The notes under the pieces were generated by a model, which ran no database searches, had not been told where the DNA came from, and worked only from the letters and a program-made list of their open reading frames with translations. DNA of 64,000 nt from Polychytrium aggregatum (Eukaryota; Chytridiomycota; Chytridiomycetes; Polychytriales), in NCBI RefSeq assembly GCF_025602895.1, contig NW_026516255.1, positions 247,429-311,428 on the forward strand, read 5' to 3'. Below, in pieces: positions 1 to 64,000 of the stretch. A program made the position numbers and the translations under genes. Position 1 is the stretch's first letter; every line of letters begins with the position of its first letter.

Positions 1-3000
1 TGCCGACCACCGCCAGGATTACCATCCCATCCCTCGCCTCCATGGTTGTTGCCAGAATGGTGCCACTTGCCTCGCCAACGTCGTGGATATAGATATGTCC
101 GTCTGATGAAGCAACGGCAGTCTTCTTGCCCTCCTTGTCCCAGGCGATCTTGTTCAGGGCCTTGACGCCCGTGGATGTACTCTGGGCAGCGGATGCAGCG
201 CCAGCAGCTGCTGTCGAGCCGGCCGCACCGGCGTTGCCCGTGGCCTGGACTACTGTCGTGGGGATCTGAGCGGAGATGGCTGTCAGGAGGACGTCCAAAT
301 ACAATCGCCCAAATCAGATCACCGACGCCACTTGCGGCACAACCCACCTCGGTCTCCTGGTTGAGGTTGTAGAAGGAGATGCGACCACTGCCGTCGACAG
401 CAGCAAACAGGGCCGGGTGGACAGGCGACCACTTGACATCGTAAACATAGTCGTCGGCCTCGTTGAACGAGTACAAGGGAGCAACCGTCTGAGGGGCGGT
501 AGCGGACTTGGTGGTGCTCTGTGCACAATCGAATCGTGCAGCCCCGGAGGAGTCGCGGAGAGGTCGGAGCGGGTGTTAGCCATCAAGCAACCCCATGACA
601 TGCATCCAATGACCGCGATGCAGATTGAGGGCCCACGGTGCTAGGAATTGCTCCGCCTTCGTGCTGCCCTAACTTGCTCTCGGCATCAGAATCACGCAGC
701 AGCACCAGCCGGCATATCAGTCTCGCACCACGCCGGGAAGGGAGTGCCCACCTTGTTGACCTTCCACAGCTTCACTGTCCAGTCGACAGATGAGGTCAGG
801 AATAGGTCAGAAAAGTCCGAAGCGCCAAAGAGGGGGTGGAAGTGCAGGCCCGTGATCATGCCGCTGTGGCCCCGGTACGAATCCAGTGGGCTGATTCCCG
901 CTTTGCTGGATAATGAAGCCACAAGGAGAGCGGGTGTTAGCAATAGCACAGGCTGGTCAATTGCGCGTGGCCTCGGCCGCCATCTGGTAGAGTGTTTTCA
1001 TCTCTACGACATCGTGGCTTGGCGCAGCGCCTGCGCTCACCTTCCGGCACGATCAAATCGATTGGCTTGGTAAACGGCGCCTTCTTCAGTGCCGACCCAG
1101 AAAGTCGTCGTCTCGTTGGCGGGGAAGCCAAAGGTGGTGACAGCCACCTCCTCGGTCTTGCTTCCTGTCAGAACGAGATCAAGGACTTCCTGGGGCTGGG
1201 CCAGCATGTCCAGCAGCCACGAGCATACGATGCCGTCGGTGGAGGCACTGATGAGGTTGTGCGCATTTTGGGTGCCGACCATGGCCATGGAGTAGACAGG
1301 GTGGGTGTGTCCGGTCGAAGACAGGGGTGATTTGAGCACAGGCTGGCTCTTGGCGCGCATGTCCCACAGCAGGATCTGTCCAGAGTAGGTGCCTCCGATG
1401 ACATAGTTGGGGTGGAATTCCGAGAATCGCGCAGTCATGACATCGCTCTGAAGCATCGCCATGTCGGATTTGGGGCATGAGGGGATTGGGAGCAGATTGG
1501 ATAGCATCAGATGCCGTCTGCGTATCCAAGGCTAGGGGGCCGGGCGCACGCCAGACATCGAGAGCGAGACAGCCTGGGACAGCATCAAGTCAACCCTGAC
1601 CAAGGTTGACTTGTACAACTGTGCATGTGGTCTATCTGCGATCGCTTGGGTGTTTGCCACAGCGCCATGGTCGATTTTGAATTGATGCGAGTGGATAATC
1701 GACCGCATGATCCGCCGTGGCTGGTGCGTGCCCTACCTGCGCATGGAAGATATACTCGGGTCGCTCGCGGAGATGCAGGTTCCATATCATGACGAGACCG
1801 TCGGGGTCGTTGATGGCGTTGGGGTTCTTGCCATACGAGCCCAGAACCAACTCGGGGTACTGCAGAGCAGAGAGCGCAGAATTTCGGATCCAATGGGGCT
1901 CGTGTCAGACTGAGCTTGCACTTGACCGGCAGTGAGCCGCAAGATCGGACACTGCAGCAGCAGAAGGAACCCAGTGTGCCGAAGATCCATCGTACGCACC
2001 TTTGGGCACCAGTCCAGATCGGTGACCCAGCGGTTCTTGGACCACTTTTCGTCAAAGAATTGGCAGTACTGCTTGACGTTCTTGTTGGCATCGTCGTGTC
2101 TGGATGTCATCGACAAGAACGGGCGCCTCGGCCATGAGAATCCGACAAACAGAGCACTGCGCGTTGATGCTCGTAGGCTGTCCAGCTGTTCATGGTGGCA
2201 ATTGCTGTCCGGTACTTACACTTCGCCCTCGTTGGTGATCGAGTAGTCAATCAGATAGTCGTATTTCTCATTCAGGGCGCGCTCGATGACCTTGGAAGAC
2301 TGATCAAAGAACTCCATGAATTGCTCGGAGCTGATGATGGCTCGGCGCTCTTCTTCAGTCAGATCTGCGATTATGTGGTTGCCAGTGAGAGTGAGCGGGT
2401 GTCAGTGAGTATGGGCGGTTGGGGATCGTGGAGCTCCATTGAAACTGGGTCGATGCATGTCGCCCGAAAGAAACGCTTGATAGGCTGACGTGCAAGGCAC
2501 TTGGGGCACCATAGATTGACAGGAGCCATGGACGAGGGCTGCCCCAGCACGAGGCTGGGGCCACAGACATGTCCGAGCCCCATCGGTGTTGACGCCATCC
2601 GAGCGATCGCGCAGCCGTATCGGCACAGTTCTCCACCCACCTCGGATATGCTCGACCTCGTTCGAGATGGTGGGCTGGAGCTGATCGGTAGCAGCATCGG
2701 TGCCGGTGGACTGAGCCACTTTCTCCGGTGCTGGGGCCCCGTATTCGTCGTCGTCGACCTCGTCGTCGCCGAACCCGTGGTCCTCAGGCTGGGTCCAGGT
2801 CTCGACGGTCTGGGCCTCCTTGTTATACAGCTGTTTTTCCTGTTTTCAGCAATTCCGTGGACAGAGGTGAACAAACCGTGACAGGTACAGCGTCAGTCTC
2901 TTGGTTGGAGAGTTCCAGCAAGATTGTACTTGTGCCAATGCGCCACTGGTGTCGAACGTCGGCCGCAAGCCGGCCGCGATCAGTAACCGACCTTGGGTGC

Positions 3001-3622
3001 AACATCGAAGATAATGAACTCGGCCGAGACCAGATTCGGCTGTACTCTAGACACAGCGGGTATTAGGCAAGTGGAGTTTCAGCACCAATGGGGAGCCGCC
3101 AAGGGCCGGTTGCGGCATTGATCGATTCAAGATCGATCGGAATCAGCGCCGCGGCGGTTCGATTGCCATCGATTGCGAGGAGGAAAGCGTAATAACAACA
3201 GGCTGATAGCAAACACAGAGGAGACACTGCCGACGGCGCACCCTGGGCAGCACGACTCGCCCAGCCAAGCCCAAGGCCTACCTCTCGGGGACCTCGGCAG
3301 CCGGCTGCTGCTGCGAGACCTGCTGCTGTGGTGCGTCCGGCTGTGGAGTGGTCGAGGGAGCAATCGAGACCGGGGTCGAGGATCTGGAGGAGACAGATGA
3401 TGTCTCGATCGGGGCCCTGCGCTCGCCGACCAGAGAAGCGACCAGATCGTCGATCTCCCTGCGGGTGTTGCCGACAAGATTGTTGGGCGACTCGGAGCGC
3501 TTGAGGTCGAGCAGGGCGGGGCGGCGCTGCTCCCTGGCCTCGCGCAGCTGGGAGAGCTTCTGACGCTTCTTTTCGAGCTCTTCTCGTCGCCGTTCCGCAG
3601 CACTGGTTCCGGAGGGCAGCAT
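1..3622 (-). CDS. DYNC1I: Cytoplasmic dynein intermediate chain (3' end outside window)
   Basis: This is the WD-repeat subunit that links cytoplasmic dynein heavy chains to light chains and dynactin for minus-end microtubule transport. The ATG at 3622 opens a charged N-terminal helix ([21 protein letters not shown]), as in animal and fungal intermediate chains. After introns come an acidic stretch with VETWTQPED, the helix [20 protein letters not shown], and [17 protein letters not shown], where the WD propeller begins. WD blades follow: [75 protein letters not shown] and [20 protein letters not shown]. Order and content match the family throughout. The last visible exon ends at DVGE near position 71, followed by GCAAGT, which looks like a GC-AG donor, so the final exon lies beyond the window. 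Introns on this strand end in CAG after CTAAC branch points, for example near 530. I am confident of the family; exact internal junctions are approximate. Confidence 0.93.
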
Positions 3623-4003
3623 GGTGGTGGCGGCTGGGCAGCGGCTGGGCGACGGATGGACGGGATGGATGGGTGGATGGATGTGGCCGAGATGGAAGCC
3701 AAGACGGTCGACGGACGAACAACAGACGCAGGGGCTGTGGCGGGCGCGTGTGTGTGTGCATTGGCGATTTCCAATTTTGGAAAGGGGCGGCGAGAGGAGC
3801 GAGGGGCGAGGAGCGGGCGAGAGCGCGGCGAGAGCGTCCTCGCTGGGCCGCCCAATGACATGCCGGCTCGCTGTCTGATCACAGCCCGGCGACTCATCAA
3901 CCCGATCTGACCCAACGACCACCACCGATCCGACTTGATCCATCGGCCGTCGGCGATCCGATCTCATCCGATATTCTCACCGTCCAGCTCCACGTTGCGT
4001 TCA

Positions 4004-6908
4004 ATGAGTGCCAATCCGCCCTCCAAAGTCGTTTTCGGTATGCCACCATGCATGATCCGTCGCCGGCCTGCATCCGCTCGATTTCGAGTACTCACCATCT
4101 CGCCCTCACCTTGGCTGCAGTCGGAAACATCCCATGTGAGCACCAGCACTGTTCTGTCCTGCCATGCCATCCAACCAAGGCCTGTCGCCTCAGCACCATG
4201 GTGCATCCGGGCCCGGCGTTGCGTCCGCCGATTGACTCGGCTGGCGCCCTCTGCTCTCCAAGGCGACCCTCCAACGCAACTGACACGGCCGTCCCATCCT
4301 CTCCAACAGACGACCTCACGGAGACACAGCTGGTCGACATCTTCAGCGTCGCTGGACCTGTGGTGTCCTTCCGTCTGGTCTTTGACCGTGAAAGTGGAAA
4401 GCCCAAAGGATACGGATTCTGTACATTCCGAGGTATCGGCGCGTACCAGATCGCAGCAAAATGATGGCTTCGATCGTAGCGCTCTGCACCCATGCGTCGA
4501 TCTTGGTCAATGTCCGATCAAGCCGCATCCGTCTCACTCGAATTCGATGTTCTTGCACCACGCCATCAGATGCCGAGACCGCTGCCAGTGCCGTTCGAAA
4601 TCATAGGCTCATCATCGATCGATTCAGCACCTTTTTTTTTTGTGTATTGCTGCTGCTCTGAATCGTGCTGCTCTGAATCGATCAACACTGTCCGAGATTG
4701 TCAGTGGCCCGCTGGAAAGGCACGGCCCACATGCCTCCTATTGGATCGATCGGCATCTGCACTGCCTTTGGGCAGACACAGCAATCCGAGGATCTTCTGG
4801 GGAGGCTTCATTTCGACCTAACGGAGGACGCCGTTGCATTGGGCAGATCGATGCGTCCTACCAGCTTCCATCTCGTCTTTGTCTTCTCTTTCTCTTCCAA
4901 TCTCGCTTCCATCCTCCATGGATTTATGCGTCCGGCTTGTCGACCCTGTGAACTCGTGGATGTGGATTTCCAATCAACACTGGACAAGCACGATGTCGGT
5001 GGCCGCTCCCTGCGCGTGGACTTTGCCGAGAGCGAGAAAGAAGACTCGGACGGACCAGCCAACCGCCGTGACATGGACTCGGTATGTGTGCTGTCGCCGG
5101 GAGTGGCAACATCATTGCACAGCCGAACGATGCGTGATGGATTGAGGTTGTCGCTGTACCATGCACTCATCGCCTACCCGCTCGCCCCCATCACCATCAC
5201 CATCACCATCACCATCACCATCACCATCACCATCACCATCACCATCACCATCACCATCACCATCACCATCACCATCACCATCACCATCACCATCACCATC
5301 ACCATCACCATCACCATCACCATCACCATCATCAAGCGCGGCGGTGGTCCCCAGCTCGCTGGCCCTCCCAGGAACATTCCGCCAGCCAACTCGGCAGAGG
5401 TCATCACAAGAGCGATCCGATCCATGCCGTCACATCAGCTGTTGGATGCGTTGTCGCAAGTGAAGGTCAGCTTACTGGAGGGCTCGCCATCCATCGTGGC
5501 CCTGGATGATCCCAAAATCCTCCGTTTTGGACATGGCGCCATCATCCTTGCCGCCTCCTGCGTTTCTGCAAGTGCCGTGCTGTCCGATGCGGAAACCTTT
5601 GTTGGAGCACTCACACTTTTGGCGGCATCAATCACCTGTACCAGGCGCTTGCTCAGAACAATCCTGACCAGTGCCGAACACTCCTGAGCCAGAATCCCCA
5701 GCTCGCCTTTGGAATCTTTCAGGGCTTGGTGCTGATGAATCTCATCGATCCGGCTACTATCCAGGTTGGTGATGCCTGGGAAGACATTCAACTTTCTGGT
5801 TTGCGGTAGCAGTTGTTTGCTGACACTGCTATTCTCGGTTTTGTCTATCTTCTCGCCCATCATACTGGACCCAGAGTATCTACTCGGGTCAGTCTCCCGC
5901 CATGGGTGGTCCCGGCCCTGCTCCTGTCCCGATGGCACCTGCCGGCATCGCAAATGCGCCGCCTATCGATCCGTATAGTCGCCCGATGATGGTTCCCCCG
6001 CAGCAGCAGCCTCCGCTCCAGCCGCCGCCTCAGCCTCAACCCCAACCTCCGCAGCCTGCCTACGCTGCAGCAGCACCGATACCGCCGCAGATCAATCCGG
6101 CACAAACCCTGTTTGCCAATGCCACGCCGTCAATGAGTAAGTTCAACCGGCTGCCACTCGCTACTACGGGTTGCTACTGGCTGCTTGTCCTCCCTGTCGA
6201 TTCGTTGCCGCTTCCTCCGTCTTCATTGGCCACCGCTCCATTGATGCCAACGACACCTCGTGCACATGTCGATTAGAGCCTTGTGTGAGGGAGCGGACAT
6301 CTCTAGCTTTTGCTGATCAATTCGATCTGTTACGTTTTCCGACGAATCCATCATCCGACCATGCTCGCCAATCGACACCGATCCGCCAACCCACCAAATC
6401 GGCAACCTCGCTGACAGACCTCGACCAACAGACTGTACGTTGCCATCGCCGATTGTGCGTCTGGGTCGCTGAAACGGCCCTGCGGCTCCCTCTCGGTGTC
6501 GCACCAATGGATGTGCGAGCCCGCAGACAGTCGATCAATCCTGCCATTCCATATTATCCGATTGGCACTGCACCGATATCTGAAACTCATAATCTCCATC
6601 TCGTGTGTGTGTCCAACAGCAACTCATTTTGCAGCTGATCAACATGCCTATGGAGCAGGTCCAAACGCTCTCTGTCGATCAGCAACAGAGCATAGCGCAG
6701 CTGGTACGTTTCGCCACGATCGGCAGAGACACTCTGCTCGAGTCACCATCGACCGTCTGCGATGGCGTCCTTGGTTTCCGCGGTTTTCGTGGCGATGGCC
6801 TCTGCTGACACTCACTTGTCTTTCTCGAACATCGACTGGGTCATATCGTGCGGGCTTGGACATCGTGGGTATCTCCAGAAACAACTCTATGGTGGCGGCC
6901 AGCTCTGA
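4004..6908 (+). CDS. CSTF2: Cleavage stimulation factor subunit 2 (CstF-64 / Rna15-like)
   Basis: CstF-64 binds U/GU-rich elements downstream of poly(A) sites through an N-terminal RRM and promotes pre-mRNA 3'-end cleavage in the nucleus. The start ATG at 4004 gives [10 protein letters not shown], which splices to VGNIPY and then [20 protein letters not shown] and [12 protein letters not shown] (RRM RNP2 and RNP1). The RRM finishes with [19 protein letters not shown]. Next come the hinge ([20 protein letters not shown], then [20 protein letters not shown] and [13 protein letters not shown]), a Pro/Gln-rich linker, and the conserved C-terminal helix bundle ([27 protein letters not shown]) that binds Pcf11. 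The last exon ends KQLYGGGQL with TGA at 6906-6908. Nearly all junctions are clean GT-AG. The exception is the one at 4602/4981 inside the RRM, where only an AT...AC intron restores the conserved residues. A long CACCAT microsatellite sits in the intron before the hinge. Confidence 0.93.
5189..5332 (+). repeat. (CACCAT)n hexanucleotide microsatellite in a CSTF2 intron
   Basis: About 24 almost perfect copies of CACCAT run uninterrupted. The tract lies in the intron between the RRM-end exon (donor just after MDS, near 5082) and the hinge exon that begins CGCGGCGGTGG. It therefore occupies the place of the polypyrimidine/branch region right in front of the acceptor ATCATCAAG. Every frame through it is open (His-His, Ser-Pro, Ile-Thr or Met-Val), which makes false long ORFs. 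Confidence 0.97.
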
Positions 6909-7214
6909 CCAGCCAGCCAAGGGCGTTGGCTGGATGCAACCGAGCAGCAGGGATACACTCGAAGTATATGCCATCTACTCCTCCTTGCAGAGTGGCCAGT
7001 TTCGTGCCCTCGAGCAGGGAGTTTTGCGCGCCTGGGGCCGACTGAATATTCCGACAGAGTGGCTGTCGGTACAATATATTTCCATTGAGCGTGGCAATAG
7101 CCAGGATGCTAATCCATGTCAAGCCAAGCCACGATAGGACATTTGTGCAGTGTCTGCCGAGCTTGCACTTGCTGTGAGTATGTCATCGCACGCAAGCGGA
7201 GGCTTGATGGCCTA

Positions 7215-9567
7215 TCACAGCTCAGTCTTCTCCCGCTGCTTGTCCAGCTGGAGCTCAAAAGAGAACTTGGAAAGCCGTCCGCGGCCAATTCGCATGTCCT
7301 CCAGGAAACGCACGACCGCAGCCTCTTCAAAGGCTCCTCGGAAGTTCTGGTAGACGTTGTGTCGTCGGTTGATGGCCAAAAGTCCAGGCAGCATGTCGCT
7401 CACGTCAAAATCAGACATCAGCTTCTTGCCGTGCTCCGCAACATTGACCCATCCGAAGCTGGCCGGGAGGTTCTTGACGTGGTGGTGCTTCTTTACGGCA
7501 ACGATTGTGTCCAGATGGCCCTTGTGCTGGGCGACGCTCTCTTCATACTCGGGTTCGAGAACAAGGAAGCTGATGATACAGGTGCCAGCATCGGGAGGGC
7601 ATACCTCCACAAGGTCCTCCTGCGACTTGATCTCCTTGATGGTGGGATCAACTACAACGACCGCAGCGCAGAGGTCAGCACATCAGGTTGCGTCGAAGGA
7701 GAAAGCGGCAGCTAATGAGCCGGTCAAGATGATTGTATACCAGCATCGCACGCTTGCGGATACCTACATTTGGCGACAGGTTCGGGTGTTGGGGTGGCGG
7801 TGGGCTTTTTCTTGGAGGAAGACGAGCCCTGGGGCTTCTTGGCTGGCTTCTTCTTGGGCGGCAGCGCATACTTTTCAAAGAACTCGGAGAGTGCGGCGTG
7901 TTTCATGGGACCTACGACAGGCAGGAGTGAGCATGGGCATCGCCGTCAGACACCTCCACTGTCCCCGCGGCCATGCTGAAATACCGCTTCACGATCTATC
8001 GCTGTCCCGGCCACTCTACCGCCAGTGCCCATACCTTCGTAAACCACAGGCGTTTTCTCGTTGGCGGCAAACAGCAAAACTGAAGGGAATGTGGTGACGT
8101 CAAGGTTGGCGAGAATCTCAGACTCTGTCGAGCGGATCTCGCCAAAGCTCAGGCGGTGGTGGTACTCGACAGAGAGGGCCTTGAAGAGTGGTGGCGTGGC
8201 GGCCTTCTTTGAGGCCAGGATAACTTTGGGCATATCGGCGTTCTCCTGAGGCAAACCATCAAAGCAGCAGCCGGATGTTGGCACGATCGGAAAGACTCGT
8301 CGGTGGCAGGAGTGGACAGCAATGGCATTGCGAGACGAGACCAAGGTACAGTTTCCCATCAGCAGAATACAAACCTCGATAAACGACTCGTATGATTTCT
8401 GCTTGTCGCCAGAGCCAATCTTTTCGACAAAGGAGGGAATCTTTCCGACGACATAATCAACGATCGGGCCGGCAGTTCGCTGTCCCTGGTAGTCTAATGC
8501 GTGGAGCAGCCGGGAACCGGGTTTTCGTGTCAGTTTTTGGTCATGGATCAGGTCGGAGGCGGCCTGATCACCATGGATACAAGCACCAAGAGCCAGGGAG
8601 CTATGGCAGCGAAACAGCCGCTCACTGCACCAGAATATGACAGGCCAGCCTACCGAGGGGCGCTTTCTTGTTGGCTCCAAAAACCTTGATCGTCGGGAAG
8701 CCTGGCCAGATACGATGTCCAGAAAGGCTGTCGTTAGGCGGATTGCACTGCTTCCTGGACCGATCTCTGGCCGATGTGGTGCATATGGGACTCACCCTGG
8801 ATGCCATATTGGCCACAGAGACCCTTGTGCTGGTCACAGTCAACGGCTGCGACCTTGGCGAGACCCTTCAGTTTCTCGCCGGCCTTTTTGTATTCGGGGG
8901 CCTGGAAGATGGTGTTGCCGTTCGAGATCAGATATCAAGGTCGGGAGTCGAATGGAGAACATCGGGGTATCGGTCAAGGCAGCCGGATGGATGTACGTTT
9001 GGTGCGAACAGCCGTAAAGCGAGCCTGCGCCGGAGCATCGACGTACCAGATTCTTGCAGTGTCCACACCTTCGTTACAAATGCGAGAGGGCATCTGTTAG
9101 CAGATCAGCAGTATCGAGTCGGCTTTGTCTCGGCAGCAAGTTCAGACTGGACGAACGGCTCTCAGACTGGCGTCGCTTCAGATCTGGATGTTGCCAAGAC
9201 ATACCATGGGGCATAAAACTCGACAATAACGACATGCTGGAGCAGAGAGATGCCTGTCAAATAATGACTCGGTCGCAGCGCGGCGGCGATGGTGGTGGTG
9301 GTGGTGGTGGTGGTGGTGGGGAGACGATCGAATGGCGCAGGAGGTCGAACCAGCACGAGGAGTGGCAGCATGATCGCTGGCGTTCGATGCAGCCAGGGCT
9401 TGACGGGACCCACGCCATCGATATGCAGCGCATACCTCAGACTCAAGAACCTCGGACTTGAAGTTGCCTTGATTCAACTGGAGAACCGGGTCGCGGAGGG
9501 AATAGAGGGCGGCGACAAAGTTCGGCAGGACGAGCGCCAGCGACACGGCGAGCGCGAGGAACTTCAT
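7215..9567 (-). CDS. ER protein disulfide isomerase, MPD1/P5 (PDIA6)-like
   Basis: This is a thioredoxin-fold oxidoreductase of the ER lumen that forms or shuffles disulfides in secretory proteins. The start at 9567 gives a signal peptide ([19 protein letters not shown]) followed by [20 protein letters not shown], the usual opening of P5-type enzymes. Exon 2 carries [11 protein letters not shown]. The active site CGHCKNL is encoded by the next exon (complement of 9056-9067), then [20 protein letters not shown] and [20 protein letters not shown] complete the first thioredoxin domain. A middle thioredoxin-like region without CXXC follows ([20 protein letters not shown]), then a Lys/Pro linker and a C-terminal domain resembling the P5 end ([20 protein letters not shown]). 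The protein ends REKTEL, and KTEL is a plausible ER-retention variant of KDEL. Only one CGHC is seen, so it is closer to MPD1 than to two-site P5. It is convergent with CSTF2. Confidence 0.88.
9290..9320 (+). repeat. (GGT)n trinucleotide repeat
   Basis: Ten GGT units in a row, ending in GGGG, lie inside the first intron of the PDI-like gene, between the signal-peptide exon and the FYAPW exon. Confidence 0.95.
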
Positions 9568-10450
9568 TTACGAGGGGTGGATCGGGGAGATGCGATGCTG
9601 TTACAGAAGTGAGTCAGCGGCGGCGGGAGGGGTCATGAGAATGAGAATAAGAGGGTGAGAGTGAGAATGAGAATGAGGCATAATGAGAATGAGAATGAGC
9701 AAAGTTGATGATCTGGGCCAAGCAGCAACGGGGCGATCGATCTGAGCCGAACCTGGATGGAGCGCTGATCTGATGCAGCAGGTCTCTTGGCCAGTACAGA
9801 GTCCCTGTCCTTGGCCACGATCGGATTGCTAGAGTCGGAAGAGTTGGCCAACGCCTATCCGGCCGGCAGCTCGAGGATATAAGCCCTGGCGGGCAAGTCC
9901 CGCCCTGCAGCGAGGGCCGATGGCGCTGGTGAAGGTGGCGAGCGGCGATTGGCTCGCGGAGTCTGAATCGGAGCCGGCCAAAGACAGACCAGGCAGGGAT
10001 CATCCAGCACGGGGATGGCATGGGATGGCATCGTGGCGGCCCGAGCATACGATGAGATGGATGCTGTCGACCATCGAACACTCGTCTGGCTCTTGCCGCA
10101 AACGATGGATCCCGATGCGTTCCGTGTCCGCCCTGGCTCTGGTCGTCGCATCATTCCCGAATCACTCAACATCGATAATGCCGGGCGTGGCCAGCAGAGG
10201 TCTATATTTACATCCAGAGATCGCTCCGAGGCGGTTGTAGTTATTTCCGTTTCATTCTGTGAATGCAGTGCTTTGGAATCAGTTCTAGATAGATGGCCGA
10301 TGAGCTTGTTGGGCAGGGGCATGCGAAAGCAGTTATAATCGAAAGAGTGTATCCAGCCGACAGAGGACGAAGCCCGGATCTAATCAGAGCGGGACAACGG
10401 CAGTTCGGCTGGGGTATTGCGGTGGAGACTGATGCTGGAGGCTCGACCAA
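9568..10450. other. Intergenic: PDI 5' flank and GT71 3' flank
   Basis: I see no convincing gene. The part next to the PDI start (9634-9699) is an imperfect GAGAAT/GAGAGT repeat. The rest has only short, unconserved reading frames. It should hold the PDI promoter and the GT71 terminator. Confidence 0.6.
9634..9699 (+). repeat. Imperfect (GAGAAT)n purine repeat
   Basis: An imperfect hexanucleotide tract (GAGAAT with GAGAGT and GAGGCA variants) starts about 70 bases upstream of the PDI-like start codon. On the PDI coding strand it is a pyrimidine-rich ATTCTC tract in the likely promoter or 5' UTR. Confidence 0.9.
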
Positions 10451-12225
10451 CTAGGCAAACAGCTTGTCGTCTTGCTGCCGCTTCCACAGATGCAGGTTGA
10501 TCTCGGTGGCTCGCCGGAACTCGCCCGAGAGCCGCATGCTGCGGGCATTCTTCTGAAACAGACAGAAGGGCTCGCCGCTGCCGGACCAGTGGAACTTGGT
10601 TTCGCTCGAGACCAGATCGGCCGCCCAGTGGGTGATCTTGAGGGTGCGGGTCTTGCCGACGGGATCGTGGCGGTCGTTGACGGGTCCTCCGTTCATCCAG
10701 AGGGGTTGGTTGCGATCATCCAGATGAAACAGGTTGCCGCAGATAGCACCGTCGTCGCGGACGTAACCAGCGACGCCGCCTCCGTACTTTTCAAAGCGAT
10801 ACGGAGTTCCCAGCATCTCAAAGGCCAGCCAAAAGAGCTCCTTGTCGCCTGAGAGAGCACAGTTGGAGCAGACGGAGAGCAGGGATGATCAGCTATCTGA
10901 GAACGGCCTGGCCAAAGGAACTACCAGCACTGTAATCACACCGAGCGACCGAGACAGCACGCTGCTGCTGCTGTGCTCCCGTTCACTCCAATTGACTGCG
11001 GCCGGGCCTTCTTGAATCACCCGCTCATTGAGCCACTCGATGGTTGCATCGACTTACCCCAGAATGTCCCCCAGAGCGGACCGCGGTACTTGCGGGTGTT
11101 GAGCAGGCAGATGAGAAGCAGCTCGTGAAAGGCACGGCCCTTGTTGAAGATCACAATGCCCGAGTCGACTTCGTGGTCACTGAGCCGGTTCAAGATGCGG
11201 CTGTTGGTCTTGAGGTACTGGGATGGGTTCGGGAACAACTCCTTGAGCTTGCGGTCGGTGGGGTTGTTTGGGTTGAAGATGGTACGATCGCGGAAGTAGT
11301 ATGTTCCGGTGGCCTTGTAGTCGGCAATGTCAAAGGCCCGGGCCGGGTCCTGGAAGAACAAGATGTCGGCGTCGATCAAAATGGCCTCGCTGAAGGATGT
11401 GGCGAGGAGCGTGAAGGGCTTGAAGGCAAAGCCGCTGATCTGGGCCTTGTCGAGGTCAAAGTAGTCGTCGAGGTTCATGATCTGGAGGTCCTCAAACTCG
11501 CCCAGCATCGCACGGTAGACGGCGTCCTTCTCGGTGCCCGAGTCGGTGTAGAAGACCTCGATCGGGAGCGTTGTGTTGACGGACCGGCGGAGCGATCTGA
11601 TTGCCAGATAGGCAAACTCAAAGTGCCCAGCTCCGGTGGTGAGGACGATGCCCCGGGTGTTGCGCTTGAAGGAGCCGAAGAGCTTCTCGGTCGAGGTCCA
11701 GGTGCGAGACAGGGTGATGAAGGGAAAGAGCTTGGACTCGATCTCGGCGAGTGCGTCTTTGGTGTGGGAATCGGCCTGAGAACGGTGGTGGGTCACAAAG
11801 CCGTACAGGTCCCGATAGAGCTCCATGTGGCGGACGAGCTCGACATAGTCGTTCTCGCGCAGTTCGACGGGGCTGAGTGCCGCCCACCGCTCAACCAGCA
11901 GGCTGGACTGCGTCTGGATCTCGCTGGCCGGGAGCTCGTCATGGAGCAAATTGTCGGCGGAGAGATTCATGTCGCCGGCCATCTCGGTTGGGATAGCAAC
12001 GGGCGGCACGTCGACCGTATGAAAGCCGATTTGGGGAGCGAGCGTGCCGGCCATATTGTTCTGGAGCCGACCAAGGAGGGCAACCATCGCGGCGGCCATG
12101 ACGAGCAGAGCCAGGGTCAGTGCGTTGCGGTATCGCATGCGCTGGGGCCGCAACAGGACGGCGGGTTGCGGGTGCTTGACCGCTGCCGCAGCGGGCTGCG
12201 AAACGAGGCTGGCCTTGGAGATCAT
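10451..12225 (-). CDS. Type II membrane alpha-mannosyltransferase, MNN1/GT71 family
   Basis: This is a Golgi glycosyltransferase likely to add mannose to N- or O-linked glycans using GDP-mannose. Two exons (12225-11058 and 10848-10451) join in phase across a GTAAGT...CAG intron and give 521 residues. A short cytosolic tail is followed by one membrane anchor (NALTLALLVMAAAMVALLG, about residues 30-50) and a stem. The catalytic domain begins GIVLTTGAGHFEFAYLAIRS and LRRSVNTTLPIEVFYTDSGT, with the metal-binding DXD in ILIDADILFFQDP. It then has DSGIVIFNKGRAFHELLLIC. The second exon begins GDKELFWLAFEMLG and ends with HLDDRNQPLWMNGGPV and KRQQDDKLFA. These blocks are typical of GT71. I chose the ATG at 12225 because it gives the normal tail-anchor topology; the frame stays open further upstream but with promoter-like composition. 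The exact linkage made cannot be read from the sequence. Confidence 0.85.
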
Positions 12226-13574
12226 GGATGACCGGGATGAGAGAACAGATGGGGAAGCCCAAGCACTTTGCGTGGTCCGAGACGGACGGGGGAGGGAGCA
12301 ACAGCCGTGGCTATATAGCCAGCGGCCTGCCGACTGTGGTCTCCAGAGGGACCGAGGGACCGACCGAACACCCTGGCGGCCCTCTCCCGATGGAAGAAAC
12401 AAGCCGGACGATACCAGCGGCAAGCAGCCCACGCCCCCGACTGCGACAGCGAGCGGCAGCGAAACGAGAGCAAGCATCTCCAGCACCGATGGCGGCAGCT
12501 CTCATCTGGCAGTTTGCTCGCACCGACGGACCCTGCATCGGCACCCTGCTGTCCCCCAGCGGCCCCGACCGGTCTCGACAAGATGGATCATGCACTCGCT
12601 GTGTACTCATGAGCCAAACGGTCAGGGATGGTCGATGCGCTGGACATGGCGAGAGGAAAGAGCGAGGGATAGGGCCCGCAGGGGCGACAGGGACAGACGC
12701 AGGGTGATCTTGGTCAGCGCAGAAGGATGAGGGTGCGTGCAGCCAAGTGATTCCTGCAGGAGGGGGGTTGTGGTCGATCCCACGCCCTGCACCCTTTGGC
12801 TTTCTTCTTGCTGCTGGTGCGGAGTTTGCCAACGACACAGAGATCCCGAGGGATACACCAGCGGCGCCTACAGAGACCCCAGCCGATGTGGACAGACCGC
12901 GCGGGTCGGTGCGGGCAGCGACGGGGGTGGGATGGGACGAAACGGAGTGGGGGAAATGCTGATCTTGTTGAAGAATGATTCACAGAAAAGAAACACCTGA
13001 GCGGGTGGGAGTCGGCATTTCGTGGAGTTCGGGAGGGCATGTGTCCGCCATGCGGAGCAGGGATCGAACGAGCGGGGGACAGGACGAAGAGAGTGGGCGA
13101 GCAAGGGACGGCAACGACAGACGAATGGGCAGAGCGAGACGGGAGAAGCAAACGGCCACACTGCGAGGCCGGTGGGGATGCGGTGGTCACGGAGACGGGG
13201 CAGCGAAGGAAACGAGGAACGACGGGGAGGGGAGACTTGCTCGACAGGCAGCGAGATCATCATCCGGCATGTGCAAGCACTGCACACCAAAGAGGCGAAA
13301 ACCAAAATGCAGAACTGGGAAGCCACAGCGGAGATACATGATACTGAAAGGACCAGGTCGTGCATCGAGCCCTGTTGGGGGGGGGTGTCGAGCAGAGTTA
13401 GCTCGATGGCGGCTGCTGCTCTGGAGATCATCAACACAGTCTGGGCAACAGGCAATGCCAGAAACGAATGCTTACCTACCGGGGTGGAGGCCAGCCATCG
13501 ATGCTCAGCCGGCCATGGCTCCCAATGTGAATCTATGAGATCGGAGCAAAGTCGGCCTCAGCCCTGGCGCGCTC
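12226..13574. other. Intergenic: GT71 promoter region
   Basis: About 1.35 kb separates the GT71 start from the 3' end of the RhoGAP gene. Several frames stay open but none shows recognisable motifs or consistent splice signals, and the composition is purine-rich on the plus strand. I see nothing that supports a gene. Confidence 0.55.
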
Positions 13575-16500
13575 CTATAGCCCGGACTGGCTGTCGAAGA
13601 ACCACTGGAAAGTGATCATATCCGCAAATGAGTAACCCTTAGTAAAACCGAGCACGGACAAGGTCGCGGACAAAGGAGCGATCGAATCTCGGCTCTGCCG
13701 ATGCACTTGTGCCCAATACAACAGGGACAACACCGCACCGGCAGCCCTCTCTCGCCCTCTGCCTCGACCGACTTACGTCCACTTTTGTCAGAATCAGCTC
13801 CACGATCATAGAATGCAGACTCATGTTGGCGATGCTGTCATAGCCACTCATGGCATTGGTTTCGGGCGTTCGGATCAAGGTGGGGCTTGATCATGGCAGG
13901 CGAGCAGCAACAAGGCCAGGTTAGGAACGACGTTTCCCATGCGGATTGCAGATGCGACAACACGCCATCGCCATTGGCTTGTGAGCAGGCCATGTCAGAG
14001 AAGCCACAGCTGCTTACCCAAAGACGATCGCCAGGTTGCTATAGTCCATTTTGTTGACATCCGACTGGGCAGCGACCCTGGTATGTTGCGCAAAAGTCAG
14101 CAAGCGGTCAGGAACCCGTGGGTCCATGAAGCCATGTATCCGTGCATTCCGTCCCAGGATCACTTCACTGGACAGTCACGATCGAGGGCACACGCGAGCC
14201 CACTGCACATTGTTGCTGATCGCTGGTCGCGCCACCAAGACGTACCGGCAGAGATGGCGGCTGAGGAACTCCAGGACGTCATAGTTGGCTTTCGGCAGCG
14301 ACTGGATCAGCTCCTTCAGCTCGTAATGCTTGTCGTTGTAATCCTCCTTGCCTATATTGATCCAGTTCGTCGGTATAATTGTCGGCCGCATCGGGTTGGA
14401 TCAGGAACGCAAGCACCAGGGGTGTGAGGAGAGGATAGGAATTGGCCAGCCGGGCAAGACTCATTTGAGATGCTGATCGCAGCGCGGGCGGCTGATGTGC
14501 AGCATGGCACTTACGAGCGGCATCCATGAATTGCTGATAGAACTCGAACGGGAACAACGGGTTGTGGAGCTCGCGGAAGTACACTGGGAGGTTGAACGCA
14601 GTCAGGTCACAGGCCGCATGGATCACCTTGTGTATCTCAGATGCGTGCCATACGGTCTACGGCGCTATCACATCGACGACTTACGCTTCAGCAGGGCGGC
14701 AACAACGTTGATGTCGTCTTCTTCATTCAGAGCCACGGGTTGACCTGCAGAAAGACACCAGCCGGGATTCAGCACACAATATCATGATCAAGGAAGGCGG
14801 TGTTGAGCGCCAACATGTCCCTGAGCCAGTTCGGCTGCCAAGCCAGGAGGGGTAGCAGGATAGATGCGATGAGGCGGCTGCCGACAAGACCTACGCTGGT
14901 TGAACTGGGCCCGGTGGTTGTTGATATGCGACGTTGTGCCCGAGAGTCGATAGATACCCTGCGACTCCAGGCCGCGACTCTCGATCTCGGTGCAGCACTG
15001 ATACACAATCATCGGGATGCGCATATCGTTCTCGTGATCGACGTGGAAGTCGAGATAGCCACCAAACACATCTGATACACCACAACGTGAATTAGAGCCA
15101 ATTTGTGAGGACAGCATTGGATGCCTTGGACCCCGCAGCAAGCTCCAAGCCACCGAAGTGCGATTGAACAGACAGCACGAACAACAACCACAGTGGGCGG
15201 AGCGCTCGAAACACGAACCTTCTGGTGATGTGTCAGGGACAGCCGCCTCCATCTTCGGGGTCTTGCTTCCTGCTCCCTTCTCGCCGGGCTGTGGATCCAA
15301 GCAGGCAGCGTCAGCACAGGTGTTCGACAGAGCCCCCCGGTTCTAGACTCCATGGTATCCCACGTTCGCCGTATCCAACCATGCAAGATGGCGTGTACTT
15401 ACTCTCCGGAAGAAATTGAACACGGCGGCGCGGCCACTTTTCTTCTCGCCCTGCTCCTCCGCACTGGCGTCTGCCGGAGCGCCGTGTTTCTGCTGGATGC
15501 CAGCGAGGAAGCCTGCAAAAGGAAAACAAACCCGAATTGTTTGGGGGAATGAGTTGACACAATCGCGCAGCAATGCCTTGCGGTCCCTGCAGAAGGAGCC
15601 CATCAGACAACAGATCATGCAGCGGCTCGATGGGAGCACCTTTCTTTTTCTGGGCCTTGACGACCGTCGAATCACCGATCGAGACGGGTTGGATCTGCGG
15701 TGATGAGGAGGGACCAACAGCGCCGTTCTGGTCCTTTGTAAAAAGGCAGCTCACGACTGCACCGGATCCCAAGCCAGGAAAGTGTCAGCAACCGAGAGAG
15801 TCGATCTGATCCTCCAAGACAAACAGAAAGCAAGCCTGGCGCGAAAAGGACATACCATACTCGTACTAACAACGACAATCGGGGCGTTTCGATAGAATGG
15901 ATACAGAAACGAGTGCGTTTTGGTGAGAATCGGCGGTGCGTCAGGGACTCGCACGATGCACGCACAGCAGAGAAGCAAGGTGAATCGCCAGAGAGACTAC
16001 GATGTTATGTCGCCATGGACGCGGCGACCGGAGACGCACCTCGTTGGGCGCCGCCTTTTCGCGGGCACACTCCTTGAGGGTCTCGATCCACTTGAGGCTG
16101 TCCTTCTCGGTCTGGAACAAAAGCAGCCAGTGGGCATACTTCTCGGTCGTCAGCGAGACAGCGTACTTTTTCTTTGTGTGGTTGGTGCCGTTCTCGATGG
16201 TTGTGGCCGAGGTGAGGGGTAGGACGCACGTCGGCAGAGAGATGTCTCCCTTTTTGGCCCGACTGGGGTCCTCCTTGTAGAAGAGCAGGAAGCCAACGCA
16301 GACGATTGCGTACGAGACTGTCCAGGAGGTCGAGTAGCGAGGCTCCTTCTTGCCCTCTTCGAATTTCAGCTTCTGGATTGGGCCCTCGCGGCGGACGAGC
16401 TCGGGGGGTACCGGGTTGACGGATGTGAGTGTCTGAACAAGGATAAAGTGAGGAGGTGAGTGATTTGGAGTTCAGGCTGAGAGGTCGGCTGTGCTTGCCG

Positions 16501-19429
16501 TTTTGGGTTCGGCTTCGGCAGTCGTTTCTCGCGATGCGCTGGCTGACTTCCTAATGAACATGCAACGCCACCCAGACGACTGCATCCGCCGTTCAGAGCG
16601 ACTCTGACGAAAGCACACGGGCGACCCGGCTTACCAACGAGCCATCTCGTGCTTCTTGGAGGAGTTGGGACAGCCCGCCCGATGCCGTCGAGCTGTTGGA
16701 GAGTGTGTTCTGAGGCGGTTGCAGCTGGCTAGGCGAGGTCACGTCCTCAGATTCTCGCTCGTCATTGATACCTGTGGTCTCAACCTCCTCCGCCGTTTCG
16801 AAGGGATCCACGGCAGCCGAGGCTGGTTCAGACTGATGCATGACAGGATACACTGGAGGGTAAGCACAGGAGCATACTGGAACAGAGAGGGACAGCTTGG
16901 TAGCTTGGTAGCTTGATGCAGGCGAATACACAACAGGAGGCCAATGCACGAGCCCTCCGCGCACTGGCCACGCAGTGCCCGAGATGCTCACCTCAGTTGG
17001 AGAGTGGATGTGCTTCTGCAGATCAAGCGCGATCGAGGCGCCAAGCTGGGCGGCAATCTCCGGAGTGGGGCCAAAGGATACTCGGAAGTCGTAAAAGGCC
17101 ATGCTCTTGATCTTTGCCGCGGCGTTGGTCAGCGAGCCGGGTTCCAGACCGGGAGAGGGTATCGCATCCCAGGTGACGGAAGGCTTGTCTTCGGGCGCAG
17201 CGCCATTAACCGCTGGCTCAGCGACTGGCTCAGCGACTGGCTCTGGTTCGCCGGTAGGCTTGACGGGACTCGATGCAGAGCTTTCCGGGGTTGGCTCCTG
17301 AAGCTCGTGCGCATGTTCGCCGGCATCGGTAATGCGGGGATCAACCCACGTGGTCTCGCCGGTTTCGGGGAACCAGAAATAGGGCTCGCCGTTGTTTGGA
17401 ATCAGCCTCCAGCCGTTGCCGATATCGGCGCCCTCCTGCGAGTTGATTGGACGCGATGCAGCCCAGGCGAGCGTTTGAAGACACAGGCAGCGAGAATGTA
17501 CGCATCAGACACAGGAGCACAGAGACAAAGACATGGGCAGACAAGCACCGGGCCACAGCCATTCAGAGACAAGGAGGCCACAGACCCCGTATCAGCACGG
17601 GATTGTCGTCATGGATCCGCTCATTCAGGTCAGAGCCTACCAGTTCGACTTCTTCGTCATCATCGTCTTCTTCTTCTTCGTCGGCGTCGTTTTCACGGTT
17701 GCCCTGCCCGTTTGCGACATCGGCCGCGGTCTCTTCCTCCACGGCCTTCTCGATAGCCGCCACGACAGGCTCAGGAGCAGCCACGACACCAGGCGCGGCG
17801 TCAAACTCAGAGCCCGCATCCTTGTCCGGCAGAGTCGGAGGCCTGTCCAGCGAGTCCAGCAGTTCGGGCTTGTCGGCAGCAAAGGACAGTTTGCCATTGA
17901 GGAGTCGCGGGGTGGAGAAGTGGTAGTCGGACTGGGGAATCTCGGGAAGGGCCAGGGGCTGCGACCTGACGGGGGGCTCCGGCACATACGAATCGAGCAC
18001 CGGGGTGGGCTGGATCGACGGCGGGGTTTGGGAGGGCTGGGAAGCCGGGGTCGACTGAGCGCTCTGAGAGGAAAGGGGGATGGCAATGGGCTGCGCGGGA
18101 CTGCCATCCAGCTGGGAGGGCGATGCCGAGAACTCCTTGTTGGACAGAGCTGGGGTGGTGGCAGTCGATGACGTCCGAGGAGGCAAGCTGGAGGGCGAGA
18201 GGATTTTGTTGACCGGGGTGGGCGAGCCGTCGGATGGCGAGTTGTTGATCGACGACGAGCGCTCCATGAGCAGGGGTTGGCCCTGGGCCTTGACAGGGTC
18301 GTTAGAATTGCCTCGATCGATGGCAGGATAGATGTGCCTCTTGCGCTCGGGTGGAACAGGGGTGCTCCCATCGCCTTGGGTCACGGTGCTCTTCACGGTG
18401 GGCTGCACTGTGCCGGAGATGCCGCTGGAAGGACCAAGCTCGCGATCGGTGGCCTTGCTCTTGGTGCGGACGGGATGGATGCTGACCTGAGCGGTGATGG
18501 ACTGGAGGGAGGGCGAGGGCGACACTGTGGGCGAGCCGCCGAACTCGGAACGCAGATACCTCCGAGTATCGCCAGCGTGGTCTGAGTGCATCGACGATAT
18601 GCGAGCAGGCTCCGAGATTTCAGAGCCCGAGCGGCCGTCCTTGGGACCGGCACCTGCCGTCCAGACAGGTATCGAGTTGGACTGTGAAGGCGACTGCCCG
18701 TACGCGGAGAGGTTGCTGGCGGCTTCGTATGACGCCACTCGTTTCGGTGCCTGATCTGATGAGTAAGAGCCGACCTTGACAGCACCATAGGCGGCTGCAT
18801 AGACAGGGAGAGAGCACGGCGGGTCGGCCATGGAGGATAGCGCCATGCCCGGGATGCCCAAGCGATAGAGTGTCGTCAGTCCGCGGAGCAGGCGAGGTGT
18901 TGGCATGCACAAGAAGGTTGGACAGATGACATCCGGTGTACGGATGCATCCGCCAGCCGGGGCTCCGGGCTATTCCGCCACACAAAGGGGCGTATGGGCA
19001 GAGTGGTGGCTCGACAAGCGCGGCTCGGGATGCTTACGCTTGGGCGACTCGGGCAGGAGCTCGACCCGGTTGGCAGGGAAGTAGCCCTGCTCATTGCGAA
19101 CTCGTCCCTCATACCAGTCCTCGTTACAGAGGGCAACGACCTCAATCAAATCGCCGGCCGAGAACGAGATTTCGTTGTCCTGCAGCAGATCGAGCGGGAT
19201 AAAAAGTGACACTGGTCAGTGTCCAAGTCGGAGCTGGAAGCGTCCTGATAGACGGCGACCTCTTGCATCGAGAATGAGGGGAAGGGATGGGAAAGTGGCG
19301 CCGCGATTGCATATCGTAAGGGGGTGGGCTCGCTGAAGGGCAACATACTTCGATGGCGTTGTAGTTCCACTTTGCTTTGGCATATCGCTTCACGCCCGCG
19401 GGGGCGTTATCGACATGCAGGACGGACAT
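13575..19429 (-). CDS. SH3-WW-PH-RhoGAP protein (ARHGAP9/12/15/27-like)
   Basis: This is a GTPase-activating protein for Rho-family GTPases, acting on actin and polarity at membranes. The start at 19429 leads into an SH3 domain (YAKAKWNYNAIE, then SFSAGDLIEVVALCNEDWYE and GYFPANRVELLPES). A Ser/Pro-rich linker of roughly 450 residues follows (18912-17600). A WW domain (NGWRLIPNNGEPYFWF, ETGETTWVDP) lies near 17430-17340. The PH domain is at about 16390-16010 (EGPIQKLKF...YSTSWTVSYAIVCVGFLLFY, then YAVSLTTEKYAHWLLLFQTE and DSLKWIETLKECA). The RhoGAP domain is spread over short exons from 15080 to about 13780: VYQCCTEIESRGLESQGIYR with the arginine finger, LPVYFRELHNPLFPFEFYQQ, LKELIQSLPKANYDVLEFLS, NKMDYSNLAIVFG, and IANMSLHSMIVELILTK. 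The 3' end is uncertain: after ILTKVD a GTAAGT intron probably leads to a short final exon ending at TAG 13575; without splicing the frame would stop near 13639. Confidence 0.88.
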
Positions 19430-19721
19430 GGTGCAAGGACAGGAATGTCAGGCGGATCCAGGGTCGGTGAGCTGTTCGAGGAGATGACGATATGCTTGAG
19501 GGAAGCGACTGATGCTCGGATGGTGGGTGTGCTTAAAGACAGGCCTGCAGAAGAGGAATGGCCGCGGTAACAGCCGCCGGGCGGTGATGACGGTGGCAAT
19601 GGTCAGCGCGGAAGCGGCGGTTTGGAGAATCCGCTGGACCAGGACCAGGCCCGGACAGGTTGCGGGGGCGCCGGCGAGACGCATGACGGTACCTCGGACG
19701 ATGCGGTGAGCTGCTTGGAGA

Positions 19722-19792
19722 TGGGATGCAGATGCGGATGCGGATGCGGATGCAGATGCAGACGCAAAGGCAGGTGCAGACGCAGAGGCAAG
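19722..19792 (+). repeat. Degenerate (GATGCG/A)n hexanucleotide repeat
   Basis: Successive GATGCA, GATGCG and GACGCA units run for about 70 bases, degrading toward the right into GCAGAGGCA variants. The array is in the 5' flank of the RhoGAP gene. Confidence 0.85.
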
Positions 19793-19889
19793 GGCAGATG
19801 CGGCGGTGGAGAGTCAGAAGAACAGATGAAGACAGCCCCGGGCCGAAGACGCATTTGGCGAAAGACAAAAGAAGACAAAGGGCGGCCTC

Positions 19890-19966
19890 GCTGCGCTCTC
19901 GCTGTGCTCTCGACGTGCTCTCGCTGCGCTCTCGCCATGCTCTCGCTGTGCTCTCGCTGTGTTTCG
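19890..19966 (+). repeat. 11-bp minisatellite, seven units
   Basis: Seven consecutive 11-base units of the form GCTGNGCTCTC lie head to tail (variants GACGTGCTCTC and GCCATGCTCTC; last unit GCTGTGTTTCG). Because 11 is not a multiple of three, the spurious reading frames through it cycle through all phases. Confidence 0.9.
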
Positions 19967-20667
19967 ATGTCGCTTTCGAGTTGATCGTCCAAACGGCACT
20001 TCCCAACCAGTTCAACACACCTAACGTTATTCAACACATGCAGCACATCCAACACATCCGTGCGCACTCGGTGCACTCACACTAGCTGCCTCGCATTCGC
20101 CCGGTTGCCCCCAGCACCGCCGTCGCCGCTATTATCGGGCTGCTGGCCTCCCCGCCCCACTGGCCGCTGGCCGCTGACTGAGTTTGTTTGTTGCGACGCT
20201 TTCCTTTTGGGGAACGCCCGTCGAAAAAAAGGAAATGCGCCTGGACGGCGCCGCGGCCCGTGTCCACGGCCAGCGCCATTGGCCCCGAGCAGACCGCCTC
20301 ATGTGCTGCCGGACTGGCGGTGCATCATGGCCAATTTCTCAAGTACGAATGTATATTCAGGATTTGGGGGGGGGGTGGAATAGCGACTGCAGGCACAGGG
20401 CAACTGCAGCCACAGGGCGACCCGTCCCGCTGGTGCACTGTCATCCCAGCCACACTGGCTGCGCGATAGTTCGACTGGCACACCGGAGCATGTTCCTTGC
20501 TGTGAGTGCTTGCGCTTGACCCTCTGAGCATCTTCATGGTCTATCGACATCAAGATACTCGGGTGGCTTCCAGGCACCGTGAGCACACTGTTTGGCCGTG
20601 GCGGATGATGAATGGTGTGTATTCAGGTCCGGAAATCAACGACAGCTCAAAAACAGGGTGTTCCGGT

Positions 20668-23065
20668 TCAAAATGGACTCCTGTATCCATCGCCTTCGTC
20701 GACATAGCCAAAACCGTCGCCATCGAAGTAACCGTCGGCGTCCCCGTCTTGGCCAATGCCATCAAAGTCGTCATCGACATCCTCGGCTCGGCTCACACCC
20801 TCGCTGCTGCGGCCGCCGACACTGCCTCCCTGATCGCCGTGGCTTTCGCCGGACTCGCTTTCGTGGCTGCTGTCCCTGTCAGGCGCAAAGGCGTCCTCCT
20901 CGGGGCTCTGCTCCGCAAACTCGGGGATGATGTTGACGTCGTCGTCGTCATCGTCCTCCTCATCTCCGGAGCCTGCTTCGCCCGCGTTCGACCCACCATT
21001 GTCCGGCCGGCTGCCAGGTTCAGCAGGAAGGCGGCCCGGTCTTGGGCCGGTCGAGGACTGCTTTCCCCGAGCACCATCATGGTAGAGTCGGCATTTCTCC
21101 CGGCGGCACTGCCCCGTCTGCTGAAACTCGGGACACACAAAGACATGCCTTTTGGGACAGTGCTTTCCCAGGGCACAGAACTTACCTGACCGAAACGACG
21201 GACACAGCGGAGCATCTGCCCGCAGCCGCACATGGACGTAGGGACACGCCGGGTTGGTACAGCCGCTAGGAGTGCCAAAGTACTCGCACACCGGCGTGTT
21301 CTTGTCCGTGGGTGTATGCGACAGTTGGCAGTTGGCCCGTGTGCATTGGCCCCGCAGCGAGAAGGGACAGAGTGCCACTCGGTTGGGGTCATGTCGGAAC
21401 GGACAGGGTTTGCGACACCACCCTGCAAAACATGTAACCCGACTGAGTGCTGTCGCTCAAATACGACACAAAGATTGCTGCTCATCAGTGCAAGCGACCA
21501 TGCCGATCATGGCTCGGTTTCAAGGCGATACGAACCTTGCTGGTGGTAGAGCACACAGTACGGTCTGCGGCAAACGGCGCAAATGGGATGGATGAGCGCG
21601 ACTGGTCCGGTGGACGACCTCAGGTTCCACATTCACCACCATGGCGTCCTTCCGTCATACCACATCCCTAAGCACAACGCAGGCGCTGAATCCCGCACTA
21701 TCGAGCCACGCACATATGCCCTGCGCATCGTACATACTTGAGTCTGTGATAGTTGCCGTTTGGGACCAGGCCGTAGTGCTGCCCTTTGACGACAATCTCC
21801 TTCGGCATAACCGTCTTGGATGACAGTCGTGTCTGGGCTGCAGGGCAGTAATACATCAGTAGAGGCAGTGGGCACTGACTGAGTACCTTGGGTCACACGG
21901 CACCAGCGCCCAGAGCATACTTCAGAGAGAACCGGCAGCGTACCAGAGCGAATCAGTTTTGTTCCTACAACGGCAAATGGCTCGCCGAGGACATGCACGA
22001 CCTTGAGCGCTGATAAGGCAACGGTGGCATGACTCAGTCGCCAGAAGATGCACGGTGGAACACCAAGTATTGAAGTCGTTCGACTCGATGTGATCACAGC
22101 GCGAACGCTAGCAAGGCGCTGACTATAGAAATCGAACGTGTGTCTGCTGGAGACAGATCCAGGCACCTACAGCTAGATTTGAAACGACCTGCCGGTCAAG
22201 GAAGGCATCGGGCGATGGCCCGTGGCAGTTGATGGGAAGAATCGATGTTTAGAGACAGAGCACAGTCGATCGGTGCTTGAGCGACGTGCAACGCCGCCGC
22301 TGCAATGTCCAGAGCCATACCCGATTTGGTGCGATTAGCAGCACCATTCCCAAATGAATGCGCAGGGGGTCGTGGCCGCGTTGAGGTCATGTTGGCTCCA
22401 TAGGAGTACGGATGGTATTTCGTCGGCCACCGGTGTGCGCCTGGTCGGAAGACTGGGGCCGGAGCGTGGTACCCAGAGAGGGTCGGGTGGAGATGAGGGG
22501 TGGTATGAGGAAAGCTGGCTCGGAAGGTCATCGCCGGGGATGCTCTACCAGGCGTAGAGACTGATGTCTCGCTTGAGACCGAGAGGGCGGGCGACGAAGG
22601 GAAAGTGGAGGCCGGTGCCGTGGCCAGAGTCGAGCCCGGCTGGATCGGTTCCTGGGAGCTGGGTGGACGCAGCCGTTCGGGCTGGGGAAAGCTAGGAGTG
22701 GGGTCAGCGCTTCCAAGAGAGCCTGTGACGGGCAGCCCAGTTCCCGGGAGCCCGTTCGCCATGTTGTCTTCTGGTGCCTGGGCGGCGCTGGTATGGTCTG
22801 CACGAGAGTCTGTGATGGACATGGGCGGCAGCGAGTCTGAAGCGCGCAGATCGCCCGTCGGAGGTTGATTCGAGCCTGCTTGCTGGAGTTTCTTGAGCTC
22901 AAGCGCCTCGAGTTGGAGCTGGAGGAGGATCTGCTTCTTCTGGACGGACTTGCTGAGGGCCTCGATCTGGTGCTTGAGCTTGATCGACGAGAGGAGTTGC
23001 TGATGCGACCTCGGAGCTGCAGCGGCTGCCGAAGAGGTGCTGCTGGCTTTGTGGTAAGGACCCAT
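20668..23065 (-). CDS. ZC3H3: CCCH zinc-finger protein, ZC3H3-like
   Basis: ZC3H3 proteins associate with the polyadenylation machinery and are needed for nuclear export of poly(A) mRNA. The ATG at 23065 opens MGPYHKAS and a coiled-coil segment (SSIKLKHQIEALSKSVQKKQ), as at the N-terminus of the animal protein. A long Ser/Pro/Thr-rich region follows. Shorter exons hold two related beta motifs (VVHVLGEPFAVVGTKLIRSG and IVVKGQHYGLVPNGNYHRLK). Five tandem CCCH fingers come next: CVLYHQQGWCRKPCPFRH (joined across an intron), CPFSLRGQCTRANCQLSH, CEYFGTPSGCTNPACPYVH, CPSFRSGKFCALGKHCPKRH and CPEFQQTGQCRREKCRLYH. Spacing and order match ZC3H3. The C-terminus is acidic (GDEEDDDDDDVNIIPEF) and ends GYRSPF. 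The final exon, about 21395-20668, is clear; junctions between 22300 and 21600 are less certain. Confidence 0.8.
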
Positions 23066-23805
23066 GCTAGAAATTGTGTGCAAAAGGCTGGGAGAAGGGC
23101 GATGCCGGAGACGTTTGAAGATGCAGCGACGGCGAGGCTTGATGCTGCAGCCGACGCAGAATGATCTGGAATGATCCGGAATGAGGTGGCTCGACGACGG
23201 CGAGTCTCGGATAGGGTACGAGCAACGCGCTGGAACCAGGAGATCCTCGAGGAAAACGATGAATGCAGACGGCCGCCGTGGAGAGCTGCGGTGCCGGTCG
23301 GTCAGTCGGCGATGCAGGCGAGCGTCAGATGACGAGACGACTGGGGTGGGGTTCGTGCTGTCGTCGCGAGAGGCCCACGGGAGGCTGTTGGGATGGCAGG
23401 CAGGCAGGCAGCAGATGGCTCCGGCGACAGCGACAGGCTCTCGGCAGAGTCTCCAGCGGCAGTCTGGCGGCAGTCCAGACGCAGTCCAGCAGCCGTCCTC
23501 GTCGGCCTGGTCTGCTTCGGCAGGGGCGGCAGATGCAAGGGCAACGACAGCGGACGACAGCGGACAAAGCCGACAGCGCTTTCGAGCCAAAGGCCGGTGG
23601 CGCGGCCGGCTCGAGCCACGCATTCGAGCCGGCGCCTCGCTCGAAAAAACTTTTTCAGACCGCGCGGACGGATGCGGCTCCACGGCCAGGCCAGGACAGC
23701 GAACAGCGGCTACGACGAGGATATCCGCTGCATCAGACGCATCTGCAGCAGCTCCTGAACGACCGCAAGCACCCTCCCGCCCCCGAAGCTGCTCCAAACA
23801 CAGCC
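23066..23805. promoter_or_regulatory. Divergent promoter region, ZC3H3-like / RPB12
   Basis: These 740 bases lie between two start codons on opposite strands and contain no convincing coding sequence. A short GGCA repeat occurs at about 23394-23413. The region probably serves as promoter for both genes; no core element could be identified with confidence. Confidence 0.5.
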
Positions 23806-24765
23806 ATGGACTACCAGTCTGCTCAAGGAACCGCCGTTCAGCGGCCCCAGCGCATCGAGATCGCCTATACCTGCGGCGGTACGCTTCTATCGCATCGCAG
23901 CAACAGCACCGAGGCAATGGCTCGACTGAAGCCGCCGCGAGGATCACGATCTCTGCGGGTTCGCTGAGAACGCATAGCCCTTGCCAGGACGGCGCTGGAT
24001 ACAAACAGGGACGTTCTGGCAAGGCTTATGCGGCCTCGGCGAGCGGCACGATCCTCCTCGCTTCCGCAGACGCTAATATCATCGGTTCCTGGATAATATT
24101 CGCGACACAGAGTGCGGTGCCGACAACGAGATCAAGCCGCGAGAGCCCATCCGCTGCAAGGAATGCGGCCACCGCATCATGTACAAGAAGCGAACCAAGC
24201 GCAGTGCGTATCCCATCTGCTCGCGTGCTTGGGTTTTGCCATTTGGTTTCCTGCAGTTCCTGGGACGGCTTCTGCGCGGATGAGCGTTCGGACCGATCTG
24301 CGAACAAAAGTGCACATCCGTCTGCGCAGACGGATATGCAAAAAACGAGCACGCAGACAGAGAGATGCGCAGATCGCAGAGTTCCAGTGCATCCATGCGG
24401 GCATTCGAAGAACGAGCGCTACGATGAAGAACAGCCGAGCGGGTCGTCAACCAGCCGCGAACAACTCACCTTCAGATCGAGCCGATGCCGAAAGGATGGA
24501 TGCTCCGGCCGCGATTCATCCGGATGTCGCTGAGGAGGATTACCAAAGGTTCCCTCTCCGATGACCCGCCTCGGGATAGTCCTCCTCTTCAGCCGCAGTT
24601 GCCTCTGTTTGGATCTTTCACATACTCTTTGTCGGCAGTTCACTAACCGCAAATCCACGTTCTTCGCACCCCCCCCCAAAACGACACCCACCTCCTTCGC
24701 TCAACGTTGCCCCCACGGCGTCAAATGGCACGCCGTTTGCAGTGGTCCAGTTCGAAGCCCGATGA
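23806..24765 (+). CDS. RPB12: RNA polymerases I, II and III common subunit RPB12 (RPABC4)
   Basis: This is the small zinc-ribbon subunit shared by all three nuclear RNA polymerases, needed for core assembly. Exon 1 (23806-23878) encodes [20 protein letters not shown] and YTCG. Exon 2 (24111-24203) encodes [20 protein letters not shown] and [11 protein letters not shown]. Exon 3 is only 23 bases (24743-24765) and encodes MVQFEAR plus TGA. The three exons join in phase through GTACGC...CACAG and GTGCGT...TGCAG introns to give 62 residues, against 58 in the human protein. The four zinc-binding cysteines form two CXXC pairs (CGEC and CKEC), and the invariant C-terminus VQFEAR is present. Without the tiny last exon the frame would run on into unrelated sequence, so an automated model would probably get this gene's 3' end wrong. 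Confidence 0.95.
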
Positions 24766-25334
24766 ACGATTTCAGCGCCGAGCCATTCGCTCGCGAGTGG
24801 CTGTCAACTACCCGTATCATTCCTCCCCCTCCTCCCTCCTGATCTCGCCACTGGAAAGACGCACTGGTTTCGCAGATTCCAAGTAGCTCGGCCAGCGCAT
24901 CAACTGCATCGCCGCTCTCGGTGCACATTCTCCTCTCGTCCGCACTTGATTCTGCTCTCGTTGGTGACCCCCCTGGCTGTGCATGTTGTTGCGCAGTGAT
25001 GTCGATCGATAAGCACCCAATTTCGTTCGGGAGACTTTCAACGAGAGGGCTTGTCCGCTCTCTCCTACACACGCATAATAACACTGTCGATCCATGAGCT
25101 GTGACGAGTACTCTATAGCCCTCTAGTGGTCGGGGATGGCAAGCAGCGTTGCGGCTGGCACAATGCCCAGGGCCCTCCGCTTCCTTCCGTCGCCATCGAG
25201 AGCCGGCTTGGCCGACGCTAGTGCACATCAGTTCCAATGGGTGCCGATTCCATTCTACTTCTCTGTCAATGTATTTGAGCGCCAGGGAATGTCTACGCCG
25301 CTTTCGGCTTGGGGGTCTCCCTTGGCAGCAAATC
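24766..25334. other. Intergenic between convergent RPB12 and CCDC186-like genes
   Basis: Both neighbours end here. A C-run (24669-24677) lies just upstream, inside the last RPB12 intron. Apart from short open frames without motifs I see nothing; the 3' UTRs should lie here. Confidence 0.5.
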
Positions 25335-28300
25335 TCACTTCAAGTCCGATGGGGTGCCCGTCGTGGGTGAGATGCGGCTCGAGCGCAATTCCATCATGCC
25401 GATCCGACCCTTTGCACCTTCAGGTCTTCTTCAAGCTTCATCATCTTGGTGGTCAGTTCCTGCATCGCCAGCATACATCAGGCGGCATCAGTTCCAGCAT
25501 ATGACAAGCGAGTAGCATGTATGAGCGAACTCCAGGCAGCATTCAGCATCACCCACCCCAAGTAACTTTTGCATCTTCATGTTGATCTGCGACAGCTGAA
25601 CGGGATCCATCTTCTGCATCGCGGTGACGCTCGAGAGGATATTGAGGTTGAAGCCCTGGATGCGCAAGGAGCTCGAGAGTGAGAATAGGCAGCAGCGTCG
25701 AAGCATTATATTTCGCAAACGACTCCGATCCATCGATCCACACTGCACCGCTAGCCTCGGTGAATACCAAACCTATCGAGCCGACACACGACCACACTTT
25801 GTCCGCATTCTCATATTTGTCCCCATCAACATGCTTGGTGCTCTGTCTGACAAGAGGCGGCGGCGCACCTGTATCTTTGGAGGATCGGGCTGGAGCTCGG
25901 CTGCATAATCTCGCAGGACATACTGCTGCAGCGTTTTGGATTTTTGCTCAGACTCCTCGGCTGTCTTGGTAAGACGCTCGGTTAGAGAGCGTACCTCCGT
26001 CTCGGCGGCCTTGAGACGCTTGTTGAGAAGCTCGTTGTCCTGGGCCAGCTTGACCAGGTCGTCCGTGAGCTGCATCGGATCGGAGCAAGGTTTCGAATGA
26101 GTACTTTCATCCATCCGAGTGTACGATGCAATGGCGCTGCCGCTCCATCTTGGACTTGCTTTGTCATCCATATGCTGTCGAGTCCATCCAAGACAAACAG
26201 AAACCCTCAGACGAAGCAGGTTCCTCGACAACTCGATACGGAACGGCTATAGCGCAGGTGCTCACCCGGTCGACTTTTGGAATCCCTGCCATCTCTGGAT
26301 GCTTGGCTTGAAATCAAAATGGAGACATTCTGTCAGTACAAGCCGCGAGCCTGGGATGGATCGCCATCAAGATTCTATACGCGCAAGCCGTGCGGGAGCC
26401 TGTGCTCCGAGCAAACCAGCAGAAACGCGCTGATAGAAGTGAAATCGTAAATCGTAAATCGGCGACATCCGCCCGTATTCACAGAGGATCGCTCCACTGT
26501 ACGGTGCGAGTCTCAGATCCTGCTTACACGGCGAATCGCTGGGATTCTCGAGCTCGGGAGGGGCGCTTGGGCTGGACTGGGGTGCGCTGTTTTGCTTCCT
26601 CTCTTTTGCAAGCTGCTTCTGCAGGTCTTTGATCTGAAGTGAACCGAGGGCCAGAACGTATCAAATAGTTACCCATGTCAGCCAGAATGTAAGTTATGCT
26701 GCGCCATAACCGCTCCTTGGCCAAGGGAGAACTCATCGCGGGCCTCGTTACCCGTCTTCAGCATCGACTCTGACCGCGGAGCACAGAATACAGTGCACAA
26801 AGTGCAGAATCGGTGTGGGATTCAAGGCCATGGCATCAAAACATTGCATGCTTCAGCAAGGAACCGGCCAGCGAGCCGGTGGGACTGAGGCCTCCGAGAA
26901 TATCGAAAGCCAACCCTTACGATTTGATTGTGGCGCTTCTCCGCAAGCTTCATGTCATGCTCAGCCTGAAGAAGCCTTTCATTCACTTGGTTCGCTTCGA
27001 GCTTGAGGGCTTCGAGCTCGCTCGAGAGCTGCTTCACAACCTGTTCATGTTCTGCTTTGGCCACTTCGGTCTCCTTTTGAACAGACTCGATCGAGGCATC
27101 TAACTCGCTGATGCGCTGCTTGAGCTGTGCTTCTCGCTGTCCCAGTTCGTCGCGCTCTTTCTCGGCTTTGCCCGCTTGCTTCTTGAGATGGGCTTCGCTT
27201 TGCTGAAGCTCGTCACAGCGAGACTTGAGCTTCTTGATCGACTCGTCCTTTTCGGCCAGCGCTTTAGAGGATCTCTCGAACGACGCGCGAGAAACCTCCA
27301 TCTCGGCGGTGAGGACGCCGTGGGTGCTTTCCAACTGAGCTAATTGCTCCTTTAATGCCGTCAGCTCATCTTCCAGATGCGCACTACTGGCTTTGATTTT
27401 GAGGTACTCATCGCGGGTCTGCTCGTAATCTTTCTCCTTGGCGGTCAGTTTGGTTGATACTTCCTCAAACTGCTTGGCCCCCTCCTGCTTGCTTGTCTGC
27501 AGATCTTGTTGAAGTTGCTTGATGGTTTGCGTTTTGGCGGCGATGTCATCGCTACGGGCGGCAAGGTCCTTTTCAAACTTCTTGATCAAGTCGGTCTTTT
27601 GCGACTCCAGGGCCGCAATGTCCTTTTTGATCTTTTCGAAATCGGCAGTGAGCTTTTGCTTCTCTTTCTTGGAGCTCTCTTCGAGCACACCCCGTTCCTT
27701 CTTCCATCGCTCCTCCATATCGAGCCTTTCTTTCTTGAAGAGCTCTTCTTGAGCCGCACGCTCCTTCTTTGCCCTTTCTTCTGCCTCGGCCCGATCTTTC
27801 TTGGCGCGGTCTTCGCTGTCTTGCTTGAGTTTTTTCTCGACGAGGTTGCGCTCGGTCTGGCTGGCGCTGAGCTTTTCCTGCAAAGATTTTACCTGGGCGT
27901 CGCTGGCATCCTTGGCTTGCTTGACGCTTTGCTGCAACAGGGACAGCTCCTTCTTGGATAAGCCAATCTGGGCCTCGAGCTGAGCGCATTCGGTTGATTT
28001 AGCCTTGATCTGCGCCTCCAAATCCGCAACAGCGGCCTCGTGGGTCCGGGTGAGGGTCTCAATCTCAGCCGCTTTCTTCTTGAGACCTTCGTCAAAGGCC
28101 TGCTGCCTGGAGTTGAGGTCGGCTTTATGTGCGGCCTCGGCCTCGGCAGCGGCGCTTTCTCTGAGCCTGATTTCGGTATTGAGGCGGTCATCCTTCTCTC
28201 GCAATGACTGTGCATACTTTTCCTCCAGGGTCTTGATGCTTTCGGCCTGGGCGGCAGCATCGACAGCAAGAGTCTTCAGTTGATCCTCGAGCGCGCGGAT

Positions 28301-31300
28301 CTTTCTGGCGGCCTCCTGTTCGAGATGTTCCCGGTCGCGCTGATGTTGCTGCTCCAGTTGCTGTATCTTGCCGCGATAGCCAGCTTCCAGTGTCTCCAGC
28401 TCACGACCCTTGAGGGTCTCCCACTCCGAGGCGGTCTTCTTGTGTGATGTTTCGAGGTCCTGGAGCCTGGATTCGCGCTCGCAGAGTTGGACACGGAAGT
28501 GTTCAGCGGCCTCCGCGGTCTGTTTCTTAAAGCTCTCGTCTAACTCCTTGATCTTGTTCTCGAACAAGAGACTCTGGTCGCACGTATTCTTCTCGCTTTG
28601 GCTGATTTGGATTTGGCACTGCTCCAGCTGCACAGTCGCTTCGTCAATCCGCTTTTGGAGCTGCCCGGCTTCGACGTTATGGAGGTCGGACTGGATCTTT
28701 GCGTCGGCGGAATACTGCAGTCTGGCTCGGTCCATGTCTGCCTTGAGTCCCTCAATGGTTCTATTGAGGTGATCGACCTCAAGTCGGAGCCGCTCGACGA
28801 CAACGTCTGTGGCCGGCGCATCGCCGTGCTCCGGAGCCTCCGTGCCGTCCGTAGCCTTCGTGTCGCTGGATTCCATGCCTTCGTTGATGTGCACGCTCTG
28901 GAGTTTGGATACCTGGGCTTTGAGCTGGGCAACCTGTTCCCAGGCATCGCTGACTTCCTGCTGGGCGCGAGCAATTGCCTCGCGATCGACATGGGACTCG
29001 AGCTCTCGGATGCGATTATCTCTAGCTCGCAAGGCGTCTTGAAGCTGCTGGCTTGTGGCCTTCTGCCCCTGATACTGTGTCTTTTCTGTCTCCAGCGCCT
29101 GCTTCAGCTGCCCAAGTGCCTTTTCGTGCCCTGCATTGATATTTTGAACTTCCAGCTGCTGAGCCTGCTTCAGAGCATCAATCTCGGATTGAAGTCTCTC
29201 TGAGCGGCGCAATACTTCGGCGCTGCTGTCCAGCAGTGCTTGCTGGACGTTGGTGAGCTCTTGCTCCGCCTGCTGTGACTTGCTCTTGTATTGATCGATT
29301 TGCTGTACCAACGACGTGTTGATCTCTGTCATGGTTCTTTCTCTTTCGACGATGCTCTCTTTCAGGGCCTTGATCTCAATGTCAGCCGCGGTGAGCTTCT
29401 CGGTAAGCTGATTGGCGACCTGTGCTGCAGCGAGCTCGGCGGATGTTGCCCCTGAGGACTCGACCTCCTGGTCGATCTTCACTGCCACAGAACCGGCGTG
29501 CGGAGAATCCCCGACTTGCTTTTGTGCCGATTTCATCGCCTCGAGTTCCCTGTGGAGGGATTCAACCTCCAACTTGGTGGCTTTGAGGCATTGTTCAAGT
29601 CGGTCCCGGTCCCTTTTGAGCTCCTCCGTTGCTGGGTCTTGAGCTGGCTGCTGTGCTGATGTAGGTGTAGGATGCGGGGTTTGTTCGGCAGAGGCTGGAG
29701 ATTTTGCCGACGAGGTGGCTGGGTCGACGGGGCTCCCTGCACCGCCTGGTGTGCCTTGGCCGCCCGAAATCGCTGATGGTGGTGCGGACGACGAGACCAG
29801 AGGTGCCTGGACGGCCGCTCCGGTGGCAGGCGCTGTGTTTGCTGATGGCTTGTATCCCCACCAGCTCTTTGCCGCCGCAAATGACGAGGCGTAGTTGGGT
29901 GCTGATGGCTGAGCAGGGGGAGTGGCGGTGGAAGCAGCAGTCGAAGCAGCAGTCGAAGCAGTAGTCGAAGCGACGGAGGGAGCAGCGCCGACCGATGTCG
30001 ATGCCGCACCGTTGCCGGGCTCAGGCTGCCTTTTCTCAGACTCGGCCTTCTTCTTGTAGGCCTCCAGCTCGGCGTTTGCATGGTTTAGTTTGTCCTGCAG
30101 AGCTTTTCTTTCGCTCTGGAGCGTCGCAACCTCTTCCTCAAGCACCTTGGATGGCAAAGGTATGGATGCCGCGTCCAGAACAGGCTTGCCCGAGGATGTT
30201 CGATATCGATTGAGCTCGTCCAGGGCCGTATGGAGCTTGGATACCAGCTCTTTCTGTTTGAGATCGCTCTCTGCTGTGATGCTGTGGATGTTTTCTTTGA
30301 GTGCCACATTCTGGTTGCAGATATAGGATGAGGTGCGATCTGGAATGTAAGTGTCGCGGCAAACAGCCGGACCATGCAAACAAGGGCTGACCCGAAAAGC
30401 GCTGGATTCGGCCAGCCACTCGTCAAAGTCACCAGCATAGCTGCTGGGTGAGCGTGCGAGCTCGAACTTACTTGCGACTTGTGATCGTTGAGGAGCTCGA
30501 CTTCCCCTCTCAAACGCGAGTTTTCCTCCATGAGCTGCTGGAGCGCCAGCTTCTCTTTGGCTTTCTGGATGACCGCTGGCACACAGGGAAACGCCGACCG
30601 AACATTGGTGCAGCGTGTTGGCGACATAAGTGTTGGTCGGTGTAGAGAGGTCCTCGCCGTGACCAACGGTCGGGCTGAGCGATCCGTGTGCCTTTCGAAC
30701 GAGGCGGTCCCGCTTTCTCACAGCACAGCATCCCCCAAAGCTCACCATTGACTTTCTTGAGCTCCTTCTCCAAATTGATGCGCTCTCGATCGACAACCTG
30801 CTTTTCTTTCTCTAGCAACGACTTGTCCTTGAGGAGCACTGTCTTTGAATTCTTTTCAGCCTCCAGGTCTGTGACCACAAGTGTTCATAGCGTGGGAGAA
30901 TGAGGCATTGTTAGTGTCGGTACGGCCGATGATGCAGCCCAGAGTATGGCCCATCCGTACTGAACAATGCTCGTCCACACTATCACGTCTCTCGTGGGTC
31001 AGGTTGCAGAAGCAATGCGGACGCGCCTTGGGATAGCTTTTTGACCTGGGACTCGACAGCAAGCTTCTCGGTTTTCAGCAACTCAATCTACCAGTCGATC
31101 GCGTGGTTAGAGACTCGGATCGATACCAAGAGCACTCAAACACAGTGCCATGATATCAATCAAGAAAGTGCAGTGGTGGCTGTGCTAGTTGGTGGTTGCT
31201 GTGTTGGAGCGGCTGCTGCGTCGGACTGTTGCGCGGATGGATAGGCCGTGGGCGACCGACCGACTATCCCCACCTGCTTTTCGAGCTCTTGTGCCAGGGC

Positions 31301-31420
31301 CTCCGGTGCGGGGCTCGACTGAGGAGCATCTCCTTGGACCATCGATCCAGCGGATGTCTCTGGCTGTGGCGTGTTATCAGCCGCGCCAGAAGGCGAATGT
31401 GGTTCCGCGACCTGACTCAT
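25335..31420 (-). CDS. Long coiled-coil protein, CCDC186 / golgin-104-like
   Basis: The predicted product is a very long coiled coil, likely a Golgi or endosome vesicle tether. The ATG at 31420 begins SQVAEPHSPSGAADNTPQPE. Short exons (for example IELLKTEKLAVESQVKKLSQ and LLEKEKQVVDRERINLEKEL) lead to one large exon from about 30340 to 26921. That exon encodes a coiled coil of over 1000 residues, interrupted early by an Ala/Pro/Ser-rich stretch. After the donor following AEKRHNQIV come IKDLQKQLAKERKQ, then LLNKRLKAAETEVRSLTERL and SEQKSKTLQQYVLRDY, then DPVQLSQINMKMQKLL and TTKMMKLEEDL, ending PSDLK with TGA at 25335-25337. The sequence 'EK.KTLQ.YVLR' followed by 'L..IN.KMQ.LLE' resembles the C-terminal signature of CCDC186/CCCP-1, a dense-core-vesicle and endosome-Golgi factor in animals. 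Coiled coils match loosely, so family assignment rests on the C-terminal exons. Confidence 0.65.
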
Positions 31421-31897
31421 TAGCAGCTGCCCGTCGCCTTGATGGCTCGATAATCGCTGGGATGAGACGATGATGCCCTGCTATCGATTCCAACTGCAGA
31501 GAGAGAGAGCCCCAGCCACGTGAACAGCCAGATGATGTCATGCATTGATCGGCGTCCGCACACCTTCCAGGCGCCGCATTCACCAAGACCCAGCCCGTGA
31601 TGGCCCCACACCGGCTGTGATGGGCGATGAGAGTGCGTATATTCAGCATCCGTACAAAATGATCACTGGCCGCCAACTGGCCGTCCGTTCAGGGTTGTGG
31701 CGAGCGCCGTAAATCTGTTCCACTGCCAGTCGAAAAAGGGTGGCTGGTTCGTCCAAAGGAAGCAACTTGACTGTGATTGCGGCCGCTGGCCAGGGCTGCT
31801 CGGCGCGACAGCGAGCAAGAAGGAAACTAGGCCTGTGGTGATGGATCGATGCCGGTTGGTTTGGAGGCGGGCTGGTGTCTGATCGCTGGAAAGGCCC
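31421..31897. promoter_or_regulatory. 5' flank of the CCDC186-like gene
   Basis: About 480 bases lie between the CCDC186-like start and the stop of the GON7-like gene, both on the minus strand. No coding motif is seen. A GA dinucleotide tract (31499-31509) is present. Confidence 0.45.
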
Positions 31898-32245
31898 TCA
31901 GTGGGTGCGGGGCTTTTTGGGCGCCGATGGGCTGATCTCGTCTTGGCCAGAAGTACTTGCCTTGTCGCCACGATCGCCACGATTGCTGTCGTCTTGAAGA
32001 TCATCATCCTCATCGCTATCCCCATCGTCGTCGTCATCTGCTTCCTGCTCGGCAATGCCGGCCTCGTATACCTCGATGTGCCGGGTGAGATGCGAGTTGA
32101 CCGATGCTTTGAGCTGTCCCAGATCAGCAACCAGCTGAGCGAGCGGGGCGAGCTGGGTTTCGCCTGCAGCAACCTGGGATTGCTGGATGCTGATGGAGCA
32201 TGGCGGTTGTGTCTGCAGGGACACCGAGGCGCTGGGGAGAGCCAT
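31898..32245 (-). CDS. GON7: Small acidic-tailed protein, probable KEOPS subunit GON7
   Basis: This is a single-exon frame of 115 residues from the ATG at 32245. An N-terminal half rich in Ser/Gln is followed by an amphipathic helix (LAPLAQLVADLGQLKASVNS), a long acidic run (EADDDDDGDSDEDDDLQDDS) and a basic end, SAPKKPRTH. The same arrangement, a short helix of LL..V.Q.K type, an Asp/Glu block and a terminal PSA-K-RP-T motif, occurs in human GON7 (C14orf142). GON7 is a small, largely disordered subunit of the KEOPS complex that makes the t6A modification of ANN-decoding tRNAs. The resemblance is in layout and a few residues rather than long identity, so this is a candidate assignment. The frame is open further upstream, to about 33088, but that part overlaps TMEM208 and looks non-coding. 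The gene is divergent from TMEM208. Confidence 0.5.
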   Translation of the reverse strand: MALPSASVSLQTQPPCSISIQQSQVAAGETQLAPLAQLVADLGQLKASVNSHLTRHIEVYEAGIAEQEADDDDDGDSDEDDDLQDDSNRGDRGDKASTSGQDEISPSAPKKPRTH

Positions 32246-32456
32246 CAGGGCAGCGTCGGCGCAATGTCGATGATCGCAAGACAACCTCAGAATCAAGCCA
32301 AAAGCCAGCACTTTGTTCTCGCTCGTCCCCGCTTCTTCTCGCCCAGCCGAGGCGAGGCGAGACGGGGAGGTTGCAGACTTGAGTTCCAGAAACAGCGGCT
32401 GGCCGACAGTCGCTGGACTGTCTCGCCATCCATCTGCAACATCCAACGAGCGAGCC
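32246..32456. promoter_or_regulatory. Short shared promoter, GON7-like / TMEM208
   Basis: Only 211 bases separate the two divergent start codons, so 5' UTRs and promoters of both genes must be packed here or overlap. No TATA-like element is evident. Confidence 0.5.
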
Positions 32457-33676
32457 ATGGTAAGAAGGCACTGCTCCATCGTGCGAGGACGCAGCGGTGG
32501 TATGAGTGATCTGAATCGCAGGTGCCATCGCCCACAATCTGCTGGAATCGCTCGCGGCTGGCGATCGATGCTGACAATCCGGGCCTCATCCGCCGCACAT
32601 GTGTCGATCTTTGGCCCGACGGGGTTCAGGCAAAGGAATCGGCCAAGAAGATTATGGCACAGAATGCAAAGATCCTCTCGGATCTGCAGCTGCAGCTCGG
32701 CATTGCCAGTCTGATCTATATCATCTGGCGATTCGCCGTGCGCTACAGCTCCATCTCGATCTGGCACATTGTCGGTTTTGTGCTTGTTGAGGGATCTTTG
32801 TTCTTCATCTACACTCAGCTGCAAGCATTCTCTCGCCCAAGCTACGAGACTGGAAGCAACGTCGTCCGAGATGGCGGAGCAGACCTGAAGAGCGAGGGCA
32901 TGATTGCCTACAGTGAGTGCTTGCTGCAGACACGTTGCTCCTCTGTGGTTTGGATTTGGCTTTGGATTTGGCCTTGGATTTGGCCTTGGTTGGCCCAGCC
33001 GAGGGCACATACATCGAAAGGGCACATGCATCGAGAACGCACATGCATCGAGAGAGCGGCGGCGCGGCGGCCAATTCAATTGTATCATCGGGATACTCAG
33101 CAGCTGCTCGTCCCCGGTCTAATTGCCGTCGCCTTGGTCAGTGTTTGATGTGATCTATATTGGGCTCTTCGTCCTGATCACCTCGGCCTTTATCTCGGAC
33201 TACTTCTGGTGGACGTTCCTTGGTAAGTATTGTTGCTGTAATAATGCGATCAGGAGCCCGAGGCGCTGCTTCTGTCCCTCGATTGCTCCTGGCCAAGCAC
33301 AGATGGCTCACGAGCTCCAACGTGCGTTATCCACAGTGATTCCTGGCTATGCTGTCTACAAGCTGTGGAGCCAGGTAAGCCAGCTTCCTGCGTTGCCGAG
33401 GACGGCATTCAGGGTCGCCAGAGCGGTGTCTCTGATGGCTGGGTGATCAACACGCCATATCATAGGCGCTTGATCTGGGTGGAGGCGAGCGGTGAGAACG
33501 GTCGTCCGACGACGTTCTGACACACAGATCTGACACACGGATCTGACTCACCCGAATTGCTTGATCGCATGGTTGTACGGCGATGCCGGTGCCGACGCAC
33601 TTGTTAGATCAAACCACTCCTCTTTGGCCAGTCCACCCCCGTTGCCAAAGGACCCGTCAAGAAAGGAAGGAAGTAG
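32457..33676 (+). CDS. TMEM208: TMEM208 / SND2-like ER membrane protein
   Basis: The SND2/TMEM208 family acts in SRP-independent targeting of membrane proteins to the ER. Five coding exons join exactly: 32457-32459, 32630-32912, 33142-33222, 33337-33374 and 33632-33676. They total 450 bases, 149 residues. The protein starts MAKESAKKIMAQNAKILSDL and has three to four membrane segments: LGIASLIYIIWRFAV, WHIVGFVLVEGSLFFIY, YIGLFVLITSAFI and the stretch through FWWTFLVIPGYAVYKLW. It ends with a basic tail, GPVKKGRK. This matches family size (173 in human) and topology, including the internal SYETGSNVVRDGGADLKSEG loop. The first coding exon carries only the ATG, with GTAAGA directly after it; the second exon begins GCAAAGGAA. 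The last junction (SQ to STPV) is the least certain, because another small exon could lie between 33375 and 33631. Confidence 0.87.
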
Positions 33677-34031
33677 AGTTGCTTCCGAGGTCGCCTGTCG
33701 ATTCAGGACTGGCGAGATGAATCCAACGACTGCTCAGCCATTGGGAGCAAGAGTCCGGTGCCGACCTTGAAAGACATCACTGGAGGCAATACCGACCGAA
33801 CTTGTGGGTTCAGCTAGTGTCACAATACAGAATTTGTTCAAGGACATGTCTCAAGCATAGGGCACCATCCAGCGCGATGGGTGCAGGCAAAGCAAGAGGT
33901 ACAAGAGAAAGGAAAGCTACAAATAAGGGCAGGGGCTGCACGATCGAAGGCCCAGGAGCCCTTGCACGCAACCCGCATACGGAAGCAAGATGGTCAGGCT
34001 TCAGGTCGATCACCCGCGCGCAGCCGGGTCT
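33677..34031. other. Intergenic between convergent TMEM208 and DAHP synthase genes
   Basis: These 355 bases hold the 3' ends of both genes. No gene or clear repeat is visible. Confidence 0.5.
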
Positions 34032-36095
34032 CTACAAGCGGATCAGAGGATTGCGCTCATCCTGGTAGTACTTGGCGATCAAAAAGGCAACATCCATGGA
34101 TTGCTCGTAGTTAAGCCTGCGTTGGACAGAGCAGATCGGTGGTCAATCAAAGCGAGGCGCAGATTGGCGCTGGAGTAGCACGGGGAAGCGGTGGCCAGAT
34201 GCACAACGTCGCCGAGGTGGCTTACCGAGGATCGCAGAAAGTCTGATAGTTGCGGGAGAGATCCTCTTCGGAAAGTTGCATCGATCCACCGAGGGCCTCG
34301 GTGACGCGATCGCCGGTGAGCTCAAAGTGCACACCGCCCAGCCTGGAATTGTTCTCCTTGTGCAGTCGGAAGGCATGGCCGAGCTCCTGGAGGGCGGAGA
34401 TCATTGGCACCGATGAGTTCCCGAATGTGTGCCTGGGTATATCATGTTCGAGTGGCAGTCAAGTCAGCGACGAAGGACTCACCGAGACAATGTGATCGAA
34501 ACGGCGAGTCTTGACGCCCTGAACGGTTTCGGTGTTGCCGTGCATGGGATCGCAGCACCAGACCACCTTGCCCCAGTGCGGGGTTTTCTGGACGGCTTGG
34601 ATGTGGCTGGGGAGATAGTCGGCGATCTTTTCATGGCCATAGCGGGTAATCAGAGTGATTTTTCCTGATACGGGAGGGGGCAGCGATGGGCATGTGAGAA
34701 GAGCGTGGACAAAGACTTGCACCGCCGGACCCTCCAGACCAGAGTAGCTCGGTCTGGGATGGACAGACTCAGGTATCTCGAGGGCGCTAGCCTACCAGCC
34801 TCGTAGGTGGGGTTGAGGGCATCCAGCAGGGCCACGAGTTCATCCGGTTGAAGCGAAGGACCGCACTTGATGCCGATGGGGTTCTCGATTCCTCTGAAGT
34901 ATTCGATATGACCGCCGTCAAGCTGGCGGGTGCGATCGCCGATCCACAAGAAGTGGGTGCCGAGATTGTAGTGCTTGCCGTCCTTGGCCTCTCGCGTGAG
35001 TCTGGATTCGTACTCGAGCAGCAGGCCTTCGTGGGACATGAACATGTCGACAGTGTTGAAGGACTGCACCGACGTGTTATCAGCACCCGTGACCTTCATG
35101 AACTCGATCGTATCGCTCAGGCGGTCGAGAATGTACTGGTACTCTTGGCGGACACGGGGGCAGACGACATGCTCCAGGTTCCAGTTGTCGAGGTTCCAGT
35201 TGTCAGGGTGATGGAGATCAGCAAAGCCGTTGGACAAGAGCGAGCGCACATAATTGACCGTGGCTGCGGAGTGGAAGTAGGCACCCAGGAGACGCTGGGG
35301 ATCGGGCTTGCGATCGGAAAGATCGATGCCGTTGACGTTGTCTCCACGGAAGGCGTGGTACTCGACGCCGTCAATGACCTCCATCGGCTTCGATCGGGGC
35401 TTTGCGTACTGTCCCGCCATGCGGGCGATGCGAACCACGGGCGTGCGCCCACCCCAAGTCAGGATGAGCGACATTTGCAAAAGGACCTTGAGTTTGTTCT
35501 CGATTGGGTCCTGGGAGTCAAGGAAGAGCCGGAGCACATGTAAGCCGAGAGCAACAGCCAGTGGGTGTGCGGGTCGGCATCGGAGGAGTGGGGTGGAGCA
35601 GGATCGAGGCGCGGCAGCTGCGAAACCAGCCAAATTGCTCGTTCCTGCCAACCGAGGGAGGCCAGACGGATGACAGCCATCGGCGATGTGGCTATTGGCG
35701 CTGGTGCTGGTGCTGGCGCACGAAGCGAAAGCGGCAGTACATACCTTGGCACAATAGTCGAACAACTCGGCGCAGTCGCCGCCCTGCAGCAGGAAGCTCT
35801 TGCCAGCAGCAACTTCCGCGAGCTGGTGCTTGAGCTTGGAGATCTGGAAGCGCGAGCAGTGAGACGAGTGGTGGAATGAGCACGAGTGGCCGAAGACAGA
35901 TATACGGATGCCAGCCGACTGCGCGATCACCCATAGGTGTCAAAGAAGGGAAGTGATCCGCACCTCCTCGGCGGCCACCAGCGGAGGGAGGCGACCCAGC
36001 TTCTGGAGGACCGAGTCAAGCTCGGGCTGGTTTTCGTAGATAACGTCCTGATGGACGTTCTTGGATCTCCAGGAATCAGTAGACCAGTCCGACAT
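34032..36095 (-). CDS. 3-deoxy-7-phosphoheptulonate (DAHP) synthase, class II
   Basis: This enzyme condenses phosphoenolpyruvate with erythrose 4-phosphate, the first step of the shikimate pathway to aromatic amino acids. It is the class II (AroA-II, plant-like) type rather than the ARO3/ARO4 type of yeast. The ATG at 36095 begins SDWSTDSWRSKNVHQDVIYE, as in plant and fungal class II enzymes. Further exons contain LLQGGDCAELFDYCAK (metal-ligand cysteine), RIARMAGQYAKPRSKPMEVI, YHAFRGDNVNGID, AYFHSAATVNYVRSLL, DMFMSHEGLLLEYESRLTRE, GTHFLWIGDRTRQLDGGHIE and NPIGIKCGPSL. C-terminal exons give ITLITRYGHEKIADYLPSHI, VVWCCDPMHGNTETVQGVKT, RLGGVHFELTGDRVTEALGG and the end MDVAFLIAKYYQDERNPLIR with L and TAG at 34032-34034. 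All conserved substrate and metal motifs are present, so it should be active. Several introns interrupt it. Confidence 0.93.
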
Positions 36096-36570
36096 GGCCA
36101 AGGATTGAATCGAGTAAAGAGCGAGAGGCGAGAGGGTGCGTCTTGGACGGCGGGAATACAGCGGCTTTTGAGCGATCCTGGGTGCCTGGCCGGCGTTGTA
36201 GTAGAGGAGGGCCTGTCGGGCGGCTGGGTGGTTGGGATGGGGGAAGGCGGGGCAACGGAGCGCGGAGCAGTGCAAGCCAAAGGGGGCTTTTTCTTGCGGG
36301 CGGATGGGATGGCTGCGCAGCTTGTCATCAGACTCGCACGACAAAAAATTTGGGTGAGTGGGTGCAGCAGGACGGCGCCATGCCTGGGTTTGAGCGCATG
36401 ATTGCAGATAGCAGCGGCAACGCAGTCCACAGGGACAGGCAGGCGCACGACCGCAACGCCCACCACAAACACCATCACGGCAGCATCGTCCACCAGACAC
36501 GCCTCGCAATGGACAAGACTGCCACTCACAGCTCCAGATGCAAAAAGTGTCTGTATTCTCGAAAACACGC
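36096..36570. other. Intergenic: DAHP synthase promoter and P0 3' flank
   Basis: These 475 bases lie between the DAHP synthase start and the ribosomal P0 stop, both on the minus strand. No coding signal is recognised. Confidence 0.5.
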
Positions 36571-37772
36571 TTAGTCGAAGAGACCGAAGCCCATGTCATC
36601 GTCCTCCTCCTCCTCGGGCTCCTCAGCCTTGGCAGGGGCAGCAGCGGCAGCAGCAGCAGCGGGGGCAGCAGCCTCGGCGGGGGCAGCGGCAGCAGCAAGG
36701 GCGGCGAACTTGCTGGGGTCAGCAAGGATCTCCTTGATCTGTTGAGGAGCGACAGACGCAAGCATGCGCCAGAAGAGCAAGGTCAGAATCAATGCATCGT
36801 GTGCTCAGCAGTGCATGGAGCGCGCGCCAGGGTGCAGGCTCATCATCTCATGTAAAAATTAGAGTGTATGATTTTGGAAATCGCCATGGTTGGGTCCGAA
36901 CAGTGTCTAATCATCGGTGATGTGTCCCGCACTCTCCCCATATCCTCCACCTCGTGCAACTCGACCAGACGACACCTTACCTTGTCAGCAGCCTCGAGCT
37001 GGACCTCGGAAGCGAGGGCAACGGCAATAAGGTTCTTGTAGCCGTTGACGAGGATGTGGGGGACGGCAGCAACGGTGGGGAAGCCGATGGCGAGGGAGAG
37101 CGAGGCAATGGTGGCGATACCAGTGACCAGGTTCTTGATGAGGGACTCCTCCTCAACGTCAAGGAGAGAGGCGCTGAAGACGGCGCCATCGGAGAAGACG
37201 TTGACGACGGAGAGACCGTAGGTGAAGGGAGAGATGTTGAGCATGTTGAGGAGGGTAGCCTCGGAGGGACCGACACGGCTGCCGGCCTTGACGAGGTGGA
37301 CATCGTTGACGATTTCGATGGTACCACGGGCAATCTTGGTGGGGATACCGAGAGCCTGGAAGAACGAGGTCTTGCCGGGTTCCATGCCGGTGTTGCCGGC
37401 GGGGACGTGGACATCGACGGGAGCGAGGGCACCGGCCTTGGCAGGGGCACGGACTCGGTTGGCGAGGATCTTCTCGCGGGTTTCCTTCAGGTCGCCCTTG
37501 GTGAAGACGAAGCCGACGTTGCCAACGACCTCCTTGAGGAGGTGCTCGTAGCTGGGGTTCTCGACAACCTTCTTGCGAAGAGCACAGCGGACCATGGTGT
37601 TCTTGCCCATGAGAATGACAGCACTGCCGCGCAGAGACTGGCGGATCTGGTGCATCTGGTTGGAGCCGACATTGTCGACGTTGACAATGAAGATGGAGGG
37701 GTACTCCTCGAGAAGCTGCTCAAGCTTTTGGAAGTAGGCTTCCTTCTTGGCGCGAGCGTCTCCCTTTGACAT
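36571..37772 (-). CDS. RPLP0: 60S acidic ribosomal protein P0 (uL10)
   Basis: P0 forms the base of the ribosomal stalk: it binds 28S rRNA at the GTPase centre and carries the P1/P2 dimers that recruit elongation factors. Exon 1 (37772-36981) starts [20 protein letters not shown] and includes [58 protein letters not shown] and [27 protein letters not shown]...ACAG intron leads to exon 2 (36738-36571), which encodes [20 protein letters not shown], an alanine-rich hinge and the invariant stalk terminus [14 protein letters not shown]. The total is 319 residues, against 317 in human. Codon use is strongly C-ending, as expected for a highly expressed gene. The ATG at 37772 is unambiguous. Confidence 0.98.
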
Positions 37773-38629
37773 CTTTCTGTACGTGTTCAAGGGGTGTGAG
37801 AATTTAAAGACCTCTGTTGGGGTGCAAAATGTCGTTGGGTGAGTATGATCGTGGGGACGGCTGTTGCACTGTGCCGCCTTGGATCCAATCGACCCATTCC
37901 GTGGTTGCCACGAGTCTGCTGCTGTCGCCGTTGTCATTATCATTATCATGCTTATCATCCGCTGCGTCCCCGCGTGCGTGGCTGTCATGATCAAATGTTG
38001 CGCTGTTCCAATCGAGGAAGCCAGTCGCGAGGCCGTGCGGGTCTCGGATTTGACCAGTCCGGCCCAGTCCGGTCCAGTCCAGTCCAGTCCATCACTTGGA
38101 TTACGTTGGGCGAAGCTCTCCGTTGGCACGTTGCCCAAGTCTTCACTTTATGGCCGATCGACGACAGCAGCAGACAACAGGACACAAACACACACACACA
38201 CAACCAGTGCATGAACAGATGGGTGGATGGATGGATGGATGGATGGATGGGTGGATGGATGGATGCATGGATGGATGGATGGATGTTGGTGGCCACCATC
38301 GTCCGCGCCTCGTATGCCGCATCGTCAGAGCTTCCCGATACCCACCGGCTGAAAATTCTGTGGGAAGGACCAAGCATGTCTGCCGCCCACGAAGGCTATT
38401 TGTACGCCAGCCCACCTGCCTCTCACGTGACTCAACCACAGCCCTCCCGGTTGGCGGCACAGTTGTGCTGCCGATGCTTGAAACCGGGACGAGCGCGGGC
38501 AAGTCACGAGCCAATCACATGTCTCCCCTCTCGCTGTTCTCGCTGTTCTCGCCGAGATGCGACTTGGTTCAAGGCCAGATCGACCAGACCCCAGATCGAC
38601 GCACCCATCGACCGCACCCATTGCCAGCA
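37773..38629. promoter_or_regulatory. Divergent promoter region P0 / HIR1 with three simple repeats
   Basis: About 860 bases lie between the P0 start on the minus strand and the HIR1 start on the plus strand. The region holds a (CCAGT)n tract (about 38050-38093), a short (CA)n run (38187-38200) and a (GGAT)n tract (38219-38285). No coding sequence is supported. Confidence 0.55.
38219..38285 (+). repeat. (GGAT)n tetranucleotide microsatellite
   Basis: About 16 units of GGAT/GGGT, slightly imperfect (one GCAT), in the shared upstream region of P0 and HIR1. Confidence 0.92.
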
Positions 38630-41600
38630 ATGCTGATTCTGAATCCGTCGTGGGTCGGCCATCAAGAGGCGAGCGAGAGTGCCTATGACCGGAATCCGCT
38701 CCGGCGGCTGCCTATCTACTCGATACACGCCCATCCTCGTTTGCCAAAGTTCGCCACAGGATCCCAGGGTATCCAAGCTCGATGCAGACCATGGCCCGCC
38801 CATATCTTGCACAAAACCGACGATCGGCAGAACGCAGCCCAAATGCACCGCCTTCTAACAACTGCTACGCTTGGCATGGCATCGGTCGCGCTGTCACCAC
38901 GTCGGACATTGTCGGATCGTATGGATGGCGATGTCGGTGCAAACGGTCCATCCAGATGCCAAAGTCAAGATCTGGGATCTTGCTCCCGTCCTGGATGCCA
39001 ACAACGAACGCAATCAGCGCGCCCGACTTCCACTGTCGACGCTCTGCTGCCACAGCGGTCAGTGGTCGCCGGCAACGCTCGGATTGTTTTGGATGCTGCA
39101 CCATGCTGGATACCCTGCTATGCATACCCCAACGTGCATACTGACATGCATACCCTGACATGCGTACCCAGGCCCGGTAATGTGCGTTCGGTGGTCCAAC
39201 AACGATGGAAAATATCTCGCCTCTGGCTCGGACGATAGAAGCATTGTCATTTGGGCCTACAGTGGGTACGACGCTGTCGGTGTGCTCGTTTCCAGGCAGC
39301 ACCACGGGCCGACAGATCGGACTTCTTCGTTGTTGGTTGGTTGCTGACTGCTGGGTACTCATGTCAGCCAGTCGAGCCATGCTCCAGGAGCATTAACGTC
39401 GAACCTCGGCGAAGCGGCGAGCTCAGAGATCTGGAAGCCATATCGTGTTCTTCGACAAGGCATATCCAGCGGTATGGATGCCGCTCTTTGATGCCTGTCG
39501 CCATCCACATCGATCTCTTCAATTAACCGTTGACAGCACCCCAGATGTCATCGATCTTGGCTGGTCGCCAGACAATCGATATCTTGCATCGTGTGGACTC
39601 GAGGGCGCTGTCCATATTTGGAGCACCGACACATTTGGTAACGCCAGTCGACACATCAGCTTCATGCATTCCGACAAGATTCGCCCGGACGACCTGGACT
39701 CTGGCATGTCGCTCACGCTGTCTCTGTTTGTCATGCCGGAAACAGGCTACCTCAAGAGAGTTGAAGCCCACAACGGTTTTGTGAAGGGGCTAACTTGGGA
39801 CCCTGTTGGCAACTATCTGGCCACCCAGGTTCGTGCTTGGTCATGCCATTTTCACCAAGCCACAAGGACCTCGTTTCTGATGTGGAGGGGGGGGCGAGTG
39901 ACGATTTATGACCGAAGGTGCAGTGGGTCTGGTTTCGCTGGAACCTCTGGGCTGCTCAGGTCAGAAATGGTACTTGGTGGATTTGCACCGATGGGTCATA
40001 GAGTTGGGGTTTGGCCCACCGGCCACATTGCCGTCGGCGCAACAAACCTTTGATATCGATGGGCTTTTAGTGACCCGCATTCCATCCGAGGCACGTCGAT
40101 TAGCATCTTAATCGGTCACTTCGCCTCACTAGTCCGACGACAAAACCCTCAAGATATGGAAAACCTCGGATTGGACTTTGGAAAAGGAGATATCCGAGCC
40201 TTATCGGCAGGCTGCAGCAAATACATTTTACCGGCGTCTCAGGTGAGTGGCACCGCCCAACGGCTTTGAGTCTGGAAAGTGCGCCGATATCACACACAGC
40301 CAGTTCGAGCCCTGTCGCGCCGTTTGGGAAGGGCGGATTCCATGCTACTAGACCGTAAGCGCTTGTGGCATACTCGTACCCCTGCAAGCATCATGGACGC
40401 TGACAGCATATCTGCCTATCTCCTATCCATGCACAGCTGGTCCCCAGACGGTGCTTTCATCATCACCGCCGGCGGGGAGAGCGGAGGCGTTCCGGTTGCC
40501 CCAGTCATTCTGCGGGAAGATTGGAGGAACTCGGACATCAAACTGATCGGTCATGGTGCCCCTATCGAAGTTGCAGTGAGTTGCTCCACCGGTTTACACC
40601 ATCTCGCGTTGGGCTTGCTCCTGCCCGAGGGTTGTACCGAACTCGCTTATGCCCGCTTGTTGCCCCTGTTTGCTCACTGCTTGGTCCATATGACGGCATG
40701 GTTCATCACAGGCATTCAATCCCTTGGTCTTTGAGTCCGTCGCCGAGTCCAGCAACCAAGGGGATAAACCCGAGCAAAAGTTCCCGTGCATCTGCGCCCT
40801 TGGCAGCCAAGACAGCGGCATCTCAATCTGGTGGTCCCTGCACGGCAGCGCCATCTCTGTCTTTCAAAATGTGTTCCAGCACAGCGTTATAGACCTCACT
40901 TGGTAGGCGACATTGCACCCGCATCTTTTCTTGAGACCGCATACTGTCATACGACACTGAGAGCACCAACAATATGTCCCTCGACAGGAGCTACGATGGA
41001 TACACGCTGCTCGCATCGTCCTACGATGGGACCGTTGCCGCTCTGACCTTTTCCAAAGAAGAGCTGGGCCGATCGCTCTCGGTCGAGGAGAAGGTAAACA
41101 ACAGCTGCATACCGACCGAGTTCGCCGACTGAGTCCGCCCGGTGCGGTGGCGGGAGCTGACATGGAATTCGTTTTACCTAGTCCGAGTTGCTCTCCAAGT
41201 ATGGGTTTGGTCAAAGAAGCGGCGTTATTGTCGAGTCTGAGATGCAACTGGAGAGAGAGGAGGCAGCCTCCTCCCTTTCACGACCCGTTTCAGACACTGT
41301 GCCAGAACAAGTCATCCCTGCTCTGGCGATAGCACCTCAAGTGCCTGTCGGACAGCAAAATGCGAGGGTTGTCGAAGCGCCCACTCCGATTTCAGGAGCC
41401 GACACAACCAGCATTTCAACCATACTCTCTCAACAAACGGTCACCACAGTTCGTGGGAAGCGTCGCATCACGCCGGTATCTCTCTCGAGGTAGACTATCC
41501 ACTCTATGAATATAGGGGGTACTTACAGGCATCGTCGATACGCTTATTAACACGATCGCCACAACTTCTCTGTCCAGTCACGCTCCAATCAGCACCGAGG

Positions 41601-43763
41601 TTTGCACGTTGCTCGCTATGTACATGTGTCTGTGCCTTTGTTCTATCCTTGGTGACTGTCCAACTGAGCGACAGAAAAGGGACTAAAGGCTCAGGGCTTG
41701 CTAACCCTGGCACGGATGATTCATATGCAAGTAGCACAATCAAGAGCCTATGATCAGAGCTTTAACGCGATCGGCCTAATTTGCTCAGATTTCGAACGCT
41801 GGAACACCTGCTGTAGCAAAGCGCCGGTCGGCTGAGGACGGTGGAGGCGAAAAGCGAGTCGCTCTCGGCGGCGAGGTACGAACACAAGGCTGTGCAATAT
41901 GTGATCGTCCGCGCTGTGCCTTTCGAGGTGGACCAAAGGATATGCTTTCTGTCAACGCTCATGCGAAAATTGGCTCCAGGAACCGAGCCTCCGATGCACA
42001 TATATCCTACCAACCATCTCTGTCCGTGAGCCACCAGCAATCTTGGCGGTCCCTGCTCCCCGAGAGCGATTGAAGGTTCTCGTCGACATTAGCAAGCCTT
42101 CACAGACTTTGCCGGATCGGATCACGGTTCAGTGCAAGAATGACGTTTCTGGAGGTATGTCTGACTGATCCTTGCACAAAAGGGGCCAAGACCCTTGGCA
42201 CCCGATCGGTTTCTCACGATGTGGAATCACAGCCTCTCTCTCGGTGGGCAAGAATGACACGGTCTTATGGAACGATCATGTACCCGCAAGCGTCCTGCAT
42301 ATCGTCGGCAGCTATTGTCATATAGCAGCGGGCTGCAGCGACGGCAGCGTCGTTTGTTATTCGCTCTCCGGACGAAGGTAAGATTGCTGGGCCTAATTTG
42401 GATTGATGTCAAGGATTCCCGGCGATGGGTGCTTTCCTGTGAAAATGCCTTTCATGGCTTGATGCCCAACAACTGTATCTCCGTTTTTTTCTGGTAGACT
42501 TTTGCCGCGACTCATGCTCGGCTCGCCTTCCGTATTTATGAGTGCCAGCGGACCGTATCTGATGGTGCTGACAGCGGAAGGACATGTCAGTGTGTGGTAA
42601 GTCGGCCCGCGGATCCACGCTGTGGCAGTCAGAGATCGAGAGGAGCCCTTGCGCGACCTCGGTAGGATGTGCGGCATTTATTCATTGAAGAACTGTATGA
42701 CTATCCGGCCCAAGGAATCTCTCGACTCTGGACTGCGTGGTGTCCAAAGAGTCCATGATTCACTTGATATCCAGCCGAGGCAGCGAAGTCGCGAGGGTAT
42801 CTGGCGGCTCGACCAGCGACATATCGCGTGTTGCCGTCATGAACAACGGAAACCCCAAAATCGTGCTCTCGAACGGGCTGCAGTATGTGTTTTGTTCAAG
42901 GATGCGAGTGTGGATGCATGTTCGTCTTCCAAAGGAAGGGCACGAATCAGCTAGCCGCAAGAAGCTGTCAGAAATCGAGGTAAGGCAGCCCGCTTTGTTG
43001 TTCGAGAACCGGCATTGACAAGGGATTCAATGGCCACGAGCGCTCAGGTTTGATACGGCCCTTCACTAACGCCAATCGACCAAAGGAATACCTCTCGACG
43101 CTTGAGATGCTCGGGCGGGATCGCGATTACGATACCTGGATCAAGGCTTACGCCCATGCAATTGTGGATGAAAGCGTGGCGATCAAAGCTGCGGAACTGT
43201 GTCGCCGCCTGATTCATGAGTAAGCATTTTAACATGTCGGTGGAGGCTTGATTGGAGCCGAGATTGGAGTAGCGGGTGCGCTTACCAAATATGGGTTTTG
43301 TCCCTCAGAACACATTCACCCAGCCCTCATCCGCCAGGAGTCCAAACAGCCGGATATCACGGAGACCAGCGGGTATGTTGATGTGAATCACGGCAGCGCC
43401 GCTTTATCTGCCCTCATAGAGAATACAGAGCTGATTCGTGCACACTAATTGCAGGCCGAGGAGCGCAAGGCGCTGCTGCGAGAAGTCCTCCTGATCCTGG
43501 GTATGCTGCTTGAATCCTTGGATTGCTGAATGATTGGATCAATGGCTGTTGTTGCGCCAAGAATGGGCATGCGTGTTTACTGTTGGCCAGCATCCCACAT
43601 GCCCATCGTTTGGGCCGGCTGATTACCAAGGAGATCTTGCACAAGTTTGACTGTGAGCTCATACATGCATTCGCCCAAGCTCTTCTCACTCATCCTCGAT
43701 CCCATCACAGGCCAAAACCGCAAGTTCCAGCAAGTCCTGGACGAGTTTTCATCCCGCGTCTAG
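38630..43763 (+). CDS. HIR1: Histone H3.3/H4 chaperone HIR1 / HIRA
   Basis: HIRA-family proteins deposit H3-H4 independently of replication and repress histone genes. The ATG at 38630 gives [11 protein letters not shown], which splices to [20 protein letters not shown] and onward into a seven-bladed WD propeller. Blades include [96 protein letters not shown] and [20 protein letters not shown]. After it comes the B motif [11 protein letters not shown] (near 41451-41490), which in HIRA binds ASF1. The C-terminal Hira domain contains [20 protein letters not shown]-like and [20 protein letters not shown] strands, then [34 protein letters not shown] and [11 protein letters not shown]. It ends with [16 protein letters not shown] and TAG at 43761-43763. 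There are many short exons; the overall order fits the family from end to end. Confidence 0.92.
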
Positions 43764-45788
43764 GATGATCCCTGGTCTCGAGCGGTCGGTGGCATGGTCC
43801 ACTAAATGAGAACATGTTCGAGCCTGGGATCTGTTCCGTTGGTGCCAAGATACGGCGTCCGCAAAATGAAACGAGGCCCCTCCGCATGTGTCATTTATAA
43901 AAACCACCCATGCCGTGGAGGCAAGGCTGAGACACTCGCCAAACAACTCGTTCATCCTGGCCACGTTGATGTTGATAATCCACACCATGTATTGAACTGC
44001 CCGAGGACCGAATACACGCACTACAGTCAGCCCAGAAAGAAACGGGACAGTCACTTTCTGCTGATCCATAGGCTCAAGTGAGCAAGTCGTGTGACTGTCA
44101 CCCATCCTGGCTGGCAATCTCTTTGTGTGGTGCATCCACTCGACCCTCTGGACAATTCCATGGTGTATCGATATCGAGATACTCGGCTTTCTCGAGTCGC
44201 TTGGCTTCCCGGCACTGTGAGCACATATGGAGATCGAGTTGCTTGAATCGCCGTCGTCGGGTCAGGCTGAAGTACAGCTGTTTGTCCAGCATGTCTCCAT
44301 CGAACACATGGCGAATGTATAGCAGGAATTTCACGTGATGTTCATGTTGGCGGGCCGCTCGGCGCCCTCAAGCGGGAAGCAGAGCTTCCTTGGACGCCGA
44401 GACGCTTCGGCGGCATAGTGTATTCGCTTGTATTGGTGGATGCGTGCGGCAATCTCGCTCGTCCTCGGACCAGACTACCAAATTTGAAGCTATCGGAACT
44501 CTGCCCCCTACTCAATGACGCGCAATCCCCGCTTCGGATCGCATCCAGCCATCGTGCGGTCCGACCAAAAGTCCATCAAGCGAACGGGTATGTCGAGAGC
44601 CTTCTGAGTTCATGCCCTGCAGTTCCATTGGGGGTGGAAGGGGCACCAGAGCAAGTATTCTTTCGTCGCTATTATCTGCCGCGGTGTCGTTGGTTTCGTT
44701 GTGGCAGCGTTGGTATCGTTCCAACACCGTGTTGGTTGGGTGCCCATGCGATGCTTCTTGCCAGTGTAGGAACTGGGGAGGAGGAGGAGGAGGTACAGTG
44801 GCTGGATTTGCGTGCTGCTGATGCAGTGCGAGGCGTTTGGGTACCCTCGATTATTCCACAGCGTCCATATCGGAGCTCCCATGCGAGAGCCTGGGCGCTG
44901 TTCAGTTTGCAATTCGGCTCATTGGTCTAAAGGAAATCGCGCATAACAAGCTCGTTCAAGAAATGCAGCTCCGGGTGAGCGATCCATATGTTTTCCAGGC
45001 ATCTGCAGCGTTGTTATTATTACTTGGCAACGCGCGACTGCAAAATGTCGCTGTGCCCATTCTGCCTTCATGAGCGCATTCGCATGACAGATAAATGCTT
45101 CACGCATTGCATATGCATGCAAATGCTACGCACCCGACAATCCACCAAACTTTTGGGCAACAAATCATTGCTCCCTCCTCGACGCTTCTATCGCGCTAAC
45201 TATATCGGAACTTGAATCGGTTTACCACCGAGTAGGGCTACAGCAACGAGCTTATACTGGCGGTCCTGCAGCTCCTCATGATCCAGGGCTGTTTGATATG
45301 CAGCTATGACGCTTATCAAGGCGAATGGATGATGAAGCTTTCGGATCCTGTGCGCTTTCATCCGTATCGATCTCTCGAGGGTATCAAGATGGGGGCACGG
45401 CGGAGCCCGGATGCATCACGATCGGGGCAGATTTGAACACCGGCGAGCCTGTCATGGTGTCCCTTTCTCAGCAAAACGCAGGCGATCAATATACAATCTC
45501 TCAAGAGGAATGGGAAATCCAAATACCATGGCGGAGGTGTGACCAGCGAGCGGTGTCCATCAAGGAGGGTTCCATTGGGACGTACCATGTCCTGTCTTGG
45601 CGGATGCGCCACGCCGCGCCAAGGCCGCCTCCGTCCTTCAAATCCCCGAGCCGGCCCTGCCTCCCGCCTTCGTCCCCGCCTGCAGTATCCTCTGGACCCT
45701 GTCGGTACCCTGACATCGACTCTCCATCCGTCCGCGCCGGTCCTAAACGAACGCTAAATATCAACACCGGGTGTGTCTCGATCTCGCC
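43764..45788 (+). other. Unresolved locus, probably at least one multi-exon gene
   Basis: I could not assign this 2 kb with confidence. On the plus strand there are exon-like pieces with good codon use and splice signals. IGLKEIAHNKLVQEMQLR is followed by GTGAGC near 44974. NELILAVLQLLMIQGCLICS, continuing DAYQGEWMMKLSDPVRFHPY, lies at about 45233-45390. TISQEEWEIQIPW is near 45500. The middle piece looks like a small helix-turn-helix type fold, but I do not recognise the family. On the minus strand the stretch 44334-44098 is open and has a C..C...W.C pattern (LHMCSQCREAKRLEK, then DIDTPWNCPEG) resembling a CW-type zinc finger. Both strands cannot easily be coding at once, so orientation and gene number remain open. 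Confidence 0.35.
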
Positions 45789-47554
45789 ATGATTAGACCC
45801 TTAGCGGAAGACAATGTCGGAGGATCCGACGACCTCCCTGCATACGACGATCGGTTCGCATATCCGGAAACCACTTTTCGGGTGGATTTGCAGGAAAGCT
45901 TGGCAAGCAGCTCCCTCACGACCGCTCCACCAACACCCAATACGCATCGGCGCACCGAAATGGTGGCTGTGCCTCTCCAGGACAACCAGACTGTCCAGTA
46001 TGGGCAGGGCCAGCTCGTCGTGCCGCCAGTGATAACAACCGTCCCTGACCTTCTCACCGACGAGATGATCAAGTTTGTCCTGACCCGCAAGCTCCGCGAT
46101 TCCTGGTGGGGCCTCACCGATACTTCAGCAGTTCAAAAGAGTGAAGTCTCTCGAGTACTGCCCTACTCGTGTCTCTACGTCGTTGTGGAATCGCTCGTGG
46201 AGGAGCGAAATCTCGAGGAGAAGGTTCAGCCCAACTCCAAGCGGCACACGGATTGGGATCCCCGCATCCGAGCCTCCAACAACGAGCGACCCCCTGGAAT
46301 CATGACCCAGTCGCTTTGGAATGGGCGAGTCAATTTCAACGGCAGTGATTTTCAGCAGACCGAGGACACCAATGCCCTATGGGACAGCACTGGTCATGAG
46401 GCTGCGGCTGGATGGACCACAGGTGGGTCATTGTTCGTATCTTGACAGTCGGCTGCGGCGAGCCATAACGTATACGATAGGCACTGCTGTGTTGGGTGTA
46501 TTTTGTGTTTGTCTTTTGTCTTTTGTCGCTGGTGAATAACGGCAGCTCCCTACCGTATGTTCTTGCCTTTAAAGGGGAGCATCGCAAGGACATTCCCGAG
46601 ACGTTGATTACGTCGATATGCGGCACCTGCGCAGGAGCTGGATCCAAGCCCTGCGCCGGCTGCCGCACCACCGGGCGGACCTCATGTTTGAGCTGCAAAG
46701 GAACTGGTGCCCAAACCGAATCCTCCAAAGACAGCACCAAAACAGAGCCATGCTCAAATTGCCGCGGAAGTGGTCGGGCACGGTGTCAGGAATGCGGAGG
46801 GATCGGACGAAAGGACTGTTCCACTTGCGACGGCCACGGCTCCGTTACCAGCCACCTGGTCATCAAATCCAGACGGGCCGTGGATTCGGCAAAAGGCATT
46901 GTGCTATTGAAGGAGACGGCACCCCCCGGCGGCAGCAACCATGTTTCGACACACGTATGCAGCGTGTCGATTCCAAAGTTTCCTCGTGCTTTGGTGGACG
47001 GCTACGAGAGCAAACGGATTCTCTTCCAAGATGCCGTATCCAATGGCTTTCGACTGCGACCCCCGCATCTGCTGTTTGCAGAGGCCGGAAGCGGCGTGCA
47101 GGCCGACCTGTCCGATCTGGCCGAGACGATCCGCCGTTGCATCAGCGAACATCGAGGCCGAGCCCGTGACGAGGATGGCCGATGGCCGAGCGAATCCGAT
47201 GCCCGTCTCGTCAGCCAACGCATGTCGATCTTTGGGCTGGACGTCTACGAGGTCGTGTGCACGTCCCAGCGCGAAAGCCATATCGGATATATCTGCGGTC
47301 AGGGAAAGCTCGAGGCCTTTGAAGGTCACATCGAACTACCGGGTCAGGCGATGGCCGTGGTCCGTGGCATCGCCGGCGCCGTTGGGAGCGGCATCTGGAG
47401 TCTCGGAGGCGCGGTATCATCGCTCTTTGGTGCAGGTCGACAGCCGTCGCAAAGCGACTCTTCCTCCAGCTGGAGCGAAGTCAGCGCGACGTCGGCAGAG
47501 GAAAAGGGCCAAGGGCCGCCTGGGTGGGACGATCTTAAGCGCCTTCCCTCGTAG
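45789..47554 (+). CDS. SSUH2-like protein with DnaJ-type CXXCXGXG cysteine repeats
   Basis: SSUH2 homologs are poorly characterised proteins that share the cysteine-rich zinc-binding repeat of DnaJ but lack a J domain. The ATG at 45789 begins IRPLAEDNVGGSDDLPAYDD. An N-terminal region follows (LLTDEMIKFVLTRKLRDSWW, SRVLPYSCLYVVVESLVEER), then an intron after WTTGG. The second exon begins near LPYVLAFKGEHRKDIPETLI. It carries six cysteine units: CGTCAGAG, CAGCRTTG (imperfect), CLSCKGTG, CSNCRGSG, CQECGGIG and CSTCDGHG. A C-terminal domain contains FPRALVDGYESKRILFQDAV, RMSIFGLDVYEVVCTSQRES and GYICGQGKLEAFEGHIELPG, a conserved SSUH2-type ending, before a glycine-rich hydrophobic stretch (GIAGAVGSGIWSLGGAVSSL) and LKRLPS. 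The hydrophobic stretch could associate with a membrane. Function is not known from sequence; a zinc-dependent chaperone-like role is only an inference. Confidence 0.7.
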
Positions 47555-48154
47555 CGGAGGCGGTCAAAACATCACCATCACCATCGCCGTCGCTGTCGTT
47601 GTCGTTGTCGCTGCTGTTGTGGGTGGTTTGAAAGTCTGGGCGATTGTTTTGTTGTTGGTCATGAATGCACATCACTCGAGAGAATGTCTACCGTTGCGGC
47701 TCGGGAACCATGATCGAGATATCCACACGGGCAGGGGCACTGCATATTCTTGAGCCCACCATGCATGCCATTGCGGGGCACCACGATGCATCCATCCCCG
47801 GTCGCTCTGCATGTCTGGTCGGTGCATTGTTTGCCCAGCACCAGCAGGCCGCCAAGCCCTCTGGCCGTCCTTGTCGCCCTGTTGGCGCGCACCGTCACAC
47901 GCCCGTCGCACCGCCCTGTCCTTTTTTTTCGTCCGTTTTTTTTTTTCTTGGTTTGTCAGCCCAAGGGCGTGGTTTATAGCCCCGGCTTCGCCGCCAATCC
48001 CACCTCTCCCTCCCTCCCGCCGCCATCTGGTCTGCCTTCCGGCTGTTGCGATTGCCTCCTTGGGACTCTGCATCCTCGCTGTGGATTTGGTCGCTCCATT
48101 CTCCTCCAGATTTTCCTGCCCATCCCCAGTCGATTGATTGCCCAAGCCGAAAGA
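47555..48154. promoter_or_regulatory. SSUH2-like 3' flank and ARB1 promoter
   Basis: These 600 bases lie between two plus-strand genes. Two T-rich runs (about 47922-47929 and 47936-47945) and a pyrimidine-rich stretch up to the ARB1 start are typical of a strongly expressed fungal promoter and leader. An imperfect GTTGTC/GCTGTC repeat follows the SSUH2 stop. Confidence 0.5.
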
Positions 48155-50744
48155 ATGCCTCCTAAGGAAAAGAAGTCTGCCAAGTCTGCCAAGGCTGCAA
48201 AGAGCTCAAAGAACTCGTCAGTCGACAGTCTGGCCGCCGGCGTTGGCAAGGTCAAGATCGAGAACAACCGATCCTGCTCCGGTGTCCTGACCAGTCAGAA
48301 GGACAGCAGAGGTACGTATCTTCCGTTGGCTTCGTGCTCGCTTGCTCGCTTGCTCGCCCGGCGTGCGCCCCCAGAACGACCGCCGGTTTAGCTGCTGTCT
48401 TTTCGCTGGCATGGCTCTCCGTTCGCTGGCGATGCGCTTGTTGGCCCTCCGCTCGTCCGATCGCCCACGCTGCTGCATTTGATGTCGCCTCAAGTGGCCA
48501 CTCCCTGCATATCCATAGTCTCTTTGGAGTGACTTTCTGCTCATGAATCTCACCCGTCGTCTTTTCGCAGATATCAAGATCGAGCAGTTCTCTCTGACGT
48601 ATTTCTCCCAGGTTCTCATCCAGGAGACCACCCTTGAGCTCAATTTTGGCCGTCGGTATGGTCTCATTGGCCCCAACGGATCGGGCAAGTCAACCTTCCT
48701 CGAGGCTCTGTACGCTCGCGAGGTGCCCATTCCGGACCATATCGATATCTTCCTGCTCAACTCTGAGTATCCCCCCACGGAGATGACCGCCCTGAATGCC
48801 GTCATCGACGATGCCAACAAGGAGCTCGCGGTAAGCTGTGCGTCCGTGCCTGCAGGTGGCATAGTCAGAAATTCGCTGTAGGGGCTGTGTCGACACAGGC
48901 TGCAGCCCGACAGTCAACCCAGGGTCGCCTGTATATCGTCTTTATCCTTGCTGAGGGTCGATTCCGGTGGCATGTCTTTTTGGTAGCCCCTTCTGTCGAC
49001 ACATTCTAATCGCTCTCTTATCCTCTGCGCTCCCCTGCCACTCGTTTCAACAACAGCGTCTCGAGAAGCTGATGGAGACCATCCTCGAGGAGGATCCCGA
49101 ATCTCCCTTGCTCGATGACATTTACGAGCGCATTGACGGCCTTGATGCCTCAACCTTTGAAAGCCGTGCTGCTTCCATTCTCTACGGTCTCGGCTTCACT
49201 AAGGAGAAGATGGACTTTAAAACCAAGGATCTGTCTGGCGGCTGGAGAATGCGTGTTGCTTTGGCTCGCGCTCTCTTCGTCAAGCCCACGCTTCTTCTCC
49301 TCGATCAGCCCACCAACCATCTGTACGTATGATGGGTGCCGCCGAGCTTGCTCAAGTGTAGAGCCCTACACAAGTCTCGACTGCCAGCCCGAGACTCAGA
49401 CGCTGCAGCGTGCACAGCCAATGCCTGATCGATATTGGTCCGATTGAAAAGCCAGCTGAGCTGCGCGGAGTGCTAACGTTACTGTTTTTGCCCCACTGGT
49501 CTGTTGCACAGTGACCTGGGAGCATGCGTGTGGCTCGAGGAGTATCTGAAGACATACAACCGCATTCTTCTCATCATCTCGCACTCGACTGACTTTTTGA
49601 ATGAGGTAGCCACCTTACAACGAGCGCTGCCGCTTGGGTCTGCCTGCTCTGACTGCTTCGGATTTGGAGCTCCAGCTGTGCTCGCAGCAGTGGTATTCAT
49701 GTCGCGTTCGGTGCCCGTCATTTGCTGACCAGGTTTTCACACCCCATCCACACACAGGTCTGCACCAACATTATCGAGCTCAACCCCAAGCGGCAGTTTG
49801 ATCATTACAGTGGCAACTTTGACATTTACGTCAAGACCAAGTATGAGCTCGAGGTCAACCAGATGAAGGCCTATGAGAAGCAACAGGATGAAATCGCCCA
49901 CATCAAAAAGTTCATTGCCTCCTGCGGTACCTACGCCAACCTGGTTCGCCAAGCCAAGTCGCGTCAAAAGATTCTGGACAAAATGGAGGCCGATGGCCTC
50001 GTCGAGAAGGTCCAAAAGAACCGCGAGTTCCGATTCCAGTTTGACTGCTCCGGCAAGCTCCCTCCTCCGGTCCTGTCCTTTGACGATATGAGCTTTGCCT
50101 ACGACGGCAACCTGAAGAAGAATGCCATCTACAAGAACCTGGAGTTTGGCGTCGACACCGACTCGCGCATTGCTCTCGTTGGCCCCAACGGTGCCGGCAA
50201 ATCCACCCTGCTGAAGCTCATGGCCGGTGAGCTCTCTCCCACCACGGGCAGCGTCAATCGCCATACCTCGCTCAAACTCGGCCGGTACAACCAGCATTCG
50301 GCTGAGCAACTGGATGGGTCCCTCTCGGCGGTGGACTATCTGCGAGCCAAGTTCCCCGACCTCCCGCAGGATATTCAGTACTGGCGACAAAAGATTGGCC
50401 AGTACGGTCTGACTGGCAACAACCAGCTCTGTCCCATCGACCAGCTGTCCGACGGCCAAAAGTCGCGCATTGTCTTCTGTGAGCTCTCGATCAACGCCCC
50501 CAACATTATCCTCTTTGATGAGCCCACCAACGCCCTCGACATCGAAACCATCGACTCGCTCGCTGAGGCCATCAATGAGTTTGAGGGTGGCGTCGTTCTG
50601 GTCTCGCACGACTTCCGTCTCATCTCACAAGTTGCTGAGCAGATCTGGGTGTGCGAGAACCAAAACGCGCATCTGTGGGAAGGCACAATTGCCGAGTACA
50701 AGGCCCACCTGCGCAAGTCCGTCTGTGCCGACATGAAGATCTAA
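48155..50744 (+). CDS. ARB1: ABC-F ATPase ARB1 / ABCF2, ribosome biogenesis factor
   Basis: ARB1 is a soluble twin-ATPase needed for maturation and export of both ribosomal subunits. Five exons (48155-48311, 48571-48830, 49057-49322, 49512-49605, 49758-50744) join in phase to 587 residues. A Lys/Ser-rich N-terminus ([20 protein letters not shown]) precedes ABC domain 1, with Walker [10 protein letters not shown], signature [15 protein letters not shown] and Walker [14 protein letters not shown], then H-loop IISHSTDF. The linker ([20 protein letters not shown]) is as in ABCF2. Domain 2 has Walker [10 protein letters not shown], signature [14 protein letters not shown], Walker [14 protein letters not shown] and H-loop [10 protein letters not shown]. 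The end is [11 protein letters not shown] with TAA at 50742-50744. In domain 1 the catalytic glutamate after the Walker B aspartate is read as glutamine (CAG at 49306-49308, residue 223), where ARB1 normally has DEP. Domain 2 keeps its glutamate. The gene is otherwise typical and codon use suggests high expression. Confidence 0.96.
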
Positions 50745-51527
50745 ATGCCATCCCGATGCCCGACGCATGGCAAGCTCCCGATTCCCGCTCGTCTCGCGGC
50801 ATCGGTCGCTCTGTCCAGCTTTTGTAGAGGCGTGGAGCTTGCTAGCATCCGCTCACCCCCCCCGTTTTCGAGGCCTGTGCGTTTTTGGCTCGTACCTGAC
50901 TCAATTGCCTCGGCTTCTTCCATCCCCCCCCCCTTGACACCTGATCAGATTGCGCCGTTGCACAGCGGCCTTCCTTTGAATTGTAGCCTCCCCCGCCATT
51001 CTATTTTGGAGACCCTCGCTGTCTCCCATGTTTCATCATCAGTATCCGAATACAGCGTACCCATTTCGAAACGGAACATCCTGGTTTGAGTCGGGGCTGT
51101 TGTTGATTTCCGGACCCGAATGCACACTCATCCATCGATGCTATGACCAACCAAGGAGGCTCGGGGCTGAGTGCAGTCGATCGCCGCCACAGGAGATCGG
51201 CCGAGTGTGTTCAAAACGATGCCCCCAAAACGATGCCCCCAAAACGGTGCTCCCAAAACTCATGAAAGCAAAGCGGCTGCCAACCAAGATTGGGAACAAT
51301 CGTGCTGCCAGCTACTGATGGCTGCAGATCGCTGTCCCGTTTCATTCACAACAAGCTGCATGATCACTGGCGATTCGTTGGCAATAGGGCCATTGTGGGA
51401 ACATGCATGTCCCACCTTTCCTTCGACCGAGCAAAATGCATCACCCTCGAGCGATCAGCATATGGATTGGGCAGCCACCGAAGAGAGCCGATGGGTCTGT
51501 CCTCGACTGCCTTTGATCCGCCCAATC
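50745..51527. other. Intergenic between convergent ARB1 and AAGAB genes
   Basis: About 780 bases hold the 3' ends of both genes. C homopolymer runs occur at 50866-50873 and 50924-50933, and a 14-bp tandem repeat at about 51213-51260. No gene is supported. Confidence 0.55.
51213..51260 (+). repeat. 14-bp tandem repeat, about three units
   Basis: The unit CAAAACGATGCCCC occurs twice exactly, then once in degenerate form (CAAAACGGTGCTCC). Confidence 0.85.
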
Positions 51528-53251
51528 TAGCTGCGATCGAGCTCCACGCCAAAGGAGAGGGCAATTTTGGCTGCAAACGCCCGCCGGTCCTTATCGTCAA
51601 GGGTCTCGCTATGAACTACAGAGGGCAGCGCGATAAGCAGTTGTGTGTGGGAGGGACCATTCCTGGTGCTTTGTCGGGCTGCCCACAACGGAGCGTCCAA
51701 TACTTGCCACGAAAGTTCCGGAGTGTCTGCAGGGTTCTCTCGAACGAGTCATCGTTGTCGGCCCCTCCAAACAAAAGTTCGTGGACCTTGCTTATATCCT
51801 CGTCGGTCGGCATCTCTAAAGACCAACCGATACATTTGTCTCAGCATACTCAGGAGACAATGTGCTACTGGCTGTCGAGTCGTTCAATGGCTCCACCTCG
51901 TTCACGAGGCAGAGGACGCCTTCCGGCATTCATCGGGCCAAGCTCAGATGCACATCTACCTTCCAGTCCATCGAAAACTGCCCAAGCAGAGATAGCAAGA
52001 GCGGCCGTGAGGATCACTTGCTATGGGGACATCACCCTCGCCAACACAGCGCCGATTCAAGCACGATGGAGGACATGGCGCCCTTGATCGCTTTCCATGT
52101 CCTCCGTGGTTTGGGACACTTGTAATATGGCCTTGACATAGCGAGATAAGCCGAATAAACTCACCCTCATGATTGGGCTGCACAAATGGGCCAAAATCGT
52201 CATTTCCCAGCTCCGTTGGGTCGATGGGCACCGCTGAAGCGGGACGGTTGGCTGGCCTGGTGCCCTTGGGGCGGTGTCCATCCCACAGATTTGACTCGAG
52301 TGCCTCGACGATCCGATCGAGTCCGACTTTTTCGACATAACCTGAGAGCGAGCAAGCCGGAAGGGGGAGGTTGGGCGACCTGGGTGGTTGGTTGGGAGGG
52401 CCGAGGGGCGCAGATTCCATCGCCCATCCACCGTGCAAAGCAGACAGCGCTGCCGATGGCGATAGCACTTGGATACGAACAGTCAGCCTCCACGACGCCG
52501 TTGTAGCTCACCAAATTCATCCGGTTCTGCTGGGGAGAGATCCATGTCGATATATTCGAATCCATTGGCGATGCACCAGTCTTCAGTTTCGCTGCTGGGT
52601 GCATCCAGATCGCAAGTGCGCCGGCTACTGAAAGCCACACAGAGGGCAATGTTGGGCTCGTATTCGTGAACAAAATGTGCCCAGTTTTCGATGATCGAAA
52701 GGCCTAGCTCGGCCTTGAGAATTTGATAATTACCAGAGTGACAGTCGAGGATCCAAACGTTAGGCAAGAGGCGAGTCAGTCAGCAGGAGCGATGGGAGAG
52801 CGATGCAGGCGAGTGGGGGGGGGATGCGAGAGAGATGCTGCATTCACGAGCCGCATATCCCAGCATCGCCGACAGAATAATCATCACCCAGGGACCGGGC
52901 TGCCGTCTGCCACTCCAATGCGTTCCCTTGGAGCAGGCAATTTACCTCGTCGGTTTTGTCAAAGACATAGATGATCGCATCGATTGCACTCCCGACAGCC
53001 TCACAAAACTGTTGGACCTCCTCCAACGTTTGTTTGCTGTCGATCTGATCGACCCAGATCTGGAGATCAGCAACGTAGTATTTCGTTTCGAGGCGCCAAG
53101 GAACGACCTTGGCGTGGTCGTCATGGATGACATCCCCCGCTGGTTGCTCGGGCGAGCTGCCATGGGCCAATAGATGCCGGAGTACGCTGGTGTGGCGACA
53201 GGCTTCTGTGCCAAGGAGTAGAATCTTGTTTTTCCTGATTGACGACTCCAT
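51528..53251 (-). CDS. AAGAB: Alpha- and gamma-adaptin-binding protein p34 (AAGAB / Irc6-like)
   Basis: AAGAB is a cytosolic chaperone that guides assembly of the AP-1 and AP-2 clathrin adaptors. The ATG at 53251 starts ESSIRKNKILLLGTEACRHT, a Rab-like beta strand and loop. Next is HDDHAKVVPWRLETKYYVAD, matching the 'PW...KYY.AD' block of human p34, then TLEEVQQFCEAVGSAIDAII and YVFDKTD. Later exons give IIENWAHFVHEYEPNIALCV, EDWCIANGFEYIDMDLSPAE and GLDRIVEALESNLWDG. The C-terminal exons contain ISKVHELLFGGADNDDSFER and TLQTLRNFRGK, the usual adaptin-interacting helix, then LDDKDRRAFAAKIALSFGVE and the stop at 51528-51530. The order of blocks follows AAGAB exactly. The G-domain fold lacks a classical P-loop, as in the family. 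Introns are several and short; C/G homopolymers sit just before the start codon. Confidence 0.87.
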
Positions 53252-53623
53252 TGGGGGGGGGGATTGGCGGCACCAGGGAGTGGGAGTCCAGCCGCAAGAG
53301 ATCAGATCAAGCCCAGGTTCCGTTTGGTCCTGGGCCGGCGCGCAGTTGCAACCCATTCAACTCTCGGGCAGCCCACTCTCAGAGGACTTCCCTGGGGCAG
53401 TCAAGTCCGGCAGTGCCTGGCTATTTTTTGATGATCCAGATGTGCTACAAGAACTCCTCTATATTTTTGATCATTCATCATGTCGCCGAATCCAAGACAG
53501 CAGTACTGAAATGGCCGGTCTCCCCACTTCACGCCGAATCATCGCTGTGGCGCGAAGGTTGTCGTCGCCCCCCCCCGGGATGACTGTGTCGATTCCCCGG
53601 GATATCTTCATCGTGGAAGTTGA
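53252..53623. other. Intergenic: AAGAB promoter and TLC-gene 3' flank
   Basis: These 370 bases include a G-run directly upstream of the AAGAB start (53253-53262) and a C-run at 53570-53576. No coding sequence is supported. Confidence 0.5.
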
Positions 53624-54785
53624 TTAGTGGAGCTTGCCAATAGGCTTCCGGTACTCTCGTACCCAAGCCGCAAACGTAAGCACCATCCACACCCCGCTCA
53701 ACATCACCAGAGCCCAATACTGCAAGAGATAGCCGGGCATCAGGAAGGGCTCAGGCTGGTCTGCAACTCCAAACCAGCGTTTGGGGTTGGTTAGATGCGA
53801 CCGCAGGAAAGGTAGAGTCCTCCACAAATGAAGCGATACCCAGGCACGGAAAACGACAAAGCTTATGGCCCGCAAAAAGAGAAGCATCGAATAAACGGGG
53901 TCATGGTGGCTTCGCCAGCTGGTCCTGGGAATATGTGGATGGAGGGCAGGTCGGACGATCTTTTGGTAGAACCAGACACCGTTCTGGAACGGCGCCGTGA
54001 ACTCGACAAGCATCAGATAGACCACGCCGATTGCACCAGTGCGGTAGAGCATCATCGCGACAGGTGTATATGTTGTCTGCGATTCGAGGGGCGAGACAGA
54101 GACGGTTGTCAGTTGAGAAGCAGCCGGTTGTGACAAGGTCGAGGCAGCCAGCTCTGCCAGGTTGGTTGGCAAGGCATTGGCTCTGCGTACTTTGGCGAGC
54201 TGCAAAGCCATGCATCCAGTATCCAGCTTCTTGGCGAGCCATCGCAGCAGAGCTTCAAAGGCCTACCATGGCATGATGGAGCCAGACTTCGGGACCCCAT
54301 CCTCCTTGAAGGTACATGGTGCCCATATCGTAGACAGAGTATCCGGCCAGGTGTGGCAAGGCCCAATCGAGAAGCTTTGGGTAATGGTAGAGCTGGTCCT
54401 GCTGATGGAACTCCCTCTGGACAAAGATAACGTATGCCGCAAGCGTCCCTGTGATGACGGCGTGCAGTGTGGAGCAAAACCTAGGATTTGGGCACAAGAC
54501 GCAGGCAGGCAACGAATGAGCTTGGTTTCTAACTAATCAATGTGGCACGAACGAATGAGCGTACAACGAAAATGTGTATCCTCCTCAATCGATGCCCCGT
54601 GAGCCAGAAGCAGCGCTGGACACATACTTTTCAGGGATCATGATGCGGTCCCGTCGGCAGAGCTCCTTGAGGACGCCGTGGGGGACAATCCAGGGCACCA
54701 GGGCCGAGATACAGTTGTGGACAGTCGTGTAAAAGAGGACCATAAGGGCCACTCGAATGGCAATCATGTCCGTCGGCGCACTCAT
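53624..54785 (-). CDS. TLC-domain multipass membrane protein (TLCD4/TLCD5-like)
   Basis: TLC (TRAM-LAG1-CLN8) domain proteins are ER or plasma-membrane lipid-related proteins with about seven helices. The ATG at 54785 gives SAPTDMIAIRVALMVLFYTT, a first membrane helix, and ends its exon at RDRIMIPEK. The next exon contains STLHAVITGTLAAYVIFV, then LLDWALPHLAGYSVYDMGTM and GPEVWLHHAM; the double histidine is the TLC signature. The third exon carries TPVAMMLYRTGAIGVVYLML, EFTAPFQNGVWFYQKIV, LLFLRAISFVVFRAWVSLHL and YLLQYWALVMLSGVWMVLTF, ending REYRKPIGKLH. The 'VEFTAPFQN' block corresponds to 'E.T.P..N' in TLC proteins. Substrate is unknown: ceramide-synthase type catalytic motifs are not obvious, so a TLCD-type lipid-handling role is more likely. 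The gene is divergent from DNAAF4. Confidence 0.78.
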
Positions 54786-55387
54786 TCTGTCCGGAGGGGT
54801 GTTGGTGCTCGTGCAGAGGCCAGGTTCGCAGGAAGGCCGAGTCCAGGCCGGCAGAACGAGCGGCCAACATTTTTTTCTGCCGCGGGTCACGGGATCCATC
54901 GCCATCCCACAACTACGCCATTGGCTGGCCAAGGAGCCGTGTCGGCCACAACTGGGCCAGAGAATCGGCAGTTCGAGACCGCGCCACGGAGAGCTCACCA
55001 GGGCGCTCGATTGGCCTTCGTTGATACGATTGGGATCGCCTCTGGCAGCCTGTTTATACTGCGATACAAGAACCAGGACTTGCGCATGACCAAAGCATTC
55101 ACTCGATCTGCCCAACGTGTCCAAATGTGCTCGAGGGCGGGCCAAGACATGCCGGCTCAGCGCGGGCTGGCCATCGCAGATGCGGTCGCGAGAAACATAC
55201 GCTCCGAATGCTATTGCGGCGCATGGTAGCGCGGGCATCACGCTAGCCACCTGCCTCCGCCTCTTCCCGCGCATTCTGAAGAGGTTCAAGCCGGCCATCC
55301 CAGCACCTCCCACCCTCGTCCGATTCGCGCATCATCTAAAGCGCCAGGAAAGTACTGGGCTTCAATCCACTGTAGTCCTGATCAACG
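54786..55387. promoter_or_regulatory. Divergent promoter region, TLC gene / DNAAF4
   Basis: These 600 bases separate two divergent starts. Minus-strand frames stay open upstream of the TLC start but are polar and lack motifs, so I treat them as non-coding. Confidence 0.45.
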
Positions 55388-57818
55388 ATGCCTGTGATTT
55401 TAAAAGAGTTTGAGTGGACGCAAACATCAACACATATCTACATAGACGTTGAGGTCAAGGGTCTGGTCGCGAGCAAGACCGATGTATACTGTATGTAAAC
55501 TTGCAGAGTGGATTCGAGCGAGCGAGCAAACGTTGCGGTTATTGATGGTTTCCGCCTCTGGCTGGGTAATCTGATGAGAATATTGTTTTGACGCGTCGGG
55601 TCGCATACCATTCAGGCAATTCTCTTTATCTTCGAGTCAATTTCGCTCCATATTTTTTCGAAATCGATTTATTCGACAGGATCATCCATGATGCGTCCAC
55701 GGCGAGCCTGGGAAACGACTGTGTCAAACTGGTCCTCCAAAAGGTATCCCTTCACATTAATAAGTCCAAACGTCTCCTTGAGCGTTTCTGATGCCGAAAC
55801 TAAGTCTTTTGTTCTTGGCAAGGCTGAGGAAAAATTGTGGACAACGTGCGCTTTTGTGTGCAAGTCAAGGGATGAGCTTCGGCAGCGCCGCGAGCAAGGC
55901 GAGAGAGAGCTTCGTTTGCACGGCGAGCACGTAAGTGGATTGAATCATGGCAAGGATCAAGCCTGAGGAAACCTTGGGGGACGATGCTGATTCCGATCCT
56001 CTTAATCTCAAGCATCGTGCCGAGCGCGCTCGCCAACAGAAAGAACGAGACCATTTTCTGGTCAAGAAACAAATTGAAGCTGAAAGAGAGGGGAGGGAGC
56101 AAATCCAGCGTCTCAAGGCAGAGGAGCGCGCATTGGCCCTGGTACGGCGATGAGTTTCCAGGCTCAGTCTGTGGTGAACCATCGATTGAATGGGGCGTGA
56201 ATCCCACTGACACATCGTCGTTCCTGAATAATTGTCGTGCCGACTGCAAAGGCGTCTCTGTCAGATACTACCTTGCAGATCAAGCCGCAATTGCGAGCTG
56301 GAGATTACAGCGACGACGAAGAAGCTGGCGACTCTCTCGAGCCCGAACGAGATTCAAAAACTCTTCCTTCGGAAACATTACTTGATGAGGTTGATGAAAA
56401 AACGGATGGTGTAATCTTCAGAACACAGCGATATGACCCGTCAAATCCAGCAAACCCATGTAGCGGGGTTCAGCTCGGTGGCTATGCTGCTCCAGATACC
56501 ATTATCAAGAGTAAAGCCATATTCGATAGCCAGGAGGATGTGGTAGAAGCACCAGACGCCGATTCAGATTCCGACTCAAACCTGGTTGACATGGATGTGA
56601 TTCGGGCGCGTGTGCGACAGCAGCTTCGCAACCAGTATCCACAAGGTATGGTTATAGATTTGCGATTATTTTTGATTACTCCGCTTTAGAACTGGAGAAA
56701 TGATATCTGGGAGAGCCGTCCGACGCCGGGGTAGGAAGGGTCGGCAAGTGAGGAATGAATCCGTCACGTTTGCCACGCGTGCGAGGGCGAGGGGCGAAGG
56801 GCGAGAGGCGAGAGGCCAAGTCATTTACAGGATCCTTCGATGTTGCTCACGCTGCTACCATTGACACGATGCAGCACGATCAAGGCCACCCCCAAGAGGA
56901 GCCAATAGAGATATTGAGGTGGAATTCACGTCGAGAGGCTCCATCCCAACCAAAGTCGCGCGTGAAAGCGAGGACGGTGAGCTGCGGATGCGATACGCCT
57001 CGATAATCATGGATCTGTACACAATTCCAGGGCCCGAGCATTAGGCAGCACTATCGCTTGAGTAATCGGCTAATATCTTCATGATTCGGATGCCATAATG
57101 CCCAGCAAAATGGCTTGCTCGGATCAAAACATACCAGGAGCAGCTGAGAGTTGAATCTGGAGGAGCCGTCGCCACTGGAGCGATTGAAGACCAACGTATG
57201 TTTTGAGACTAGCAGCAGCAACAACTTGAGCAATGAAAGTTGCGCTTGATACGCTATGGGTCTAAATACGTGTTACATAATTATCAGCGAAATTCTTGAA
57301 AGAAAGAGCCGATACGTTCTTCCGGGCCCAAAACTTCGAGGCCGCCTTGAATGCATATACAAAGTCGATTGAGGCTCAGCCGAGAAATCCTGTGTAAGCC
57401 CAAAACCGAGCGGATTACACCCATCGATCAGATGGGAAGAGATGTCCAAGGGGTTGTTCCAGAAGGATTTACCAAATCAATTTACAGCTTATATTCAAGT
57501 AGGGCGGCATGCTATCTGAAGCTGGGCCGACCCCATGATGCCCTAGAAGATTCAACGAGAGGATTGAGAATATTGGATCAGCAAGGCCGTGATCTTATTA
57601 GCGAATTCGGAGAATGTGATGAAGACGAAACAGCCAGGAAAGCTCGAGCCAGACTGCACACGAGGAAAGCAGCGTCCTTGATCGAAATAGCAAAGGCAGG
57701 AAACATACAGATGATCAAAGATGCTCTGGTCGAGTGCGAGAAAGTCAGGCAAATCTATCCGAACGACCCTTCAATCGGAGAGGATATCAAAAAACTAAGT
57801 GATTTGATCTCCTCCTGA
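55388..57818 (+). CDS. DNAAF4: Axonemal dynein assembly factor DNAAF4 (DYX1C1-like), CS plus TPR
   Basis: DNAAF4 is an HSP90/HSP70 co-chaperone that preassembles outer and inner arm dyneins for motile cilia. The ATG at 55388 begins PVILKEFEWTQTSTHIYIDV, a p23-like CS domain. It continues over exons ending at 55490, 55743 and 55930 with NSLYLRVNFAPYFFEIDLFD, DASTASLGNDCVKLVLQK and AEEKLWTTCAFVCKSRDELR; this parallels human DYX1C1 strand by strand. A charged helical region follows (RAERARQQKERDHFLVKKQI), then an acidic stretch and a region with GVIFRTQRYDPSNPANPCSG. C-terminal TPRs are ADTFFRAQNFEAALNAYTKS, LYSSRAACYLKLGRPHDALE and a last helix pair ending with IGEDIKKLSDLISS and TGA at 57816-57818. 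Early exon junctions are exact; those between 56150 and 57300 are approximate. Its presence implies a flagellated life stage. A GAGGGCGAGGGGCGA-type G-rich tract lies in an intron near 56787. Confidence 0.88.
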
Positions 57819-59053
57819 GCTAATATTGATATTTACTTTTCTGAATCGACCCTTTCCTTCACGTTGTCGATCGTAAGCCCCTCTGTCGTGGCGAGGGCAT
57901 GGATGCTGAGAGACCACTAGCTTTGAGTGATGGGATACCAAAAAACAGCGAATATCGACAAAATTTCGGTATCATTGTACCATTCAGTGAATTATCGTGT
58001 GCTGACCGACCAGTATGACAACGAACTGATGGGACTGTCCCAAAGGCTATAGAGCCGCCCCCTCTGCCAATCTGAAGGTTCTCGGACCAAGGATTGTGAA
58101 TCGAGACAACTTCTTGCTCGGCCTCCGATGGCCTAATAAAACTTTGAGACGCTATTGAGCAAGGATGCTCTTGTCCATGGCCTCCATGTGACTGCCATTA
58201 GCCTTGGGCAACTGTGTGTTGCATGGAAGTACACGCTTGAGCGATATGGCGGCCATCTGATGCGGTCTGTGAATTTGCGCACGAGGCTGTGGGGAAACAT
58301 CTATGCGGGAAAGAAGCGACGATGGCTGGCTCTGCCCTTGAGCAAGAGTGCGAAAGTGGAGGGTGTGGCGAACAGTCGTCTTCAGTGGCATTGGCTTTAG
58401 GTGATGAATTATAGACCAGAGGTCAAAAATGGAGTGTCACATTTCCAATGAGATAAGCTGTAATGCTTGGAGAGCTTGCTGGATACAGGCTTGCCATTTT
58501 ATCATTCCTGCGGCGTCCACAGCACAGACGACCTAGCTTGTCAGGCGCAGGCGGACTTGGCTGCCACCAAAGCTCGAGCCTTAGGATCATAAACGCAGTT
58601 CCAGAATGCAACTCAGGTTCTCTTCCACTCTCGTCACGTCGTATGGCCGATGGGGTGGGCTGATTCATTTAGATATCCTCACCTATTGCTTTCTCGCCCC
58701 GAATCGGTCCAGTGAGATACCGAGCTTTCTTAAAGTGGGAATGTGTTGTAAGCAGCATGTGACTGTCGTCGTTGCCATTCTCGATGGCACTGGACCGTTT
58801 ACGAGTGCTTGCCCTGTCCAAATCCCTAGGAACGCACTGTTGGTCATATGGGTGATTGGAATCTCCAAGGGTGAGTGTGATTTGGTGCTGACTATGCCAA
58901 TTTGCTAAGTACAGTGTGCTGTATAGTTCTATCAATCCTCTCATCTTTGTTACAGCTATGATGCATGCGCAAATATAAGAGTGGAAGCTTCTCAATTGCA
59001 CAGGCATGCGATCATAATAGTACAAATCATGAGATACATAAGCAGCCATTATT
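57819..59053. other. Intergenic region without recognisable gene
   Basis: These 1.2 kb lie between DNAAF4 and the 3' end of the TIR-NB-ARC-TPR gene. Both strands have only short frames without motifs. The stretch 58420-59050 is more AT-rich than most of the window. I found no tRNA-like cloverleaf or tandem repeat by eye. Confidence 0.5.
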
Positions 59054-62000
59054 TTATCTGGCTACCGCGGTTTGCTCGCCTTGCTGCCTTTCGATGATAT
59101 GAATGTTGTTCATGATCATTTTGATATAGGGGTTCTCAGGGTCCTGGATGTTCTTGGTGCAAATCTCCAATGCGGCTTGGAAGGAGACAAGTGCTTCATC
59201 CAGACGTCCTAGTTTGGATGCCGTCGTACCCATATTGTTGAGGGTCTGGGCAACATCGGGATGATCGCGGGTGCCATAGACCTTGACTTTGATATCAAGA
59301 GATTCTTGGAAGAAAGCAAGTGCATCGTCCAGACGTTCTTGGTCACATGCCAAGAAAGCGATGTTGTAGAGGGTCTGGGCAACATCGGGATGCTCGCGGG
59401 TGCCATAGACTTTGATCATAATATCAAGAGATTCTTGGAAGAAGGCACGTGCTTCGTCTAGACGTCCTTGGGATTTTGCCGTCATACCCAAGTTTTTAAG
59501 GGTTCCAGCAACTTCGGGATGGTTGCGGGTGCCATAGACTTTGATCATAATATCAAGGGACTCTTGGAAGAAAGAAAATGCATCGTCGAGACGTCCTTGG
59601 TCATTTACCACCATTCCCATATTGTTCAGGGTCGTGGCAACCGAGGGATGCTCGCGGGTGCCATAGACCTTGACTTTGATATCAAGAGCTTCTTGGTAGA
59701 AAGCAAGTGCATCATCCAGGAGACCTTGGTTCCATGCCATATTGCCCATATTGTTCAGGGTCTGGGCAACATCGGGATGATCGCGGGTGCCATAGACCTT
59801 GACTTTGATATCAAGGGACTCTTGCAAGAAAGCGAGTGCATCGTCCAGACGTTCTTGGTCACATGCCAATAAACCCATGTTGTTGAGGGTCTGGGCAATA
59901 TCGGGATGATCGCGGGTGCCATAGACTTTGATCATAATATCGAGGGATTCTTGGCAGTAGGTGAGTGCTTCGTCCAGACGTCCTTGGGATTTTACCACTC
60001 CACCCATATTGTCAAGGGTCAAGGCAACATCGGGATGTTCGCGGGTGTCATAGGCCTTGACTTTGATATCAAGAGATTCTTGGTAGAAAGCAAGTGCATC
60101 GTCGAGACGTCCTTGGTCACTTGCCACCATACCCATATTGTTGAGGGTCGTGGCAACATCGGGATGTTCGCGGGTGCCATAGACCTTGACTTTGATATCA
60201 AGGGACTCTTGCAAGAAAGCGAGTGCATGGTCCAGGCGTCCTTGGGATCTTGCCAATAAACCCATGTTGTTGAGGGTCCCGGCAATATTAGAATGCTCGC
60301 GGGTGCCATGGACCTTGACATAGATATCGAGTGACTTTTGGAAGAAGGCGCGTGCATCGTCCAAGTGCCCTTGCGATCTTGCCACTTCACCCATATTATT
60401 GAGAATAATGGCAAAGAGAGGATGGTCGAGGGTGCCAAAAAGCACCGTAATTCGTTCCAAGAGCCTCTTGTATGTATCCATTGCTTTGTTGTAGAGTGGC
60501 TTATGAAAGTTCAATGTGGCAACCTGGAACTCGATCGAGGAATGCAGTTGCTTGGTGTAAACCTCTGGAACGGTCTTCTCGGCGTATTGTTCGAGGTGCT
60601 CCGCAAATGACTGTGCCTTAAGATCCATCGAGTTTGTCAACTTAATCAACACCTCGCCCGTTGCATCTTCGATTGCTTCGACATCCAGCTTCTCATGCGC
60701 TTGAACATACTCTCGAGCCACTTGCTGGGTGAGCGAGTGTGTCGAGTACTTTCCCTCGGTTCGACTTCGGAGGAGACCGCTCTGGACCATCATCTTGATC
60801 AGATCGGTCACTGTGGACAGATGAATGATCAGTTCCATACACTGACACCATTGATTGCACTTTGATCCACTCGCAACTCACCTTCGGTCTTGAGCTCCAA
60901 CACCTCAGCAATCTTCTTGATCAACTCGAACAGGATGTTGGTCGGCGCCACCAGACTGAGGGCCCCGAACAGCCTGGCTGCCTCGATGCCTTCATATCCT
61001 CGCTTCATCAGCGAGACCAGCGACAGATCCACAATCACCTTGAGCGACGATCGCGTGTCGTCATCGCCATCCTGCTCCTCGAGGACCTTGGAGAACAGCC
61101 GATCGACCTCGGACAGCGGCACCTCGTTGTTCTCGTAGAATGTCATGAACGTCTGGATGACGAGTGGATATCCACTGATCTTGGCCACGATGCTGTCGAG
61201 GGATTTCCTGGCCTCGTCCGACACAAGTCGCTGGACAATCATTGGCGACGACGACATGATGTAGTCGAGCGTGGTTTTGTCGTCCCAGTTGACGAGCCGG
61301 AGCAGATCGTGCTGAAAGCTCGGTGCCTTGGTCTCAAGAGCACTGGTTAATGCACCAGGAGGCAGCGAGGCCAGCCGGGTCGTCACCACCACATCGCCGC
61401 TGAACCCGACCGACTTGGAGTGCTCAAACACAGAGTCGACCACGCTGATGTCATCGACATTGTCGAGTACCAGGAGATAGCCGTGAGTGTTGGCGAGGAA
61501 CTTTGAGGCGTACTCCTTGATCTCCTCGGGTTCGATGCCAGGGAACATCTCGATGAGGCCATCGAGGGCAGTCGACTCGGTCGAGCAGTTGATCCAGAAT
61601 ACCTGGCGGTACTGCGGCTTGATGCCAATGGTCTCGGCTTTGATGGCGAGGAGGTCTTGCTTGTTGCTCGCATTCAGAATGCCCATCATGAAATGGAGGA
61701 TCTGGACAGCCAGGACGGACTTGCCCATGCCACCCATGCCGGAGATGACGGCGCGGCCAGTCAGGGTGAGTTGCTTGAGCAGAGTGTCGAGGCGAATGGG
61801 ATCGACTCGGAACTTGGAATCACAAAAGTATTTGTCATGAATGGCCGTAATGAGATCCATGTTGGGTGGGATGGGATGGACGAGGTTGAGGAGGCGGTAG
61901 GCTCGCTTGTGCATCTGGTCGGGGCGGAAGCCAAAGGACTGGATCTGGTTCACTCTGCCGAGGATCTGCTTGAGGGGGGCAAAGGCAGGGTCGTCGGGGA

Positions 62001-62454
62001 GGGACACCATATAGGGCAGGAAGGGAGTGAAGACATCGACGCCGTCTTTGGTCTCCTTGGTGGCGATTCCGAGGGGAAGGACAGGGAGGGAGCGATTGGC
62101 ATCCTTGAGGTCGAGGGCGGTCTTGATCTCAAGCAGAACGCTGTCCTCCTGGCCATTCTTGGCCTTGTTCTTCATCAAGTCCATTGAGGCCTTGCTAAGG
62201 AGCAGGATGATGACCTTGCTGGTGGGGAGGGCGCTGATAGGGCTGGCATGAGGGTCGCTGGGATTGTTGAGGCAGTCGACATCGTGGAAGACAGAAAGGG
62301 GTTTGCCATATCGACGGAGGGCGACCGAGGTGAGCACCTCCTTCAGAGCCTGGACAGTGTCGGCATCAGTCTGGGCACGGTAGGAGAGGAACAGATCGTG
62401 GTCGGTGCCGTGAGCAGGGCAGGAATAGAGCTGGTTGCTGGTGGGTGTCAACAT
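59054..62454 (-). CDS. TIR-NB-ARC-TPR protein (NOD-like / STAND receptor-like ATPase)
   Basis: Two exons (62454-60882 and 60810-59054) join in phase through a GTGAGT...CCACAG intron to give 1109 residues. Residues 19-165 form a TIR-like domain: HDLFLSYR opens it, VFHDVDCLNNPSDP occupies the BB-loop position, SKVIILLLSKASMDL follows, and Glu109 in DSVLLEIKTAL falls where TIR NADases have their catalytic glutamate. The NB-ARC ATPase has Walker A GMGGMGKS (residues 239-246), Walker B LLVLDNVDD (about 326-334) and the sensor-like VVVTTRLASL, then a winged-helix part (YSTHSLTQQVAREYV). The C-terminal half is ten 43-residue TPRs of kinesin-light-chain type (consensus HPDVAQTLNNMG...QGRLDDALAF, QESLDIKVKVYGTRE). 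This is the layout of fungal, plant and bacterial NOD-like proteins: a sensor array, an ATP-driven oligomerisation switch and an effector domain. A role in non-self or parasite recognition and TIR NAD+ cleavage is inference. A truncated retroelement lies 390 bases upstream. Confidence 0.85.
59140..60430 (-). repeat. Ten tandem 129-bp repeats encoding 43-residue TPR units
   Basis: Direct comparison shows a 129-base period; for example, the motif GCAACATCGGGATG recurs at 59250 and 59379. Units are highly similar at the DNA level, including third-codon positions. The first (HPLFAIILNNMGEVARSQ) and last units are the most diverged, as expected for arrays that expand and contract from the middle. 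Residue changes cluster around the QESLDI(K/M)(V/I)KVYGTRE segment and the A..Q position. Confidence 0.93.
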
Positions 62455-62840
62455 GGCTGGAAGGGGTTGGAGGATGGTGAGAGACAGAAACCGAGGCAGC
62501 CAAGGGATGGACAGAGCGAGCTGCCTCTGGGGTGACAGGGTGGCTCAGTCCTCCCAATATTGCCACATGAAACACTTTGTGGCAGTGGGGTGGCGCCGTT
62601 CGTCCATGTTCAAGATTGGGACAGTGTTTGTCAGGGACCGCCTTGGAAAGGGAGGCACTTCTTGGGTCGCAAGTGCCCAAAATCATCGCCATCCCTCTCA
62701 TCAACCCTCGCTTTCAACCATGCTCACGGGCCTCCACGGAACCCTCGCTCTCATTGTGCACTCGTTTCAACCGCAGTACACTATCCATCAGGACCCCGTG
62801 GTCCCCGGCATCTCGCTCTTCATGGAGTACATCGAGTGTT
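62455..62840. promoter_or_regulatory. 5' flank of the TIR-NB-ARC-TPR gene
   Basis: These 386 bases separate the receptor-like gene's start codon from the stop of the retroelement remnant. The element's 3' boundary is not visible as a poly(A)/poly(T) tail, so part of this interval could be element-derived UTR. Confidence 0.4.
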
Positions 62841-64000
62841 TTAAAAGTCCCACTCGGGAATGTCGCCGGGCCTGGCTTGCCATCCAGCGAGTCTCCACAT
62901 CAGGGTATGGAATATCTGTTCCAGATCAGTCCACAGACCGTTGAAGGCCTGTCCCACGATGGGTTCTTCGTTTTCCAGCTTGCCAACCTCTCCCAGCATA
63001 TCCAACAATTTATCAATAGGCCCGACACCTTCGGTCTCGGGCTCGGTCCATCCAGTGAAAATATCCTTATAGCCCTGTACCAGGGCGTCCAAGGTGTCTT
63101 CCTCATCCACACACGTCTGTGCGTGGGATCTGCTCAGCTCGATTCGGCCTTCGCCGTTGCATTTGCACTTTTTACAGAGGCGGTACTTGCCGTGTGGGTG
63201 CCAGGTGAATGCCCCCAGTCTCCACCACACCATTACTACGTGTAGTCTGCGTGGGATGCTTGGTCCAAGTTGGGTCCAGACTCCCGACATCTTCGTTCTT
63301 GGTGTGCACGCAGCCGTCAGCTGCTGTCCTCGCTTGAACGATGTGTGGGCATCGTGGGTCAGCATGAGTGTATTGACCGACAGAATCTGTGTGCGATCCG
63401 TGGTCGAGTCGTCGTCCTTGGCAAAGGCCATGGACATCGAGAACGTGGCGTTCTTCTCCTTGCGGGTGCAGGTCAGGTTCCATTGGATGCTTTCGTAAAA
63501 GGGCTTGCCAAAGTATGGCTGGTCCTTCATCGCCGTGGATCGGATAAAGCGGGTGATGAGGGCGATCATCTTGTCGTCGTGTGTGGCGACGTCTTCCCAT
63601 CGTGCTCGGCATTGGATGCCGAGGACCTTTGCTCTTGTCGCCATCGTGGGTAATCCGCAATTGAGGTGCAGTGCTCCGTGTGAAGTCGTGCGAGCTGTGC
63701 GGAACAGTAAGTTCAGGCAGAAGGTTTGTGTCCGGTGGAGCCGCTTCTGTTCGTTCATTGGGATGGCGTCGAGGGCGAGGCCGTATTCCATCATTGGCCG
63801 CAAGAACGTGCGGTATGCAATCGTTGAGGTCTTGGCCGTGAGGTTCCCGAGGGTCAGGCCCATCTTGGCCATGTTGGATGCTGCTTCTCTTGTTCTGGTC
63901 ACCATTCGGCCCTGGCAGATCGTCGATGAAGGCGCTGAACATGAGTGGGCTCAGCACCGATCCCTGGATCAGTCCTTTCTGGAGCCATTGTAACGGACGG
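62841..64000 (-). pseudogene. Non-LTR (LINE-type) retrotransposon remnant, 3' part, running off the window
   Basis: At the right edge the minus strand encodes a reverse-transcriptase block, GLIQGSVLSPLMFSAFIDDLP, typical of LINE RT motifs 4-5. Right after it the reading frame shifts (near 63905), and the next recognisable part is NLTAKTSTIAYRTFLRPMME with YGLAL, which normally lies well downstream of the catalytic (F/Y)ADD box. The ADD box and the intervening palm/thumb segment are therefore missing. The remaining 354-residue frame contains a cysteine/histidine cluster (CKKCKCNGEGRIELSRSHAQ, then TCV) like the terminal zinc knuckle of LINE ORF2 and ends at 62841. The element lies on the same strand as the adjacent TIR-NB-ARC gene and cannot be autonomous. 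Its 5' part lies outside the window. Confidence 0.8.

Follow-up and report, generated by a model that had tools for sequence, protein, structure and literature searches.

A TIR-NB-ARC-TPR gene of Polychytrium aggregatum is one of dozens of related copies and probably encodes an NLR-type receptor

We analysed a window of 64,000 nucleotides from Polychytrium aggregatum and found on its reverse strand (62454..59054) one intact gene, encoding 1109 residues followed by a stop codon and free of internal stops; the genome carries dozens of related copies of it. The reading that we consider probable is that the product is a fungal NLR, a STAND ATPase of the order TIR, NB-ARC, TPR, belonging to a large and actively diversifying family, and that it would act as a nonself sensor whose clustered TIR domains consume NAD+. 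The intact gene, the domain order, the NTPase motifs, the conserved glutamate, the purifying selection, the variable TPR positions and the mosaic copies are read from the sequence. The nucleotide switch, oligomerisation, NAD+ cleavage, cell death and an immune or nonself role would follow by analogy with the families to which the domains belong.

The gene model comprises two exons and a short intron:
60882..62454, reverse strand: exon 1, encoding TIR and NB-ARC, residues 1-524 and the first base of codon 525
60811..60881, reverse strand: intron of 71 nt, GTGAGT...CCACAG
59054..60810, reverse strand: exon 2, encoding the end of the NB-ARC region, the TPR array and the stop codon

In a mechanical list of open reading frames the gene appears as two frames of 541 and 594 residues, so that only removal of the intron joins them into the single 1109-residue protein. 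All of the 23 further paralogous loci (18 distinct segments) have a GT...AG stretch of 69–95 nt at the corresponding place, its length being a multiple of three in 10 of the 23; the 5′ end, GTGAGT in the window gene, reads GTAAGT or GTTCGT in a few paralogs. For L034 and L035 the exon preceding the intron is longer. With this two-exon model the original prediction, which had seen TIR, NB-ARC and TPR in one protein of 1109 residues, proved correct in coordinates and length. Third-position GC in the window gene is ~0.78 in exon 1 and ~0.55 in the TPR exon, and 18 loci showed the same direction, with 0.73–0.79 for exon 1 and 0.50–0.72 for the TPR units.

Searches of the genome returned chitin synthase matches at 26 places, Zn-cluster matches at 27 and radial-spoke matches at 8, which together point to a fungus with a flagellum, consistent with the fungal genome that had been assumed initially. 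Elsewhere in the window, Pfam matches marked a mannosyltransferase (11017-12486), a class II DAHP synthase (34650-35930), a ribosomal L10-family protein (36843-38138) and an ABC transporter-type ATPase (49722-50744).

The amino-terminal part of the protein contains the following features:
62059..62409, reverse strand: TIR domain core, residues 16-132 (TIR_2 match over 22-132; family profile match to SARM1 over 15-117)
62128..62130, reverse strand: codon of Glu109, the putative catalytic glutamate, assigned from conservation and the SARM1 alignment

The core displays box 1 (HDLFLSYR), box 2 (SVFHDVDCL) and a helix with LEIKTAL. Scanned alone against Pfam, the window N-terminus matched only TIR_2 with E=0.034 and 15.1 bits, below the 28-bit cut-off. 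A single-sequence search of the PDB with the window TIR gave nothing convincing (best E=0.74), and an AF2 model calculated from the single sequence, without an alignment, reached a pLDDT of 39.7 and was not used. As the match of the window protein alone lay below the cut-off, paralogs were collected, yielding 33 aligned N-termini with identities to the window from 98% down to 25%. TIR_2 matched 23 of these 33 members at E<=1, the best at 2.2e-8. When 10 divergent members were scanned singly, eight matched TIR_2 and one of them, L062, 42% identical to the window TIR, passed the curated cut-off with 35.1 bits; L065 and L067 gave no match of any kind in these single scans. The profile built from the 33 N-termini retrieved 23 distinct PDB sequences at E<=10, all of them TIR proteins (19 SARM1 or TIR-1, two Roq1, one TIR-STING and one L6), with SARM1 first at E=0.0017 and seven sequences at E<0.01. 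Because the family matches TIR_2, L062 exceeds the cut-off and the PDB matches are all TIR proteins, the TIR call is clear of chance, and the N-terminus is best described as a divergent TIR, a homology that is well supported for the family. On the other side, L062 searched alone against the PDB found no TIR, and when the family profile was compared with a second TIR from this genome the probability was only 3%, although the register was correct. The original prediction had named a TIR-like N-terminus and had proposed profile searches for TIR and NB-ARC. Its TIR assignment stands through the family profile, and NB-ARC exceeded its cut-off, whereas the TIR_2 match of the window protein on its own (E=0.034) stayed under the Pfam threshold. 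A DUF4062-like or HET-like N-terminus was also considered and rejected, no such Pfam match appearing in the 33 members at E<=1; a genome-wide search for HET (PF06985), run without a positive control, returned 0 matches.

Glu109 aligned in the family profile alignment with the glutamate of SARM1 KEIVTAL, which we take to be the catalytic Glu642. Glutamate occupies this position in 44 of 46 non-identical paralogous TIRs (50 were collected, four being left out as identical) and is kept in 14 of the 16 copies with at most 55% identity to the window (L055-L070). The two exceptions, Gln in L065 and Leu in L067, are the same two copies that gave no TIR_2 match; these two most divergent NLR copies are possibly inactive or regulatory members. 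SARM1 has a tryptophan four positions ahead of its glutamate, where most copies of the family carry Ser or Asn instead. By alignment Glu109 falls where active TIR NADases keep their glutamate, as had been predicted, and it is conserved; by analogy this protein may cleave NAD+ through it.

TIR_2 matched 34 places genome-wide at E<=0.1, nine of them over the cut-off, and some of these are copies of the NLR family. L071 (G000:C386:1071600-1074400, 1228-2238, forward strand) encodes a separate TIR protein with 61.5 bits to TIR_2 and no NB-ARC match; by eye, the region after its TIR appears internally duplicated. The existence of such separate TIR_2 genes, together with the absence of the SARM1 tryptophan from the family TIRs, would suit a receptor of the same build whose TIR serves as a scaffold (adaptor) recruiting other TIR proteins, with no NAD+ cleavage. 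We regard this as unlikely, since a pure scaffold would not need the glutamate, and its retention in 44 of 46 copies, despite TIR divergence to 25% identity, counts against it.

The central region matched NB-ARC (PF00931) with E=4e-7 and 30 bits, compared with a cut-off of 23.5, and contains the following motifs:
61717..61740, reverse strand: P-loop GMGGMGKS, residues 239-246; G, K and S invariant in 21 distinct family rows
61453..61476, reverse strand: Walker B LLVLDNVD, residues 327-334; D331 and D334 in 21 of 21
61375..61383, reverse strand: TTR motif, residues 358-360; T358 and R360 in 21 of 21, T359 in 19 of 21
61162..61173, reverse strand: GxPL motif GYPL, residues 428-431; G and P in 20 of 21, L in 21 of 21
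60725..60742, reverse strand: MHD-like motif THSLTQ (TH.L), residues 548-553; His in all 23 matched loci, counting twins

The NTPase motif set is hence complete and near invariant across 21 distinct rows, in full agreement with the complete NB-ARC P-loop and Walker B noted at the outset.

The carboxy-terminal part is formed by the repeat array:
59114..60403, reverse strand: residues 661-1090, ten 43-residue TPR units, from the TPR_12 match, the unit count and the model

The TPR_12 match (E=5.9e-112) and the ten units substantiate the long TPR array of the original prediction. The best of five single-sequence models of residues 640-1109 had a mean pLDDT of 89.8 and displayed regular helix pairs, the other four reaching 83.5, 55.8, 35.8 and 32.3. 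The best PDB sequence match of the array was the kinesin light chain TPR (E=2.2e-33), and kinesin light chain TPR domains were among the Foldseek matches listed, with TMt up to 0.81 over ~260 columns. Across the family the number of TPR unit matches per locus ranged from 7 to 27, the array of L044 being split over two frames. We obtained 179 complete units from 21 sources, and for the analysis of variability and repeat identity left out seven of the 21 as twins, retaining 139 units from 14 sources. When the six most variable unit positions were determined over random halves, positions 6, 9 and 28 were recovered in 20 of 20 and position 42 in 19 of 20. In the held-out loci, pN/pS was 0.75 at the six most variable positions compared with 0.32 for the rest (median, 20 splits). 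TPR variation is concentrated at few unit positions. Positions 42, 6 and 9, which are 7 and 3 residues apart, would by our reading of the spacing lie on one face of helix A, with position 28 on helix B, and the pattern would suit a sensor surface with freedom to vary. Positive selection on the TPR sites was considered but gained no support, pN/pS at the variable six being below 1 on average; individually, only positions 9 and 29 exceeded 1, and position 39 was at 1.0. The window units share a mean identity of 64%, or 70% over the first nine, and within-gene unit identity was above between-gene identity in 8 of 12 genes.

To delineate the family, the N-terminal 197 residues were searched against the 64.7-Mb genome and gave 143 places at E<=10, whereas NB-ARC gave 82 at E<=1e-5. 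For the pairing, exon pieces were merged and 79 TIR places were typed from the 143 rows, leaving out weak rows (mostly with E above 1e-4) and two 29-residue fragments; two weak TIR places were kept because an NB-ARC lay nearby. Correspondingly, 79 of the 82 NB-ARC rows were used, three fragments of already counted genes being left out. TIR and NB-ARC of the window type were paired at 75 places, leaving four TIR and four NB-ARC places unpaired. The 75 include twin contigs, which are either haplotypes or duplicates, and distinct loci are therefore fewer than 75. Membership in a family of this kind had escaped the original prediction, which was made without database searches. Neighbouring members in opposite orientation were observed at G000:C168:468101(+)/475750(-) and G000:C46:285984(-)/288097(+), an arrangement that recalls paired NLRs. 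Four copies lie ~8.6 kb from contig starts, which had suggested a subtelomeric location; the contigs of L043, L044, L045 and L049, however, begin at position 1 with the same tRNA-like sequence and not with telomere repeats, so this idea was dropped, and the shared start may represent a repeated segment or an assembly break. A recent transfer from bacteria was considered and gained no support: a search of bacterial and archaeal genomes with one degenerate pattern, a weak test, returned no relative, and one divergent copy searched against plasmids gave nothing.

Median dN/dS values were 0.30 for TIR and 0.28 for NB-ARC (66 pairs of 12 loci, out of 18 with a full exon-1 match), and both domains are under purifying selection. 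Of the 20 loci whose full sequence was read, most keep open frames; some family copies are broken by stops or frame breaks, and several contigs carry near-identical copies. Directly upstream of the window gene, at 62841-64000 on the reverse strand, lies a retroelement-like stretch with an RT-like motif recognised by eye and broken frames; one of its frames was scanned and gave no Pfam match. The 1.5 kb upstream of the gene are ~95% shared with L038 and L042. This shared retroelement-like flank, the near-identical copies on several contigs and the broken copies would be expected if the family had spread mainly by mobile elements or segmental duplication and most copies were inert. Such an origin appears very unlikely to us in view of the dN/dS of ~0.3, the near-invariant NTPase motifs and the open frames in most of the 20 loci.

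Comparison of the paired places revealed mosaic copies, some of them twins. Five of the 75 places join a distant TIR (50-55% identity to the window) to a near NB-ARC (76-85%), and two show the reverse mosaic, a near TIR (80-81%) on a distant NB-ARC (57%). For L073, identity to the window is 23-63% within the TIR and climbs to 57-97% over the NB-ARC region; for L074 it drops from 67-97% to 30-93%. The change falls near residues 175-200 in both, a pattern that suggests module swapping at the TIR/NB-ARC junction. A finer comparison is offered by the twin copy L031, which differs from the window at 41 of 7551 bases, the number per kb amounting to 14.0 for exon 1 and 4.6 for exon 2, with 5.3 upstream and 1.1 downstream, and with replacements in 16 of the 25 changed codons. 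All seven differences that lie in 61627-61659 agree with L038, L040 and L042, so that this tract in L031 looks conversion-like, as ectopic gene conversion would leave it. For a second cluster of 12 sites at 60902-61016 no donor was found among the 19 loci compared, and the window base is private at most of the 12.

These features also bear on whether the protein might be a developmental or housekeeping STAND signalling protein, acting for instance in the cell cycle or in sporulation, and no nonself receptor at all. Its NB-ARC and TPR regions do align with the bacterial FxSxx-COOH model NF040586, for which we know of no immune role. Dozens of copies, a variable number of TPR units, mosaics and an exon 1 that diverges more between the twins (14.0 per kb) than do the flanks (1.1 and 5.3 per kb) are, however, typical of recognition families as opposed to single-purpose regulators, which makes a housekeeping function rather improbable.

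The nonself receptor is the preferred reading. In the mechanism that we propose, the superhelical TPR array would keep the protein off, and the variable TPR face would sense a foreign or altered-self protein or peptide. Upon ligand binding, NB-ARC would exchange ADP for ATP and oligomerise, thereby activating the clustered TIR domains, which would consume NAD+ through Glu109 and so kill or arrest the cell that has been infected or has fused. A wider proposal, which we put forward as possible but doubtful, is that the NLR repertoire of this fungus consists largely of one TIR-NB-ARC-TPR family, gaining specificities via TPR number and surface, ectopic conversion and swaps of entire TIR modules among NB-ARC lineages, with TIR NAD+ signalling being an old fungal trait. 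If true, recognition would be TIR-based, in place of the HET and many further effectors found in other fungi, and TIR NAD+ signalling would have been kept or re-acquired in zoosporic lineages. The family is a compact setting for asking whether the TIRs of fungi, like those of plants and animals, cleave NAD+ and kill cells; its mosaic copies, with the same NB-ARC and different TIRs, are natural experiments on which TIR residues matter.

SARM1 resembles the family as the best PDB match of its profile and in the aligned glutamate, and differs by its tryptophan near that glutamate; it is not known to contain an NB-ARC or TPR. The kinesin light chain TPR, the best PDB sequence match of the window array, has a similar fold, but the window array would be a sensor on a STAND protein and not part of a kinesin subunit. 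Compared with NF040586, the window protein scored E=2.7e-12 for NB-ARC and 1.3e-51 for the TPRs (46 and 176 bits, from the two exons) against a cut-off of 300 bits, and the paralog L073 reached 278.5 bits, also under this cut-off.

HET, NACHT and WD40 are found in het-d and het-e of Podospora where the window protein has TIR, NB-ARC and TPR. These two HET-domain NLRs, whose repeats show high internal conservation, share with the window family a TIR-related N-terminus, a STAND switch and a repetitive sensor with variable sites, the repeats appearing partly homogenised within the gene (PMC12222747, PMC4986451). Within-gene repeat identity in the window gene is, by comparison, only 64%, and in the family it is not always above the between-gene value (8 of 12 genes).

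Plant TNP proteins (formerly XTNX) match the window protein in the order TIR, NB-ARC, TPR, in the P-loop, TTR, GLPL and MHD-type motifs and in the conserved TIR glutamate (PMC9806590). The same paper mentions fungal and bacterial TIR-NB-TPR proteins alongside plant TNP, with a cross-kingdom similarity that rests on the nucleotide-binding domain, and describes a maize TIR-NBARC-TPR that causes cell death and requires the TIR glutamate and the P-loop (PMC9806590), thus providing a functional precedent for the receptor reading. Whereas the plant TNPs listed there are few per genome, with one in Marchantia and four in N. benthamiana (PMC9806590), dozens are present here, and unlike plant TNPs the window family has internally repetitive, length-variable arrays.

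Among fungi, chytrids and Mucorales yielded no NLRs in the study of Dyrka et al. (2014) (PMC4986451), a picture that is incomplete in view of the present TIR-NLR family of a flagellated fungus, which is large, intact and evolving. According to Wojciechowski (2022), TIR has been reported in NLRs of Chytridiomycota (PMC9815663), which, like the window gene, are fungal NLRs with a TIR N-terminus from a zoosporic lineage, and the window gene probably belongs to this group. The original prediction of an undescribed immune-like system can accordingly not be upheld, since the literature already contains both TIR-NB-TPR proteins from fungi and TIR NLRs from chytrids (PMC9806590, PMC9815663). Our literature search, which covered few subscription papers, returned no title or abstract that deals with a TIR-NLR family of large size in a zoosporic fungus. 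For the Chytridiomycota TIR NLRs (PMC9815663), the present analysis adds figures on copy number, conservation of the glutamate, mosaics and variation of the repeats. The kind of protein is already known; what this work contributes is the size of the family and its mosaic evolution, which make it well suited as a test of TIR-based immunity among fungi.
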